NCBI RefSeq assembly: GCF_000368065.1
Contig: NZ_KB851200.1
Coordinates: forward strand, 985,204 to 1,049,203
Direction of reading: 5' to 3'
DNA: 64,000 nt
Origin: Acinetobacter seifertii
Lineage (GTDB): Bacteria; Pseudomonadota; Gammaproteobacteria; Pseudomonadales; Moraxellaceae
Positions 1-64,000 of this stretch are shown here, one piece after another (position 1 is the first letter of the stretch; each line of letters opens with the position of its first letter). A model generated the notes under the pieces. It searched no databases. It was not told the origin of the DNA and saw only the letters and a program-made list of their open reading frames with translations. The position numbers were made by a program, and so were the translations under genes.

Positions 1-1033
1 AGATGCATGTGTTGCCCTTGCTTCAAATGCTGATCGCCTAGCTTGTTATGACTCTGTATTTAAACCCTCGGCTTTGCCCGCTCTGCAAGCTGCAGCAGTC
101 CCAGAGCCTGTTAAAAAAGTTGATCAGCCTGCTGTTCAACCTGAAACATTTAAAGAGAAGGTTGTAGATACGGTTAGTAATATTAAAGTAATAGGGAAGG
201 CTCCAAAAATTGAGCCTACTACTTCTTTACTAGACCAACGGTGGGAGTTATCTGAAAAGAGTAAGCTCGGTGTTTGGAATATTCGTGCTTATCAGCCTGT
301 TTATTTACTACCTGTATTTTGGACTAGTGATAAAAATGAATTTCCAAGTAGTCCAAATCCCAATAACACTGTTAAAGAAGCTCAAGATTTGAAATCGACG
401 GAAACTAAATTTCAAATTTCTTTGAAAACTAAAGCTTGGGAAAATATTTTTGGCAACAATGGTGATTTGTGGGTGGGGTATACGCAATCTTCACGTTGGC
501 AGACATTTAATGCTAAAGAATCTCGTCCTTTCCGTGAAACGAACTATGAGCCTGAAGCAAGTTTAATGTTTAGAACAAACTATGAGTTGCTCGGTTTAGA
601 TGGTCGTTTATTAGGTGTAACTTTAAATCACCAGTCAAATGGTCGTTCAGATCCTTTATCTCGTAGCTGGAACCGTGTCATTTTTAATGTGGGCTTAGAG
701 CGTGGTAACTTTGCTGTCATGCTTCGTCCTTGGCTACGCATTAATGAGGCTGCCAAAGATGATAACAACCCTGATATTGAAGACTATGTTGGGCGTGGGG
801 ATTTAACTGCTTTTTATAAGTGGAAAGATAACGATTTCTCGCTAATGCTACGTCACTCTTTAAAAGGTGGTGATGACTCTCATGGTGCAGTTCAGTTTGA
901 CTGGGCGTTCCCAATTAGTGGTAAGTTACGTGGTCACTTTCAGCTATTTAATGGATATGGTGAAAGCTTAATTGACTATAACCACCGCGCAACTTATGCA
1001 GGTTTGGGTGTTTCACTCATGAACTGGTACTAA
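1..1033 (+). CDS. pldA: Outer-membrane phospholipase A1 (OMPLA), 5' end outside the window
   Basis: Partial gene. The reading frame is open from base 2 and the visible residues (DACVALASNADRLACYD) are a typical mature N-terminus of Acinetobacter PldA, so the start codon and signal peptide lie upstream. OMPLA is a 12-stranded beta-barrel that hydrolyses phospholipids appearing in the outer leaflet of the outer membrane. The family signature is present: the catalytic His and Ser sit in NHQSNGRSDPLSRSWNR, which also carries the conserved Asn. The LPVFW segment and the C-terminal aromatic residue (ends ...MNWY) fit an outer-membrane barrel. A TTG at 74 could act as an internal start but would remove a conserved segment, so I do not use it. 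A strong terminator follows directly. Confidence 0.95.
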   Translation, partial: DACVALASNADRLACYDSVFKPSALPALQAAAVPEPVKKVDQPAVQPETFKEKVVDTVSNIKVIGKAPKIEPTTSLLDQRWELSEKSKLGVWNIRAYQPVYLLPVFWTSDKNEFPSSPNPNNTVKEAQDLKSTETKFQISLKTKAWENIFGNNGDLWVGYTQSSRWQTFNAKESRPFRETNYEPEASLMFRTNYELLGLDGRLLGVTLNHQSNGRSDPLSRSWNRVIFNVGLERGNFAVMLRPWLRINEAAKDDNNPDIEDYVGRGDLTAFYKWKDNDFSLMLRHSLKGGDDSHGAVQFDWAFPISGKLRGHFQLFNGYGESLIDYNHRATYAGLGVSLMNWY

Positions 1034-1051
1034 GTTCAAGCTGATAAAAAT

Positions 1052-1075
1052 GCCGCTGTAAAAGCGGCTTTTTTT
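1052..1075. terminator. Intrinsic terminator after pldA, probably shared with the convergent gene
   Basis: Stem GCCGCT/AGCGGC with a 5-nt loop followed by seven T. It lies between convergent pldA and the Ktr permease gene, whose stop codon is at 1077-1079. The upstream A-run could let it work on both strands. Confidence 0.85.
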
Positions 1076-1076
1076 A

Positions 1077-2414
1077 TTAACCAATTTGAATGTTGGCCTG
1101 AGGATGTTTGAGACGACTCTTTTTAGGGGTGGCGATCAAATATGCCAGAGTTAAAGGTCCAAGTCTTCCTGCAAACATAAGTAGGCTTAAGATAAACAGG
1201 CTACAATTGTGTAAATCTGGGGTAATACCACGAGAAAGTCCAACTGTGCAGGCTGCCGATACCACTTCAAATAATAAGTTCATAAAGTCAGCTTTCGGTT
1301 CTAAAAGCAAAAGTATGAAGAACCCAATAAATATAAGAATACTGGTAATTGCAGTAACTGCTAAGGCCTTATAAGTAGTTTCATGAGAAACAGAATGATT
1401 GAAGACTCTAATTTCATCTGTACGTCTTAGAAATGAAAGTACACTTAAAACCAATATCGCAAAGGTTCCTACCTTAATACCACCAGCGGTACTCAGTGAG
1501 CCGCCACCAATAAACATGAGTAGCATCATAACCAAGGAACTACTATTAGTCATTGCACCTGTATCAATAGTATTAAACCCTGAAGATCGTGGAACAGTTG
1601 CTTGGAACCAAGCATGTAAAGCTTGATCGCCTACACTCAGCATTCCTAATGTATGTGGGTTCTGCGCTTCTAGAGCCCAGATTAATATGAAGGCGACTAA
1701 ATTAATAATCGCTATTGTTGTAAGTATTAGTTTGCTATTAGGGTTTAGTTTTTTCCACTTTTTATTCTGCTTGATATCCATCAAAACTAAAAAGCCAAGT
1801 CCACCTAAGATATAAAGTAAACTCACTGTAAGGCAGATTACATAGTTGTTTTGGAATCCCATTAAACTATTATTAAATAAAGAAAAACCCGCATTATTAA
1901 ATGAAGAAATACTATAAAAAATTGCATAATACAAACCGCGAGCAAAACCAAACGCAGGTGTAAATGCAGTCGTAAGAATTATGGTTCCGATCAATTCAAA
2001 AAGAAAAGTATAGGCGACAACACCTTTTGCAACAAAGGTCACTTTAGAGAGGCTAGTTTGACCAAGACTGTCTTGAGCCATCATTTGCTGCTTAAGGCCT
2101 ACTTTCGGCGATAGACTTAGTGCAGCCAAAATTGCAAAAGTCATGAAGCCTAAACCACCTGACTGAATCAGTAATAAAATAATGACTTGCCCAAAAAGTG
2201 TAAAAGATTGATGAATATTTAAAACAGATAAACCTGTAATGGTAACCGCTGAGGTTGCTGTAAATAATGCATCCATCCAACTTACATGTCCGTTATTGGC
2301 AATAGGAAGCTTAAGCAACAATGTGCCGAATATAATAAATGCTAGAAACCCTAAGGCTAATAAAGATGGAGGACTTAAATTTAGTGTTTTGTGTGGCTTA
2401 GGTTTAAGAGACAT
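1077..2414 (-). CDS. ktrB: TrkH/KtrB-type potassium uptake permease
   Basis: A 445-residue inner-membrane protein of the Trk/Ktr/HKT superfamily, the ion-translocating subunit for K+ (or Na+-coupled K+) uptake. All four pore-loop signatures are visible in order: TSAVTITGLSV near residue 55, SSFNNAGFSLF, VPRSSGFNT and SAACTVGLSRG. Each carries the selectivity-filter glycine. Hydrophobic segments fill the spaces between them. The length (about 445) fits KtrB better than enteric TrkH (about 480). It lies 18 bp downstream of the RCK-domain gene on the same strand, so the two form a Ktr-type operon. The exact subfamily (KtrB or TrkH) is inferred from length and single-RCK partner. Confidence 0.9.
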   Translation of the reverse strand: MSLKPKPHKTLNLSPPSLLALGFLAFIIFGTLLLKLPIANNGHVSWMDALFTATSAVTITGLSVLNIHQSFTLFGQVIILLLIQSGGLGFMTFAILAALSLSPKVGLKQQMMAQDSLGQTSLSKVTFVAKGVVAYTFLFELIGTIILTTAFTPAFGFARGLYYAIFYSISSFNNAGFSLFNNSLMGFQNNYVICLTVSLLYILGGLGFLVLMDIKQNKKWKKLNPNSKLILTTIAIINLVAFILIWALEAQNPHTLGMLSVGDQALHAWFQATVPRSSGFNTIDTGAMTNSSSLVMMLLMFIGGGSLSTAGGIKVGTFAILVLSVLSFLRRTDEIRVFNHSVSHETTYKALAVTAITSILIFIGFFILLLLEPKADFMNLLFEVVSAACTVGLSRGITPDLHNCSLFILSLLMFAGRLGPLTLAYLIATPKKSRLKHPQANIQIG

Positions 2415-2432
2415 ATTTTCTAGTTCGTTTTC

Positions 2433-3083
2433 TTATGAGAAACAATGTGAGAGTTTTTTAAGTTGCTGTAAATGACCTTCCAAAATAATAATATCATGCA
2501 TTTTTAAGGTAAAAGTCTCATCAGTTTCAAATAGAATTTGCTGCTGTCTTTTTACAAGTAGTGTTTTAACCTGTGGTGCTTGCTGCATAATTCCATACAA
2601 GTTAATACCATTTAATTTCTCGGGAATATCAATTTTCACAATATAGTGATCATCATCTAAAGACATGTAACGACTCACCATAGGGTAATTGAGTGCTTGC
2701 GCAACACGTACGCCCATGTCTTCTTCAGGATGAATGATTTTATTGATATTGAGGTGGGATAAAATTGTGTGGTGGGCTTTAGTTTTTGCCTTTACCCAAA
2801 TTTTATCAATACCGAGATTTTTTAAATTCAGCACACATAAAATACTGGCTTCAATATCTTCACCAATTGCAACGACAACTGCATCACAATTTTGAATGTT
2901 TAATTCATCTAGTACATGTTCATCTGTAGCATCAGCAATGACAGCATGAGTTAAAACATCGGCAAGGTTCTCTACATTCTTTTTGACTGTATCAATGCCA
3001 ATAACATCATGATTTAATTTTGTGAGTTCTTGAGCAACTGTTGCTCCAAAACTTCCCAAGCCGATGACCGCGAACTGTGCCAT
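2433..3083 (-). CDS. ktrA: KtrA/TrkA-type RCK regulatory subunit of K+ uptake
   Basis: A 216-residue cytoplasmic protein with one RCK-N domain (Rossmann fold; nucleotide-binding GLGSFG at residues 8-13, acidic ID at the end of strand 2) and one RCK-C domain (about residues 135-216). The single RCK unit is the KtrA arrangement, unlike E. coli TrkA, which has two. The family binds ATP/ADP or NAD(H) and gates the membrane permease as an octameric ring. It is the first gene of the two-gene operon with ktrB. Start ATG at 3083; nothing unusual in the sequence. Confidence 0.9.
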   Translation of the reverse strand: MAQFAVIGLGSFGATVAQELTKLNHDVIGIDTVKKNVENLADVLTHAVIADATDEHVLDELNIQNCDAVVVAIGEDIEASILCVLNLKNLGIDKIWVKAKTKAHHTILSHLNINKIIHPEEDMGVRVAQALNYPMVSRYMSLDDDHYIVKIDIPEKLNGINLYGIMQQAPQVKTLLVKRQQQILFETDETFTLKMHDIIILEGHLQQLKKLSHCFS

Positions 3084-3183
3084 AAATAACCTTTTATACT
3101 TAATTAGGGCTTTATTTTTAATGAAATTTTCTTTGAGATAAAGACAAGCAATGTAAATATAAAAAATATTGAGCTTAAATCAT

Positions 3184-3213
3184 AAAAAAGCCGACAAATT
3201 TGCCGGCTTTTTT
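3184..3213 (-). terminator. Intrinsic terminator downstream of ilvA
   Basis: A-run plus GCCG paired to CGGC plus T-run, with a CAAATTTG-containing loop. It sits just past the ilvA stop (minus strand) and before ktrA, separating the two transcription units. The symmetrical A and T runs would allow function on either strand. Confidence 0.8.
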
Positions 3214-3227
3214 ATCAAAATAAAAGA

Positions 3228-4769
3228 TTATTTCAAGAAACGCTTATAACCCACATTGTCAGTAATTTCTGCATATGGATAGCTAATTTGCTCTAGAGTT
3301 TCGATTAGGCCATCTGGATTCTGTTTCGCATCTGTTGCTTGTAAGCCAACCAATACGCGACCTTCAGCAGCACCGTGGTTACGGTAATGGAACAGGGTAA
3401 TATTGTGGGTTGGGCCTAAACGAGTTAAGAAGGTGAGTAATGCACCTGGACGCTCAGGGAACTCAACACGGAACAATCTTTCATCGTCAAGATTGGCATG
3501 ACCACCAATCAAGTAACGAATATGCAATTTAGCAACTTCATCATCAGATAAGTCATCGACAACATAATTTTGCTGTTTAAGCTGCTCTAAAATTTCATGG
3601 CGTTCAGCATCACCACCTTTTAAGCTAATACCCACAAAAACTTGTGCTTCTTCTGTGTTATTTGCGCGGTAGTTAAACTCGGTAATATTGCGGCCTTGTA
3701 GGGCACGGCAGAAACCTAAGAATGCTCCTTTTTCTTCAGAAAGTGTAACCGCGTAAATTGCTTCACGTTGTTCACCGAGTTCAGTACGCTCTGCAATGTA
3801 ACGTAAGCGGTCAAAGTTCATGTTGGCACCACAAACAATCGACACCATGTTTTTACCGCTAATTTTATGCTCAGCTACATATTTTTTAATACCAGCTAAC
3901 GCCATTGCACCTGATGGTTCAACAATGCTACGGTTTTCATCAAAAGTATCTTTAATTGCAGCACAGATTTCATCTGTATTTACAGTCACAATGTCTGGGT
4001 CAACAATTGGACCTGAGTTATCAGATTTGCGAAGACGAATAATATCAAACGGCAAAGCACCAATTTGTGCAACAGCAGTACCGTCTGCAAATAAGCCTAC
4101 ATGTGGCAAGATTACGCGTTCATTTGCTTCTAGTGCTGCTTTTAAGCAAGCAGACTCTTCATATTCAACGCCAATAATTTTCACATGGGGTGCAACTTCA
4201 CCAAGGTAAGCTGCTACACCTGAAATTAGGCCACCGCCACCTACAGCAACAAACACATATTCTACATCACGCCATTGACGTAAGATTTCATTTGCAATTG
4301 TGCCTTGACCAGCAATAACAAGTTCATCGTCATAGGGTGGAATGAATACAAGACCTTCAACTTCGGCACGTTGCTGAGCGTATTTATTTGCTACATCAAA
4401 ACTATCACCATGTAATACAACTTGACCACCCAAGCGTTTAACTGCTTGAACTTTAATGTCAGGAGTTGTACTTGGCATAACAATAATCGCAGGAATGCCT
4501 AAACGTTGACCAGACAATGCCACGCCTTGCGCATGGTTGCCCGCAGATGCACAGATTACACCACGCTCAAGTTGATCTTTCGGTATTTGACTAATACGGT
4601 TATAAGCACCGCGTAATTTAAAAGAAAAAACAGGTTGTAAATCTTCACGCTTAAAACGAATTGTATTATTTAATTTTTGACTAATTCGTGGAGCTGCTTC
4701 GAGAGGTGTTTCAATTGCAACATCATAAACCGTTGCTTGTAAAATTTGTCGTACCACACGAGACAGCAT
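3228..4769 (-). CDS. ilvA: Biosynthetic threonine ammonia-lyase (threonine deaminase)
   Basis: Deaminates L-threonine to 2-oxobutanoate, the committed step to isoleucine. The N-terminal PLP fold-type II domain carries the Schiff-base lysine in SFKLRGAYNR (about residue 51) and the phosphate-binding glycine loop VGGGGLISG. The last ~180 residues hold two ACT-like regulatory domains (FLGFCRAL..., RVEFPERPGALLTFL...), so this is the allosteric biosynthetic enzyme and not the short catabolic type. The protein is 513 residues from the second ATG (4769). I prefer that start because AGGGA lies 8 nt upstream; the ATG at 4775 is only 2 nt from the same Shine-Dalgarno. A TACAAT -10 candidate lies at 4806-4811 (complement). 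Divergent from rpiA. Confidence 0.95.
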   Translation of the reverse strand: MLSRVVRQILQATVYDVAIETPLEAAPRISQKLNNTIRFKREDLQPVFSFKLRGAYNRISQIPKDQLERGVICASAGNHAQGVALSGQRLGIPAIIVMPSTTPDIKVQAVKRLGGQVVLHGDSFDVANKYAQQRAEVEGLVFIPPYDDELVIAGQGTIANEILRQWRDVEYVFVAVGGGGLISGVAAYLGEVAPHVKIIGVEYEESACLKAALEANERVILPHVGLFADGTAVAQIGALPFDIIRLRKSDNSGPIVDPDIVTVNTDEICAAIKDTFDENRSIVEPSGAMALAGIKKYVAEHKISGKNMVSIVCGANMNFDRLRYIAERTELGEQREAIYAVTLSEEKGAFLGFCRALQGRNITEFNYRANNTEEAQVFVGISLKGGDAERHEILEQLKQQNYVVDDLSDDEVAKLHIRYLIGGHANLDDERLFRVEFPERPGALLTFLTRLGPTHNITLFHYRNHGAAEGRVLVGLQATDAKQNPDGLIETLEQISYPYAEITDNVGYKRFLK

Positions 4770-4876
4770 GTTCATCTTCCCTATAACAGTTTAAAATAGG
4801 AAATTATTGTAGCAAACCCTTGTGCATTTGCGCCGATTATTGGCGTATAAATGTCAAAAAATAGTTGAGTGATGTA

Positions 4877-5548
4877 ATGAGCCTATATGCAACCCAAGAT
4901 GAAAAGAAACAAGCTGCTGCTAAAGCTGCTTTAAAACACTTACCCAAAGGTGGCATTTTGGGGGTAGGAACTGGAAGTACTGTAAATTTTTTAATTGATT
5001 TATTACCTGAACTACAATTAGAGGCAGCTGTGGCAAGTTCGCAAGCAACAGCAGATCGTCTTAAAAAATTAGGTATTGAAGTGGTTGATATGAATCATGT
5101 AGGCAGCCTTGATGCTTATGTTGACGGTGCAGATGAGATTGATCGTCACATGCATATGATTAAAGGCGGCGGCGCAGCATTAACTCGTGAAAAAATTGTA
5201 GCTTCAATTGCTAAAAAATTTGTATGTATCGTTGATGATTCGAAATGGGTTGATCAACTTGGTCGTGATTTCCCATTACCAGTAGAAGTGATTCCAATGG
5301 CGCGCTCTGCTGTAGCTCGTAAATTGGTCAGCTTAGGTGGTGACCCGGTTTATCGTGAAGGTGTGGTAACAGATAACGGAAACGTTATTTTAGATGTATT
5401 TAATTTGAACATCTTAAATGCAATTGATTTGGAAAAGACCATTAATAATATCCCAGGTGTTGTGACTAACGGTATTTTTGCGTTAAACCCAGCAACAATT
5501 GCTATTGTTGCGACAAATAATGGTATTGAAGAGCGTACAGCACAGTAA
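4877..5548 (+). CDS. rpiA: Ribose-5-phosphate isomerase A
   Basis: Interconverts ribose 5-phosphate and ribulose 5-phosphate in the non-oxidative pentose phosphate pathway. Family motifs are present: phosphate-binding [10 protein letters not shown], the catalytic-acid segment DGADEID and [12 protein letters not shown]. From the ATG at 4877 the protein has 223 residues, close to the 219 of E. coli RpiA. An upstream in-frame TTG (4865) would add only MSDV and is less likely. The stop codon shares a base with the next gene's ATG (TAATG), indicating translational coupling with the YgjP-like metallopeptidase gene. Confidence 0.95.
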
Positions 5549-6228
5549 TGTCTGTGGAAATGCCAGAAATTAAAATTGTTCGTCACGTAAGGGCAAGAAA
5601 ATTGCGCTTACGTGTTGAGCCTGCGTCTATACGACTGACTGTTCCGTTATTTTGTAGTAAGAAACAAATTCAGCAGTTTTTGGCGCAGTCTGAACAATGG
5701 TTGATTGAGACGTGGAGTAAACAGCAACACGTTCAATCTACATCGTTTGAGATTCCTTCAGAAATTTCTTTTTTCAACAGAGAACAGCCTTTTCAAGTTG
5801 TTGTACAAAAGCAACATCGCATTTTTCAGTTTGATTGGGAAAATAATTATTTATTTATTAAAGATCAACAACCTTACCAAGCTTTACAAAATGCCGTGAT
5901 TGCTTATGCCAAACAAGAGTTACCACTTCTTTTGTCTGAGCTTAGCCAAAAAACTCGGCTGAGTTATGCCGAGTGTGCGATCCGACGTCCTAAAACACGT
6001 TGGGGAAGTTGTAGTAGTCAACATAATATTATGCTGCATGCAGGTCTGGTTCTTATGCCTGCCCCAATTACCCGTTATGTTTGTATTCATGAGTTAGCAC
6101 ACACTAAACACTTCGATCATAGCCCTGCATTTTGGGCCGAAGTTGCAAAGTTCGACCCCAACTATATGCAGCATCGCAGACAATTAAAAGGTAATCCATT
6201 GCCTGCGTGGTGGTATGTCACAGCTTAG
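5548..6228 (+). CDS. YgjP-like (DUF45/M48-type) zinc metallopeptidase
   Basis: A 226-residue cytoplasmic protein of the YgjP/DUF45 (SprT-like zincin) family. The zinc-binding HExxH motif is seen as CIHELAHTKHFDHSPAFW; the downstream His in FDHSPAFW is the family's third ligand region. The N-terminal half has the family's basic start (VRHVRARKLRLRVEP) and the RRPKTRWGSCSS segment before the active site. The substrate is not known for the family. The gene overlaps rpiA by one base and its 3' end overlaps the convergent lipoprotein gene by 4 bp, so no terminator fits between them. Confidence 0.85.
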   Translation: MSVEMPEIKIVRHVRARKLRLRVEPASIRLTVPLFCSKKQIQQFLAQSEQWLIETWSKQQHVQSTSFEIPSEISFFNREQPFQVVVQKQHRIFQFDWENNYLFIKDQQPYQALQNAVIAYAKQELPLLLSELSQKTRLSYAECAIRRPKTRWGSCSSQHNIMLHAGLVLMPAPITRYVCIHELAHTKHFDHSPAFWAEVAKFDPNYMQHRRQLKGNPLPAWWYVTA

Positions 6229-7745
6229 TTAAAGCTACATTCTAATTGTATTGTTTGTAATACATCCGGTGCTTTGCGGCTATCAAGGCCTGCTTGAGCA
6301 CTGACAATTTTATTGGCTTTAATATGTAGCTGTATAAAATTATATTGCTGCGTTGAATTGTTGGGTTCAGATGAGCTTGAGTTAAGTAAGTAACTATAAC
6401 TTGCAGCATCTGTTTGCAGTAAGTTATCTGTACTATCTGCGCTTAAGGCAGAACGATAAGTTTGTGAGCCTTGAATTAACTCAATTTGGCCATTTGCACG
6501 AAAATTGAGTTGGCAGCCCGATGCATTGTTTTCATAGTGACCAACTAAATAGTCTGTGGCTGGGAGTTTAGGGTCAGCTATATTGATGCTGGTTAAACCT
6601 TGTTTACACGGATAAGCCGAACCATTACAAGTCGCCGTAATACCACTAAAACCAACAGCACGTCGGTAGTCACCCGCACCATCTATACGGAAAAAATCAG
6701 TCGTATTTCCAGAAGGCACAACACCAGAATAGAGTTTTTTCTGCAAAAGAGCATATCCAGTTTGATCTAAACTAGACTGACTTTGTGAATCTGCTAATTG
6801 TAATGTGGCAACTTTTAAATTAGTCGCAAAATAATCGCGAGTCACTTTTTGATTAGCTGCCATATCTAACAGGGTGTTTTTTGAAGGGTCAATATTATCG
6901 GGTGATGGAATAAAAAGAGGTGTCATGGTCGTATTGTCACCAATCAGCTTTTTACCGTCTAAATATCCATCTTTTAAATCAGTCGCAAGGCTATTTGTGA
7001 GTTCTTGATATGCATTGGTACGGCCATGAATGGTATTCCAGTACTGTAAATAGCCAAAGCTAAGATAACTATCAACATAGGTGCTCGGTTGCTTGGTGGA
7101 ATACTGTAATAAATTTAAAACTGTAAGAGGGCTAGCAGGACTTAAACTTGGGATGGCAGCATCTTTAAAAGCGCTAATAAGAGCTGTGTAAACATCTTGA
7201 GAGGCTAAATCAACATGTGATAGTTCAACACGAGTCGGATCTATAGTTTCTTGGGGAAGTTGTCCTGATCTGATGATAGCACGTTGGTAAATTGCTTCAG
7301 AACTTGGGCTAATGAACTGGGTTTTATTGCTGATAGAACTTGGTGTAATAAAAGCATGATAAGTACCAGCAATGTTCTGGTATGTAGAGCTAATTGGATC
7401 AAATACTTGAGATGAGCTTTGCGTTATGACGTCAACGCGATAAAGACGATTCAATTTAGTACTTGGAAGTTTAATGTTGTAACTCGTTAAGCTGGCAACT
7501 TGGGTATCTATCAAAATGCTATTGTCAGTGTTGTCATATACCTTGAGTTGTACATTGCGTAGTTCGACAGGGGTTTTCAATGTAAAATCGGTCATGACTT
7601 CAGGAGTGGGCGTAGTCGGTGTTGGTGTACTAGATGAGCCTCCACTACTACTGCCACCTCCACATCCGACAAGGACAGCACTTAAAATTAAAGTACTCAG
7701 GCCGAGGTACGTGTACAACTTTATTTTTCTTGATTGATCAAGCAT
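6225..7745 (-). CDS. Large predicted lipoprotein of unknown function
   Basis: A 506-residue protein with a short basic N-terminus, a hydrophobic segment and a lipobox (LVGCGGG), then a low-complexity Gly/Ser/Thr/Pro linker (SSSGGSSSTPTPTTP). This is the usual layout of an outer-membrane-anchored lipoprotein. The mature part starts with a short beta-rich region (DFTLKTPVELRNVQLKVYDNT) and is otherwise soluble-looking. I recognise no catalytic motif and give no function. The start is supported by GGAG six nt upstream of the ATG. It is transcribed alone, convergent with the YgjP-like gene (4-bp overlap) and divergent from argC. Confidence 0.75.
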   Translation of the reverse strand: MLDQSRKIKLYTYLGLSTLILSAVLVGCGGGSSSGGSSSTPTPTTPTPEVMTDFTLKTPVELRNVQLKVYDNTDNSILIDTQVASLTSYNIKLPSTKLNRLYRVDVITQSSSQVFDPISSTYQNIAGTYHAFITPSSISNKTQFISPSSEAIYQRAIIRSGQLPQETIDPTRVELSHVDLASQDVYTALISAFKDAAIPSLSPASPLTVLNLLQYSTKQPSTYVDSYLSFGYLQYWNTIHGRTNAYQELTNSLATDLKDGYLDGKKLIGDNTTMTPLFIPSPDNIDPSKNTLLDMAANQKVTRDYFATNLKVATLQLADSQSQSSLDQTGYALLQKKLYSGVVPSGNTTDFFRIDGAGDYRRAVGFSGITATCNGSAYPCKQGLTSINIADPKLPATDYLVGHYENNASGCQLNFRANGQIELIQGSQTYRSALSADSTDNLLQTDAASYSYLLNSSSSEPNNSTQQYNFIQLHIKANKIVSAQAGLDSRKAPDVLQTIQLECSFN

Positions 7746-7933
7746 CCTAGCTCTCCAAAAATGAATCTGGTCATTATTTACTGATATTTGTTTGGTTCTG
7801 ACAGACCAGCAAGCACTATGTAATTAGCGCTAAAAATAAAAAAATTAAAATTACCAAGCATGAAATGGTTTTGTAAGCCTGGACATCCTGTCATACTACC
7901 GCAAGTATAGATTCAATATTTGAGGTAATGCAC

Positions 7934-8983
7934 GTGATTTCTGTCGGAATTGTTGGTGGAACTGGTTATACAGGCGTTGAACTATTACGTATTTTATTAC
8001 GACATCCAAAAGCGCAGGTTCGAGTTCTGACTTCACGTACAGAAGCAGGTAAACCAGTTGCTGATATGTTCCCAAATTTACGTGGGCATACTGATCTTCA
8101 ATTTTCAGATTTAAATATTGATGCATTAAAAGAATGTGATGTTGTATTTTTTGCGACTCCACACGGTGTTGCTATGCAGCATGCAAAAGATTTGATCGAA
8201 GCAGGGACCAAAGTTATTGATTTGGCAGCGGACTTTCGCTTGCAAAATCTTGAACAGTTTGAAAAATGGTATGGCATGGAACATGCGTGCCCAGACGTAC
8301 TAAAAGATTCTGTTTATGGTTTAACTGAGTTAAATCGTGAAAAAATTAAACAGGCTCAAGTCATTGGTAATCCAGGTTGTTATCCAACAACTGTTCAATT
8401 AGGTTTGGCTCCACTTTTAAAATCTGCACAAGCATTGATTGAAACCAAGAATATTATTATTGATGCAAAATCAGGTGTTTCTGGTGCTGGCCGTAAAGCA
8501 AGCTTAGGCATGATTTACAGTGAAAATGCCGATAACTTTAAAGCGTATGGTGTTGCAGGTCACCGTCATCATCCGGAAATTGTCGAAGCATTAGAAAATA
8601 TTGCTGGACAAAAAGGTGGGTTTGATGGCCTTTTATTTGTACCGCATTTGGTACCAATGATTCGCGGTATGTTGAGTACAATTTATGTGGACTTGACTGA
8701 GGCTGGTAAGCAAGCAGACTTACAAGCTTTGTATGAAAACTTCTATGCAAATGAAAAATTTGTAGATGTCATGCCTGCGAATAGTTCACCTGAAACACGC
8801 AGTGTGCGTGGAGCAAATGAATTACGTATTGCTTTGTATAAACCACAACCAAATAAACTCATTATTTTGGCGGCTCAAGATAATCTTGTAAAAGGTGCAT
8901 CTGGTCAAGCTGTACAAAATATGAACCTTATGTTTGGCTTTAATGAAGACGAAGGCTTACAAGGGATTGGTTTATTACCATAA
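7934..8983 (+). CDS. argC: N-acetyl-gamma-glutamyl-phosphate reductase
   Basis: Third step of arginine biosynthesis: NADPH-dependent reduction of N-acetylglutamyl phosphate to the semialdehyde. The N-terminal nucleotide-binding loop [16 protein letters not shown], the catalytic cysteine in GNPGCYPT and the histidine-rich HRHHPEI segment are all present. I take the GTG at 7934 as the start (349 residues, MISVGIVGG...) because GAGGT lies 7 nt upstream. The ATG at 7928, two codons earlier, is only 2 nt from the same site. 349 residues is the length I recall for Acinetobacter ArgC. It stands alone, not in an arg operon. Confidence 0.93.
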
Positions 8984-9001
8984 AAAACTCTTTTTTGCTT
9001 C

Positions 9002-9033
9002 ACACACATTTAAATTTCGATTTAAATGTGTGT
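9002..9033. repeat. Perfect 14-bp hairpin with TTCG tetraloop after argC
   Basis: The arms ACACACATTTAAAT and ATTTAAATGTGTGT are exact reverse complements around a TTCG loop. It begins 18 bases after the argC stop. No T-run follows, so it is not a classical intrinsic terminator. It may protect or process mRNA between argC and the next gene, or act as an operator. An ATG inside the 3' arm (9026) is in frame with the next gene but is an implausible start. Confidence 0.7.
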
Positions 9034-9064
9034 CTTGACTCTGATCTTAAACACTGAGATGACG

Positions 9065-9817
9065 ATGCAAAACTCGGAACAGACGACTTCTGTAGAAAGT
9101 TCGTTGCAAAAGAAAAAATTTTTAAACACCAATAAGCCTTTGTTTATTGGTGCTGCTATTTTAATGAGTGGTTGTTTTGCGCTCGGCTATACAATTGGGC
9201 ACCGTCAAGGTTTAACTGTTGTAGGTTACGATGCAGATGCAGAGCAATTGGTTGAAGTAGTGCAAAAACAAAAAACAGCGTTAGATGCAGTTAACAAAAG
9301 CCTGAATGCTGCAGTACAAGAGCGTGATGTTGCTGTTACAAATGCGAATGACTTGTTTACAGCACTTAATCAAGCCAATGCTGATAAAACACAACAACAA
9401 GGTATGAGTACTATCTACCGTGAAATTTTAAGACAACGTGGTGGTTTAAGTTTAACCATTCAGGATTTGGCAATTAAACCACTACCAGAAAATGCTTATG
9501 AATATCAGCTTGATCTGGTGCAAGTTAGCCCGAGCAAACGCCGTGCTTCAGGTTCAGTTGAAATAAGACTGATTAAAGATACTGAAGTCTTGGTTGTGCC
9601 ACTTGAAGATAAGAACTTTAACTTCACTGATTTTGAGCGTTTGACTGGCCGTTGGACAATGCCTAAGGGCTTTACACCTCAATATATTGAAGTGCGTTTA
9701 ACAGGTGGTTCTGAGACACCAGTGATTAAACGTTTTAGTTGGCAGCGTGGTAAACCTGTCGAAACACCTTCTGCTTTTGTTGCAGAAATTCCTCAAGCTG
9801 AAGCAAATTCACAATAG
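9065..9817 (+). CDS. Single-pass membrane protein with coiled coil, function unknown
   Basis: About 250 residues. A hydrophilic N-terminus is followed by one membrane segment (LFIGAAILMSGCFALGYTIG), a predicted coiled coil (EQLVEVVQKQKTALDAVNKSLNAAVQERDVAV...) and a periplasmic beta-rich domain ending in a Pro/Glu tail. The shape resembles the DUF6776 group of proteobacterial proteins, but I cannot confirm that by eye. I prefer the ATG at 9065 (GAG six nt upstream); 9059 is possible, and 9026 falls inside the hairpin stem. It lies 9 bp before clpS on the same strand and may be cotranscribed. Confidence 0.7.
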   Translation: MQNSEQTTSVESSLQKKKFLNTNKPLFIGAAILMSGCFALGYTIGHRQGLTVVGYDADAEQLVEVVQKQKTALDAVNKSLNAAVQERDVAVTNANDLFTALNQANADKTQQQGMSTIYREILRQRGGLSLTIQDLAIKPLPENAYEYQLDLVQVSPSKRRASGSVEIRLIKDTEVLVVPLEDKNFNFTDFERLTGRWTMPKGFTPQYIEVRLTGGSETPVIKRFSWQRGKPVETPSAFVAEIPQAEANSQ

Positions 9818-9826
9818 TAACATCAT

Positions 9827-10240
9827 ATGCGAACAAATAAGCGTCAAACAAATTTAAAAGATATTAAGGCTTCTTTTCAGCAGTCTGGCTATGTCGATTG
9901 GCACTTCAATCCACGCTTAAGTGATTCGCAAAACGAAGATCATGACGGAGAGGTTGTTGTTCAAACAGCACCTCCCGAACTCAAGCGTCCACCCTTATAT
10001 GCAGTAGTATTATTGAACGACGATTACACGCCAATGGACTTTGTAATTGAAATTTTACAACAATACTTTGCAATGAATCTTGACCAAGCAACTCAAGTAA
10101 TGCTAACAGTACACTATGAAGGTAAAGGTACTGCCGGGGTATATCCAAGAGACATCGCGGAAACCAAGGCAAACCTTGTTAATAATTACGCTCGATCGCA
10201 AGGTCATCCATTACTTTGCCAGATTGAGCCTAAAGCATAA
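9827..10240 (+). CDS. clpS: ATP-dependent Clp protease adaptor ClpS
   Basis: Binds N-degron substrates and delivers them to ClpAP. The core is clear: [23 protein letters not shown] carries the N-degron pocket Asp-Asp and Met, followed by a conserved histidine-containing stretch ([20 protein letters not shown]). The protein has 137 residues; the core starts near residue 50, so the N-terminal extension is roughly 25-30 residues longer than in E. coli ClpS (106 residues). That extension normally contacts ClpA. The gene lies 9 bp upstream of clpA, the standard clpS-clpA operon. Confidence 0.95.
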
Positions 10241-10249
10241 GGGGGTCAC

Positions 10250-12526
10250 ATGCTCAGTCGTCAATTAGAAGTATCATTACGTTTGGCTGTTAGCATGGCT
10301 CGTCAAAAGAGACATGAGTTTCTTACAGTTGAACACTTACTATTAGCCTTACTCGATAACGATTCGGCTGTGAATGCATTAAAGGCATGCGGTGCTGATA
10401 TTGTTTCTTTACGTAAAGAATTAGAAGAATATGTAGAACAACATACTCCTAAGCTTGGCGAAAATAGCGAGCAAGCTCCACATCCAACTGAAAGTTTCGA
10501 CCGCATTTTGCAACGTGCAATTTTCCACGTTCAATCGAGTGGTGGTGATCGTACTGTTGAAGGTGCGGATGTTTTGGTCGCAATGTACTCAGAGCGTGAT
10601 TCTTTTGCTGTTTATTTACTTAAACGTCATCAAATTAATCGTTTGACTTTGACTCAATACTTGTCTCATGGGACGCGTAAAGACGAAGTTCAGGTTGAAG
10701 AAGAAGTTGAAGACATTGAGGGTGAAAGCAATTCAGGCAATGCAGGGCCATTGGAACTTTATACGCTCAATTTAAATGTTGAAGCGCAAAAAGGAAAAAC
10801 AGACCCACTTATTGGCCGTGAAAAAGAAATTGAGCGTACAGCGCAAATTCTTTGCCGCCGTCGTAAAAACAACCCATTGCTAGTGGGTGATCCAGGTGTA
10901 GGTAAAACTTCCATTGCAGAAGGCCTTGCTTGGCTCATCGTAAATGGTAAAGCACCAAAACCACTGAGCAATGCAGAAGTCTATAGTCTCGACATTGGCG
11001 CATTGGTAGCAGGTACAAAATACCGTGGTGATTTTGAAAAACGTTTAAAACAATTGCTGAATGCTTTGAAGAAAAATCCAAACGCGATTTTATTCATTGA
11101 TGAAATTCATATGATTATTGGTGCAGGCTCAAGTATGGGCAGCACTATGGATGCATCGAATCTCATTAAACCAGCTTTGGCAAATGGTACTTTACGTTGC
11201 ATTGGTTCAACGACTTTCCAAGAATATCGTCAGGTATTTGAAAAGGATCATGCGTTATCTCGTCGTTTCCAAAAAATTGACGTAAATGAACCAAGCATTT
11301 CTGAAACTATCGATATTTTACGTGGCTTGAAAACCAAGTTTGAAGATTTCCACCACGTACAGTATGACGACAAAGCTTTGGTTTCTGCGGTTGAGCTTTC
11401 TGCGAAATTTATTAATGATCGTTTCTTGCCAGATAAAGCAATTGATGTCATTGATGAAGCAGGTGCTCAGCGTCGCTTGAAAGCAGAAAGTGAAGACAGC
11501 TTAATTACTGTTGAAAATATTGAAGACATCGTTTCTAAAATTGCGCGTATTCCGCCTAAGACTGTATCTAAAGATGATAAATCAGTACTTGAAAATCTTG
11601 AGCGTGACCTAAAACGTGTTGTCTTTGGTCAAGACGAAGCAATCACTGCTTTGGCTTCTGCAATCAAGTTGTCACGTGCTGGTTTGAAATCGCCAGATAA
11701 ACCTGTTGGTAGCTTTGTGTTTGCTGGCCCAACGGGTGTTGGTAAAACTGAAGTTACTAAACAATTAGCGAAATTGCTAGGCGTTGAGCTTGTTCGTTTC
11801 GATATGTCTGAGTATATGGAACGTCATGCTGTTTCTCGTTTAATTGGTGCTCCTCCAGGTTATGTAGGTTATGACCAAGGTGGTTTGCTCACAGATGCGA
11901 TCCATAAAAATCCGCATTGTGTCTTGTTGCTTGATGAAATTGAGAAAGCACATCCTGATGTGTTTAATCTGTTGTTGCAAATCATGGACCATGGTGCGTT
12001 GACAGACAATAATGGTCGTAAGTCAGACTTCAGAAATGTCATTATTGTATTGACCACAAACATTGGTGCAGAAAGTATTTCACGTGCAAGCATTGGATTT
12101 ACAGAGCAAGACCATAGCTTAGATAACCAAGATGCAATGAAGCGTGCATTCTCACCAGAGTTCCGTAACCGTTTAGACAGTGTTATTCAGTTTAAAGCTT
12201 TACCAACCACAGTAATTGAATCTGTAGTTGATAAATTCTTAACAGAATTACAAGCACAGTTAGATGAAAAACGTGTGGTTCTAGATGTAGATCAAAGTGC
12301 GCGTGACTGGTTAGCAACCAATGGTTATGATCGTTTAATGGGTGCTCGCCCAATGCAACGTCTTATTCAAGAACACTTGAAGAAACCATTAGCTGAAATG
12401 ATTCTGTTTGGTGAACTTGCAGATCATGGCGGTAATGTGGCGGTATCAGTGAAGAAAGAAGATGGCAAAGCAGTTGGTCTTAAACTTGAAGTTTTTGAAG
12501 ATCACCATACGGCAGAACCAGCTTAA
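10250..12526 (+). CDS. clpA: ATP-dependent Clp protease ATP-binding subunit ClpA
   Basis: AAA+ unfoldase that threads substrates into ClpP. The order is Clp-N repeats (about 1-145, starting MLSRQLEVSLRLAV), an acidic linker (EVEEEVEDIEG), D1 with Walker A GDPGVGKTS (213-221) and Walker B LFIDEIH, then D2 with Walker A GPTGVGKTE and Walker B LLDEIE. A ClpP-docking IGF tripeptide is seen in RASIGFTEQD. The length of 758 equals that of E. coli ClpA, and the absence of the ClpB middle coiled coil rules out ClpB. GGGGGT upstream (10241-10246) is a strong Shine-Dalgarno. Confidence 0.97.
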   Translation: MLSRQLEVSLRLAVSMARQKRHEFLTVEHLLLALLDNDSAVNALKACGADIVSLRKELEEYVEQHTPKLGENSEQAPHPTESFDRILQRAIFHVQSSGGDRTVEGADVLVAMYSERDSFAVYLLKRHQINRLTLTQYLSHGTRKDEVQVEEEVEDIEGESNSGNAGPLELYTLNLNVEAQKGKTDPLIGREKEIERTAQILCRRRKNNPLLVGDPGVGKTSIAEGLAWLIVNGKAPKPLSNAEVYSLDIGALVAGTKYRGDFEKRLKQLLNALKKNPNAILFIDEIHMIIGAGSSMGSTMDASNLIKPALANGTLRCIGSTTFQEYRQVFEKDHALSRRFQKIDVNEPSISETIDILRGLKTKFEDFHHVQYDDKALVSAVELSAKFINDRFLPDKAIDVIDEAGAQRRLKAESEDSLITVENIEDIVSKIARIPPKTVSKDDKSVLENLERDLKRVVFGQDEAITALASAIKLSRAGLKSPDKPVGSFVFAGPTGVGKTEVTKQLAKLLGVELVRFDMSEYMERHAVSRLIGAPPGYVGYDQGGLLTDAIHKNPHCVLLLDEIEKAHPDVFNLLLQIMDHGALTDNNGRKSDFRNVIIVLTTNIGAESISRASIGFTEQDHSLDNQDAMKRAFSPEFRNRLDSVIQFKALPTTVIESVVDKFLTELQAQLDEKRVVLDVDQSARDWLATNGYDRLMGARPMQRLIQEHLKKPLAEMILFGELADHGGNVAVSVKKEDGKAVGLKLEVFEDHHTAEPA

Positions 12527-12529
12527 TTT

Positions 12530-12892
12530 ATGTTAATTGATAGTCTTTCTATAACCCGAATACTCAGTGTGTTCGGGTTATTTATTATTACTGCCATCGC
12601 TGAGATTTTAGGGTGTTACTTTCCTTATCTTATTTTGAAAGAAGGGAAGTCCGCTTGGTTGTGGTTGCCGACAGTCTTAAGTTTAGCTGTCTTTGTTTGG
12701 TTACTTACATTACATCCAGCAGCCTCTGGACGAATTTATGCGGCCTATGGTGGTATTTATATTTTTACCGCGCTGATGTGGCTACGTTTTGTCGATCAGG
12801 TTGCTTTAACGAGATGGGATATTTTAGGTGGGTTGATTGTACTTTGTGGTGCCAGTTTGATTATTTTACAGCCGCAAGGATTAATCCGCTAA
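12530..12892 (+). CDS. YnfA/UPF0060 family small membrane protein
   Basis: 120 residues with four hydrophobic helices. The family fingerprint [22 protein letters not shown]...[17 protein letters not shown] is unmistakable (broken here by a gap). The family is structurally SMR-like; drug export has been suggested for some members but the role is not settled. It starts 3 bp after the clpA stop, so it is probably the distal gene of clpS-clpA-ynfA, but there is no clear Shine-Dalgarno, which suggests coupling to clpA translation. Confidence 0.85.
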
Positions 12893-12953
12893 AAATGAAA
12901 GTGGTCAGTTAAGTTTTAAGTGAAAAAGTAAGAAATATTTTCGCAAAAAACAC

Positions 12954-12982
12954 TTGTCAAACTCATCAACAATGCGTATTTT
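12954..12982 (+). promoter_or_regulatory. Candidate sigma-70 promoter for the aroG leader
   Basis: TTGTCA (12954-12959), a 17-bp spacer and TATTTT (12977-12982), preceded by TGCG as a partial extended -10. Predicted start near 12989 gives a leader of about 330 nt before aroG, long enough for both short leader ORFs. Confidence 0.55.
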
Positions 12983-13018
12983 AGATTTAAGGAACATTTT
13001 TTAATATTTGAGATAAAG

Positions 13019-13075
13019 ATGTTAAATCAATCTGTGAATTCTAACGCTTACTTTTATTTCTGGCAATTTAGATAG
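13019..13075 (+). CDS. Leader peptide 1 of the DAHP synthase gene (Tyr/Phe/Trp-rich)
   Basis: An 18-codon ORF, MLNQSVNSNAYFYFWQFR. Six of the nine residues 10-18 are aromatic (Y, F, Y, F, W, F). It has a weak Shine-Dalgarno (GAGAT) upstream, and the aromatic codons are followed after about 50 nt by a strong intrinsic terminator. This is the architecture of a ribosome-stalling attenuator, as in the trp, phe and his leaders. Scarce charged tRNA-Tyr, -Phe or -Trp would stall the ribosome over the GGCAA segment (13062-13066) that can otherwise pair with TTGCC (13076-13080). The peptide itself is inferred to have no function beyond being translated. Confidence 0.8.
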   Translation: MLNQSVNSNAYFYFWQFR

Positions 13076-13134
13076 TTGCCTGAGCGTATTCGGGCACGAA
13101 AGTTGCCCATCACAGTTAATACCTGATCGGCAAC
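13061..13134 (+). promoter_or_regulatory. Competing RNA pairings of the aroG attenuator
   Basis: GGCAA occurs at 13062-13066 and, as GGCAAC, at 13129-13134 in the terminator stem/loop. GTTGCC occurs at 13075-13080 and 13102-13107. Either GTTGCC can pair with either GGCAA. A 7-bp hairpin (TGCCTGA/TCGGGCA, 13077-13083 with 13090-13096) and GGGCA/TGCCC (13092-13096 with 13104-13108) offer further alternatives. Which fold forms in which state needs an RNA-folding calculation. Confidence 0.6.
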
Positions 13135-13151
13135 CCCGATCAGGTTTTTTT
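13122..13151 (+). terminator. Attenuator terminator in the aroG leader
   Basis: Perfect 9-bp stem CCTGATCGG/CCGATCAGG, loop CAACC and seven T. It lies 46 bp after the stop of leader peptide 1 and about 170 bp before aroG, so unless antitermination occurs the aroG transcript ends here. Confidence 0.9.
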
Positions 13152-13184
13152 ATGCTTTATCTTTTTCAAATCGAGGAACTCAAA

Positions 13185-13277
13185 ATGAACAACATGACTT
13201 ATTCATACTTTAGCAACTTTTATTGGTTTTACTTTTGCCTACCTTTGCCAACGAATAGATCCAAAACGCTTAAATAA
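13185..13277 (+). CDS. Leader peptide 2 of the DAHP synthase gene (extremely aromatic)
   Basis: A 30-codon ORF starting MNNM and containing TYSYFSNFYWFYF, then CLPLPTNRSKTLK. Nine of those 13 core residues are Tyr, Phe or Trp, far beyond chance. The start has a good Shine-Dalgarno (GAGGAA, 13173-13178) about 6 nt before the ATG, better than that of leader 1. It lies downstream of the attenuator terminator, so it is translated only from read-through transcripts. Its TAA abuts an ATG (13278) opening a 14-codon ORF that overlaps the aroG start as ATGA, so translation may be coupled through to aroG. No T-run terminator follows, which suggests action on translation or on RNA stability; this is inference. 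Confidence 0.75.
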   Translation: MNNMTYSYFSNFYWFYFCLPLPTNRSKTLK

Positions 13278-13283
13278 ATGATC

Positions 13284-13314
13284 GGACTGATTCGGTTTCA
13301 GTCCAAAGGAAAAG
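13284..13314 (+). promoter_or_regulatory. Hairpin next to the aroG ribosome-binding site
   Basis: GGACTGA (13284-13290) pairs with TCAGTCC (13298-13304). The aroG Shine-Dalgarno AAAGGA begins on the next base. The hairpin starts 7 nt after the stop of leader peptide 2, so a ribosome finishing or stalling on that ORF would affect its folding. Confidence 0.6.
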
Positions 13315-13318
13315 ACCA

Positions 13319-14374
13319 ATGAATGCTTTAAATACTCTACTAACTCAAAGTAATACAAAAGAAACACCAGTTAGTTTACCTGTCCAGTTAAAAGCTAAAT
13401 ATCCGCTTGTGCAGACCTTCGCACGTCAAATTGCAGAACACCGCCAAATTATTCAAAATATTCTTGCTGGTAAAGATCAGCGCTTAATGGTTATTACAGG
13501 ACCATGTTCAATTCATGACCCAGTTGCGGTTCTTGAATACGCAGAAAAACTGCAAAAATTACAAGAAAAAGTAAAAGATCAAATATTCATTGTGATGCGT
13601 GCTTATATTGAAAAGCCGCGTACAACTGTAGGTTGGAAGGGTTATATGTATGATCCAAATCTTGATGGATCATCTAATCTACAATTAGGTTTAGAAAAAT
13701 CACGTGAGCTTTATTTACAAATTATTGAAAAGGGTTTGCCAATTGCGAGCGAAATTTTAAGTCCAATGGCAACAGGTTATTTCGATGATTTGTTGGCTTG
13801 GGGAGCAATTGGTGCTCGTACCAGCGAGTCTCAGATTCACCGTGAAATCTCAAGTCACATGTCATACAGCATTGGTTTCAAGAATGGCACAGATGGTTCA
13901 ATTCAAATTGCTTTAGATGCTATTCAGTCGGCACAAAATGAGCATCAATTTTTAGGAATGAATCAGCAAGGTTTGCCTTCTGTCATTCAGAGTGCTGGAA
14001 ACCCATTGCCGCACTTGATTTTGCGTGGAGCAAATCATGGTCCTAATTATGACTTAGCTTCAATTCAGGCAATACGTGAAAAACATAAACAAAATCTTCC
14101 TGCTTTAGTTATTGACTGTAGTCATGGCAACAGTGGTAAAGATCCTTTACGTCAACCAGAGGTTTTACAGCAAATCGTTGCTGAGCGCTTAAAAACTCAA
14201 GTAAAGGGTGTCATGATTGAAAGCCATTTAGTTGATGGTAATCAGAAAATTTCATGTGAAATGACTTATGGTCAGTCAGTGACAGATGGTTGTTTAGGCT
14301 GGGATAAAACGGAGCAGCTTTTGTTAAGCGTTGCTGAGCAATTAAAAGCAAATGAGTTAGCTCATTCTGCTTAA
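13319..14374 (+). CDS. aroG: 3-deoxy-7-phosphoheptulonate (DAHP) synthase, class I alpha
   Basis: Condenses phosphoenolpyruvate and erythrose 4-phosphate in the first step of the shikimate pathway. Class I-alpha signatures: GPCSIHDP near residue 61, the KPRTTVGWKGYMYDPNLDGS substrate loop, the PIASEILSP and GARTSESQIHRE segments, and the metal/PEP residues in CSHGNSGKDP. 351 residues, matching E. coli AroG/F/H. The N-terminal ~30 residues form the arm where feedback inhibitors bind in this class; which amino acid inhibits this enzyme cannot be told here. Expression appears controlled by the tandem leader ORFs and attenuator upstream. The symbol follows general usage; aroF or aroH would be equally defensible. 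Confidence 0.93.
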   Translation: MNALNTLLTQSNTKETPVSLPVQLKAKYPLVQTFARQIAEHRQIIQNILAGKDQRLMVITGPCSIHDPVAVLEYAEKLQKLQEKVKDQIFIVMRAYIEKPRTTVGWKGYMYDPNLDGSSNLQLGLEKSRELYLQIIEKGLPIASEILSPMATGYFDDLLAWGAIGARTSESQIHREISSHMSYSIGFKNGTDGSIQIALDAIQSAQNEHQFLGMNQQGLPSVIQSAGNPLPHLILRGANHGPNYDLASIQAIREKHKQNLPALVIDCSHGNSGKDPLRQPEVLQQIVAERLKTQVKGVMIESHLVDGNQKISCEMTYGQSVTDGCLGWDKTEQLLLSVAEQLKANELAHSA

Positions 14375-14390
14375 TATTTTATAGATTTAA

Positions 14391-14422
14391 AAAAAGGATC
14401 TGTTTTAGCAGATCCTTTTTTT
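14391..14422. terminator. Bidirectional terminator between aroG and the hydrolase gene
   Basis: A 12-bp perfect stem AAAAAGGATCTG/CAGATCCTTTTT with loop TTTTAG and a T-run. It lies between convergent genes and has A and T runs on both sides, so it can end both transcripts. Confidence 0.9.
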
Positions 14423-14425
14423 ATT

Positions 14426-15343
14426 TTAAGAAGCATATTTCAGTTCGGATAAAAATGTAGTGATTTCATGGCCGAACTTTTTCGGTTCGGTTAATAATGG
14501 CGTGTGACCTGAGCGCTCGAAATAAATTGCTTTTGCATTTTCAACACTGTGTGCAATAAGTGTTTGACCAGTTTCTGGGTAAAGTGTCGAATTACGACCA
14601 ATAAAGAAAGTAGTAGGGCACTGTAATTGTTGAAGCGCCTCACGATAATCTTCATTGTGAAAAAGATAATTTTCGACATACCAAAATAAGTAGTCTAAAC
14701 GTTGAATGGGTAATAGATACTTCTGTAAAAAAGGTTGTTTTAAAGCCGTTTTAAAAACAAATGGGCTAAATGGATTGTTGCTTTGCAATTCAATAAAATC
14801 TACCCATAATCGTACAAGTTCCTGACGGTCTGGAAGCGATAATTCATAAAGGTATTTAGCATTTTTGTGTTTTGATAATAATTGATAAATATCATTGAGC
14901 AGTTGTTTAAATTGAACATGTAGCGGGCCAAATAAACCATATTGCCACGTCGAATCTACTGATATTTTTGGAGTTTGATCGATATGTAAATAAGCTTTTA
15001 ATTGCTGCGCCAGATGAGCATGCTTCATACCATGCATTGCTGTGGTAGCGCCCATTGAGTAGCCCATTAAAATAAAGTTATCAAGTTTTAGTTGTTCAAT
15101 TAAATGAGCGACATCTTGCCAATGACTAGAAATGGCATCTTGCTCGGGAATTGCACAATTTTTTGAACCGCCAAAACCACGCCAGTCAGGAATAATAAAC
15201 TCGTATTCTTTACGATTTGCATAGATAAAAGGTAGCCATTGCCAACTCTGCATACCTAATCCAGATAATACTAATACCGGTTCACCACGACCAACACGGC
15301 GTACAAATAAACTTTCCTGATCGGGCATGGTGTAATAAGGCAT
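14426..15343 (-). CDS. Alpha/beta-fold hydrolase
   Basis: 305 residues. The fold is clear from VLVLSGLGMQSWQW (oxyanion-hole region), PDWRGFGGS, the nucleophile elbow GYSMGA (Ser near residue 105) and a C-terminal ERSGHTPLLTEP carrying the catalytic His. No signal peptide, so cytoplasmic. The substrate is unknown. The gene is separated by 2 bp from the upstream padR-like gene and forms an operon with it. The promoter is shared divergently with fadH through two palindromic operators, suggesting a role with acyl or enal compounds; that link is inference. Confidence 0.85.
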   Translation of the reverse strand: MPYYTMPDQESLFVRRVGRGEPVLVLSGLGMQSWQWLPFIYANRKEYEFIIPDWRGFGGSKNCAIPEQDAISSHWQDVAHLIEQLKLDNFILMGYSMGATTAMHGMKHAHLAQQLKAYLHIDQTPKISVDSTWQYGLFGPLHVQFKQLLNDIYQLLSKHKNAKYLYELSLPDRQELVRLWVDFIELQSNNPFSPFVFKTALKQPFLQKYLLPIQRLDYLFWYVENYLFHNEDYREALQQLQCPTTFFIGRNSTLYPETGQTLIAHSVENAKAIYFERSGHTPLLTEPKKFGHEITTFLSELKYAS

Positions 15344-15345
15344 GT

Positions 15346-15906
15346 TTATTCTCCAGATACGTTATCTTGAGCAAAAAGTTTTAATTGAGGAATGACTTGT
15401 TCTAACCATTTGATCCATTCAGTTTCCATGGTAATACCGAGCTCCAAAATCATTTTGTGGATATATAGCACTCGATTATTCAAGTCATCGTTATCTTTAA
15501 AATCTTTATCATAAATACTTTGATAAAGCTTAAGCTTTTCTTTGTGTAAACCAAGATGTCGCAATAGTTCGGGCAATATTTGATTATTGCTCAATTGTGC
15601 TTCTGCACGCAATCTTACCATTAAGTCATCTCTAAGCTGTGCAGGTTCACTTTGCTGTGTCATCCATGAAGCCAGTTCTATACGCCCAAGTTGTTCGACC
15701 TGATAAGTTTTTTTTCGGCCACTATCCATCTCATTTTCTAAAGTAGAGACCCAGCCTTTTTTAAGCATGTTGTTGAGTTCACGATAAATTTGCTGATGCG
15801 TGGCATTCCAAAAAAAGCCCATAGAACGGTCAAAACGGCGAGCGAGTTCAAAGCCAGTGCTTGGACGTTCTAGTAAGCTGGTTAGTAAAACATGGGGAAG
15901 TGACAT
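15346..15906 (-). CDS. PadR-family transcriptional regulator
   Basis: 186 residues with an N-terminal winged helix (LPHVLLTSLLERPSTGFELARRFDRS...IYRELNNMLKKGWV) and a C-terminal helical dimerisation region of about 80 residues, the PadR s1-like layout. First gene of a two-gene operon with the hydrolase. Two copies of a TGCAAC-N2-GTTGCA palindrome lie in the 135-bp divergent region to fadH, exactly what a dimeric PadR repressor would bind, so it probably controls both itself and fadH. Its ligand is unknown. Confidence 0.88.
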   Translation of the reverse strand: MSLPHVLLTSLLERPSTGFELARRFDRSMGFFWNATHQQIYRELNNMLKKGWVSTLENEMDSGRKKTYQVEQLGRIELASWMTQQSEPAQLRDDLMVRLRAEAQLSNNQILPELLRHLGLHKEKLKLYQSIYDKDFKDNDDLNNRVLYIHKMILELGITMETEWIKWLEQVIPQLKLFAQDNVSGE

Positions 15907-15949
15907 GGCAATCCGTTTGTAAGCAAAAGTAAAGTGTGACTCATAAGAT

Positions 15950-15967
15950 TATGCAACATGTTGCATA
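15950..15967. promoter_or_regulatory. PadR operator candidate 1
   Basis: Perfect 18-bp palindrome TATGCAACATGTTGCATA in the padR/fadH divergent region, 43 bp upstream of the padR start. It shares the TGCAAC-N2-GTTGCA core with a second copy whose centre lies 42 bp away, about four helical turns. Confidence 0.75.
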
Positions 15968-15993
15968 AAAGTCAAAATTTGATTATAAATTTG

Positions 15994-16007
15994 TGCAACA
16001 AGTTGCA
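15994..16007. promoter_or_regulatory. PadR operator candidate 2
   Basis: TGCAACAAGTTGCA, the same half-sites and spacing as the copy at 15950-15967. It lies 34 bp upstream of the fadH ATG, where it would overlap the promoter or early transcribed region. Confidence 0.7.
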
Positions 16008-16011
16008 TTAA

Positions 16012-18066
<2,055 letters not shown>

Positions 18067-18135
18067 TGAGTTAAGTGAGCATTGTCTTAAATAAGAGAAT
18101 GCTTACTATTAAAACCAATTTGAAGGAAAAGAAAA

Positions 18136-18543
18136 ATGACACTTGAAACAACGAAACAGTCATTAGAAAAATGGCACCACATGATTCAATCAAACGACTT
18201 ATCGAACTTAAATGATTTGCTCGCAGATGATGTCGTTTTCCGTTCACCGGTTGCTTATAAACCTTATGAGGGAAGACAAGTTGTTTTCTTTATTCTTACT
18301 AACGTGATTCAGGTATTTGAAAGCTTTACCTATCACAGAGAATTCTACACAGAAGATGGTGAAAATGTAGTGCTTGAGTTTAGTGCGAATGTAGGTGACA
18401 AATCATTGAAAGGGATTGATATGATCCGTTTTAATGAGCACGGTAAAATTATTGACTTTGAAGTAATGATTCGTCCAATGAGTGGTTTAGCTGCATTGGC
18501 TGAGCAAATGGGTGCAAGAATTACTCAGTTCAAACCTCAATAG
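18136..18543 (+). CDS. SnoaL-like / NTF2-fold small protein
   Basis: 135 residues with the NTF2/SnoaL cone-fold pattern: an N-terminal helix (LEKWHHMIQSNDLSNLNDLLADDVVFRSPV), then alternating strands ending in GKIIDFEVMIRP. Such domains act as isomerases, hydrolases or binding proteins; no specific activity can be read from the sequence. It follows fadH by 69 bp on the same strand with AAGGAAAAG before the ATG, so is probably cotranscribed and works with FadH or its substrate. Confidence 0.8.
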   Translation: MTLETTKQSLEKWHHMIQSNDLSNLNDLLADDVVFRSPVAYKPYEGRQVVFFILTNVIQVFESFTYHREFYTEDGENVVLEFSANVGDKSLKGIDMIRFNEHGKIIDFEVMIRPMSGLAALAEQMGARITQFKPQ

Positions 18544-18553
18544 TTTTTTATTA

Positions 18554-18564
18554 AATAGCCTAAG
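18554..18564 (+). repeat. AATAGCCTAAG intergenic word, copy 1
   Basis: Exact 11-bp word lying 10 bp after the stop of the SnoaL-like gene. Further exact copies in the same orientation are at 29168, 44175, 46584, 46625 and 46662. Confidence 0.6.
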
Positions 18565-18582
18565 TTTTTTGAGGTATATTAA

Positions 18583-19299
18583 ATGTGGTTAAAACTTTCA
18601 ACATTGCTTTTATTGCCTATATTATTTGTGCAAGGCAATAAAGTCCGAAAGAATACTCCACGTTTATTAGAGCCTAAAGGTGAACGAGAAGGTGGTATTG
18701 GTCAAGGCAAGCCTTTATCTCTGCTTATTTTGGGAGATTCAGCAGCAGCAGGTGTTGGTGTAGAAAATCAGAAAGATGCTTTGTCTGGTGCTATTATTCA
18801 AGAACTGCAAAATGAATTTTCCCTGCAATGGAAACTTCATGCCAAAACTGGTGATACGACCCGACAAGTTTTTCATGCTTTACAGCATTTGGAAGAGCGG
18901 AAGTATGATGTAATTGTGACATCTATTGGTGTAAATGATGTTACTAAGTTGACTTCTGCCAAATCATGGATCCAACAACAAAAACAATTATTTGAGCATA
19001 TTCAGAAACGTTTTCAACCAAAACTGATCATTGTTTCTGGAGTGCCTCCAATGCAACATTTCCCAGCTTTACCCAATCCATTGGCTTGGTTATTTGGGCA
19101 ATATGCAGAGCAAATGAATCAAAAATTATAGCAATGGTTAGCACCACAGAGCCAGTTTAAATTTCTTCAATATGATATTGAAACTTTTCAAGCCATGAAT
19201 TTGACAATGGCAAGTGATGGTTTTCATCCTAGTAAGGAAGTTTACGAAATTTGGGGAAGGCAGATTGCAGCTTTAGTGCGTCAATCATTTCACTCATAG
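18583..19299 (+). pseudogene. SGNH/GDSL hydrolase gene interrupted by an in-frame amber codon
   Basis: The frame opens with a hydrophobic signal-like N-terminus and the block I motif LILGDSAAAG (nucleophile Ser53), then GVND (block III Asn118). Codon 183 is TAG (19129-19131). Reading on in the same frame gives QWLAPQSQFKFLQY..., ending with ASDGFHPS, where Asp212 and His215 are the block V catalytic pair, and a natural TAG at 19297-19299. The intact product would be 238 residues. The truncated 182-residue product lacks two of the three catalytic residues and should be inactive unless the amber is suppressed. A single C-to-T change in CAG would explain it. There is no frameshift. It follows the SnoaL gene and precedes a hydrolase gene. 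Confidence 0.88.
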
Positions 19300-19318
19300 T
19301 CATAGGTAGTCATTGGAT

Positions 19319-20413
19319 ATGGGCATATCTGTTTTTAGTAAAATTAAAGATTTCGGTTCAGAGTTGTTCGATTTAGTATTAGGGGCGGAGCATCCAAAAG
19401 TTTATTATGATCCTCAAGGGCAAATAAAAGATGTGTTGGAGAAGCTCCCTCAACTCAAGCAGAAATATCGTCCTACACCTTGGTTGACGAATAATCATGT
19501 TCATTTACTCTATTTCGATCTTATTAGAAAACAATCAATAAAATTGGAATATGACCGGATTGATCAACTTACGATGAGTGATGGCGGTATTACCGCAATT
19601 GCTTGGTATGGCTATAATTTACCAGCAGATACACCAACGGTTGTAATCATGCATACCATTACAGGTACTCCTGAGAGTATGCGTGAGTTGGTACGCGATT
19701 TAAATCAATATACAGGCTGGCGAATTGCATTATGCCTTCGCCGTGGTCACGCAGGTTTACCAATGCCTGTGCCACAAATTTCTCTTTTTGGTTCTACTCG
19801 TGATTTAAAAGAACAGCTTGAACATATTCAAAGCTTATTTCCCGCATCAGATTTATATGCGGTAGGTTCATCGGCAGGTACAGGCTTGCTTGTTCGCTAT
19901 TTGGGTGAGCAAGGTGAAGATACGCCTTTTAAAGCTGCCTTTGCGATGTGTCCAGGTTATAACACGGAAATTGGTTTTAAAAATGTTCATCCTTTTTACA
20001 GTAAAATGATGACCAAAAAGCTCTTTAAGTATTTTATTTATCCGTATCAAAATACGTGGAGCAAAATTGCATCTTTAGAAAAAGTTTTATCAACTAACAA
20101 TTTAGAAGAATTTGAAAAAGAATACTTCGAAATGGCTGGTTTTCAAGATTACGAAACTTACTGTAAATCTATTAATCCAATTTATGTTTTCGAGAATATT
20201 AAAATTCCATTAATGATTCTGAATGCTGAAGATGACCCAGTTTGTTCAATTAAAAATTTGGAGCCATATAAAGAGCCAATTCAACAAATGAGTACTGTAG
20301 CGGTAGTGACAACTAAAAAAGGGAGTCATTGTGCATTTTATGAAGGGTGGCGTAGCACTTCATGGGCAGCACGTCTCATGTCTGATTATTTTTTAATTGA
20401 ACGTAATAAATAG
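19319..20413 (+). CDS. Alpha/beta hydrolase, YheT/ABHD-like
   Basis: About 364 residues. The nucleophile elbow is GSSAGT; preceding segments VVIMHTITGTPESMRELVRDL and ALCLRRGHAGLPMP and the late SHCAFYEGWRS (catalytic His) match the YheT/ABHD1-3-like hydrolases. The acid is probably in LNAEDDPVC. No signal peptide, so cytoplasmic or membrane-associated. I prefer the ATG at 19319; a TTG at 19313 has better spacing to AGG (19304-19306) and cannot be excluded. It lies 13-19 bp after the broken SGNH gene on the same strand. The substrate is unknown, presumably an ester or lipid. Confidence 0.83.
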   Translation: MGISVFSKIKDFGSELFDLVLGAEHPKVYYDPQGQIKDVLEKLPQLKQKYRPTPWLTNNHVHLLYFDLIRKQSIKLEYDRIDQLTMSDGGITAIAWYGYNLPADTPTVVIMHTITGTPESMRELVRDLNQYTGWRIALCLRRGHAGLPMPVPQISLFGSTRDLKEQLEHIQSLFPASDLYAVGSSAGTGLLVRYLGEQGEDTPFKAAFAMCPGYNTEIGFKNVHPFYSKMMTKKLFKYFIYPYQNTWSKIASLEKVLSTNNLEEFEKEYFEMAGFQDYETYCKSINPIYVFENIKIPLMILNAEDDPVCSIKNLEPYKEPIQQMSTVAVVTTKKGSHCAFYEGWRSTSWAARLMSDYFLIERNK

Positions 20414-20430
20414 GCAATCATCAGATGCAT

Positions 20431-20460
20431 AAAAAAGCCCAGACTTTGGGCTTTTTTTTT
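20431..20460. terminator. Terminator between convergent hydrolase genes
   Basis: AAAAAAGCCCA pairs with TTGGGCTTTTTT; a long T-run follows. It lies between the plus-strand alpha/beta hydrolase and the minus-strand PF10118 gene and is suitable for both. Confidence 0.88.
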
Positions 20461-20466
20461 TACTTT

Positions 20467-21312
20467 TTAAGATAAAAGTAGTGATCTATCATTTATTCCA
20501 AGTTTTACTTTGGTAGCAGCAACCAGAGCTTTCTCATCTGTCTGGTTGGGGTGAAAGTTAAAACGATAATATTCAAGAAACTTTGGAATTAAAGTTTTAT
20601 ATTGTGTGCTTGCAAAACCAAAAAAGTTGCGCCAAGTTTGAAAATTAGTCAGTTGTTTGTCGCGTTTCATTAAAACAATTTGGTAAATGGTCGAAAAAGC
20701 GGTAATCAGGATTAAACTAAAAGTAAATACTGAAATACGTGGAATATAAGCACTTAATCCGTTGCCATATAAATGCTGATATAAGTCAAATGCAACAGCT
20801 TTGTGTTCGGTTTCTTCTACGCTGTGCCATAGCCATAAGTTACGAATAGTTGTATCAGTCATAAGCTCATTTACTGATTGCATCATGCTAACTACAAGTA
20901 CTGCGGTGTAGTGCTCTAAACCAACCGTTACGAGTAAATTCCATTTTTTGCTAAAAACTTTTTCAATACCTTTAAGAATAATCCCTGTTGCTTTTTCTAG
21001 AGACTCAGGATTTAAACCATGCTGCTGTGCACTAACATGAAAAGCATGATGCTCCTTAGAATGCATTGCTTCTTGGCCAATGAACGCACCAATCTCTCTG
21101 TCTAAAGTTTCATTCTCTTTTGCCTTAGCACGTAAAGCGCGGACAGATCTAACAAAGTATGATTCTCCTTCGGGAAACAAAGTAGAAAGACCTGTGAAAT
21201 AATGGGTGAGTGAGGGATCGTGATTGCACCAATAACGTGGAATATTTTCAAAATTGTAGTCCATACGACGTACTGGAAAAGAGGCGGGTGCACGGTTTAA
21301 AGCTGTTTTCAT
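20467..21312 (-). CDS. Predicted metal-dependent hydrolase (PF10118 type)
   Basis: 281 residues of the PF10118 (Metal_hydrol) family, which is helical and ferritin-like. Putative metal ligands are visible: IGQEAMHSKEHHAFH (about residues 78-92) and WHSVEETEHKAVAFDLY, giving the Glu/His pairs of a di-metal site. A hydrophobic segment (IPRISVFTFSLILITAFSTIYQIVL) near residues 195-220 may touch the membrane. The substrate is unknown. Monocistronic on the minus strand, with a palindrome just upstream (21339-21357) that could bind a TetR-like repressor. Confidence 0.78.
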   Translation of the reverse strand: MKTALNRAPASFPVRRMDYNFENIPRYWCNHDPSLTHYFTGLSTLFPEGESYFVRSVRALRAKAKENETLDREIGAFIGQEAMHSKEHHAFHVSAQQHGLNPESLEKATGIILKGIEKVFSKKWNLLVTVGLEHYTAVLVVSMMQSVNELMTDTTIRNLWLWHSVEETEHKAVAFDLYQHLYGNGLSAYIPRISVFTFSLILITAFSTIYQIVLMKRDKQLTNFQTWRNFFGFASTQYKTLIPKFLEYYRFNFHPNQTDEKALVAATKVKLGINDRSLLLS

Positions 21313-21338
21313 TTTCTTGCTCCAATCTTTTTATTTGT

Positions 21339-21357
21339 AAGTTCCAAAAAGGAACTT
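21339..21357. promoter_or_regulatory. Inverted repeat upstream of the PF10118 gene
   Basis: AAGTTCC-N5-GGAACTT, with the inner spacer AAAAA, ending 27 bp upstream of the start codon. The size and spacing fit a dimeric repressor operator. No regulator gene is adjacent. Confidence 0.5.
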
Positions 21358-21499
21358 GTTGATAAAAAGTATAAGTAGATAGGGTTGGAGTCAATGATTT
21401 TTGAATGGATGAAACTAGATTGTCCCGAAATGATAGACAAAGAAGTTTTGAAGATAAAAGCAAAGAAATTAAATTTATTTTTATTATGAATATTATATA

Positions 21500-21531
21500 A
21501 ATGCCCAAATCAAAAAATTAATTTGGGCATT
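21500..21531 (-). terminator. Terminator of the Lys/Glu/Pro-rich lipoprotein gene
   Basis: An 11-bp perfect stem AATGCCCAAAT/ATTTGGGCATT with a 10-nt A/T loop, 11 bp beyond the lipoprotein gene's stop on the minus strand. Only a short T-run follows on that strand. Confidence 0.65.
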
Positions 21532-21542
21532 ATACGACACGC

Positions 21543-22031
21543 TTAGTTCTTAAGCGCTGGTGTTGCAGCGGCAATTGCAGCAGCCACTGCATCATCTTCT
21601 GTCTTAGCAGATTCAGTTGCCTTAGCTGGTTTTGACTGAGCTTTTTCAGCTTTAGGTTCTGCTTTAGCCTCAGTTTTCTTTTCTGGTTTAGGTTCTACTT
21701 TTGGTGTCTCAGATTTAGGTTGTTCAGCAACTTGTGTCTGTGAAGATTCATCAGAATGTGCAGGACGAGTTTCACGGCGAATTTCAGTTGTAGTGTTGTT
21801 TGTTTCTTCACGATGAACTTCAACTTGTGGTTGTGCTTCAACTTGAGCTTCTTGATGAGTATCCACACTCTCTAAAGACTCAAATTTTGCAGGCTTCGCT
21901 GGTTGAGGTTCTGAAACAGCAGTTTCAACCTTGTCTTGCTCTTCTTCTTTAGGTGTCTCTTTTTTAACGCATGCGGTTAACAATAGTCCAGCCGCAATTG
22001 CAGCACAGATTAAAAGTTTTTTATTTGCCAT
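21543..22031 (-). CDS. Small lipoprotein with charged low-complexity body
   Basis: 162 residues from MANKKLLICAAIAAGLLLTAC, a clean lipobox (LLTAC) signal. The mature part is almost entirely Glu, Lys, Pro, Ala, Thr and Gln, with repeated PK/EPK/AKAE units, and ends in a short Ala-rich helix (DDAVAAAIAAATPALKN). It is predicted disordered, perhaps an envelope spacer. I prefer the ATG at 22031 (AGGG just upstream); an ATG at 22046 would add MLFRA. I do not recognise a function. It is divergent from pyrG with about 220 bp between them. Confidence 0.72.
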   Translation of the reverse strand: MANKKLLICAAIAAGLLLTACVKKETPKEEEQDKVETAVSEPQPAKPAKFESLESVDTHQEAQVEAQPQVEVHREETNNTTTEIRRETRPAHSDESSQTQVAEQPKSETPKVEPKPEKKTEAKAEPKAEKAQSKPAKATESAKTEDDAVAAAIAAATPALKN

Positions 22032-22188
22032 TGCCCTAAACAACATTTAATTGAGGAATTGACATTATAACAGTAAATAGCAATGAAAAAATCATGTGAG
22101 ATTGAGCTAATTTTTTATTAAAAATGCTGCTAGAATAACCAGTTGTTTATTGTTCTTTGAATTGATGCGGTTTGACTTTGCTTTATAG

Positions 22189-23892
<1,704 letters not shown>

Positions 23893-23921
23893 TGCGATTT
23901 AAATAAACTGGGAAAGTTTAA

Positions 23922-26114
<2,193 letters not shown>

Positions 26115-26170
26115 TCTTTTGAATAATGCTTTGCTTATTTAAATATTGATGAAAAATTAATATTTAAAAT

Positions 26171-26205
26171 AAAGTGCTATTTCTACTTCTTAGAAATAGC
26201 ACTTT
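26171..26205. terminator. Bidirectional terminator after eno
   Basis: A 15-bp perfect stem (AAAGTGCTATTTCTA / TAGAAATAGCACTTT) with a 5-nt loop CTTCT and flanking A and T runs. It lies between convergent eno and the DUF421 gene. Confidence 0.9.
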
Positions 26206-26210
26206 TTTAT

Positions 26211-26888
26211 TTATCCTAAACGCCGAGTTTTTAAAGATTCAGCCCAACTATGATGATGACAACGGGAACATTCTTGATCGAGTTTATTTAAAACCTTAGT
26301 TTCACCGCATTTCATACAAGAATAAAAAGTATTCGTCTTAAGTATTTTAGCTTTGTTATAGGCATCGGGAAATAAAGGAAGACCCCATTTAACGTCTTCA
26401 TCCTCATAATAAAGCAAGCTCAAAATCCCATCGGATTCAAGTAAGGCCGTTCTGACTTGACCTAAATGTTCTACATTCTGTTGCCGCATTTCTGAGAAAA
26501 ATTCATCGTGAGAATATGTTTGTTTCTGAAAATCTTTGTAGACCAAAAGACCCTCTTTGACAACGCAAAGAGCTCTTCCTTCTAACAATGTTTCAATTTT
26601 TTTGTGCTTTACCATACCCCAAGTGATAAGGCGATATAAAAAGAGGATTACAACAAAAACCACTAAAGCGTGTGCAATTGGAACGTCTTTAGTAAACATA
26701 GGGTCACCAGCTGCAGATCCTAAACATAAAATGATAGCTAGTTCGAATAAAGAGAGTTGTCGAATACCACGTTTACCAGATAGTCTTAAAAAGCTAATGA
26801 TAATAATGAACATGACAGTGCATCTTATTAAAATTTCTAAAGCAAAGCTCCATGTGGTATCACCAATAAAAATATTAGAAAGATCCAT
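26211..26888 (-). CDS. DUF421 (YetF-like) membrane protein with C-terminal zinc ribbon
   Basis: 225 residues. Three N-terminal membrane helices (about residues 15-35, 45-60 and 70-92) include the family stretch FLRLSGKRGIRQLSLFEL, followed by the cytoplasmic beta-rich DUF421 domain (EGRALCVVKEG..., TALLESDGILSLLYY). The last ~35 residues add Cys191-x2-Cys194 and Cys207-x2-Cys210, a treble-clef or zinc-ribbon knuckle followed by HHH. I do not know this tail as a standard part of YetF proteins. The role is unknown; YetF relatives are linked to the spore or stress envelope in Bacillus. Monocistronic on the minus strand. Confidence 0.82.
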   Translation of the reverse strand: MDLSNIFIGDTTWSFALEILIRCTVMFIIIISFLRLSGKRGIRQLSLFELAIILCLGSAAGDPMFTKDVPIAHALVVFVVILFLYRLITWGMVKHKKIETLLEGRALCVVKEGLLVYKDFQKQTYSHDEFFSEMRQQNVEHLGQVRTALLESDGILSLLYYEDEDVKWGLPLFPDAYNKAKILKTNTFYSCMKCGETKVLNKLDQECSRCHHHSWAESLKTRRLG

Positions 26889-27099
26889 CTTTATCTCGCT
26901 TTTTCAAATTTTACAGATAGGGTAGATTTAAAATTCATAGCAAAATAAAAATCAAAAAACTATAGTTTTTAAGTGGTTATTGGTTAAAAATACAAAAGAT
27001 GTGTGATCGTGTATTAATTAAAAATAAATGAAATTCGTAGTGCGATTTTAATACATAGATTATTGTAGTCTCTTAAGAATAATTATTTTGGTTTGGCCT

Positions 27100-27828
27100 A
27101 TGATCTATGTGGCACTTGCTGTTATTGGAGTTCTTTCAGGGCTGATTAGTGGAGTGGTTGGAACTGGATCATCAATTATTTTATTACCAATTCTTGCTTA
27201 TATTTTTGGGGCCAAATTTGCTGTACCTATTATGGCAATTGCTGCAATTATGGGGAACATTTCACGTGTGATAATGTGGCATAAAGAGCTTAATATTAGA
27301 GCATTTCTTTTATTTACAAGTTTGGGCATACCAGCAACGATACTAGGAGCCAATACATTATGGGTGATGTCACCTGTATTGTCTAACTTATGTATAGGTG
27401 TATTTTTCTTCTGTTTAATACCGATTAGGCATTATGCCAAACGTCATAGTTTTAAATTTAGTTCATGGCAAATGGTCATTGCTGGGGGAGTGCTAGGCTA
27501 TATCACAGGTGTTGTTTTTTCGACAGGCCCCTTATTACTCCCAGTTTTTAATGGTTTCGGTTTAACGAAGGGAGCTCTCTTGGCGACAGAGGCTGCTGCT
27601 TCATTTGGTATCTACGTAACAAAAAGCTTAACTTTTGGTGCACTAGGCGTTTTAAAACAAAATATTTTAATTGCGGGAGTTGCTGTTGGTTTTTCTCTAA
27701 TTATTGGCAATTATATTGGCAAAACTTTTGTAATAAAGATGTCTGAGAAAACTTTTGATTTATTGCTAGATTGTATGTTAGTAGTTGCTGGTTTTTCGAT
27801 GATATTGGCAGTTTTTAATCATTCTTAA
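27100..27828 (+). CDS. TauE/SafE-family permease
   Basis: 242 residues with about eight membrane helices. The N-terminal GLISGVVGTGSSIILLPIL and the second-half LGYITGVVFSTGPLLLPV are the two repeated glycine-rich motifs of TauE/SafE (sulfite/organosulfur/anion exporters). The substrate is not deducible. I chose the ATG at 27100; a TTG at 27088 is in frame, and neither has a strong Shine-Dalgarno. It is flanked by the divergent DUF421 gene and the ftsB promoter region and is likely monocistronic. Confidence 0.82.
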   Translation: MIYVALAVIGVLSGLISGVVGTGSSIILLPILAYIFGAKFAVPIMAIAAIMGNISRVIMWHKELNIRAFLLFTSLGIPATILGANTLWVMSPVLSNLCIGVFFFCLIPIRHYAKRHSFKFSSWQMVIAGGVLGYITGVVFSTGPLLLPVFNGFGLTKGALLATEAAASFGIYVTKSLTFGALGVLKQNILIAGVAVGFSLIIGNYIGKTFVIKMSEKTFDLLLDCMLVVAGFSMILAVFNHS

Positions 27829-27966
27829 CAGTAACTTTTATATGCATAGATTGATTTATAAACAGTTGTGTTTATAAACATTATTTTCCTTTCCAATTGA
27901 GTTTAATTTTGACAAAATGAAACATGTCACAATGGTCAATTTAAAGTAATATGGCCATTCATAGTT

Positions 27967-28018
27967 TTGCAGGAATGTTGCAGGAATTTTGCATGTCGCT
28001 TGTAAATTGTCATACAAT
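27967..28018 (+). promoter_or_regulatory. ftsB-ispD promoter with 11-bp-spaced repeats
   Basis: TTGCAT (27989-27994), an 18-bp spacer and TACAAT (28013-28018) form a promoter 42 bp upstream of ftsB. TTGCAGGAAT occurs at 27967 and 27978, and the -35 TTGCA is the third unit in the same 11-bp phase. The repeats could bind an activator just upstream of the -35. Confidence 0.55.
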
Positions 28019-28059
28019 ACAAAAACTTAATAAAGTTTTTAATTAAAGCTCTTAATGCT

Positions 28060-28449
28060 ATGTTAGAAGTATTTCGATCCACTTCAAGCAAACTTATTTT
28101 GCTACTGGTTATTGTTTTAGTAGCTATATTGCAATATCAGTTCTGGTTAGGTGAGGGTGGTTATTTTCCTCATCAAGCACTTATGCAGCAAATTCAACAA
28201 CAAGCTGAAGTAAATGATGAGCTTAAAGAGCGAAACCGTATTTTGGCAGCTGAGGTTTTCGACCTAAAAAATGGTACGGAAGCGATAGAAGAACATGCTC
28301 GTCTGGATCTTGGTTTGGTTAAGCCTCACGAAACATTTGTTCAAATGAGTACGATCAGTACTAATTATAAACCTATTTATATTGACCCGAACGCTAAAGT
28401 AGATTTGGAAACTAATGAGACACCTCCATCACCAGATATCCCAGACTAA
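28060..28449 (+). CDS. ftsB: Cell division protein FtsB
   Basis: A bitopic membrane protein of the FtsQBL divisome subcomplex. Residues ~11-29 (LILLLVIVLVAILQYQFWL) are the membrane helix, followed by the conserved GEGGYF and a periplasmic coiled coil (QQIQQQAEVNDELKERNRILAAEVFDL), then the ARLDLGLVKPHETFVQ motif. 129 residues versus about 103 in E. coli; the extra length is a Pro/Thr/Asp C-terminal tail. Its last 35 bp overlap the start of ispD, the usual ftsB-ispD arrangement. Confidence 0.92.
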   Translation: MLEVFRSTSSKLILLLVIVLVAILQYQFWLGEGGYFPHQALMQQIQQQAEVNDELKERNRILAAEVFDLKNGTEAIEEHARLDLGLVKPHETFVQMSTISTNYKPIYIDPNAKVDLETNETPPSPDIPD

Positions 28450-29131
28450 ACTATGGGCAGTTATTCCTGCTGCTGGTTCAGGAAGTCGTTTTTCCAAAAC
28501 TGAATTAAAGCAATATCAATATATTCAAGATGTGACAGTGTTAGAGCATACTGTTAAGCGTTTAGCTGAGCTTCCTTTAGCTGGCTATGTCTTAGCAATT
28601 GGTGCGCAGGATACTCTTGCTTCTACTTTAGCTTTTAGCGAAAAGCATAAGGCACATTTTTGTAATGGTGGTGCTGAGCGAGTCCATTCGGTTTTAAATG
28701 CGCTAAATTATCTGTCACAAATTACAGATGAAGATGATTGGGTGTTGGTACACGATGCTGCACGACCTTGTGTAACCCTTGATTGCTTAAATGCTCTTGT
28801 TTTGCATGCGATAAGTTCAAATCAAAGTGCTATTTTGGCAATTCCTGTGCGCGATACGTTGAAGCTTGTAGATAAAGAACAGCAGATTAATAAAACGGTA
28901 AGTCGAGAGTTATTGTGGCAGGCTCAAACTCCTCAAATTGCAAAAATTGGGACACTTAAAAAGGCGATTGAACAAGCGCTAATTAATAATTTGACTATTA
29001 CTGATGAGGCAAGCGCGCTTGAGTTTATGGGGGAGAGCGTACATGTAGTTATGGGACGGTCTGATAATATAAAAATTACTTATCCCGATGATTTAGAACT
29101 TGCGCGTTTGATTCTGCAATCACAATCTTAA
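28415..29131 (+). CDS. ispD: 2-C-methyl-D-erythritol 4-phosphate cytidylyltransferase
   Basis: Transfers CMP to methylerythritol phosphate in the non-mevalonate isoprenoid pathway. The nucleotidyltransferase fold shows VIPAAGSGSRF (CTP loop), KQYQYIQD, the catalytic DAARPC segment (VHDAARPCVT), IPVRDTLK and TQTP-like QAQTPQI, then TDEASALEF and NIKITYPDDL. 238 residues. No other in-frame start exists between the ATG at 28415 and the conserved core, so the 35-bp overlap with ftsB is real and suggests coupling. A terminator follows at 29152. Confidence 0.94.
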   Translation: MRHLHHQISQTKLWAVIPAAGSGSRFSKTELKQYQYIQDVTVLEHTVKRLAELPLAGYVLAIGAQDTLASTLAFSEKHKAHFCNGGAERVHSVLNALNYLSQITDEDDWVLVHDAARPCVTLDCLNALVLHAISSNQSAILAIPVRDTLKLVDKEQQINKTVSRELLWQAQTPQIAKIGTLKKAIEQALINNLTITDEASALEFMGESVHVVMGRSDNIKITYPDDLELARLILQSQS

Positions 29132-29151
29132 TATTTTATATACTTAATAGC

Positions 29152-29176
29152 AGGCTATTTTATTTTAAAATAGCCT
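29152..29176 (+). terminator. Terminator-like hairpin after ispD, carrying an AATAGCCTAAG copy
   Basis: AGGCTATTTTA pairs perfectly with TAAAATAGCCT around TTT. The 3' arm runs into the AATAGCCTAAG word (29168-29178). No long T-run follows, so termination efficiency is uncertain. Confidence 0.6.
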
Positions 29177-29270
29177 AAGTATACGTTTCATTTCTACACA
29201 TCTATTCGAAATAATTTATATTTTTTTATAGCGGAAGTAGATAACATCATTATGTAATTTAATTAGATAA

Positions 29271-29310
29271 TGTTCGATAGTCGAACAAAAAAATCCTAAA
29301 TCGAACAAAA
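29271..29310. promoter_or_regulatory. PcaU-type operator upstream of pcaI (three half-sites)
   Basis: The 344-bp gap between ispD and pcaI holds no gene but has palindrome TGTTCGATAGTCGAACA (29271-29287) followed by a third half-site. TCGAACAAAA occurs at 29281-29290 and again at 29301-29310, exactly 20 bp apart. One palindrome plus one direct repeat is the arrangement known for PcaU at the A. baylyi pcaU-pcaI region. The rest of the gap is A/T-rich and ends with GGAG before the pcaI ATG. Confidence 0.78.
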
Positions 29311-29475
29311 GTGTATGTAGCTTACTAGATCAAAATCTGAAAATTATCAAAAATAATCAAAAGGGAAATCTAAGGGAAACACTCGGGATTGAGTGAAATA
29401 TTTATCTATCTTATTACCCCAGTGTGCCTATTCTCTTACCTTTCTCTTCTTCAATGAGCACAATGGAGTTGTCTA

Positions 29476-30147
29476 ATGATTGACAAAAGTAAGTCCTCAC
29501 TAAGCGAGGTTCTATCGCAGATTAAAGATGGTGCAACCATTCTAATTGGTGGTTTTGGTACCGCAGGACAACCCGCTGAACTCATTGACGGTCTTATTGA
29601 ACTGGGTATTAAAGATTTAACCATTGTCAGCAATAACGCAGGTAATGGCGATTACGGTCTGGCTAAACTTCTTAAAGCTGGTTCAGTTAAAAAAGTGATT
29701 TGCTCTTTCCCACGTCAGTCAGACTCTTATGTGTTTGATGAACTGTACCGTGCCGGAAAGGTGGAACTTGAGGTTGTACCACAAGGTAATCTGGCGTGTC
29801 GTATTCAGGCAGCAGGTATGGGACTTGGTGCTGTATTTACCCCAACAGGCTTTGGAACACTTTTAGCTGAAGGCAAAGAAACCCGTGAGATTGATGGTAA
29901 AGATTACGTACTTGAATATCCAATCAAAGCAGACTTTGCCTTGATTAAAGCTTACAAGGGCGACCGCTGGGGCAATCTGGTTTACCGTAAATCTGCACGT
30001 AACTTTGGGCCAATTATGGCCATGGCTGCAGATGTCACCATTGCTCAGGTTTCTGAAGTGGTTGAACTCGGTGGACTAGATCCAGAACACATCATTACCC
30101 CAGGTATTTTTGTACAACACGTTGTACAAGTAGCGCCAGCACAGTAA
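29476..30147 (+). CDS. pcaI: 3-oxoadipate CoA-transferase, subunit A
   Basis: With PcaJ it transfers CoA from succinyl-CoA to beta-ketoadipate. 223 residues; the family I CoA-transferase alpha subunit is recognised from the glycine-rich start (GATILIGGFGTAGQPAELI), VSNNAGNGDYGLAKLL and EIDGKDYVLEYPIKADFALIKA (split here by composition only). First gene of the pca-qui supra-operon, 19 bp before pcaJ. The base composition of pcaIJF is visibly higher in G+C than neighbours such as pcaB, consistent with the known exchange of pcaIJF with a catIJF paralogue in Acinetobacter. An identical catI could exist elsewhere; context makes this the pca copy. Confidence 0.94.
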   Translation: MIDKSKSSLSEVLSQIKDGATILIGGFGTAGQPAELIDGLIELGIKDLTIVSNNAGNGDYGLAKLLKAGSVKKVICSFPRQSDSYVFDELYRAGKVELEVVPQGNLACRIQAAGMGLGAVFTPTGFGTLLAEGKETREIDGKDYVLEYPIKADFALIKAYKGDRWGNLVYRKSARNFGPIMAMAADVTIAQVSEVVELGGLDPEHIITPGIFVQHVVQVAPAQ

Positions 30148-30165
30148 GCAATAAGGAGAAAGAAC

Positions 30166-30819
30166 ATGAGCTACCAGAAACTCAGCCGTGACCAGATTGC
30201 AAAACGTGTGGCACAAGATATTCCCGATGGCGCCTATGTAAACTTAGGCATTGGCTTACCAACCAAGATTGCAAGTTACTTACCTAACGATAAAGATATT
30301 TTCCTTCATTCTGAAAATGGCCTGTTGGCTTTTGGTCCACCACCAGCGGCAGGTGAAGAAGACCCTGAACTGATTAATGCGGGTAAAGAGTTCGTGACCA
30401 TGCTTGAAGGCGGCAGCTTTTTCCACCATGGTGACTCATTTGCCATGATGCGTGGTGGACACCTTGATATTGCAGTGCTTGGCGCCTTTCAGGTTGCAGC
30501 GAATGGTGACTTGGCGAACTGGCACACGGGAGCACCGGATGCGATTCCTGCCGTGGGTGGTGCGATGGATTTAGCTGTAGGTGCCAAGAAAGTATTTATC
30601 ACTACAGACCATGTTACTAAGCAAGGTGAACCGAAGATTGTGGCTGAGCTGAGCTATCCGGTTACGGGTAAAAAATGTGTTGACCGTATTTACACCGATC
30701 TTTGCGTGATTGATGTGACCAAAGATGGTTTAAAGGTGATTGAGAAAGTGGAAGGTCTTAGCTTTGATGAGTTACAGGCTTTGACTGGTGCAACTTTGAT
30801 TGATGCCACTCAAGGGTAA
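30166..30819 (+). CDS. pcaJ: 3-oxoadipate CoA-transferase, subunit B
   Basis: Beta subunit of the beta-ketoadipate:succinyl-CoA transferase. 217 residues. The catalytic glutamate lies in the conserved SENGLLAFGP motif (LHSENGLLAFG), and GLPTKIASYLP and GGHLDIAVLGAFQVAANGD are typical of family I beta subunits. Preceded by AAGGAGAAAG. Pairs with PcaI and feeds PcaF, 13 bp downstream. Confidence 0.95.
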   Translation: MSYQKLSRDQIAKRVAQDIPDGAYVNLGIGLPTKIASYLPNDKDIFLHSENGLLAFGPPPAAGEEDPELINAGKEFVTMLEGGSFFHHGDSFAMMRGGHLDIAVLGAFQVAANGDLANWHTGAPDAIPAVGGAMDLAVGAKKVFITTDHVTKQGEPKIVAELSYPVTGKKCVDRIYTDLCVIDVTKDGLKVIEKVEGLSFDELQALTGATLIDATQG

Positions 30820-30831
30820 GGAAGTAGGGAA

Positions 30832-32043
30832 ATGACATTAAAAAACGCTTATATCATCGATGCCATCCGTACACCATTTGGCCGTTATGCCGGTGGCCTT
30901 GCACCTGTCCGTGCCGATGACCTTGGCGCTGTACCGATTAAAGCCCTCATGCAGCGTAACCCAAATGTAGATTGGGAACACGTCGATGATGTGATCTATG
31001 GCTGTGCCAACCAAGCCGGTGAAGATAACCGTAATGTTGGCCGTATGTCAGCACTACTTGCTGGTTTACCGTATCAGGTGCCGGCAACCACCATTAATCG
31101 TTTGTGTGGTTCATCACTCGATGCGATTGCTATTGCTGCCCGTGCCATTAAAGCAGGTGAAGCGAACTTGGTGATTGCAGGTGGTGTGGAAAGCATGAGC
31201 CGTGCACCTTATGTGATGGGTAAGTCTGACAGTGCTTTTGGTCGTAGCCAGAAGATTGAAGATACCACTATGGGTTGGCGTTTCATTAACCCTAAACTTA
31301 AAGAATTGTATGGTGTAGACACCATGCCCCAGACTGCCGAAAACGTAGCTGAACAGTTCAACGTCAATCGTGCAGATCAGGACCAGTTTGCCTTGGTGAG
31401 CCAACAACGCACCGCAAGCGCGCAAGCCAAAGGCTTTTTTTCTAAAGAAATCGTGGCAGTTGAAATCCCTCAGCGTAAGGGTGATGCTGTTGTGATTGAT
31501 ACTGATGAACATCCACGTGCATCGACCACACTTGAAGCTTTAAGCAAACTTAAACCTGTGGTTAAAGCAGAGGGTACAGTCACTGCGGGGAATGCTTCAG
31601 GCATTAATGATGGTGCAGCAGCATTGCTGATTGCTTCTGATGAAGCAGTTCAAGCTTATAACCTCAAACCTCGTGCCAAGATCATTGCTTCAACAGCGGT
31701 GGGTGTAGAACCACGCATTATGGGGTTTGCTCCAGCACCAGCCATTAAAAAACTACTTAAACAAGCCAACCTGACTTTAGAGCAGATGGATGTGATTGAG
31801 CTGAATGAGGCCTTTGCTGCACAAGCTTTAGCAGTGACCCGTGATTTAGGTTTGCCAGACGATAGCAACAAAGTAAATCCAAATGGTGGTGCAATTGCAT
31901 TGGGCCATCCACTGGGTGCATCAGGTGCACGCTTAGTCACTACAGCATTAAACCAGCTTGAACAAACAGGTGGTCGTTATGCCTTATGTTCAATGTGTAT
32001 TGGTGTAGGTCAAGGTATTGCTTTGATTATTGAGAGAGTCTAA
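30832..32043 (+). CDS. pcaF: 3-oxoadipyl-CoA thiolase
   Basis: Cleaves beta-ketoadipyl-CoA to succinyl-CoA and acetyl-CoA, the last step of the pathway. 403 residues. Thiolase residues: nucleophilic Cys in NRLCGSSLDAI (near residue 90), His in GGAIALGHPLGASGAR and the second Cys in CSMCIGVGQG. NEAFAAQALAVTRDLGL is also standard. It shares the higher-G+C composition of pcaIJ. Two bp separate its stop from the pcaB ATG. Confidence 0.95.
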   Translation: MTLKNAYIIDAIRTPFGRYAGGLAPVRADDLGAVPIKALMQRNPNVDWEHVDDVIYGCANQAGEDNRNVGRMSALLAGLPYQVPATTINRLCGSSLDAIAIAARAIKAGEANLVIAGGVESMSRAPYVMGKSDSAFGRSQKIEDTTMGWRFINPKLKELYGVDTMPQTAENVAEQFNVNRADQDQFALVSQQRTASAQAKGFFSKEIVAVEIPQRKGDAVVIDTDEHPRASTTLEALSKLKPVVKAEGTVTAGNASGINDGAAALLIASDEAVQAYNLKPRAKIIASTAVGVEPRIMGFAPAPAIKKLLKQANLTLEQMDVIELNEAFAAQALAVTRDLGLPDDSNKVNPNGGAIALGHPLGASGARLVTTALNQLEQTGGRYALCSMCIGVGQGIALIIERV

Positions 32044-32045
32044 TC

Positions 32046-33404
32046 ATGAGCCAGTTATATGCCAGTTTGTTTTATCAAAAAGATGTCACCGACATCTTTA
32101 GTGACTCATCTTTAATCAAATATATGATTGAGGTTGAAGTCGCGTTAGCTCAAGCACAGGCACAAGTTGGCGTGATTCCTCAAAATGCGGCTAACACCAT
32201 TACCCAAGTAGCTGAGCAAGCAATAGAAAAGTTTGACTTTTCAGCCTTAGCCGTGGCAACTGGCTTAGCTGGAAACATTGCAATTCCGTTCGTAAAACAA
32301 CTAACGGCAATTGTTAAAGATGTTGATGAAGATGCTTCACGTTATGTGCATTGGGGCGCAACAAGTCAGGATATTTTAGATACAGCTTGTATTTTGCAAT
32401 GCCGTGATGCGTTGAATATTGTAGAAGCTCAACTTCAACACTGCTATGCGACTGCATTAGAACAAGCCAAGCAATATCGCTATCAAGTCATGATTGGGCG
32501 TACATGGTTACAGCAAGCTTTGCCTATTACCTTGGGACACAAGCTTGCTCGTTGGGCTTCTGCATTTAAGCGTGATTTAGATCGTATAAATGCAATGAAA
32601 TCACGTGTACTTACTGCTCAGTTAGGTGGTGCTGTGGGTTCACTCGCTTCTTTGCAAGATCAAGGTTCGCTTGTAGTCAGTGCATTTGCTCAGCAACTGA
32701 ATCTGACTGTACCGACAAGCACATGGCATGGTGAGCGTGATCGTATTGTAGAAATCGCAAGTGTGCTTGGCATGATTGTCGGGAATACCGGCAAGATGGC
32801 ACGTGATTGGTCACTCATGATGCAAACTGAAATTGCAGAGTTATTTGAACCAACTGCAAAGGGTCGTGGTGGTTCATCAACCATGCCGCATAAGCGTAAT
32901 CCAGTTGCAGCAGCTTCAGTACTTGCAGCAGCAAATCGTGTACCAGCACTTATGTCTAGTATCTATCAAAGCATGGTGCAGGAACATGAGCGTAGCTTAG
33001 GTGCGTGGCATGCAGAATGGTTAGCAATCCCTGAAATTTTTCAGCTTTGTGCTGGAGCATTAACTCGTACTGGTGAAGTTTTAAAAGGTTTCGAAGTTAA
33101 TGCTGAGCATATGCAGCAGAACCTTGACTGTACCAACGGGTTGATTATGGCAGAAGCTGTGATGATGGCACTTGCTCCAAAAATTGGACGTTTAAATGCT
33201 CATCATGTTGTTGAAGCCGCTTGTAAAACAGCCGTGGCTCAAAAGCAGCATTTATCTGAAGTTGTTAGTCAGTTAGATGAAGTAAAAGAACATTTTAGTC
33301 AAACAGAAATTTTGGAAATATTTAAAGCAGAAAATTATTTGGGCAACATTCAAGCTCAAATTGATGCTGTTCTGCAAGAAGCACAAGGAGGAGACATAAA
33401 GTGA
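32046..33404 (+). CDS. pcaB: 3-carboxy-cis,cis-muconate cycloisomerase
   Basis: Converts beta-carboxymuconate to gamma-carboxymuconolactone. 452 residues of the fumarase/aspartase superfamily, with the signature loop GRGGSSTMPHKRNPV (active-site Ser) near residue 280 and the family stretches HWGATSQDILDTA and GRTWLQQALPITLG. From here the composition returns to the low-G+C norm (18 of 60 bases G/C at 33241-33300). The stop overlaps the GTG start of pcaD (GTGA). Confidence 0.94.
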   Translation: MSQLYASLFYQKDVTDIFSDSSLIKYMIEVEVALAQAQAQVGVIPQNAANTITQVAEQAIEKFDFSALAVATGLAGNIAIPFVKQLTAIVKDVDEDASRYVHWGATSQDILDTACILQCRDALNIVEAQLQHCYATALEQAKQYRYQVMIGRTWLQQALPITLGHKLARWASAFKRDLDRINAMKSRVLTAQLGGAVGSLASLQDQGSLVVSAFAQQLNLTVPTSTWHGERDRIVEIASVLGMIVGNTGKMARDWSLMMQTEIAELFEPTAKGRGGSSTMPHKRNPVAAASVLAAANRVPALMSSIYQSMVQEHERSLGAWHAEWLAIPEIFQLCAGALTRTGEVLKGFEVNAEHMQQNLDCTNGLIMAEAVMMALAPKIGRLNAHHVVEAACKTAVAQKQHLSEVVSQLDEVKEHFSQTEILEIFKAENYLGNIQAQIDAVLQEAQGGDIK

Positions 33405-34186
33405 AACAGCTTATAACCAATCGACAAGGTAAACAGCTCGCTGTATATACCGACGGATTAAAAGATGCTCCAGCACTTGTGCTATCTAACTCGTTAGGAA
33501 CAGATTATGGAATGTGGAAGCCGCAAGTAGATGAGCTTAAAAGTCATTTTAATGTCATTACATACGACACACGTGGTCATGGCGAAAGTGATGTGATCGC
33601 TGAAACATCTTTACAAAATTTAGGTGAAGATGTTGCTGATATTTTAGATGCTTTAAATATTGAAAAAGCTCATTTTTGTGGCATTTCTATGGGCGGAATT
33701 ACAGGGCTTTGGTTAGCTATCCATTACCCAGAGCGCTTTCTAAACATTACTGTCGCAAATTCGGCGGCAAAAATTGGACAGGTTGAAGCGTGGTTGAGTC
33801 GCGCAGAATCAGTAGAGCAAAATGGACTGGCTGAATTGGTTAAAACCACGCATACACGTTGGTTTAGCGAAAAATTCGACTATCAACATAATGTGGTTGC
33901 ACAAACGACGATCCAAAGTCTGGCAAACACACCAGCACAAGGTTATGCCAATGCGTGTCGTGCTTTAGCGCATGCTGATTTAAGAGATGAAATTACGCAA
34001 ATCCAAGTGCCGGTATTGCTCATTGCAGGAACGGCAGATCCAGTGACAACAGTGGCAGATGCTGAGTTTATGCAGAATGCTATTAAGAACAGTCAAATTG
34101 CTAAATTGGAAGCATCTCATCTTTCTAATATTGAGCAACCGCAAAGATTTACTCAGGAATTGACTAGGTTTATTCAGCAAATCTAA
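33401..34186 (+). CDS. pcaD: 3-oxoadipate enol-lactonase
   Basis: Hydrolyses beta-ketoadipate enol-lactone to beta-ketoadipate. 261 residues, alpha/beta hydrolase: LSNSLGTDYGMWKPQ, YDTRGHGESD, the nucleophile elbow CGISMGG (Ser near 95), acid in IAGTADPVT and the C-terminal His in LEASHLSNIEQP. GTG start, translationally coupled to pcaB through a GTGA overlap and preceded by a GGAGGAG Shine-Dalgarno inside pcaB. Confidence 0.94.
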   Translation: MKQLITNRQGKQLAVYTDGLKDAPALVLSNSLGTDYGMWKPQVDELKSHFNVITYDTRGHGESDVIAETSLQNLGEDVADILDALNIEKAHFCGISMGGITGLWLAIHYPERFLNITVANSAAKIGQVEAWLSRAESVEQNGLAELVKTTHTRWFSEKFDYQHNVVAQTTIQSLANTPAQGYANACRALAHADLRDEITQIQVPVLLIAGTADPVTTVADAEFMQNAIKNSQIAKLEASHLSNIEQPQRFTQELTRFIQQI

Positions 34187-34228
34187 TAGCTTAGTAGTTT
34201 AAAAGGAATTGGCCTTAAGGAGGCAAAT

Positions 34229-35584
34229 ATGGCGTCTCAGGATTACGCTGCACCAAATAAAAGTATCGATGCTCAAGCATTAATTAATGATGCTCCACTC
34301 AGTAAGTATCAATGGATGATTGCAATCATCTGTTTCTTAATTATTTTTACTGATGGTATCGATACTGCTGCAATGGGTTTTATCGCTCCAGCTTTGGCTC
34401 AAGACTGGGGTGTTGATCGCTCTCAGTTAGGCCCAGTGATGAGTGCTGCACTTGGTGGAATGATTATTGGAGCTTTGGTTTCTGGCCCAACAGCTGACCG
34501 TTTTGGTCGAAAAATCGTTTTAGCTTTTTCGATGCTTGTGTTTGGTGGTTTTACTTTAGCATCTGCGTATGCAACCAACTTAGATAGTCTTGTCATTTTA
34601 CGCTTTTTGACAGGTATTGGTTTGGGCGCAGCGATGCCAAATGCCACTACATTGTTTTCTGAATACTGTCCAACTCGCATTCGTTCACTGCTTGTGACAT
34701 GTATGTTCTGTGGTTACAACTTAGGTATGGCAACAGGTGGTTTTATTAGTAGTTGGCTCATTCCGACCTATGGTTGGCACAGTCTATTCTTACTTGGTGG
34801 TTGGTCACCTTTAATTTTAATGGTTCTAGTGGTTTTAGTTTTACCTGAATCTTACCGCTTCTTGATTGTTAAAGGTAAAAACCCAGAAAAAGTACGCAAA
34901 ATTTTAAATCATATAGCACCAACTCAGGTTCAAGATGCCACTGCATTTCATGTACCTGAAGAGAAAACTGAAACAGCTCAAAAGAAAAATGTCTTTGGAA
35001 TTATGTTTTCTAAACCTTATGCGAAAGGAACACTTTTACTTTGGTTGACCTATTTCATGGGCTTAGTAGTTGTTTACTTGCTTACAAGCTGGTTACCAAC
35101 ATTGATGCGTGAAACGGGTGCTTCAATGGAACGTGCTGCATTTATCGGTGGATTGTTCCAGTTCGGTGGTGTGGTGAGTGCATTGTTCATCGGTTGGGCG
35201 ATGGACAAATTCAACCCGAACCGAGTCATTGCCATTTTCTACTTTGCAGCGGGTCTATTTGCGATTGCTGTTGGTCAAAGCTTAGGAAACTCAACATTAC
35301 TTGCTGTATTGGTACTTTGTGCTGGTATCGCAATTAACGGTGCACAATCTTCAATGCCAGCTTTGAGTGCTCGTTTCTATCCAACACAATGCCGTGCTAC
35401 CGGTGTGTCTTGGATGACAGGTATTGGTCGTTTCGGTGCGGTATTTGGTGCTTGGATTGGGGCTGTATTACTTGGTAATGATTGGTCATTTACTGCCATT
35501 CTTAGCTTATTACTAATTCCGGCGTCTGCTGCTGCTGTTGCTGTATTTGTTAAATCACTTGTTGCGCATACCGATGCAACTTAA
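34229..35584 (+). CDS. pcaK: MFS aromatic acid:H+ symporter (4-hydroxybenzoate/protocatechuate)
   Basis: 451 residues, 12 membrane helices, AAHS family. The family signature DGIDTAAMGFIAPAL in helix 1 and the loop 2-3 motif GPTADRFGRKIVL are present, with a second copy-like motif (GWAMDKFNPNRV) in the second half. Imports protocatechuate or 4-hydroxybenzoate and mediates chemotaxis in some relatives. It lies between pcaD and pcaC, exactly as in the A. baylyi operon. AAGGAGG precedes the ATG. Confidence 0.93.
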   Translation: MASQDYAAPNKSIDAQALINDAPLSKYQWMIAIICFLIIFTDGIDTAAMGFIAPALAQDWGVDRSQLGPVMSAALGGMIIGALVSGPTADRFGRKIVLAFSMLVFGGFTLASAYATNLDSLVILRFLTGIGLGAAMPNATTLFSEYCPTRIRSLLVTCMFCGYNLGMATGGFISSWLIPTYGWHSLFLLGGWSPLILMVLVVLVLPESYRFLIVKGKNPEKVRKILNHIAPTQVQDATAFHVPEEKTETAQKKNVFGIMFSKPYAKGTLLLWLTYFMGLVVVYLLTSWLPTLMRETGASMERAAFIGGLFQFGGVVSALFIGWAMDKFNPNRVIAIFYFAAGLFAIAVGQSLGNSTLLAVLVLCAGIAINGAQSSMPALSARFYPTQCRATGVSWMTGIGRFGAVFGAWIGAVLLGNDWSFTAILSLLLIPASAAAVAVFVKSLVAHTDAT

Positions 35585-35599
35585 TAGAGGTCTATCACG

Positions 35600-36749
<1,150 letters not shown>

Positions 36750-36763
36750 TCGGGAGCACGAGC

Positions 36764-37393
36764 ATGAACAACTGGAATTTTCAGGAATTAAAAGAAACTC
36801 CATCTCAAACAGGTGGTCCTTACGTTCACATTGGTTTATTGCCACAGCAGGCTAATATTGAAGTATTTGAAAATAACTTTAATAACCAGTTGGTACAAGA
36901 CCAGACTAAAGGCGAGCGTATTCGTCTTGAAGGTCAAGTATTTGACGGATTAGGGTTGCCGTTGCGTGATGTACTCATTGAGATTTGGCAAGCCGATGCA
37001 AATGGTATTTACCCAAGTCAGGCAGATACGCGTGAACAAAAAGCTGACCCAGCATTTCAAGGTTGGGGTCGCACAGGGGCAGACTTTGAAACAGGTGTTT
37101 GGAGCTTTAATACAATTAAACCGGGTGCAACAGCAGGTCGTAAAGGTTCAACTCAGGCACCGCATATTGCATTAGTAATTTTTGCGCGCGGTATTAACTT
37201 AGGCCTTCATACACGTGTTTATTTTGACGATGAAGCTGAGGCAAATGCTAATGATCCGATCTTAAATAGCATTGAGTGGGCACCGCGTCGCCAAACTCTT
37301 GTTGCTAAACGTTCTGAAGAGAATGGTGAAGTTGTTTACCGTTTTGATATTCGTATTCAAGGCGATGACGAAACAGTATTTTTTGATATTTAA
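36764..37393 (+). CDS. pcaG: Protocatechuate 3,4-dioxygenase, alpha subunit
   Basis: 209 residues, the catalytically silent partner of PcaH that completes the substrate pocket. The start SQTGGPYVHIGLLP and the VLIEIWQADANGIYP and PGATAGRKGSTQAPHIALVIFARG stretches (mixed length, none with iron ligands at the beta-subunit positions) identify it. Last pca gene; a terminator-like hairpin separates it from quiB. Confidence 0.95.
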   Translation: MNNWNFQELKETPSQTGGPYVHIGLLPQQANIEVFENNFNNQLVQDQTKGERIRLEGQVFDGLGLPLRDVLIEIWQADANGIYPSQADTREQKADPAFQGWGRTGADFETGVWSFNTIKPGATAGRKGSTQAPHIALVIFARGINLGLHTRVYFDDEAEANANDPILNSIEWAPRRQTLVAKRSEENGEVVYRFDIRIQGDDETVFFDI

Positions 37394-37402
37394 GGAACAC
37401 CT

Positions 37403-37443
37403 AAGGCTACACCTGATTATTCATGGATATGTGTAGCCTTTTT
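37403..37443 (+). terminator. Terminator-like hairpin between pcaG and quiB
   Basis: AAGGCTACAC (37403-37412) pairs with GTGTAGCCTT (37431-37440) and T residues follow. The loop is 18 nt, so termination may be partial. It would lower qui expression relative to pca, or protect the 3' end of pca mRNA. Confidence 0.65.
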
Positions 37444-37456
37444 AAGGATGAATGAT

Positions 37457-38290
37457 ATGAAAATGAAAACATTATTAAGCTTAAGTTTGCTTACACTCCC
37501 ATTTTTTGTAGCACAGGTGAATGCTGAACCTGTTGCTTTGGCTGCCCAGACACAACCTGCTATGACAACAGTTAAAACAATTGTTCCGATCACTGCAAAA
37601 ACTAAAGAGCAAGCTTTAGCTCAAGCTCAAGTTATTGCAAATACAGCGGATGCTGATTTAGCTGAGTTTCGTATCGATTTACTCAGTTTTGCAAGTGATA
37701 CAAAACAAGTGATTGCATTAGGACATGAATTGAAAAAGATTTTAGGTCATAAGCCTATGATCGCCACCATTCGTACTAAAAATGAAGGTGGTCAGCTCGA
37801 AATTAGCGATGCTGATTATGGGAAGACTTATCAAGCTTATTTAAAAAATCCGTTCATGGACTGGTTAGATGTTGAAATGTTCCGTGATCAAAAAGTAGTT
37901 TCAGAAATTGTTCAAAAAGCACATCAAAAGAAAGTGCTCGTTGTTATGTCTAATCATGACTTCCAAAAAACACCAAGCCAAGATGAAATTGAAAAACGCT
38001 TGTTAAAACAAGATCAGATGGGTGCAGATATTCTCAAAATTGCGGTAATGCCGAAATCTAAACAAGACGTCTTCACTTTAATGAATGCCACTTTAAAAGT
38101 AAGTCAGAAAACCACTAAGCCATTATTGACAATGTCGATGGGGCAATTAGGTACGATTTCTCGTGTTGCAACTGCCAATATGGGCGGAAGTTATAGCTTT
38201 GGCATGATTGGTCAGGCTTCTGCGCCGGGTCAAATCGATGTGACTAAGCTCAAACAGATTTTACAAACCGTTCAACCAACAAACCCATAA
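37457..38290 (+). CDS. quiB: Periplasmic type I 3-dehydroquinate dehydratase
   Basis: Dehydrates 3-dehydroquinate to 3-dehydroshikimate in quinate catabolism. 277 residues with a signal peptide (MKMKTLLSLSLLTLPFFVAQVNA), so it acts in the periplasm beside QuiA and QuiC. Type I features: ITAKTKEQALAQAQ, DLAEFRIDLL (catalytic Glu/Arg), VVMSNHDF (catalytic His) and KIAVMPKS (Schiff-base Lys). The ATG at 37457 is chosen because AAGG lies 9 nt upstream; the ATG at 37448 overlaps that region. Confidence 0.92.
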   Translation: MKMKTLLSLSLLTLPFFVAQVNAEPVALAAQTQPAMTTVKTIVPITAKTKEQALAQAQVIANTADADLAEFRIDLLSFASDTKQVIALGHELKKILGHKPMIATIRTKNEGGQLEISDADYGKTYQAYLKNPFMDWLDVEMFRDQKVVSEIVQKAHQKKVLVVMSNHDFQKTPSQDEIEKRLLKQDQMGADILKIAVMPKSKQDVFTLMNATLKVSQKTTKPLLTMSMGQLGTISRVATANMGGSYSFGMIGQASAPGQIDVTKLKQILQTVQPTNP

Positions 38291-38309
38291 ATCATAAGGA
38301 TATGATGAA

Positions 38310-39761
38310 ATGAATACATTACGTTTAACTACTCTTGCATTAGGTTTAATGGTTTCAGGAATAACTGCAGCACAAACTTATGTTGTTGACCGTTATCAAG
38401 ATGATAGCAACAAAGGTTCTTTACGCTGGGCAATTGAGCAAGCTAATGCTAACCCAAGTGAAGCAAGTGATATTTTGATCCAGGCGGTAGGCAAAGCACC
38501 TTATGCGATTAAATTAAATAGCGCACTTCCTGAAATTAAAGCACCTGTCAAAATTATTGGTACAGAGTGGGATAAAACTGGTGAATACATCGCAATTGAT
38601 GGTTCAAATTACATTAAAGGCGAAGGAGCAAAAGCATGCCCAGGTGCAAACCCTGAGCAGTATGGTACCAATGTCCGTACTATGACTTTACCGGGTTTTG
38701 TACTACGTGATGTCAATAACGTGACTTTAAAAGGATTTGATATCCATCGCTTCTGTATTGGGGTATTGGTTAACCGTTCAAGCAATAACCTTATTCAGCA
38801 TAACCGTATTAGTAATAACTATGGTGGTGCTGGTGTCATGATTACGGGCGATGATGGTAAAGGTAATCCGACAGCAACCACTACAAATAACAATAAAGTT
38901 TTAGATAACATTTTCCAAGACAATGGTGATGGTTTAGAGCTAACACGTGGTGCTGCATTTAACCTGATTGCAAATAACCATTTTATTTCTACTAAAGTAA
39001 ACCCTGAGCCATCACAAGGTATTGAAATCTTGTGGGGGAACGACAATGCTGTAGTTGGTAATAAGTTTGAAAATTATTCGGATGGCTTACAGATTAATTG
39101 GGGCAAGCGTAACTATATTGCCTACAACGAAATGACCAATAACTCGATTGGTCTAAATATGACTGGTGATGGCAATATTCTTGATAGCAATAAAGTTCAT
39201 GGTAACCGTATTGGTGTTGCCATTCGCTCAGAAAAAGATGCAAATGCAAGAATTACATTGACTAAAAACTTAATTTGGGACAATTCTAAAGATATTAAAC
39301 GCTGTGAAGCGGGTGGATCATGTGTGCCAAATCAGCGTTTAGGTGCAATAGTATTTGGTGTACCTGCACTTGAACATGAAGGTTTTGTTGGTTCACGTGG
39401 TGGCGGTGTAGTGATTGAGCCATCTAAACTACAAAAAACTTGTACTCAACCAAATGAACAAGGCTGTAATCCTCAACCTAATCAGGGTATTAAAGCACCT
39501 AAGTTAACAGCAAATAATGGTTCAGTTAATATCGAGGTTAATGGTTTACCAAACCAGCGCTATCAAGTTGAGTTTTTTGGCAACCAAAAAGCGACTTCAA
39601 AAGAAGCTGAGCAATATTTAGGAACAATAACAGTTGCTACAGATACACAAGGCAACGCAAAAGCCAATTGGAAACCAAGTGTCAAAGTTGCATCAATTAC
39701 AGCGAATGTAACAGATCACTTTGGCGCCACTTCTGAGCTTGGCTTTACGCAAATTAAATAA
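38310..39761 (+). CDS. quiC: 3-dehydroshikimate dehydratase, periplasmic
   Basis: Converts 3-dehydroshikimate to protocatechuate, joining the qui and pca pathways. 483 residues with an N-terminal signal (LALGLMVSGITAAQT) and a right-handed beta-helix body with repeated asparagine turns (NVTLKGFDIHRF, NLIQHNRISNNYGG, NAVVGNKFENYSDG). The sequence is close to what I recall of A. baylyi QuiC. It is unrelated to the TIM-barrel AsbF type. The C-terminal ~90 residues form a separate beta domain. Confidence 0.93.
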   Translation: MNTLRLTTLALGLMVSGITAAQTYVVDRYQDDSNKGSLRWAIEQANANPSEASDILIQAVGKAPYAIKLNSALPEIKAPVKIIGTEWDKTGEYIAIDGSNYIKGEGAKACPGANPEQYGTNVRTMTLPGFVLRDVNNVTLKGFDIHRFCIGVLVNRSSNNLIQHNRISNNYGGAGVMITGDDGKGNPTATTTNNNKVLDNIFQDNGDGLELTRGAAFNLIANNHFISTKVNPEPSQGIEILWGNDNAVVGNKFENYSDGLQINWGKRNYIAYNEMTNNSIGLNMTGDGNILDSNKVHGNRIGVAIRSEKDANARITLTKNLIWDNSKDIKRCEAGGSCVPNQRLGAIVFGVPALEHEGFVGSRGGGVVIEPSKLQKTCTQPNEQGCNPQPNQGIKAPKLTANNGSVNIEVNGLPNQRYQVEFFGNQKATSKEAEQYLGTITVATDTQGNAKANWKPSVKVASITANVTDHFGATSELGFTQIK

Positions 39762-39772
39762 CAACAAATAAA

Positions 39773-39791
39773 GCGCCTCAAACAGGGGCGC
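39773..39791 (+). repeat. Intercistronic hairpin between quiC and quiX
   Basis: GCGCCTC pairs with GGGGCGC (one G-T) around a 5-nt loop. No T-run follows, so it is more likely an mRNA-stability or processing element than a terminator. Confidence 0.5.
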
Positions 39792-39817
39792 ATTTAGAAA
39801 AGATAAAAGGATTTAAA

Positions 39818-41137
39818 ATGCCAAATTTAATGAAACTGAGTGTGTTAACGATTGCTGTGATGGGTAGCCAATTTGTTCTTGCAAATGAACCGTGGTCACA
39901 AGACCGTCAATGGTTACTTGGTGATTGGAATGGCGAGCGCCAACAGCTAGAGCAACAAGGCTATAAATTTACAGCTTCTATCATGAGCCAAGCTGCTACA
40001 AACTTAGATGGTGGCTACAACGACAATAATACTTTTGAAAATGCTGCACAGCTTTCTTTAGGTGCAAACTTTGATTTAGAAAAAATCGCTGGGTGGAAAG
40101 ATACAACAGCGAGTCTCGTTGTGACTAAACGTGATGGTAATGCGCTTACTTTAGAGCGTATTAAAGACCCACGCTCTAGCCAACTAGGCAACGCGCAAGA
40201 AATTTATGGTCGTGGAAAAATCTGGCGCTTATCTCAAGCATGGATCAAAAAGGGTTTTGCTGATAATACCGTACAAGTCAAAGTTGGCCGTATGGGTATG
40301 TCAGAGGATTTTAATAGTTCTCAATGTGAGTTTCAGAACTTATTGCTTTGTGGGGGACAGTTAGGAAAATCAATTGGTTCAATTTGGTATAACTCACCAG
40401 TTGGTATTTGGGGTGCAAACGTTAAATATCAGTTTGCACCCGAGTGGACTTTTGGAATTGGTGCGTATGAGGTCAATCCAGACAATATTAAAACAGCATC
40501 AAATAGTGATGGTTTTAATCTGGATATGAATAATGTGAAAGGTGCAACCATACCAGTTGAGCTTGCATGGAAACCAAAACTTGCTCTATTTAATGGTTTA
40601 CCGGGTGAATATAAAGTTGGTGCACTGTACTCAACCGCAGAGGCGAATGATGTTAAAACTGCGGGTAAGGTTCATGACGGGAAACAAAGTTTCTGGATTA
40701 ACGCACAGCAACAACTTAGCCATGCTGGCCAAGATCCAAAACGTGGTTTATACGTAACTTTTAATGGCGTTGTAAATGATAAAGCAACGACTTTTGTTCA
40801 AAGTACACAACAACTTGCACTTTGGTATAAAGGGCCATTTGACAGCCGTCCAAATGATTCGATTGGATTTGGTATTGCCAATTATGTAGTCAATGATCGT
40901 GCTAAAGATAAGCAAATCGCAACAAACGAAAGCCGTGGATATTATAGCTATGATCCGATCGCATCGAACTATATTCCAATTCAAGACGACGAATTAAATA
41001 TTGAGCTGAACTATACCTATCAATGGTCTCCAGCTGTCATGTTGCGTCCAAATATTCAATATATCCATCAACCTGCTGGTGTAAAAGAGGTTGACGATGC
41101 TTGGGTGGCGGGCCTGAGTGTGAAAGTCAATTTTTAA
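39818..41137 (+). CDS. quiX: OprB-type carbohydrate porin
   Basis: 439 residues with a signal peptide (SVLTIAVMGSQFVLA) and an outer-membrane beta-barrel ending in VSVKVNF (C-terminal Phe). The N-terminal WSQDRQWLLGDWNGERQQLEQQGYKF and the later WNYSPVGIWGANVKYQF-like stretch are OprB-family features. Its place between quiC and quiA, as in A. baylyi, suggests it passes quinate and shikimate across the outer membrane. Preceded by AAAAGGA. Confidence 0.88.
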   Translation: MPNLMKLSVLTIAVMGSQFVLANEPWSQDRQWLLGDWNGERQQLEQQGYKFTASIMSQAATNLDGGYNDNNTFENAAQLSLGANFDLEKIAGWKDTTASLVVTKRDGNALTLERIKDPRSSQLGNAQEIYGRGKIWRLSQAWIKKGFADNTVQVKVGRMGMSEDFNSSQCEFQNLLLCGGQLGKSIGSIWYNSPVGIWGANVKYQFAPEWTFGIGAYEVNPDNIKTASNSDGFNLDMNNVKGATIPVELAWKPKLALFNGLPGEYKVGALYSTAEANDVKTAGKVHDGKQSFWINAQQQLSHAGQDPKRGLYVTFNGVVNDKATTFVQSTQQLALWYKGPFDSRPNDSIGFGIANYVVNDRAKDKQIATNESRGYYSYDPIASNYIPIQDDELNIELNYTYQWSPAVMLRPNIQYIHQPAGVKEVDDAWVAGLSVKVNF

Positions 41138-41219
41138 CAATGATGATGGCTGGTTAGACATGGTTTAACTGGCCTAAATGCTTGAACTATTTGTGTTCAG
41201 TATATGTGGAGTAGGATCT

Positions 41220-43649
41220 ATGTCTGAGTCAGATTCTAAGTTTCATATCTTATTCAAAATATGGTGTTTTATATTAGGTCTAGTTTTATTAGCTACCGGT
41301 GTTTTTTACATTGTAGGTGGTGGGAAGCTAGTATCTCTTGGTGGTTCTTGGTATTTCTTTATTTCAGGATTATTTATAACGGTTTCAGCAATTAGCATTT
41401 TCCGTAAAAAAGCACTGGGTGTTTGGATTTTTGCTGCTGTTTTTGTTGGTACGGTAATCTGGTCATTTGTTGATGCCGGCTGGGAGTTTTGGCCGTTATT
41501 CTCACGCTTAATGTTTCCTGCTGGTCTTTTTGCTGCGTTACTGTTTACCTTACCTTCAATTCGACGTTATCAATTCCAAAATGGATCGGCAGCTCCAGCG
41601 TATGGTGTTGCTGGTCTAGTTGTTGTAGGCATGTTGATTGCGCTCTATCAAATGTTCCAGCCGCACCCAACGGTAGCAAGTTCAGGTGAAAAGCTACCTT
41701 TAGTACCAGTTGATCCAGCTAAAAAACAGGTGAATTGGGAAAATTATGGAAATGATACGGGTGGTAGCCGTTTTGTTGCCCTCGATCAAATTAACCGAGA
41801 CAACGTCCATAAGCTAAAAGAAGCATGGCGCTTTAGAACAGGTGATTTTACAACGGGTAGTGGTAATGGTGCTGAAGACCAAATGACACCACTACAGATT
41901 GGTAATAAAGTCTTTTTATGTACACCACATAACAATATTTTTGCAATCGATGCTGATTCGGGCAAGCAACTCTGGAAAGCTGAAGTAAACTCTAAAGCCG
42001 ATGCATGGGAACGTTGCCGTGGTGTTGCATACTTTGATTCGACTAAACCACTTGTTCAACCAACTTTGGCTGGTGCGAATGCAGTAACTACGGTTGCGAC
42101 CAATACAGCTTGTCCACGCCGTATATATACCAATACTCCAGATGCTCGTTTAATTGCAGTGAATGCAGATACTGGTGAGCGTTGTGCAGACTTTGGTGTG
42201 AACGGAACAGTTAATCTACTCGAAGGCTTAGGCGATGGAACAAAAGCTCCACGTTTTGAAGTCACTTCTGCACCAACGATTGCAGGTACAACCATTGTGG
42301 TGGGTAGCCGTATTGCTGATAACGTAGCAGCGGATATGCCGGGTGGTGTTATTCGTGGTTATGATGTGATTACAGGTAAACTCCGCTGGGCATTTGACCC
42401 TCGTAATCCTGATCCTAATCATGTTCTAAAACCAGGTGAAACGTATAAACGTAGCTCGGCAAACTCTTGGGCTGCTATGTCTTATGACCCGCAAATGAAT
42501 ACAGTTTTCTTACCTATGGGTAGTTCATCTGTTGATATTTGGGGGGGTAACCGTAATCCATTAGACCATAAATACAACACTTCAGTTTTAGCACTTGATG
42601 CAACAACTGGTAAAGAGAAGTGGGTATATCAAACTGTTCATAATGACTTATGGGACTTTGACTTACCAATGCAACCGAGTCTAGTCGACTTCCCATTAAA
42701 AGATGGTACGACGAAACCAGCTGTTGTGATTGGAACCAAATCTGGACAATTCTTTGTTCTTGACCGAGTTACAGGCAAACCACTGACTAAAGTGATTGAG
42801 CAGCCTGTTAAAGCTGCAAATATTCCGGGTGAACAATATAGTTTAACCCAACCTCGTTCTGTTGAAATGCCTCAAATTGGCAATCAGACTTTGACTGAGT
42901 CAGATATGTGGGGCGCAACGCCGTTTGACCAACTTATGTGTCGTATTAACTTTAAGTCAATGCGTTACGAAGGTCTATTCACTGCACCGGGTACTGATAT
43001 TTCATTAAGTTTCCCAGGTTCTTTAGGTGGTATGAACTGGGGTAGTATTGCTTTCGATCCAACACATCGTTACATGTTTGTAAACGATATGCGTCTTGGT
43101 TTGTGGGTTCAACTTCTTAAACAAACCCCTGAAGATATTAAGATTCAGGCGAGTGGCGGTGAAAAAGTAAATACAGGTATGGGCGCGGTACCAATGAAAG
43201 GTACACCATATAAAGTGAATAAAAACCGCTTTATGTCTGCTTTAAGTATTCCTTGTCAAAAACCACCATTTGGTACCATGACGGCAATTGACATGAAAAC
43301 TCGTCAAGTTGCATGGCAAGTACCATTGGGTACAGTTGAAGACACGGGACCTATGGGGATTAAGATGGGCTTGAAAGCACCAATTGGAATGCCGACTATT
43401 GGTGGCCCAATGGCAACTCAGGGTGGTTTAGTATTCTTTGCTGCAACTCAAGATTACTATTTACGTGCTTTTGATTCTTCTACAGGTAAAGAACTTTGGA
43501 AGTCACGTATGCCTGTTGGTAGCCAAGGAACACCTATCAGCTATGTTTCGCCTAAAACAGGTAAACAGTATGTGGTTGTTTCTGCGGGAGGAGCACGTCA
43601 GTCTCCTGACCACGGTGATTATGTAATCGCATATAGCTTAGAGAAGTGA
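41220..43649 (+). CDS. quiA: Membrane PQQ-dependent quinate/shikimate dehydrogenase
   Basis: Oxidises quinate and shikimate at the periplasmic face, passing electrons to ubiquinone. 809 residues from the ATG at 41220, the same length I recall for A. baylyi QuiA; an upstream ATG at 41178 adds 14 non-conserved residues and lacks the GGAG/AGGA sites seen just before 41220. The N-terminal ~130 residues hold about five membrane helices, followed by the eight-bladed PQQ propeller with tryptophan-docking motifs (DADSGKQLWKAEV, DATTGKEKWVYQ, DSSTGKELWKSRMP). Last gene of the supra-operon; terminator at 43656. It needs PQQ, whose synthesis genes are not in this window. Confidence 0.95.
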   Translation: MSESDSKFHILFKIWCFILGLVLLATGVFYIVGGGKLVSLGGSWYFFISGLFITVSAISIFRKKALGVWIFAAVFVGTVIWSFVDAGWEFWPLFSRLMFPAGLFAALLFTLPSIRRYQFQNGSAAPAYGVAGLVVVGMLIALYQMFQPHPTVASSGEKLPLVPVDPAKKQVNWENYGNDTGGSRFVALDQINRDNVHKLKEAWRFRTGDFTTGSGNGAEDQMTPLQIGNKVFLCTPHNNIFAIDADSGKQLWKAEVNSKADAWERCRGVAYFDSTKPLVQPTLAGANAVTTVATNTACPRRIYTNTPDARLIAVNADTGERCADFGVNGTVNLLEGLGDGTKAPRFEVTSAPTIAGTTIVVGSRIADNVAADMPGGVIRGYDVITGKLRWAFDPRNPDPNHVLKPGETYKRSSANSWAAMSYDPQMNTVFLPMGSSSVDIWGGNRNPLDHKYNTSVLALDATTGKEKWVYQTVHNDLWDFDLPMQPSLVDFPLKDGTTKPAVVIGTKSGQFFVLDRVTGKPLTKVIEQPVKAANIPGEQYSLTQPRSVEMPQIGNQTLTESDMWGATPFDQLMCRINFKSMRYEGLFTAPGTDISLSFPGSLGGMNWGSIAFDPTHRYMFVNDMRLGLWVQLLKQTPEDIKIQASGGEKVNTGMGAVPMKGTPYKVNKNRFMSALSIPCQKPPFGTMTAIDMKTRQVAWQVPLGTVEDTGPMGIKMGLKAPIGMPTIGGPMATQGGLVFFAATQDYYLRAFDSSTGKELWKSRMPVGSQGTPISYVSPKTGKQYVVVSAGGARQSPDHGDYVIAYSLEK

Positions 43650-43655
43650 TTAAAG

Positions 43656-43692
43656 AGGGCAAAAGGATAAATTTTCTTTTGCCCTTATTTTT
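43656..43692 (+). terminator. Terminator of the pca-qui supra-operon
   Basis: AGGGCAAAAG pairs with CTTTTGCCCT around a 10-nt loop, followed by a T-rich tract. It begins 6 bp after the quiA stop. The next ~300 bases to about 43990 are A/T-rich and I see no gene in them. Confidence 0.88.
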
Positions 43693-44015
43693 TTATATCT
43701 TTTTTATATTAAGGTATTTATGGAAATTCTATATTTTTAGTTAGATAGCTTTACCAAATAGTAAAAAAGTGCTTGAAGTTATTACTAAACTTAGAAAATT
43801 CTTATAAACGATTCGACACGAACACTAGTCATAGCCTAACTATTAAGCAATTTTTTATAATGTTTTAACTATAAATAAACTTTAAAAATTTATTAAGTTT
43901 TGTTTAACTTAAGATCGTGAATTTTAATTAAAAATAAACATTATTCAGTTTTTAATCATCAAAAACCAGTTTTTTTTGTTGGAAAAACGAGCGTAAATAT
44001 ATATTTATATTATAT

Positions 44016-44044
44016 TTATATAATTTATTGCATTACGCTAGAAT
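44016..44044 (+). promoter_or_regulatory. Promoter candidate of the intergenic small RNA
   Basis: TAGAAT (44039-44044) as -10, with a weak -35 (TTATAT, 44016-44021) at 17 bp. The preceding 44000-44027 stretch is almost pure A/T and could act as an UP element. Predicted start near 44051. Confidence 0.45.
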
Positions 44045-44050
44045 GGTTGG

Positions 44051-44139
44051 CGCAGGTTATTACTACCCAGTAATAATTTGTATTTCAGGAATTTAAGCTT
44101 TAATTGGCTTAAGGCTCATCGAAAGATGGGCCTTTTTTT
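44051..44139 (+). ncRNA. Candidate intergenic small RNA (about 90 nt)
   Basis: The 629-bp quiA-DUF6438 gap contains an unaccounted transcription unit. Three consecutive hairpins are visible: TTATTACT/AGTAATAA with loop ACCC (44057-44076), TTAAGC/GCTTAA (44093-44112), and an intrinsic terminator AAGGCTCATC/GATGGGCCTT with a GAAA tetraloop and seven T (44111-44139). The second and third share two bases and may compete. A -10 box TAGAAT lies just upstream. There is no credible ORF. The single-stranded stretch TTTGTATTTCAGGAAT (44077-44092) between hairpins is where antisense pairing to a target could occur. I cannot name a known family. Confidence 0.65.
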
Positions 44140-44174
44140 ATGTGCATTCTATCCTAATTTTATAAAAATCTGAA

Positions 44175-44185
44175 AATAGCCTAAG
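44175..44185 (+). repeat. AATAGCCTAAG intergenic word, copy 3
   Basis: Exact copy between the candidate sRNA and the DUF6438 gene, plus orientation, flanked by A-runs as in the other copies. The second copy is at 29168-29178. Confidence 0.6.
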
Positions 44186-44278
44186 CATTACTAAATAAAG
44201 AGACGAAAAATGAGTCTTTAATGACAATTTAGATATGATTTGTTAGATTAAAGCCACTTGATAATAATAGGTGATGTA

Positions 44279-44746
44279 ATGAGATTTTTAGTTCTTGCAA
44301 CTTTATCTGGTTTAGCTTTAATGGGTTGTGCTTCTGTTCAGCAAGCACCTAATACACAAGAAACAATTCGTTATGCTTCTAGTCCATGTTTTGGTGCATG
44401 TCCAATATACTCTGTAGAAGTAACACCTACTGGTTTAATTCGATTTGAAGGTAAACAATATACAAAAACACTTGGTGTTAAAGAAATCCAAGGTAGCGTA
44501 AAAGATTATCAAAAACTTGCCAGTGAATTAAAAACTTATCGTCCTCAAACAGGAACTCAATCAAAAACTGCGGGTTGCCAGCAAACTGCAACTGACATGT
44601 CTAGCTATTACATTACTTGGATTAAACCTAATGGCACAGAAACAAAATTAAGCCATTACACAGGTTGTATTTCTCCAGCAAACAACAGACTAAATAAAGT
44701 TATGGAAAAGTTACCTGAACAATTAGGCATCAAAGATTTAATCTAA
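44279..44746 (+). CDS. DUF6438-like lipoprotein
   Basis: 155 residues with a lipobox signal (MRFLVLATLSGLALMGC) and a compact domain starting YASSPCFGACPIYSVEVTPTG, the hallmark of DUF6438 proteins. Four further Cys/His-rich points (AGCQQT, SHYTGC) suggest disulfides in the periplasm. The function is unknown. The ATG at 44279 is chosen because AGGTGA lies 5 nt upstream; an ATG at 44258 adds MIIIGDV in front of the basic signal start. Monocistronic, ended by a good terminator. Confidence 0.82.
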   Translation: MRFLVLATLSGLALMGCASVQQAPNTQETIRYASSPCFGACPIYSVEVTPTGLIRFEGKQYTKTLGVKEIQGSVKDYQKLASELKTYRPQTGTQSKTAGCQQTATDMSSYYITWIKPNGTETKLSHYTGCISPANNRLNKVMEKLPEQLGIKDLI

Positions 44747-44750
44747 CGAT

Positions 44751-44776
44751 AAAAGCCCCATAATTTGGGGCTTTTT
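44751..44776 (+). terminator. Terminator after the DUF6438 gene
   Basis: AAAAGCCCCA pairs perfectly with TGGGGCTTTT around TAATT, with further T. It starts 4 bp after the stop codon. Confidence 0.92.
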
Positions 44777-44837
44777 CTTGTTAAGAATATTTATAGACTT
44801 AAGAGTTTTATTTTAAGTATTTCTAAATAAATAAGCG

Positions 44838-44853
44838 TATAATACATATTATA
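44838..44853. promoter_or_regulatory. Palindrome over the -10 of the persulfide operon
   Basis: TATAATACATATTATA is a perfect 16-bp inverted repeat (TATAATA-CA-TATTATA); its first six bases are a consensus -10. It lies 27 bp before the first permease gene. In other bacteria such operons are repressed by sulfide-sensing ArsR regulators (BigR/SqrR) at A/T-rich palindromes; no such regulator gene is adjacent here. Confidence 0.5.
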
Positions 44854-44879
44854 AAAACATATATTGTTTGGGTAAGTAC

Positions 44880-45293
44880 ATGTCAAATATTGTTTATGCC
44901 TTCTTAGGTAGTTTGCTACTGGGCATTGCAACAGTCGGTTATTTATATATAAACGGTCGCATCGCTGGAATTAGTGGTTTGCTTGCTCAAATCATTAATC
45001 CGTCTAAAGATATCTTTAAAGGCTCTGCATTTTGGTTTATTGCTGGATTAATTATTACACCCTTTATTTATGGCTATTTTTTTCAACCCGAAATTGAAAT
45101 TAAAGCGAATATGTTTGCTCTTATTTTAGCAGGCTTATTGGTTGGTTTTGGTACTCGGCTTGGATCAGGTTGTACAAGTGGTCATGGTATTTGTGGGATG
45201 AGCAGATTGTCAAAACGCTCCATGATAGCAACAGCAGTTTTTATGTTCGCTGGCATGTTAACTGTTTATATCGTTCGTCATGTTTTGGGGTAA
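44880..45293 (+). CDS. YeeE/YedE-family sulfur transport half-protein 1
   Basis: 137 residues with four hydrophobic helices. The signature GFGTRLGSGCTSGHGICGMSRLS (split: GFGTRLGSGC and TSGHGICGMSRLS) carries the conserved Cys residues of the YeeE/YedE (thiosulfate/sulfur compound) transporters. Together with the next gene it makes the equivalent of one full-length YeeE. The ATG at 44880 is used; the TTG at 44868 is an unlikely start. It overlaps the region of the next gene closely (5 bp apart using the start at 45298). The context with a persulfide dioxygenase-like gene suggests handling of sulfide or thiosulfate-type sulfur. Confidence 0.88.
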   Translation: MSNIVYAFLGSLLLGIATVGYLYINGRIAGISGLLAQIINPSKDIFKGSAFWFIAGLIITPFIYGYFFQPEIEIKANMFALILAGLLVGFGTRLGSGCTSGHGICGMSRLSKRSMIATAVFMFAGMLTVYIVRHVLG

Positions 45294-45297
45294 TGTC

Positions 45298-45711
45298 ATG
45301 AAAAACATTTTTGCTTTTATATTTGGTAGTTTGTTTTCATTAGGCTTAATGATTTCGGGAATGTCGAATCCTGAAAAAGTATTAGGTTTTTTAGATATCT
45401 TTGGGCAGTGGGATATCAGCTTAATGTTTGTGATGTTAGGCGCAATTGCTGTGGCATTTATTCCATTTCAAAAGGCTATAAAAAGTCCTAAAACAATCTT
45501 TAATGAACAAATTCAATTACCAATGAATACACAGATTGACCAAAGGTTAATTGTTGGTGCTTTTATTTTCGGTATAGGCTGGGGAATAGCAGGCATATGT
45601 CCAGCGCCCGCTTTAACACTTATCGGATTAGGACATTTTGAAGCGCTTTATTTTATTGTGGCAATGTTATTAGGAATGTTTATTTACCGAGTTTTAAATA
45701 AAGGAAATTAA
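45298..45711 (+). CDS. YeeE/YedE-family sulfur transport half-protein 2 (DUF6691 type)
   Basis: 137 residues with about four helices. LMISGMSNPEKVLGFLDIFG and GWGIAGICPAPALTLIGLG identify the DUF6691 partner of the split YeeE/YedE pair; the conserved Cys is in GICPAPA. The ATG at 45298 gives a signal-like MKNIFAFIFGSLFSLG start; the ATG at 45280 would overlap the previous gene by 14 bp. It is 4 bp upstream of the MBL-fold gene. Confidence 0.87.
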   Translation: MKNIFAFIFGSLFSLGLMISGMSNPEKVLGFLDIFGQWDISLMFVMLGAIAVAFIPFQKAIKSPKTIFNEQIQLPMNTQIDQRLIVGAFIFGIGWGIAGICPAPALTLIGLGHFEALYFIVAMLLGMFIYRVLNKGN

Positions 45712-45715
45712 ACTT

Positions 45716-46582
45716 ATGCAACAACCTCTAGTAAAAGATTTTTTTGATGAAAACACCAATACTTTTAGCTATGTTGTTGCAGATTTAGCGACTCGTCAAT
45801 GCGCGATTATTGATAGTGTGCTTGACTACGACGCAGCTTCAGCAACTACAAAAACAACCAACGCTGATTTAATTATCGATTATGTTTTGGCTCAGAACTT
45901 TAAAGTACAATGGATTTTAGAAACCCATGTACATGCGGATCATATGACCGCGGCTCAATATTTAAAGTCTCAATTGGGTGGTACAATTGCGATTAGTCAA
46001 AAGATTTCAATTGTCCAAGAAACATTTTCTGCTATTTATAATTTTGATTTTAAGAAATTCAATGAAAATCAGCCTTTTGATTATTTATTTGAAGACCATG
46101 AACATTTTAAAATAGGAGAGTTAGATGCCTATAACATTCCTACACCTGGGCATACACCCGCTTGCTTAAGCTATGTGATGGGTGATGCTGTTTTTGTAGG
46201 TGATACTTTATTTATGCCTGATTATGGCTCAGCGAGATGCGATTTTCCTAAAGGAAGTGCGGCAGCACTTTATGATTCGGTACAAAAGCTTTATACACTT
46301 CCTGACAACATGCGCATGTTTTTATGCCATGACTATAAGCCAGAAGGCCGTAATGAATATGTCTGTCAAACAGATATTAGAACCCAAAAACAAAGCAATA
46401 TTCATTTAAACCAAAGAGTTTCCAAAGACTCATTCATAAAAATGCGTCAAGAGCGAGATGCTACTTTGGCAATGCCAAAATTAATTCTGCCTTCCATTCA
46501 AATTAATATAAACGGTGGAAACTTTCCGGAACCAGAATCAAATGGCATCCGTTATTTGAAACTACCTTTCAACTACTTCTAA
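45716..46582 (+). CDS. MBL-fold hydrolase, persulfide dioxygenase/Blh-like
   Basis: 288 residues. The metal-binding THVHADHMTAAQY (HxHxDH), PTPGHTPACLSYV, VFVGDTLFMPDYGSARCDFP and LCHDYKP motifs match the ETHE1/Blh branch of the metallo-beta-lactamase superfamily, which oxidises glutathione persulfide to sulfite. The C-terminal ~70 residues (LNQRVSKDSFIKMRQERDATLAMPKLILPSIQININ in part) are typical of the Blh type. Third gene of the operon; with the two YeeE/YedE halves it forms the sulfide/persulfide detoxification set known from other proteobacteria. A rhodanese domain is absent. Confidence 0.88.
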   Translation: MQQPLVKDFFDENTNTFSYVVADLATRQCAIIDSVLDYDAASATTKTTNADLIIDYVLAQNFKVQWILETHVHADHMTAAQYLKSQLGGTIAISQKISIVQETFSAIYNFDFKKFNENQPFDYLFEDHEHFKIGELDAYNIPTPGHTPACLSYVMGDAVFVGDTLFMPDYGSARCDFPKGSAAALYDSVQKLYTLPDNMRMFLCHDYKPEGRNEYVCQTDIRTQKQSNIHLNQRVSKDSFIKMRQERDATLAMPKLILPSIQININGGNFPEPESNGIRYLKLPFNYF

Positions 46583-46583
46583 A

Positions 46584-46672
46584 AATAGCCTAAGCAGTTA
46601 TTCTAAATCTTTTTTATCTATCCGAATAGCCTAAGCTAATTATAAAATTGACACCTTATAAAATAGCCTAAG
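46584..46672 (+). repeat. Three AATAGCCTAAG copies in tandem array
   Basis: The 96-bp gap between the MBL gene and the convergent IclR gene contains the exact word at 46584-46594, 46625-46635 and 46662-46672, all on the plus strand, with start-to-start distances of 41 and 37 bp. The rest of the gap is A/T-rich without a canonical terminator. Confidence 0.75.
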
Positions 46673-46678
46673 TAAGAT

Positions 46679-47491
46679 TTAAAGAACTTGTCTTAAATCC
46701 CGCGAAGTCTCTTGCAATAAAGGCAAAATGTGTTGGATTAAATATTCTTCAGTTGTTTTCATAGTTGGAGAAACAATATTTAAAGCTGCAACCACTTTAA
46801 AGTCTTGTCCATAAATGGGTACGGCGAGCGCATGAACACCTAATTCGTGTTCTTCACGTGAATAACACCAATCTTGCTCTCGAATTTCTTTTAGTAACTC
46901 TAAAAATTTATCATTTTCGACATGCGTATATTTGGTTAGACGCTGAAGAGGATATTTTTGAAGCCAGTCCAATTGTTCTTGCTGGCTTAAATGTGCCAGT
47001 AAAATTTTACCCGCCGATGTCGCATGAGCAGGTAAGCGGTTACCCAAATGTAAACCATATGGATTTACACGGTCGGTTTGTTGGTGGGCAGCACTACGGG
47101 CAATGGTAATGGCCTCATAACCATCAAGCACCATCACTGAATAAATGAGAGAAGTTTGGTTAGTTAACAGATTTAATAAAGGCTGAGACACTTTTGGAAG
47201 TTGAGCTGCACCTAAATAAGCTCCTGAAAATTTAAGAACTTTCGGAGTTAAATAGTAATAGTGGCCATCTGACTCAAGATAACCTAAATATTCTAATGTT
47301 AATAAGTGTCGTCTTGCTGCCGCTCGGGTGAGTCCGGTTTTTTCAGCTGCCATAGAAATGTTTAAACGATGTTGATTACTGCTAAAGCTATCTAAAATCG
47401 CCATGCCTTTACCGATGCCAGCAATGTAATCTTCATGACGAATCGTTTTTTTGTTGTCCTGATTCTGGATTATCCGTTCATCTTTACTCAT
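46679..47491 (-). CDS. IclR-family regulator of the PobR/PcaU type
   Basis: 270 residues: an N-terminal winged helix (EDYIAGIGKGMAILDSF, then LTRAAARRHLLTLEYLGYL as recognition helix) and a C-terminal effector-binding domain (NRLPAHATSAGKILLAHL, SREEHELGVHALAVPIYG). These segments resemble PobR and PcaU of A. baylyi more than generic IclR proteins. The gene starts 3 kb beyond the pca-qui cluster, and the pcaI upstream region carries a PcaU-type operator but no regulator gene, so this is my best candidate for PcaU. A 4-hydroxybenzoate regulator or another aromatic sensor is the alternative. A near half-site lies just upstream of its start. Confidence 0.82.
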   Translation of the reverse strand: MSKDERIIQNQDNKKTIRHEDYIAGIGKGMAILDSFSSNQHRLNISMAAEKTGLTRAAARRHLLTLEYLGYLESDGHYYYLTPKVLKFSGAYLGAAQLPKVSQPLLNLLTNQTSLIYSVMVLDGYEAITIARSAAHQQTDRVNPYGLHLGNRLPAHATSAGKILLAHLSQQEQLDWLQKYPLQRLTKYTHVENDKFLELLKEIREQDWCYSREEHELGVHALAVPIYGQDFKVVAALNIVSPTMKTTEEYLIQHILPLLQETSRDLRQVL

Positions 47492-47501
47492 TACTGGTCC
47501 T

Positions 47502-47511
47502 TGTACGATAG
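47502..47511. promoter_or_regulatory. PcaU-like half-site upstream of the IclR gene
   Basis: TGTACGATAG matches 9 of 10 bases of TGTTCGATAG in the pcaI operator (29271-29280). It sits in the 42-bp gap before the IclR gene, 10 bp from its start codon, where binding would permit autoregulation. Confidence 0.4.
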
Positions 47512-47533
47512 AAGCTTAGTAGATCAATTTGCT

Positions 47534-48454
47534 TTACTGAAAAAGTTTACTAATTTCATGTCGCAAAAATTGATGTCTTAAATTATCCCTTAAATCTTCG
47601 TGCCAAAACATACCCATTTTAATATTGGTTATCTCAAAAGGCAGAGAATGTAAGCAAATTTCAGGACTATAAGATAAATGCTGCAAAATCATACGAGGCA
47701 TGGTCAATATTGCGTTGGCTTGAGCCGCCAGAACTTGTAACGCCGTTGAGTAGTTTTGACAGCGCATAAATACATTTCTTGAAATTTTCTGATGTTGGTT
47801 TAAATAAATATCTTCAAGCAAAGCACCCGTACGGCGTGACGAAACACCGATGTGTCGTCCATTAATATAACGAGATAAATCGACTTCTTTAAGTTGGCTG
47901 CAAATGACGAACTCATCTGTGACCAAATGATCAAAGGTAATTTTAGGAGATAAGTATTGTTCTAGGTCAATCACGAAATCGAGCTGCTGCGTCGCCAAGT
48001 CCGCCATAATATGTTTTCGATCGAGCTTCATACTGACAAACTGCAAATCTAAATTAAGATTTTGAAAATGTTGAGCAAGCCTTGGAAGAATAATAGGCTC
48101 AATTTCATCATGCACGGCGATTTTTAAGCTTTTTAAACTGGTTGGATCAAAGACATGTTTCTGCTGGCTAATATTTTGGATGGTTAAAAGTGCTTGTTTC
48201 ACAGTTGGATAAATCTGTTCTGCAAAAGGCGTTGCAGACATTTTATTACCTACACGTATAAATACATCATCTTCAAGTTGCTGACGTAAACGCTGCAAAG
48301 CATGACTTGCTGCTGACTGCGTAATATTGAGACTACTTGCCGCATTTGAAATACTTTTTTGCTCATAAATTGCGATAAATAGCGGATATAAATTGATATC
48401 AATTCGGTGAAAAAAGCTTAAGTCTAAACCGTGAAGGTTATGAATATTATTCAT
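47534..48454 (-). CDS. LysR-family transcriptional regulator
   Basis: 306 residues with the N-terminal HTH (LYPLFIAIYEQKSISNAASSLNITQSAASHALQRLR across the helix-turn-helix, quoted in part: SISNAASSLNITQSAASHAL) and a periplasmic-binding-like effector domain. Divergent from the acyl-CoA dehydrogenase operon, with a 17-bp palindrome in between, so most likely its activator. The inducer is unknown but would be a substrate or CoA intermediate of that operon. Confidence 0.88.
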   Translation of the reverse strand: MNNIHNLHGLDLSFFHRIDINLYPLFIAIYEQKSISNAASSLNITQSAASHALQRLRQQLEDDVFIRVGNKMSATPFAEQIYPTVKQALLTIQNISQQKHVFDPTSLKSLKIAVHDEIEPIILPRLAQHFQNLNLDLQFVSMKLDRKHIMADLATQQLDFVIDLEQYLSPKITFDHLVTDEFVICSQLKEVDLSRYINGRHIGVSSRRTGALLEDIYLNQHQKISRNVFMRCQNYSTALQVLAAQANAILTMPRMILQHLSYSPEICLHSLPFEITNIKMGMFWHEDLRDNLRHQFLRHEISKLFQ

Positions 48455-48466
48455 TTGATGTTATTT

Positions 48467-48483
48467 AATAAAATCATTTTATT
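48467..48483. promoter_or_regulatory. LysR operator candidate
   Basis: AATAAAATCATTTTATT, a perfect palindrome centred on one base, starts 12 bp upstream of the lysR start and lies 60 bp before the acyl-CoA dehydrogenase gene. It contains the T-N11-A spacing of LysR-type sites. Confidence 0.5.
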
Positions 48484-48542
48484 CATATTAAGTTTCAAGT
48501 TATGTTGATGTAAAGACCAAATAATGATGTAAAGGAAAAAGA

Positions 48543-49787
48543 ATGTTTGAACTCTCAAAAAAAGCTCAGGATTTTACCGAGCGAACAAGAAAATTTATTT
48601 TAGAAGAAATAGAACCTGTCGAAGCAAAATTTTGGGAAGAAGTTCATGAATTAAATCCAGATGGAGACTGGAAAAAATGGCAATGGCCTGAGCTTTTAGA
48701 AACTTTGAAATCTAAAGCAAAGCAAGCTGGTCTTTGGAATATGTTTTTACCCGATGAAAAGCTGGGTGCAGGGTTAACTGTTCAAGAATATGCGCATATT
48801 GCTGAATTAACTGGCCGCAGCTTATTGGCACCTACCGTTTTTAACTGTAATGCACCAGATACAGGAAATATGGAATTGTTATGGCGCTATGGCAGTGAAC
48901 AGCAAAAAAAGCAATGGTTACAGCCTTTATTGGACGGAAAAATTCGTTCGGTTTTTTGCATGACTGAACCTGATGTTGCATCAAGCGATGCAACCAATAT
49001 GCAAGCAACTGCACTCATCGATGGTAATGAAATTGTTTTAAATGGCAAAAAGTGGTGGTCGTCTGGCTTAGGTGACCCAAATGCTAAAGTCATTATTTTT
49101 ATGGCACATACTCCAGATGAAACTAAAGACCCCCATCATCAACACTCTATGGTTTTAGTACCGATTGATACGGCGGGTGTCGAAATTCAACGAATGTTAC
49201 CTGTGTTTGGTGACTACGATGCACCACATGGACATGGTGAGGTTCATTTTAATAATGTTCGAGTACCTATTGAAAACTTTATTGGTGGAGCTGGCCAAGG
49301 TTTTGAGATTGCACAAGGTCGTTTAGGGCCAGGGCGTATTCACCATTGCATGCGTTGTATTGGAGCTGCTGAAAAAGCTTTAGAGCTTATGATTGATCGA
49401 GGCATGTCTAGAACGGCGTTTGGCAAAGAAATTTTAAAACTTGGTGGGAACCTCGAACGCGTAGCTGATGCTCGTGTCGCCATAGATCAAGCCAGACTTT
49501 TAACCTTGTATGCTGCTTATAAAATGGATACTTTAGGAAATATGGCTGCTTTAACAGAAATATCTGCAATTAAAGTAGTCGCTCCAAGTGTATTAGAAAA
49601 AGTAGTCGATATGGCGATTCAGCTACATGGCGGTGCGGGCGTTTCAAGAGATACGCCATTAACGGGTTTCTTTGCCCAAGCACGCAGTTTACGTTTAGCT
49701 GATGGTCCAGATGAAGTACATAAAGGCATGATTGCCAAATTAGAGTTGGCCAAACGTGGTTATTTCGGTCGTCATAAGAAAGTATAA
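48543..49787 (+). CDS. Acyl-CoA dehydrogenase, ACAD10/11-like
   Basis: 414 residues, FAD-dependent. Motifs: FCMTEPDVASSDATNM, WWSSGLGDPNAKVIIFM, GRLGPGRIHHCMR, FGKEILKLGGN and the C-terminal QLHGGAGVSRDTPLTGFFAQARSLRLADGPDEVH (last part only: RLADGPDEVH). These features fit the ACAD10/11 group, in which an APH-type kinase acts with the dehydrogenase; the next gene is exactly such a kinase. Preceded by AAAGGAAAAAG. First gene of a four-gene operon controlled by the divergent LysR protein. Confidence 0.88.
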   Translation: MFELSKKAQDFTERTRKFILEEIEPVEAKFWEEVHELNPDGDWKKWQWPELLETLKSKAKQAGLWNMFLPDEKLGAGLTVQEYAHIAELTGRSLLAPTVFNCNAPDTGNMELLWRYGSEQQKKQWLQPLLDGKIRSVFCMTEPDVASSDATNMQATALIDGNEIVLNGKKWWSSGLGDPNAKVIIFMAHTPDETKDPHHQHSMVLVPIDTAGVEIQRMLPVFGDYDAPHGHGEVHFNNVRVPIENFIGGAGQGFEIAQGRLGPGRIHHCMRCIGAAEKALELMIDRGMSRTAFGKEILKLGGNLERVADARVAIDQARLLTLYAAYKMDTLGNMAALTEISAIKVVAPSVLEKVVDMAIQLHGGAGVSRDTPLTGFFAQARSLRLADGPDEVHKGMIAKLELAKRGYFGRHKKV

Positions 49788-49804
49788 GTTTAAAGGAAAT
49801 GAAG

Positions 49805-50926
49805 ATGTCGGTAATTGATATAGGCGGTGAAGTACGTGAAGGTGAAGAGCTTGATATTGGGGCAATTGAAAACTGGTTAAAGAACCAAGGTGTTGAGTTG
49901 ATCGGCTCAGCAGCCGTTACTCAATATACAGGTGGGGCATCGAATTGGACTTATCGTTTAAAGTATGAAAATACCGATTTAATTTTACGTCGTCCTCCTA
50001 AAGGCACAAAAGCCAAGTCAGCCCACGATATGGCCCGTGAATATATGGTGCAGAAAAATCTTGCACCTTATTATCCTGTGCTTCCTAAAATGGTCGCACT
50101 TTGTCAGGATGAATCGGTCATTGGCTGTGATTTTTATGTCATGGAACGCATTGAAGGAATTATTCCTCGTGCAAAATTACCGCCTGAGCTTGGCTTTAAT
50201 GAAGAAAATGTTCATGAGCTTTGCGTAAATGTTGTTGATAAGTTGATTGAATTACATCAAGTTCCTTATGAGAACACGCCTTTAGCTGAACTTGGCAAAG
50301 GAACAGGATATTGCCGTAGACAAGTTGAAGGTTGGGATAAGCGTTATGAAAAAGTCCGCACAATCAATGTCCCTTCTTTTAAATATGTCCGAAAATGGTT
50401 AAATGATAATATCCCTCAAGACTCTACGACTTGTATTATTCACAATGATTGGCGTTTTGATAATGTGATTTTAAATCCAGAGCATCCAACAGAAGTGATT
50501 GGGGTGCTGGATTGGGAAATGGCGACCTTGGGCGATCCATTAATGGACTTGGGTAGCGCTTTGGCCTATTGGGTTGAGCCAACGGATAATATGATTTTTA
50601 GATCAACACGCCGGCAGCCAACTCACTTAAAGGGAATGTTCTCTCGTAAGGAAGTCGTTGAGTATTATTTGCAAAAAACAGGATTGGAGCCTCAAAACTG
50701 GGCTTTTTATGAAGTGTTTGGTGTATTCCGTTTAGCAGTGATTGCCCAGCAAATCTATTACCGTTATTACCATAAACAAACTCGAAACTCTGCTTTTAAA
50801 GATTTCTGGATTGTCATTCATGCGCTACATATCAGAGCTTTAAAACTTATCGCACAGCAAAAATTGCAAGAATCTGAATTTGCTCAGCAATCTCTACAGA
50901 AAATACAGGGTATTTTAAGAAAATGA
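49805..50926 (+). CDS. APH-type phosphotransferase (ACAD11 N-domain/LvaA-like)
   Basis: 373 residues of the aminoglycoside phosphotransferase/choline kinase fold. The kinase elements are AVTQYTGGASNWTYRL (glycine loop), LILRRPP (Lys/Arg), the catalytic IHNDWRFDNVILNP (Brenner motif) and VIGVLDWEMATLGDPLMDLG (metal-binding Asp). This is the subfamily that phosphorylates hydroxyacyl-CoA, known from LvaA of levulinate catabolism and from vertebrate ACAD11. The ATG at 49805 is chosen because AAAGGAA lies 7 nt upstream; an ATG at 49799 is too close. The stop overlaps the next start (ATGA). It is not an antibiotic-resistance enzyme. Confidence 0.87.
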   Translation: MSVIDIGGEVREGEELDIGAIENWLKNQGVELIGSAAVTQYTGGASNWTYRLKYENTDLILRRPPKGTKAKSAHDMAREYMVQKNLAPYYPVLPKMVALCQDESVIGCDFYVMERIEGIIPRAKLPPELGFNEENVHELCVNVVDKLIELHQVPYENTPLAELGKGTGYCRRQVEGWDKRYEKVRTINVPSFKYVRKWLNDNIPQDSTTCIIHNDWRFDNVILNPEHPTEVIGVLDWEMATLGDPLMDLGSALAYWVEPTDNMIFRSTRRQPTHLKGMFSRKEVVEYYLQKTGLEPQNWAFYEVFGVFRLAVIAQQIYYRYYHKQTRNSAFKDFWIVIHALHIRALKLIAQQKLQESEFAQQSLQKIQGILRK

Positions 50927-51621
50927 CCACAATTTATCTGGTAAGACACGGACAGGCATCGTTTGGTAAAAGTAACTATGATGAGCTGTCTGAAAATGGT
51001 GAGGCTCAGGCGAATTTATTAGGTCGTTATTTTAAGCAAATATTGAAAGAACAACCTTATGTGGTTGCAGGAACTATGCAGCGCCATGAGCAGACTGCAA
51101 AGCTCGCACTTAATGAATGCTTTCCAGATGCGGTGATTCAACATAATAATTTATGGAATGAGTTTAACCATCAACAGGTTTTTGCACGCTATGAGCCGCG
51201 TTTTGAACAGCCTGAACTGCTAAAAGCTGATGTTGCACAAGAACAAAACCCGCGTGCTTATCTTGCCAAAATATTTGAAGGCGCCATTGGACGATGGACA
51301 GATGGCGATTTTCATCATGAATATGATGAGTCTTGGCCCCACTTTAAAGAAAGAGTCGAAACAGCATTGCAGCAACTTTGTGATGAGTTAGCAAAAACCA
51401 AACCTCGCTATGCAATTGTTTTTACATCTGGTGGTGTGATTTCTGTAGCAATTGGAAAACTGCTTGAACTCAGTCCTAATCGAACTTTTGCATTGAATTG
51501 GGCAATTGCGAATACAAGCCTCACGACTTTACGTTTAGTTGGAAATGAAGCTCAGGTTTTAAGTTTAAATGAACACCATTTTATAAAAGCTGAACGTCCA
51601 GATTTACTGACATGGATTTAA
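50923..51621 (+). CDS. Histidine phosphatase (phosphoglycerate mutase-like)
   Basis: 232 residues of branch 1 of the histidine phosphatase superfamily: the catalytic RHGQASFG near the N-terminus, GTMQRHEQTA, and the second His in VFTSGGVISVAIG, where SGGVI replaces the more usual SHGG. That means the usual second catalytic His is absent at that position, so activity may be altered. ATGA overlap with the kinase gene indicates tight coupling; a role in removing a phosphate within the pathway is plausible but unproven. Confidence 0.82.
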   Translation: MTTIYLVRHGQASFGKSNYDELSENGEAQANLLGRYFKQILKEQPYVVAGTMQRHEQTAKLALNECFPDAVIQHNNLWNEFNHQQVFARYEPRFEQPELLKADVAQEQNPRAYLAKIFEGAIGRWTDGDFHHEYDESWPHFKERVETALQQLCDELAKTKPRYAIVFTSGGVISVAIGKLLELSPNRTFALNWAIANTSLTTLRLVGNEAQVLSLNEHHFIKAERPDLLTWI

Positions 51622-51636
51622 AATAAGGATAAAAGC

Positions 51637-52380
51637 ATGGCAAAGACAATTTTAATTACAGGTGCAAGTTCTGGATTGGGCGCAGGTATGGCGCATGAAT
51701 TTGCAGCCAAAGGTTATAACTTGGCGATTTGTGCACGCCGTTTAGACAGATTAGAAACTTTAAAAACTGAACTTGAAAACGAGTACGGTATAAAAGTCAT
51801 TGCAAAAAGTCTCGATGTCACCAATTACGATCAGGTTTTTGAAGTATTTCGCGCCTTTAAAAAAGAGTTTGGCTATTTAGACCGAATTATTGTAAATGCG
51901 GGAGTCGGAAATGGCCGTCGTATTGGTAAAGGTAATTTTGAAATTAATAGAGCCACGGCCGAAACAAACTTTATTTCTGCTTTAGCACAGTGTGAGGCAG
52001 CAGTTGAAATTTTTAGAGAGCAAAATGCAGGTCACTTGGTGGTGATGTCATCTATGAGTGCTATGCGTGGATTACCAAAACATTTATCGACTTATGCTGC
52101 AAGTAAAGCCGCGGTTGCTCACTTGGCCGAGGGTATTCGTGCTGAATTATTAGATACCCCAATTAAAGTCTCAACCATTTTCCCGGGTTACATCCGAACT
52201 GAAATCAATGAAGGCGCTAAACATTTACCTTTTGAAGTCGATGCAAAAACAGGATGTAAAGCTTTGGTCAAAGCTATCGAAAAACAACCTGTAAAGGCTT
52301 ATGTGCCGCAGTGGCCATGGTTACCCATGAGTATTGCTATGAAAGTTTTGCCTTTAAGATTAGTTAATAAATTAGGATAA
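51637..52380 (+). CDS. Short-chain dehydrogenase/reductase
   Basis: 247 residues, classical SDR: TGASSGLGAGMAHEFA (cofactor loop), NAGVGNG, catalytic Ser in VMSSMSAM and the YxxxK in STYAASKAAVAH. The Arg residues after strand 2 (CARRLDR) favour NADP(H). A C-terminal Pro/Trp-rich stretch (VPQWPWLPMSIAM) may associate with the membrane. It is the last gene of the acyl-CoA dehydrogenase operon and probably oxidises or reduces a hydroxy/keto intermediate. Confidence 0.88.
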   Translation: MAKTILITGASSGLGAGMAHEFAAKGYNLAICARRLDRLETLKTELENEYGIKVIAKSLDVTNYDQVFEVFRAFKKEFGYLDRIIVNAGVGNGRRIGKGNFEINRATAETNFISALAQCEAAVEIFREQNAGHLVVMSSMSAMRGLPKHLSTYAASKAAVAHLAEGIRAELLDTPIKVSTIFPGYIRTEINEGAKHLPFEVDAKTGCKALVKAIEKQPVKAYVPQWPWLPMSIAMKVLPLRLVNKLG

Positions 52381-52411
52381 AAAATACCCCCTAATTTAGG
52401 GGGTATTTTTT
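52381..52411. terminator. Bidirectional terminator between the SDR and porin genes
   Basis: AAAATACCCCCTAA and TTAGGGGGTATTTT form a near-perfect stem starting right after the SDR stop, with T-runs on both strands. It serves both convergent genes. Confidence 0.9.
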
Positions 52412-52413
52412 AA

Positions 52414-53670
52414 TTAAAACTTTTTGGTGTAATTAACAAAAAAACGGTCTTCGCCAAAGTCATTGCCGTGCTTAACATTGTAATCAATACGAATATATTG
52501 TAGGGCCACGCCTTTTAAGAAGGGTTGCTGAAACGCATAGTTTAAAATCACATTCGATTCTGTTTCATGATTTTTCTCACCATTGGCTGCTTTAAAGTCA
52601 TTTCCGTAAACATATTTCACCATCGCGTTTAAGCCTGGTACATAATCTTTAAAGTCATAGCCATACATGACATGATAAGACTTTTCATCTTTTTTAAAGA
52701 ATCCGGTGGCGTTCCAGTTAATGAAATAGGTCTCTGGTAAGAAACCATCCGGTAAAGGGTATGCCGATTCACCAATAATTTGTTGGTAACCCAAACCAAA
52801 GGTATGGTTTTTTACTTTAACTGTTTCTAGTACCCCAATATTCTGCGCATCGATATCAAAAGTATTGCCGTCATTTTTGGCATTGAAGTACTTAAACTTA
52901 GAAGTAAGCGCAAAGTTAGGTTGTTTCCAATTATGCTCAAGTCCTACATAGTGCTTGTTGTAGAGGTCTTCTAAATTACCGAAGTAGTATTCGCCCTTTA
53001 AAGACGGCGTAAATTGATAGCGCAGGTCAATGTAATTCAAGCCATCAGATTCTTTGGTAATTCCATTTGATGTGAACGAAAACTTTTTAAAATCTTCTTC
53101 ATTTCGTGGCGACACTTTTTCCACTCGGCCAATTTCAGCATAAAGCTGATCTGAAAGTTGTGACTTTAAGTTGGTTCCCCAATATGAAGTGAGTAACTGA
53201 CGACTAGCGTCTACGGCAGTTACTGGTAAATCTAACCAAAGTTCACCCACACTTAATAAAGTTTTGTCATAGCCCAGCTTTAAAGTAGCGCCGTATTTTA
53301 AATAGTCGGATGCCTGAGATTGTGTTTCTTTATTAAAAGGTAGAACCGTATCTGCGACGTGTTTGTCAGAACTTAAACGCACGGCGTATTGAACAGAAGC
53401 ATCGGCCCCAATTGTGATTGGCTTGTCAGCTATGACTAACGGGGTGTCATGCATTTTCGACTTATAAAATAATGACGCTGCCTGAGACCAACTACCCGTA
53501 TCTTTGATGGCATCGTTATCAAAATCGCGATTGATATAAGCATTTTTTAAAGTGAATTTCCATTCATCTTCAGTTTGCTGATTTGGATTTGCGGCCCATG
53601 AGTTGCTGCACATCAGTAATAAAGTGGCAACGGCTAAAGTGTGTGGTTTAAAACGGTGAAATAATTCCAT
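52414..53670 (-). CDS. OprD-family outer-membrane porin
   Basis: 418 residues with a signal peptide (LAVATLLLMCSNSWAA) and a beta-barrel ending in FVNYTKKF. The mature start EDEWKFTLKNAYINRDFDND is typical of OprD-family substrate-specific channels, and the long Asp/Lys-rich loops fit. Such channels pass amino acids or aromatic acids. It follows the MFS transporter gene on the same strand (109 bp gap with a hairpin), so the two probably import the same compound; the nearby iac cluster makes an indole or aromatic acid a reasonable guess. Confidence 0.85.
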   Translation of the reverse strand: MELFHRFKPHTLAVATLLLMCSNSWAANPNQQTEDEWKFTLKNAYINRDFDNDAIKDTGSWSQAASLFYKSKMHDTPLVIADKPITIGADASVQYAVRLSSDKHVADTVLPFNKETQSQASDYLKYGATLKLGYDKTLLSVGELWLDLPVTAVDASRQLLTSYWGTNLKSQLSDQLYAEIGRVEKVSPRNEEDFKKFSFTSNGITKESDGLNYIDLRYQFTPSLKGEYYFGNLEDLYNKHYVGLEHNWKQPNFALTSKFKYFNAKNDGNTFDIDAQNIGVLETVKVKNHTFGLGYQQIIGESAYPLPDGFLPETYFINWNATGFFKKDEKSYHVMYGYDFKDYVPGLNAMVKYVYGNDFKAANGEKNHETESNVILNYAFQQPFLKGVALQYIRIDYNVKHGNDFGEDRFFVNYTKKF

Positions 53671-53726
53671 AATCCATTTCCCAAATGTATGCCAGTCCTC
53701 GGCACTACGTAATTTTGAATATTTCG

Positions 53727-53756
53727 GTACTCTCTAAGCGTTTAGTTAGAGAGTAC
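53727..53756 (-). repeat. Intercistronic hairpin between MFS and porin genes
   Basis: An 11-bp perfect stem GTACTCTCTAA/TTAGAGAGTAC with an 8-nt loop and no T-run on either strand. Probably an mRNA-stability element allowing different levels of transporter and porin. Confidence 0.6.
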
Positions 53757-53779
53757 ATTTTGGCAATTGGTGAGACCTA

Positions 53780-55129
53780 TTAATTTAATTTTTCAAGCTT
53801 CATACTTTCACTAAAGAATTTGCAGCCTTTAAAAAGCAGAATTAGAGCCAGTACACACGACAGACCATCCACAATAGATAAAGAAGAACCCACCATTAAC
53901 GGACTACCAAAAACTTTATCTGTAATAATTGCCACCAATGTTGTACCAATACCGAGTCCAATTAAGTTACTCACCAAAAGGAATAGGGCAGAAAGACGTG
54001 CTCTAAATTGGTTGGGCGCTAACATTTGTAATGCTGTTGCCGAAATTACTAGAGGGAAAGATGCAAAGAACATTGCAGGAATCAATAAGCTGACTGAAAG
54101 CCAGAGCTGATCTATTTGGGTAAAAAACGCGATTGGAATAATCAGGCCAACAATACCAATCACCCCCGTAAACATTGGTGCATCTTGACGACCTTTTTTA
54201 ATAAACCAGTCGTTTAGCCAACCTGCACAAAACACACCTAAGGTATTTGCAATTAACAGAATCGTACCGAGCATGTAACCTGTTTCAGTCGGTGCAAGTT
54301 GAAACTTTCGAATATAAAATGCAGGTGTCCAGCTAGTCAGGCTGTAGAGTGCCATTGCATAAAAGGTAAAACCTAAATAATGACAAACAAATGTTTTCGA
54401 ATGTTTTTTGATAAACTGAAGACATTGTGAGAATTTGACTTGGTCAACTTGTCCATTTTGGTTGAGCTGTTGGCCTTTACGTGCAGGGTCTTTAACGGTC
54501 AGAATAAATAGCAGACCAATAATGATGCCAGGTAAACCGACTACAAAAAAGGCAATTTGCCATGCTTTAAGTGCGCCTAATAGTGGAACTTCAATGAGCG
54601 TTACGCCTTTAAGCAAATTAATGACATAACCGCCCACTAAAAAGGCGATACCACCACCTAAAAAAGCGCCAATTGAATAAATTCCGACAGCACGACCTAG
54701 TTTGTCCTTACTAAACATGTCGCTGAACATTGAATAAGCGGCTGGAGATAACGCAGCTTCACCCACACCGACTGCCATACGACTCAGGAACAGTTGAATA
54801 AAGTTTTTACTTAAACCACAAGTGGCCGTTGCTAAGCTCCAAACAATAATCCCGATTGAAATCAATTTTGGTCGTGAAAAACGATCGGCAATATAGGCTA
54901 AGGGTAAACCCATAACCGCATAAAACAGTGAGAAGGCAAGGCCATGTAATAGGCTAAATTGTGTATCTGAAAGCTGGAGATCTGCTTTGATGGGTTCAAT
55001 CATCAGCGCCAGAATTTGGCGGTCAATAAATGAAAATATATATGCCAACATACAAAGTGTGACGACATACCATGCATAAGCATTGCTTTTCTTTTGTGTC
55101 CTTTCAACAGCGATATTACTTTGGTTCAT
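53780..55129 (-). CDS. MFS transporter (aromatic or organic acid uptake)
   Basis: 449 residues, 12 membrane helices. The start AYIFSFIDRQILALMIEPIKADL and loop 2-3 motif LAYIADRFSRPKLISIGI place it in the spinster/ACS-like group of MFS importers and exporters. A basic linker (KDPARKGQQLNQNGQVDQVKF) separates the two halves. AAGGAT precedes the ATG. It is cotranscribed with the OprD-type porin and faces the iacR gene, so uptake of indole-3-acetate or a related acid is possible but not shown by the sequence. Confidence 0.83.
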   Translation of the reverse strand: MNQSNIAVERTQKKSNAYAWYVVTLCMLAYIFSFIDRQILALMIEPIKADLQLSDTQFSLLHGLAFSLFYAVMGLPLAYIADRFSRPKLISIGIIVWSLATATCGLSKNFIQLFLSRMAVGVGEAALSPAAYSMFSDMFSKDKLGRAVGIYSIGAFLGGGIAFLVGGYVINLLKGVTLIEVPLLGALKAWQIAFFVVGLPGIIIGLLFILTVKDPARKGQQLNQNGQVDQVKFSQCLQFIKKHSKTFVCHYLGFTFYAMALYSLTSWTPAFYIRKFQLAPTETGYMLGTILLIANTLGVFCAGWLNDWFIKKGRQDAPMFTGVIGIVGLIIPIAFFTQIDQLWLSVSLLIPAMFFASFPLVISATALQMLAPNQFRARLSALFLLVSNLIGLGIGTTLVAIITDKVFGSPLMVGSSLSIVDGLSCVLALILLFKGCKFFSESMKLEKLN

Positions 55130-55253
55130 ACACTTAATCCTTATGTATAAAACGCTTAAAGAAATTGATATCTAACTTTTATTATTCCTCTGAAGTTTTC
55201 GATATTTCCCCCTTTTAGATAAGAATAATAAATAGGCTAGAAATGAGTAATTT

Positions 55254-55268
55254 GGTCTCGTATAGACC
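55254..55268. promoter_or_regulatory. Inverted repeat in the MFS-iacR gap
   Basis: GGTCT-N5-AGACC about 125 bp upstream of the MFS start. The 415-bp gap 55130-55544 holds no gene. It also contains AAACCCA/TGGGTTT followed by five T (55283-55310), a direct repeat AGTATGTTA at 55365 and 55386 (21 bp apart), and AAGAGCAGC/GCTGCTCTT (55473-55512) downstream of iacR. Confidence 0.45.
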
Positions 55269-55472
55269 GGAAGAGTGTGTTTAAACCCAATTAGGAGTTA
55301 ATGGGTTTTTAAAGATCATGGAATTATTATTTTCTTTTTATATGTAAAATTCCATTACTTATTGAGTATGTTAGAATACCTAAAAAGTATGTTAAGTAAA
55401 CAAATAGTAATAATTTATTGAATTAAGAAACTGATTTTTATTTATTTTTTAATATTAAAACTTATTTTGATA

Positions 55473-55512
55473 AAGAGCAGCGAGAAAAGAAGAACTGTTT
55501 CATGCTGCTCTT
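55473..55512 (-). terminator. Possible iacR terminator
   Basis: AAGAGCAGC pairs with GCTGCTCTT over a 22-nt loop, 33 bp past the iacR stop. Only three T follow on the minus strand, so this is a weak candidate. A second small inverted repeat (ATCAAGT/ACTTGAT) overlaps the iacR stop. Confidence 0.4.
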
Positions 55513-55544
55513 GAGCGTATCTAACCCGATATCAAGTCAAATAA

Positions 55545-56012
55545 TTAACTTGATGGCATGAGGTCAAATAATTTTTTTAACTGGTGATTTAAATTGTGGA
55601 GCTCATCTTCTGAAAAAGCATTCAGGATGCCTGCCAAGGTAACCACACTAATTTGATTAATCTGTTCAACCAGCTCGACACCTTTGGGAGTTAATTTCAC
55701 CATCGAAATTCGTTCATCGGTGGTAGAAGAGTAGACCTCAACAATTCCATCTTCTACTAAGCGATATACAGCTTTTGTTGCCGTAGTTAACTTTAAGGTA
55801 GAAAGATTAGCGATATCGGTAATACTGGCTTCACCCAAAGCATTAGTACTTAAAATGATTTTACGGCGTGTATTATCAATACCTAGTTTTTTTATTGATT
55901 TTTCAATGAGTTGTGAATATTTTCCGTTAACTTGGGATACCCAAAAAAAAGGGAAGTTTTGAATACTCGACGGTTCTTTATTAGGAAGAAATTGTTCTAA
56001 ATGATCAAGCAT
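55545..56012 (-). CDS. iacR: MarR-family repressor of the iac cluster
   Basis: 155 residues with the MarR winged helix (INTRRKIILSTNALGEASITDIANLS, quoted in part: ALGEASITDIANLSTLKL; wing TTDERISMVKLTPKGVELV). Divergent from iacH with a 149-bp promoter gap, exactly the place and family of IacR of A. baumannii, a repressor released by indole-3-acetate or its pathway compounds. Identity is from context plus family; the ligand is from knowledge of the homologue. Confidence 0.88.
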   Translation of the reverse strand: MLDHLEQFLPNKEPSSIQNFPFFWVSQVNGKYSQLIEKSIKKLGIDNTRRKIILSTNALGEASITDIANLSTLKLTTATKAVYRLVEDGIVEVYSSTTDERISMVKLTPKGVELVEQINQISVVTLAGILNAFSEDELHNLNHQLKKLFDLMPSS

Positions 56013-56099
56013 AGCTAAGCAATAACTTAGTGAAAAAAGGGTAATCCTATTATAAACAAAATTTTGGATATTTCCTTGGGAACAAATTATAAAAAATAC

Positions 56100-56128
56100 T
56101 TGACAATTCCATTAAATTTTCCGATATT
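56100..56128 (+). promoter_or_regulatory. iacH promoter
   Basis: Consensus -35 TTGACA (56100-56105), a 17-bp spacer and GATATT (56123-56128), 33 bp before the iacH ATG. GGATATTTCC (56066-56075) and the -10 region share GATATTT, and GATATTTCC also occurs upstream of the MFS gene at 55201, a possible common operator element. TTCCTTGGGAA (56072-56082) is a small inverted repeat. Confidence 0.65.
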
Positions 56129-56161
56129 TTAATTGATTAATAAAAATACATGGAAAAGTGA

Positions 56162-57271
56162 ATGAATATTATTAGCCAAAGCGTGCACAAAGGAAGTGGC
56201 AAGCTCAAGGTGATGGTCAAGGACACAATTGATATTCAAGGTCTAAAAACCATTGCTGGTAGTCGAGCTTTACTAAATGTTGAACCTGCTCAAGATGATG
56301 CTGAGGTGGTTAAAAACATTTTAAAAGCTGACTGTGAAATTATTGCCAAAACAAATTTGCACGAATTGGCTTTTGGCATTACAGGCATTAACCATGCTTT
56401 TGGTACACCCATCAACCCTAAATATCCTGAACTTATTCCAGGCGGATCTTCGAGTGGTTCGGCTGCGGCAGTTGCAGCAAAACAAGCAGATTTTACTTTA
56501 GGTACCGACACGGGCGGCTCTATCCGTATGCCCGCTGCGTGCTGCGGAGTTTTTGGTTTAAAACCAACTTTTGGCCGTGTGAGCAGAAAAGGTGTATATC
56601 CGCCGTCGAGTTCTTTAGATTGCGTTGGTCCTTTTGCAAATTCAGTCGAGATGATTGAAAAGGCCATGCAAATTATTGATCCAACTTTCAAACCTACGGA
56701 ATTTACTCGTACACCAAAAATTGCTGTTCTCGATGTAAGCGCAGATCAGGTTGTTTGGAACTGTATTCATCAAGCACTTCAAAAAGCCAATTTACAGACC
56801 ACTTTAGAAAAAGTTGAACATTTTGAAGCAGCTTATGATGCAGGCATGCAGATTATTAATTATGAAAATTGGCAAGCTTTTGGTGAATTAACCCAAACTG
56901 GCTTAATTGGTTCTGATGTAAATGGCCGTTTATTAAAAGCAGCACACACCACTTTAGAGCAAGTAAAACAAGCGGAAGCTGTGAAAGCGCAGTTGACCCA
57001 AGAACTTGACGCTCTACTAGAAAAATATGATGCCTTGGTTCTACCAACACTTCCGCAAATTCCACCAAAAGTTTCTGAAGCTGAAAACACGGTCGCTTTT
57101 TTGAATCTTACAGGTTTAGTTCGACCATTTAATTTATCAGGTCATCCCGTTATTTCAGTGCCACTTGAAACCAGTGAAGGTTTACCAGTGGGCTTACAGA
57201 TCGTATCGAAGCATCAAAAAGATGAGCAATTATGCGCTATAGCTAAATTTTGTGTTGATGCAATGCAATAA
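56162..57271 (+). CDS. iacH: Amidase-signature family protein
   Basis: 369 residues with the Ser-cisSer-Lys triad of the amidase signature family: Lys in VMVKDTIDI (near residue 20), PGGSSSGSAAAVAA and TDTGGSIRMPAACCGVFGLKP (nucleophile Ser; motif longer than quoted elsewhere). It is shorter than most amidases because the N-terminal ~60 residues are absent. First gene of iacHABICDEFG; it could release indole-3-acetate from an amide or act on a later intermediate, but its step is not established. Confidence 0.88.
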   Translation: MNIISQSVHKGSGKLKVMVKDTIDIQGLKTIAGSRALLNVEPAQDDAEVVKNILKADCEIIAKTNLHELAFGITGINHAFGTPINPKYPELIPGGSSSGSAAAVAAKQADFTLGTDTGGSIRMPAACCGVFGLKPTFGRVSRKGVYPPSSSLDCVGPFANSVEMIEKAMQIIDPTFKPTEFTRTPKIAVLDVSADQVVWNCIHQALQKANLQTTLEKVEHFEAAYDAGMQIINYENWQAFGELTQTGLIGSDVNGRLLKAAHTTLEQVKQAEAVKAQLTQELDALLEKYDALVLPTLPQIPPKVSEAENTVAFLNLTGLVRPFNLSGHPVISVPLETSEGLPVGLQIVSKHQKDEQLCAIAKFCVDAMQ

Positions 57272-57286
57272 ATTACAAGGAGTTAG

Positions 57287-58456
57287 ATGATGAATAAGTT
57301 GTCTAAAATGGAGTTTGTTTCTCAAGACAAAGCAGTTAACTTAGATGCTTTGTGCCAAGAAATCCGTGAGCGCGCAGTGACAGGTGAGTTTGATGAGCAG
57401 GCTTATATCTCACTGGATATTATCGAAAAACTTAAACAAATCGGTGTTTACCGTGCACTGGTTCCGAAACGTTTTGGTGGTGATGAATGTTCACCACGAC
57501 AGTTTTGCGAATTGATCGAAACTTTATCTAAAGCTGATGGTTCGGTGGGCTGGGTAGCAAGTTTCGGCATGAGCCCTGCTTATTTAGGAAGTTTGCCAGA
57601 AGAAACGCTTAAAGAATTGTACCAAAACGGACCAGATGTTGTGTTTGCAGGAGGTATTTTTCCACCACAACCTGCTGAAATTACCGATGAAGGTGTAGTG
57701 GTTCGTGGGCGTTGGAAATTCTCAAGTGGCTGCATGGGAGCAGACATTGTTGGCGTGGGAATTTCACCGCTTAAAAACAATGAAATGCAAGGCTTACCAC
57801 GCATGGCAGTGATGCCTGCCAAAAAAGCCAAAATTGAAATGACTTGGGACACCGTTGGCCTAAAAGGTACAGGAAGCCATGACTTAGTCGTTGAAGATGT
57901 ATTGGTCGAAAAGAAATGGACCTTTGTCCGTGGTGAACCTTCAAAACTCAGTGAACCATTTTTTAAATATCCGTCACTGTCTTTAGCGACTCAAGTATTA
58001 ACCGTGGTGGGTATTGGAGTTGCCGCTGCCGCATTAGAAGAATTTGAAAAATTAGCACCGGGTAAAGCATCCATTACAGGTGGGTCAGAAATTGCAAACC
58101 GTCCAGTGACCCAATATGAGTTTGCTCAGGCAGATGCAGAATTTCAGGCTGCAAAGTCTTGGTTTTATCAAACCATGGATATTGTCTGGAATGAAATTAT
58201 TGCTGGGCGTGAAGCAACTGCTGAACAAATTAGCGATATGCGTCTGGCATGTACCCATGCAGCGCGAGTTTGCGCCAAAGTCACCCGAAAAATGCAAATG
58301 CTCGCGGGCATGACAGCGATCTATACCAACAATCCATTTAGCCGTTTTGTGAATGACACTAACGTGGTGACTCAGCATGCCTTTATGGGCGATGCGACCT
58401 TACAAAATGCAGGCTCAATCAGTTTCGGGTTAAAGCCAACCCCAGGTTATTTATAA
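57287..58456 (+). CDS. iacA: Flavin-dependent indole-3-acetate monooxygenase (ACAD-like)
   Basis: 389 residues of the acyl-CoA dehydrogenase-like group D flavin monooxygenases (HpaB-C2/DszC/IacA type): FGGDECSPRQFCELIETLSKADGSVGWV in part (SKADGSVGWV), RGRWKFSSGCMGADIV, TWDTVGLKGTGSHDL and a C-terminal NTNVVTQHAFMG-like end (NDTNVVTQHAF). It lacks the ACAD catalytic Glu context and hydroxylates with FADH2 supplied by a reductase, here IacG. Known to start indole-3-acetate oxidation toward dioxindole-3-acetate. AGGAG precedes two adjacent ATGs (57287, 57290). Confidence 0.9.
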   Translation: MMNKLSKMEFVSQDKAVNLDALCQEIRERAVTGEFDEQAYISLDIIEKLKQIGVYRALVPKRFGGDECSPRQFCELIETLSKADGSVGWVASFGMSPAYLGSLPEETLKELYQNGPDVVFAGGIFPPQPAEITDEGVVVRGRWKFSSGCMGADIVGVGISPLKNNEMQGLPRMAVMPAKKAKIEMTWDTVGLKGTGSHDLVVEDVLVEKKWTFVRGEPSKLSEPFFKYPSLSLATQVLTVVGIGVAAAALEEFEKLAPGKASITGGSEIANRPVTQYEFAQADAEFQAAKSWFYQTMDIVWNEIIAGREATAEQISDMRLACTHAARVCAKVTRKMQMLAGMTAIYTNNPFSRFVNDTNVVTQHAFMGDATLQNAGSISFGLKPTPGYL

Positions 58457-58484
58457 GTTTTAATTTTTTAAAAAGGATATTGAG

Positions 58485-58844
58485 ATGGAAGCTAAAAAAT
58501 CATTACGCGTTTTGTTCTGCATGGGTATTAACCAAAACTTTTTTGATGCAGAACCTGCTGAAGCCAAAGCAGTTTGGGCAGCGTTTGGTGAAATGTGGAA
58601 TGGCATTCATGACTTACCGGGCGTGCATGTTTTTGGAAATCTTGATGATGACCAAAGCATGGTTGGCCCAAGTGCAGGTTGGCCTTGGACCACTTATTTG
58701 CTTGCTGATGTTCCGGATATTGAAACCGTACATGCCGCTTGTAACTTGTTTAGAACGACGGTAGTGGGCGAAGGGCCATACAAACTTTGGAAATATTGCA
58801 AAGTTGAAGCTCGTGTTGGGCGTGAATTGATTATCCAACGTTAA
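58485..58844 (+). CDS. iacB: IacB, small protein of the indole-3-acetate pathway
   Basis: 119 residues, soluble, with a ferredoxin-like alpha/beta look (LRVLFCMGINQNFFDAEPAE, MVGPSAGWPWTTYLLADVPDIETVHA). No catalytic motif that I can name. It occupies the iacB position between iacA and iacI, as in other iac clusters. AAAGGATATTGAG precedes the ATG. Function assigned by position only. Confidence 0.8.
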   Translation: MEAKKSLRVLFCMGINQNFFDAEPAEAKAVWAAFGEMWNGIHDLPGVHVFGNLDDDQSMVGPSAGWPWTTYLLADVPDIETVHAACNLFRTTVVGEGPYKLWKYCKVEARVGRELIIQR

Positions 58845-58854
58845 GGCGATGGCA

Positions 58855-59382
58855 ATGAATGACAAAGTGAATTTTGCAGAAATCATAGAGCGACTAGAAC
58901 AGTTAGAAGCGCACAACGCCATTCGTAACTGCCTGAACCGTTATATGGAAATCTGCGACGAGCTCAATGCAAATACAGACCTTAACGAGCTGATGAATCT
59001 TTTTGATCAAGACTGTATTTGGGAAGGTGTTGGTGAGAAATATGCCAAATCCTTTGGCCGTTATGATTCTTGGCAGTCGATTTACGACATGTTTAAAAGC
59101 TATACCCAAAAAGAATCTCACTTTGTTATGAATGCACACTTTGTAAATTCAGAACAAATTTATGTAAATCAAAATGATGCAAATGCTTCATGGCTGATGT
59201 TGCAGACTTCAACGTTTAAAGATGGCCGTAGTCACTTAAATACAGCAAAGCTCAACGTGAAGTTTCAAAAGCAAGCAGATGGAACATGGAAAATTAAACA
59301 TTTCCAAACACAGAATATTTTCAGTCGTCCCGTATCGCATTGGCACAGTGAAGCCGAATTGCCGGTACCTTCCCAGGAATGA
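58855..59382 (+). CDS. iacI: SnoaL-like protein IacI
   Basis: About 175 residues with an NTF2/SnoaL fold: an N-terminal helix with RNCLNRYMEICDELNANTDLNELMNLF, WEGVG, then strands FVMNAHFVNSEQIYV and WKIKHFQTQNIFSRPVSHWH (both in part). Such proteins resemble ring-hydroxylating dioxygenase beta subunits but lack metal centres. I choose the ATG at 58855 because AAGG (overlapping the iacB stop) is 8 nt away; the ATG at 58849 is only 2 nt away. Its step in the pathway is unknown. Confidence 0.82.
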   Translation: MNDKVNFAEIIERLEQLEAHNAIRNCLNRYMEICDELNANTDLNELMNLFDQDCIWEGVGEKYAKSFGRYDSWQSIYDMFKSYTQKESHFVMNAHFVNSEQIYVNQNDANASWLMLQTSTFKDGRSHLNTAKLNVKFQKQADGTWKIKHFQTQNIFSRPVSHWHSEAELPVPSQE

Positions 59383-59411
59383 CCCAGGACATATTTAAAA
59401 GGACTATTGAT

Positions 59412-60689
59412 ATGAACAGTATTATCCCAACGCATAACATTGGCACTGATTACGATGCTTTGGTTCAAAGTGACCGTGCCCATACCTCTCTTTATAAAGA
59501 TGAACGCATTTTTGATGAGGAAATGGAAAAAATCTTTTATAGCACTTGGGTGTGGGTTGCACATGCCAGCGAAATTCCAGAAGGCGGAAGCTATAAAACC
59601 ATTAATATCGGTAAACAGCCTGTGGTTGTGGTACGTGACCGTAAAAAGAAAGTCCATGTACTTTTAAACCGTTGCCGTCACCGTGCAGCAACTGTATGTG
59701 AACATAAGAAAGGAAAAACCAACAGTTTTGTATGTCCGTACCACGGTTGGAGTTATGCACTTGACGGTAGCTTACGTGGGGTGCCATCTCCGGAAAGTTA
59801 CGGCTATTGTTTAGATAAATCAGAATTACCGTTGGTGAGTCTACGTGTAGAAGAATATAACGGCATGATCTTCGCTTCATTTAAAGAAGATATCCAACCG
59901 CTTGAAGAGTTCCTTGGACCAGCAAAAAAATGGATTGACCTGTTTATGAAACAAGGTGCAGGTTATCCAATTAAAGTGTTGGGTGAACACCGTTTCCGCT
60001 TCCCAGGTAACTGGAAAATCCAGCTTGAAAATACTACCGATGCTTATCACTTCCCATTGGTACACAAGTCATTTTTAAGTTCTGTCGATGAAAAAACCGA
60101 AGAACTCTTTAACTTCGAAAACCAGCCGGGTTTTGTTGAAGATTTAGGTAATGGTCACAGTGTGATGGTCATGATTCCTGAACTGGTTGATTTAGACGAA
60201 GAGCTCATGGAGCGTCCAATTCAAGAACGTTTTGAAGGCTTGGCTCAAGCTTTGCGCGACGAAGGTCATGAAGAGTTAGAAGTACGCCGTATTGTTCGTG
60301 CAGTTGGGGGTTCTGGCTTTAATTTAAATTTATTCCCGAATATTGCATGTTCAATGGCGTTCTTCCGTGTTTTACAGCCAATTTCAGTTGCTGAAACAGA
60401 AATTCATCACTCGGTGATTACGATGGACGGTGGTCCACAAATTGCCAACCAATATCGCTTACGTTTGCATGAACATTTCCAAGGTCCATTTGGTTTTGGT
60501 ACACCAGATGACTCAGAAGCTTGGGAGCGCGTACAACACGGCGCCAATGCTGGTAATGATTTATGGATCATGCTCAACCGCGGTTTACCGGGCGAAGTCA
60601 AAACCGAAGATGGCTTAAAAAGTGATGTCAGTGCTGAAACAGGTATGCGTGCAGCATATCAGCAGTGGAAAAAGATGATGACGGCTTAA
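59412..60689 (+). CDS. iacC: Rieske dioxygenase large (alpha) subunit
   Basis: 425 residues. The Rieske 2Fe-2S site is CRHRAATVCEHKKG...CPYHGWSYALDG (CxH-x17-CxxH) and the mononuclear iron facial triad is in ENTTDAYHFPLVHKSF (two His) with a downstream Asp. It belongs to the anthranilate/benzoate-type ring-hydroxylating dioxygenases and acts with IacD (beta) and IacF (reductase) on a pathway intermediate. The ATG at 59412 follows AAAAGGA; the upstream in-frame ATG at 59379 overlaps iacI and adds non-conserved residues. Confidence 0.92.
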   Translation: MNSIIPTHNIGTDYDALVQSDRAHTSLYKDERIFDEEMEKIFYSTWVWVAHASEIPEGGSYKTINIGKQPVVVVRDRKKKVHVLLNRCRHRAATVCEHKKGKTNSFVCPYHGWSYALDGSLRGVPSPESYGYCLDKSELPLVSLRVEEYNGMIFASFKEDIQPLEEFLGPAKKWIDLFMKQGAGYPIKVLGEHRFRFPGNWKIQLENTTDAYHFPLVHKSFLSSVDEKTEELFNFENQPGFVEDLGNGHSVMVMIPELVDLDEELMERPIQERFEGLAQALRDEGHEELEVRRIVRAVGGSGFNLNLFPNIACSMAFFRVLQPISVAETEIHHSVITMDGGPQIANQYRLRLHEHFQGPFGFGTPDDSEAWERVQHGANAGNDLWIMLNRGLPGEVKTEDGLKSDVSAETGMRAAYQQWKKMMTA

Positions 60690-60699
60690 GGAGAGAGCA

Positions 60700-61185
60700 A
60701 TGAATATGAATCTGCAATTATTAAATGAAGTCACTGCTTTCATCTGGGCTGAAGCAGATATGTTAGACCACAGTGAATACCGTGAATGGCTCAATTTATG
60801 GAATGAAAAAGGTGTTTATATCATTCCGATTGACCCAAACCTCACTGATTACGAAAACAACTTAAATTATGCCTATGACGATAATCATATGCGTACTTTG
60901 CGTGTAGAGCGTCTGGAAAATGGTGAAGCAATTTCTACAGCGCCTAAAGCAAATACTGTGCGTAGTATTTCTCGTGTACGAGTGATTCAAGATCAGGATG
61001 ATGAAATCGTTTTACGTTGTGCTCAAAACTTACGTGAATTCCGGAAAGAAAACCTCAAGCATTACACAGCTGATATTACCTACCATCTAACTCGTGATGC
61101 GGCTACAGGTTTTAAGATTAACCGTAAAATCATTAATTTGGTTAATTCTACCGATACCTTAGCTGGTATTAGCTACATTCTTTAG
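60700..61185 (+). CDS. iacD: Rieske dioxygenase small (beta) subunit
   Basis: 161 residues with the ring-hydroxylating beta-subunit pattern: EVTAFIWAEADMLDHSEYREWLNLWNEKGVYIIPI (shown from the sequence in part: ADMLDHSEYREWLNLW) and the SRVRVIQDQDDEIVLR strand. It has no cofactor and stabilises the alpha trimer. AAGGAGAGAG precedes the start; 10 bp after iacC. Confidence 0.92.
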   Translation: MNMNLQLLNEVTAFIWAEADMLDHSEYREWLNLWNEKGVYIIPIDPNLTDYENNLNYAYDDNHMRTLRVERLENGEAISTAPKANTVRSISRVRVIQDQDDEIVLRCAQNLREFRKENLKHYTADITYHLTRDAATGFKINRKIINLVNSTDTLAGISYIL

Positions 61186-61195
61186 GAGCGGTAAC

Positions 61196-61933
61196 ATGAA
61201 ACAAGTTGTTTTAGTGACAGGTGCTGCTTCTGGACTCGGTAATGTCATTGCTGAATATTTTGCGAGCCAAGGCCATCAAGTGATTTTGTCAGCGAGTACG
61301 CTTGCAAAAGCCGAAAACGCCAAGGCACAAAGTCAATATGCACAAAATATGTTTCCCTTGAAATTAGATATTTCAGTTGAGGCAGATTTTCATGCTGCGG
61401 TGCAATGGATTGAAGAGAAATTTTCTAAACTTGATGTGTTAATTAACAACGCAACCGTCACCAAAGCAACGCCAGTATTAGAAATTACCGCAGCTGATTT
61501 TGATTGGGTGACCCAAGTCAACCAACGTGGCACCTTTCAAGCTTGCCAAATTATTGGTCAATATATGGCTAAAAAAGGCTATGGACGCATCATTAATATG
61601 GCGTCTTTAGCTGGACAAAATGGCGGTACGGCAACGGGTGCACACTATGCGGCAACCAAAGGCGCGATTGTGACGTTAACCAAAATTTTTGCCAAAGAGT
61701 TTGCGGCAAAGGGGGTGACGGTCAATGCGGTTGCACCGGGACCGATGGAGTCTCCAATCGTTCATAGTGTGGTGTCTGACGAAAAAATGGAACAGTTCAT
61801 CCAAAATATTCCGGTTAAAGCTTTAGGAAATATGCATTTTATTGCTGAAACTTGTGGGTTGCTTGCGAGTCCAAATGCGGGGTTTGTGACTGGTGCAACA
61901 TGGGATATTAACGGTGGTTTATTCATGCGTTAA
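61196..61933 (+). CDS. iacE: Short-chain dehydrogenase of the iac pathway
   Basis: 245 residues, classical SDR with TGAASGLGNVIAEYFA, NNATVTKATP, NMASLAGQNGG (catalytic Ser) and HYAATKGAIV (YxxxK). In other iac clusters IacE works with IacA to form dioxindole-3-acetate. The NNAT in place of the usual NNAG is a mild variation. TAGGAGCGG precedes the ATG; 10 bp after iacD. Confidence 0.9.
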   Translation: MKQVVLVTGAASGLGNVIAEYFASQGHQVILSASTLAKAENAKAQSQYAQNMFPLKLDISVEADFHAAVQWIEEKFSKLDVLINNATVTKATPVLEITAADFDWVTQVNQRGTFQACQIIGQYMAKKGYGRIINMASLAGQNGGTATGAHYAATKGAIVTLTKIFAKEFAAKGVTVNAVAPGPMESPIVHSVVSDEKMEQFIQNIPVKALGNMHFIAETCGLLASPNAGFVTGATWDINGGLFMR

Positions 61934-61967
61934 GCCAATCGCTTAACCATGAAAAGGGAGTTAAATC

Positions 61968-62921
61968 ATGACTACACTTTATGATGTTGTCGTTAAAAAT
62001 CGCCATGTGGAAGGTGGAAATATTGCAGTCATGGAATTTGAGTCTGCCACTTCTACAACATTGCCAAAAGTTGAAGCGGGTGCGCATATTGATGTGCACC
62101 TACCAAATGGTATGGTGCGCCAATATTCGCTTTGTCAAAATCCAAATGACGAAGGTAAGTTCCGACTAGGAATTTTGCGTGACCCTGAATCACGTGGTGG
62201 CTCAGTCTCGGCTTTTGATGAAATTAAAGATGGCATGCAAATTCAGGTCAGTGAACCGAAAAATTTGTTTCCACTTTTAAAAGCCAAACACAGCGTATTG
62301 ATTGGTGGTGGAATCGGGATTACGCCATTAATCACGATGGCATATCAACTTGCACATGAAGGGTCATCATTTGAGCTTCATTACTGCGGCGCTAGCCCTG
62401 AAAACTGCGCTTTTGTTGATGAAATTAAAAATGGTGAGTTAGCAAAATATACAACCTTCCATTTTAAATCCGAAGGTGCAAGCCACCGAGCATTTTTTGA
62501 ATCTGCCATTAAAGATATTGACTCGGAAAGCCATATTTACACCTGTGGTCCAGTCGGTTTCATGGACTGGGTGATTAACCTTGCCACGACTCACGATTTT
62601 ACTGAACAGCAAATCCACAAAGAATATTTCCAAGTTGAAACTGACACTTCTGGAGATTCATTTGAGGTGGTGGCTGAGCGTAGCGGAAAAATTATTATGG
62701 TTGAAGCTGGCGAAACCATTTTGCAGGCTTTAGCTAAAGAAGGGATCGACATTGAAATGTCTTGCGAGCAAGGCGTATGCGGAACCTGTATGTGTGATGT
62801 AATTGAAGGCGAACCTGATCATCGAGATGTTTATTTTACTGATGAAGAAAAAGCCAGCAATGAACAAATATTGGTGTGCTGTTCGCGCTCTAAAACACCG
62901 AGACTAGTTTTAGATATCTAA
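61968..62921 (+). CDS. iacF: Dioxygenase reductase (FNR-like with C-terminal 2Fe-2S)
   Basis: 317 residues. The order is FMN/FAD-binding barrel (GAHIDVHLPNGMVRQYSLCQNP), NAD-binding domain (SVLIGGGIGITPLITMAY, THIYTCGPVGFMDWV-like HIYTCGPVGFMDW) and a plant-type ferredoxin (MSCEQGVCGTCMCDVIEG with a later Cys in ILVCCSRS). This is the class IA (phthalate dioxygenase reductase) order and supplies electrons to IacCD. AAAAGGGAG precedes the start. Confidence 0.92.
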   Translation: MTTLYDVVVKNRHVEGGNIAVMEFESATSTTLPKVEAGAHIDVHLPNGMVRQYSLCQNPNDEGKFRLGILRDPESRGGSVSAFDEIKDGMQIQVSEPKNLFPLLKAKHSVLIGGGIGITPLITMAYQLAHEGSSFELHYCGASPENCAFVDEIKNGELAKYTTFHFKSEGASHRAFFESAIKDIDSESHIYTCGPVGFMDWVINLATTHDFTEQQIHKEYFQVETDTSGDSFEVVAERSGKIIMVEAGETILQALAKEGIDIEMSCEQGVCGTCMCDVIEGEPDHRDVYFTDEEKASNEQILVCCSRSKTPRLVLDI

Positions 62922-63923
<1,002 letters not shown>

Positions 63924-63931
63924 GTCCCATT

Positions 63932-63962
63932 AAGCTGATAAATTGAATTGATTTATCAGCTT
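63932..63962 (+). terminator. Terminator of the iac operon
   Basis: A 12-bp perfect stem AAGCTGATAAAT/ATTTATCAGCTT with a 7-nt loop, 8 bp after the iacG stop. The T-run is short. The remaining bases to 64000 show no feature. Confidence 0.75.
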
Positions 63963-64000
63963 CTTCACATCTAGCTGACTATCATCAAAACAATTCCAAG

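Follow-up and report, generated by a model that had tools for sequence, protein, structure and literature searches.

Genetic organization of the leader region

The window, i.e. the whole analysed stretch of 64,000 nucleotides from Acinetobacter seifertii, carries on its + strand, in this order and behind one predicted promoter, a short open reading frame (ORF1), a terminator, a second short open reading frame (ORF2), a hairpin (H) and a DAHP synthase gene (13319–14374). Two NCBIfam models scoring above cut-off, PRK12755.1 and aroFGH, name the encoded enzyme 3-deoxy-7-phosphoheptulonate synthase. Since the AroG equivalog model of NCBIfam remained below its cut-off for this protein, “aroG” is used here as a convenience name for the putatively controlled gene. 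No Rfam family matched the window at the gathering score.

A pattern scan of positions 12700–13500 placed a predicted sigma-70 promoter (TTGTCA-17-TATTTT) at 12954–12982, the only + strand site of this type in that region; its hexamers are kept in the consensus of 66 representative loci (see below). In total, the scan returned three sigma-70-like sites versus 2.5 expected from shuffled sequences, i.e. no excess. ORF1 (13019–13075, + strand) encodes the putative leader peptide MLNQSVNSNAYFYFWQFR. Four attenuator segments, 1 (13062–13066), 2 (13076–13083), 3 (13090–13097) and 4 (13102–13108), are followed by an intrinsic terminator (13121–13151, + strand) composed of a stem (13121–13145) and a T-run extending to 13151. 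The motif GGCAAC (13129–13134) within it is the predicted partner of segment 4 in an antiterminator. The terminator scan (12700–13500, both strands) gave four sites versus 0.7 expected; on the + strand, the one at 13121–13151 is the only such site separating ORF1 from aroG.

ORF2 (13185–13277, + strand; putative leader peptide MNNMTYSYFSNFYWFYFCLPLPTNRSKTLK) is preceded, 6 bases 5′ of its ATG, by the Shine-Dalgarno sequence GAGGAA (13173–13178), whose GGAg is kept in the consensus; the ribosome site of ORF1 is weaker by eye. An alternative in-frame ATG lies 11 codons upstream of the ORF2 start. Six bases separate the ORF2 stop from hairpin H (13284–13304), which abuts the aroG Shine-Dalgarno sequence AAAGGA (13305–13310); the aroG start codon occupies 13319–13321. 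The original prediction had put ORF2 beyond the terminator, with the better ribosome site of the two, and its end just before a hairpin adjoining the aroG Shine-Dalgarno sequence. The positions of both ORFs, the terminator and the hairpin are borne out by the sequence and the terminator scan.

Conservation of ORF1 and ORF2 in the genus Acinetobacter

Of the 175 genus genomes examined, 168 matched the leader at the DNA level, and 169 contain this aroG copy. The other six genomes (G116, G128, G129, G147, G148 and G168; G128 is 65% complete) contain only a second DAHP synthase, with 47–51% identity. One genome (G144) carries this aroG copy behind a diverged leader that gave no match at the DNA level, and both ORFs are present there.

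All 169 loci were analysed with a strict script demanding ORF1 plus terminator, then an ORF2 led by a Shine-Dalgarno sequence. ORF1 and the terminator were recognised in 162 loci, and the subsequent ORF2 in 160; the nine misses (L125, L129, L132, L137, L143, L254, L258, L259 and L271) contain both ORFs in looser listings. The ORF pair is far beyond chance. Every one of the 162 recognised ORF1s encodes Phe, Tyr and Trp, with 5–8 aromatic residues in each. The 160 recognised ORF2s contain 5–11 aromatic residues in 20–55 codons (mean 28%). Seven of these lack Trp, including that of L043 (A. baylyi) and that of L102, which is frameshifted after SYF. In one divergent clade, ORF2 extends 25 bases into aroG.

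The closest named genomes are of Acinetobacter nosocomialis, with DAHP synthase proteins 100% and 98% identical; all 57 loci in that protein scan, which possibly did not cover the window's own genome, are labelled Acinetobacter. No comparable ORF pair was found at the second DAHP synthase copy in the window's genome or in 15 other genera of the family (one genome each), where single short aromatic ORFs do occur. A model of the ORF1 attenuator (R1), built from 29 loci, matched the window's genome convincingly at this locus alone. Three further matches were obtained there at E≤1: two (C11, E 0.006; C10, E 0.22) were rejected as attenuators, being ordinary terminator-like stems by eye, and the third corresponds to the present locus read on its reverse strand. 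A search of 293 genomes of the order, under stricter filters with which weak matches are lost, returned four matches at E≤0.01: two within the genus, one of them in this genome, and two that look like ordinary terminators.

For the substitution analysis, the 142 loci in which the gene start could be placed at once were reduced to 66 representatives (<90% identity), of which 63 had usable cores. The pN/pS ratio of ORF1 is 0.15 in frame, whereas its two other frames give 3.0 and 0.7; the corresponding values for ORF2 are 0.36 versus 1.25 and 0.85. By these substitution patterns, both peptides are under selection. Most of the check proposed originally, an alignment across Acinetobacter species looking for conserved aromatic codons amid drifting flanks, was passed, and both ORFs are kept across the genus.

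The choice of codons suggests a second constraint on ORF2, acting at the RNA level. The Phe codons of ORF1 alternate between TTT and TTC among the representatives. In ORF2, two Phe positions are TTT in 62/62 and 59/59 cases, and another is TTT in 50 and TTC in 4. Counted over all Phe codons, TTT outnumbers TTC by 121:25 in ORF1 and by 258:15 in ORF2, compared with 82:43 in the initial part of aroG. Moreover, the third base of codon −3 of ORF2 is G in 62 of the 63 representatives, even though the encoded residue varies among T, L, K, S and M; a third base kept while the residue changes is a mark of RNA-level constraint. This 3′ end (13268–13276) reads GCTCAAATA in relatives and GCTTAAATA here, and could pair with the ORF2 core. 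At the peptide level, a C-terminus of the form Arg-Pro/Ser...Leu-Lys recurs.

Proposed control of transcription and translation

It is near certain that ORF1 belongs, in kind, to the classical ribosome-mediated transcription attenuators. Segments 2, 3 and 4 and the terminator are nearly invariant among the 63 representatives, and the antiterminator and terminator are mutually exclusive by sequence. The terminator loop bases C13131, A13132 and A13133 are kept in 62–63 of 63; judging from the pairings available, they are needed by the antiterminator pairing with segment 4 and not by the terminator alone. Compensatory changes were sought in a set including more divergent genomes (164 of the 169 loci, extracted by pattern and reduced to 47 representatives). 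The C-G pair at 13128–13138 is replaced by T-A in 7 of the 47 terminators and broken in none; four of the five counted stem pairs are kept in 47/47 and the fifth in 46/47. The upper 2:3 stem shows G-C, G-U and A-U types, with 6/47 unpaired at that position. One terminator pair reached an uncorrected tree-aware covariation p of 0.0049. The segments of the competing pairings proposed for the ORF1 terminator are conserved and show compensatory changes, and such changes, named as a check in the original proposal, occur in hairpin H as well.

In equilibrium folding, the terminator forms in 63/63 representatives whatever the position of the ribosome; therefore, the switch of the first stage must be kinetic. 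At the point just before the 3′ arm of the terminator is made, the mean predicted probability of the antiterminator is 0.95–0.96 for a stalled ribosome, compared with 0.76 in ribosome-free RNA and 0.69 once the ribosome has reached the stop codon. The architecture is observed, and the switch would, according to these folding models, operate kinetically. With charged aromatic tRNAs, the ribosome would reach the ORF1 stop and cover segments 1 and 2, allowing 3:4 pairing followed by the terminator. A ribosome waiting on the aromatic codons would let 2:3 form, leaving segment 4 free to pair with GGCAAC, and transcription would continue.

Located past the terminator, and with no intrinsic terminator-like site detected downstream of it (scan of 12700–13500), ORF2 most likely acts on translation, which is the probable level of the second stage. 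In 62 of 63 representatives, four or more base pairs form a stem in the H region; the mean energy is −8.8 versus −2.8 kcal/mol for shuffled sequences. Double exchanges (GGATTG/CAATCC, AGACGC/GCGTCT and GGGCTG/CAGCCC) occur beside the common GGACTG/CAGTCC, and the printed stem differs in a few representatives. One pair of H has a tree-aware p of 0.0016, but no pair is significant once corrected for the number of column pairs. The original prediction had set this hairpin against the aroG Shine-Dalgarno sequence. In the predicted folds, H pairs beside the Shine-Dalgarno sequence and leaves it outside; H was therefore rejected as a direct lock. It would shorten the loop, keeping the aroG start close to its partner in ORF2. 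A third ORF, starting in the window from an ATG just after the ORF2 stop, was also discarded: only 17/63 representatives have a T as the second base following that stop, and such an ATG is therefore not general.

According to the folding models, a better candidate for the switch than H is pairing of the ORF2 aromatic codons (13212–13237; predicted lock strand, helix S) with the Shine-Dalgarno sequence and start codon of aroG (13305–13321), which would be sequestered. The predicted duplex between 13212–13237 and 13304–13328 has an energy of −19.2 kcal/mol and spans both elements. For the window, the calculated cost of opening the aroG start is 9.7 kcal/mol in ribosome-free RNA; it drops to 3.0 when a ribosome occupies the Trp codon and rises to 11.2 when the ribosome has reached the stop. 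Since U-rich codons and purine-rich starts pair partly by composition, three tests against composition were applied. The set comprised 63 of the 66 representatives, those with a recognised ORF2 that does not overlap the gene start; the other three, and 27 loci recovered later, were left out.

In the partner test, each genome's own partner was compared with those of other genomes, with correction for row and column means. Helix S gave −0.81 kcal/mol in favour of the own partner (z=−3.4 with all 63 representatives, −2.2 with 35), and the result was not significant in smaller sets (p=0.14 at n=16; p=0.10 at n=14). Of two control pairings, one was flat (z=−0.75) and the other deviated in the opposite direction (z=+2.45, n=63), which indicates that relatedness leaves a mark on this test.

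Real ORF2 codons were then compared with random synonymous ones. With the ribosome at the stop, the real codons close the start by 1.07 kcal/mol more (p=5e-5, n=63), and 17/63 representatives fall in the top 5%. The effect was 1.03 kcal/mol at n=43 (p=0.0005) and weaker, 0.74, at n=22 (p=0.09); at a control site inside aroG it was 0.11 kcal/mol (p=0.57), with 8/63 in the top 5%. The difference between a terminating and a stalled ribosome, averaged over the aromatic codons, is 2.27 kcal/mol versus 1.26 for random codons (p=1e-4). It exceeds 1 kcal/mol in 45/63 representatives and lies below −1 in 4/63, the latter including L043 (A. baylyi), L048 and L051.

Tree-aware analysis of the 63 representatives revealed no covariation of helix S in fixed columns, and after correction no column pair of the scan was significant (best E 6.5). 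RNAalifold, applied to 32 of the 63, did not recover the helix and predicted only three pairs of H. The predicted folds show differing registers of the pairing between ORF2 and the start in different genomes. A reading that fits these models is that the register shifts between clades; the pairing is predicted to be strong in the window's own clade, shifts register or fails outside it, and is not universal. The pairing mechanism is, on these folding tests, moderately supported. In RNA that has passed the terminator, the ORF2 aromatic codons would pair with the Shine-Dalgarno sequence and start codon of aroG. A ribosome finishing ORF2 would free the lock strand, so that the aroG start closes, and a ribosome waiting on the aromatic codons would cover it, leaving the start open. 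Both stages would raise DAHP synthase in aromatic shortage.

The leader is real and conserved, and it is most likely a two-step attenuator. We consider it reasonably probable that ORF1 and ORF2 are two successive ribosome-stalling sensors, with ORF1 governing read-through and ORF2 the translation of the DAHP synthase gene. The fuller version, in which both sensors respond serially to the same amino acids, the hungry ORF2 codons serve at once as sensor, peptide code and lock, and the two responses multiply into a steeper one, is offered tentatively, at slightly under even chances. The core of the original proposal, transcription attenuation by ORF1 followed by ORF2 control of aroG translation, with Phe, Tyr and Trp all sensed, fits the comparative data; the predicted pairing fails in some genomes, and seven of the 160 ORF2s have no Trp.

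An unlikely alternative, though the strongest, is that ORF2 senses the shortage and acts on translation by another route, the finishing ribosome hindering aroG initiation directly or via H or a second helix, T, formed by the ORF2 core (13206–13214) and the ORF2 3′ end. The nucleotide-level fixation of that 3′ end and its complementarity to the core are in line with such a route, as are the partner test for helix T (z=−3.7 with 63 representatives, −2.0 with 14), the overlap of ORF2 with aroG in the divergent clade and the genomes that do not fold as helix S predicts. However, direct hindrance would have to act, in the window, over the approximately 30 bases that separate the ORF2 stop from the Shine-Dalgarno sequence, with H in between. 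Helix T, complementary in nearly all 63 representatives, contains a conserved C-U mismatch and showed no covariation among them, and was for these reasons set aside together with a helix T′ between the same two regions. Attenuator segment 3, the best partner of the ORF2 3′ end in a sliding search, was set aside as a chance G-rich match. None of these routes predicts the synonymous-codon result, which helix S pairing does address.

It is improbable that only ORF1 regulates and that ORF2 is translated to cover the RNA or to hand ribosomes to aroG, its aromatic codons being non-sensing. In favour of this reading, homeostasis does not need a second layer, and ORF2, with the stronger ribosome site of the two, is located only a short distance upstream of aroG. 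Nevertheless, a coupling ORF would not need the 5–11 aromatic residues kept in 160/160 recognised ORF2s amid drifting flanks, and under coupling, ribosomes stalled there would reduce enzyme output during shortage, i.e. in the wrong direction. That ORF2 encodes a small protein acting in trans is very improbable: the in-frame selection and the recurring C-terminus would suit it, but sequence and length drift while the aromatic content is kept, and the fixed third base of codon −3 points to the RNA. Two successive ribosome-stalling sensors, the preferred reading, are compared below with known leaders.

Relation to known leaders and significance

Attenuation is a textbook form of control that usually involves a single leader peptide and a single decision; in trpL and pheL, regulatory codons, competing stems and a terminator make up its logic. 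Serial sensing of uncharged tRNA-Trp, first in transcription and then in translation, is reported by Chen and Yanofsky (2003, 2004) for B. subtilis rtpA (anti-TRAP). In the rtpA leader peptide (rtpLP), the finishing ribosome hinders initiation directly. As in rtpA, one amino acid signal would be read twice here, by read-through first and then in translation, where the sensing codons belong to a leader peptide located 3′ of the terminator. In contrast to the present leader, the first sensor of rtpA is a tRNA-binding T-box and not a leader peptide, and its signal is Trp only; T-boxes are treated in PMC11255114, which lists the two papers by Chen and Yanofsky. No Rfam family, and hence no T-box, matched the window at the gathering score, which sets the leader apart from the rtpA type.

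Tandem attenuators with two short ORFs in one leader, each of them an attenuator as in the present arrangement, are exemplified by mgtM and mgtP of the Salmonella mgtCBR leader (PMC3641672). These respond to differing signals (ATP and proline) and both act on transcription, whereas here the amino acids would be the same and no terminator follows ORF2. The aroR leader peptide of C. glutamicum attenuates transcription of the aroF operon (DAHP synthase) and, like the peptides described here, contains aromatic residues (Phe-Tyr-Phe) ahead of a DAHP synthase operon; according to PMC11802643, there is a single leader peptide acting on transcription only, and Tyr availability is without effect there. 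The E. coli trpL and pheL attenuators, also covered in that paper, resemble the ORF1 stage and are without a second leader peptide. Two leader peptides, ErmBL and ErmBL2, are needed for translation control of ermB, where the role of ErmBL2 is said to need study (PMC8274638); stalling there is drug-induced, with no amino acid sensing.

In the literature covered (open-licence papers, with subscription journals mostly outside), no amino acid biosynthetic gene was found to be preceded by a pair of leader peptides, nor was a leader found in which transcription and translation each have their own peptide for the same amino acids. The main text of PMC2965389 does not mention Acinetobacter, aroG or DAHP. 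The original statement that a second stalling peptide after the terminator had not been described is too strong in view of mgtCBR and rtpA; the exact combination was not found in the open-licence literature.

ORF1 is placed to gate transcription, and ORF2 is placed to act only afterwards. If the proposed second stage is true, a peptide code and an RNA lock can share the same codons. A genus-wide leader that reads the same amino acids twice raises the question of why, i.e. whether for gain, noise, speed or different amino acids per step, and natural variants exist in A. baylyi, whose ORF2 is without Trp, and in the one divergent clade in which it overlaps the aroG start. If the two-stage reading is true, cells would register starvation twice in making the entry enzyme of aromatic synthesis, once as the polymerase reads through and once when translation is initiated.

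The 3′ end of ORF2 and its variants

Both in the window (13268-13276) and at the corresponding position in 63 representatives of the genus, the 3′ end of the second aromatic-codon leader ORF, ORF2, has fixed nucleotides but variable residues. Codon -3 carries G at its third position in 62 of the 63. At locus L102 (genome G142), ORF2 is frameshifted directly after SYF and stops after 20 codons, which reflects either a true loss or a sequencing error.

A less similar enzyme behind the same ORF1 and terminator

In six loci (L141, L142, L147, L136, L143 and L144, in genomes G077, G071, G078, G085, G100 and G153, respectively), the same ORF1 and terminator precede a DAHP synthase that is only about 49-58% identical, and ORF2 overlaps the gene by 25 bases. 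No hairpin H was seen in L136 and L141, the two loci of this group that were printed. The leader was possibly kept while the enzyme beneath it was exchanged for another.

The second DAHP synthase

The second DAHP synthase of the window's genome (locus L002, G000:C6:1350243-1351238; 49% identical) is not preceded by a leader ORF pair comparable to ORF1/ORF2. Its type is the only one found in 15 other genera of the family (one genome each). It is also the sole DAHP synthase found in six Acinetobacter genomes (G116, G128, G129, G147, G148 and G168), five of which are 1.4-2.4 Mb in size.

A natural variant in A. baylyi

In A. baylyi (L043), ORF2 lacks a Trp codon (MFNLATSYFSNVDYFYFNQHLQLNRSSLLK) and the predicted pairing that closes the aroG start fails; this locus is a natural ORF2 variant at hand for testing.
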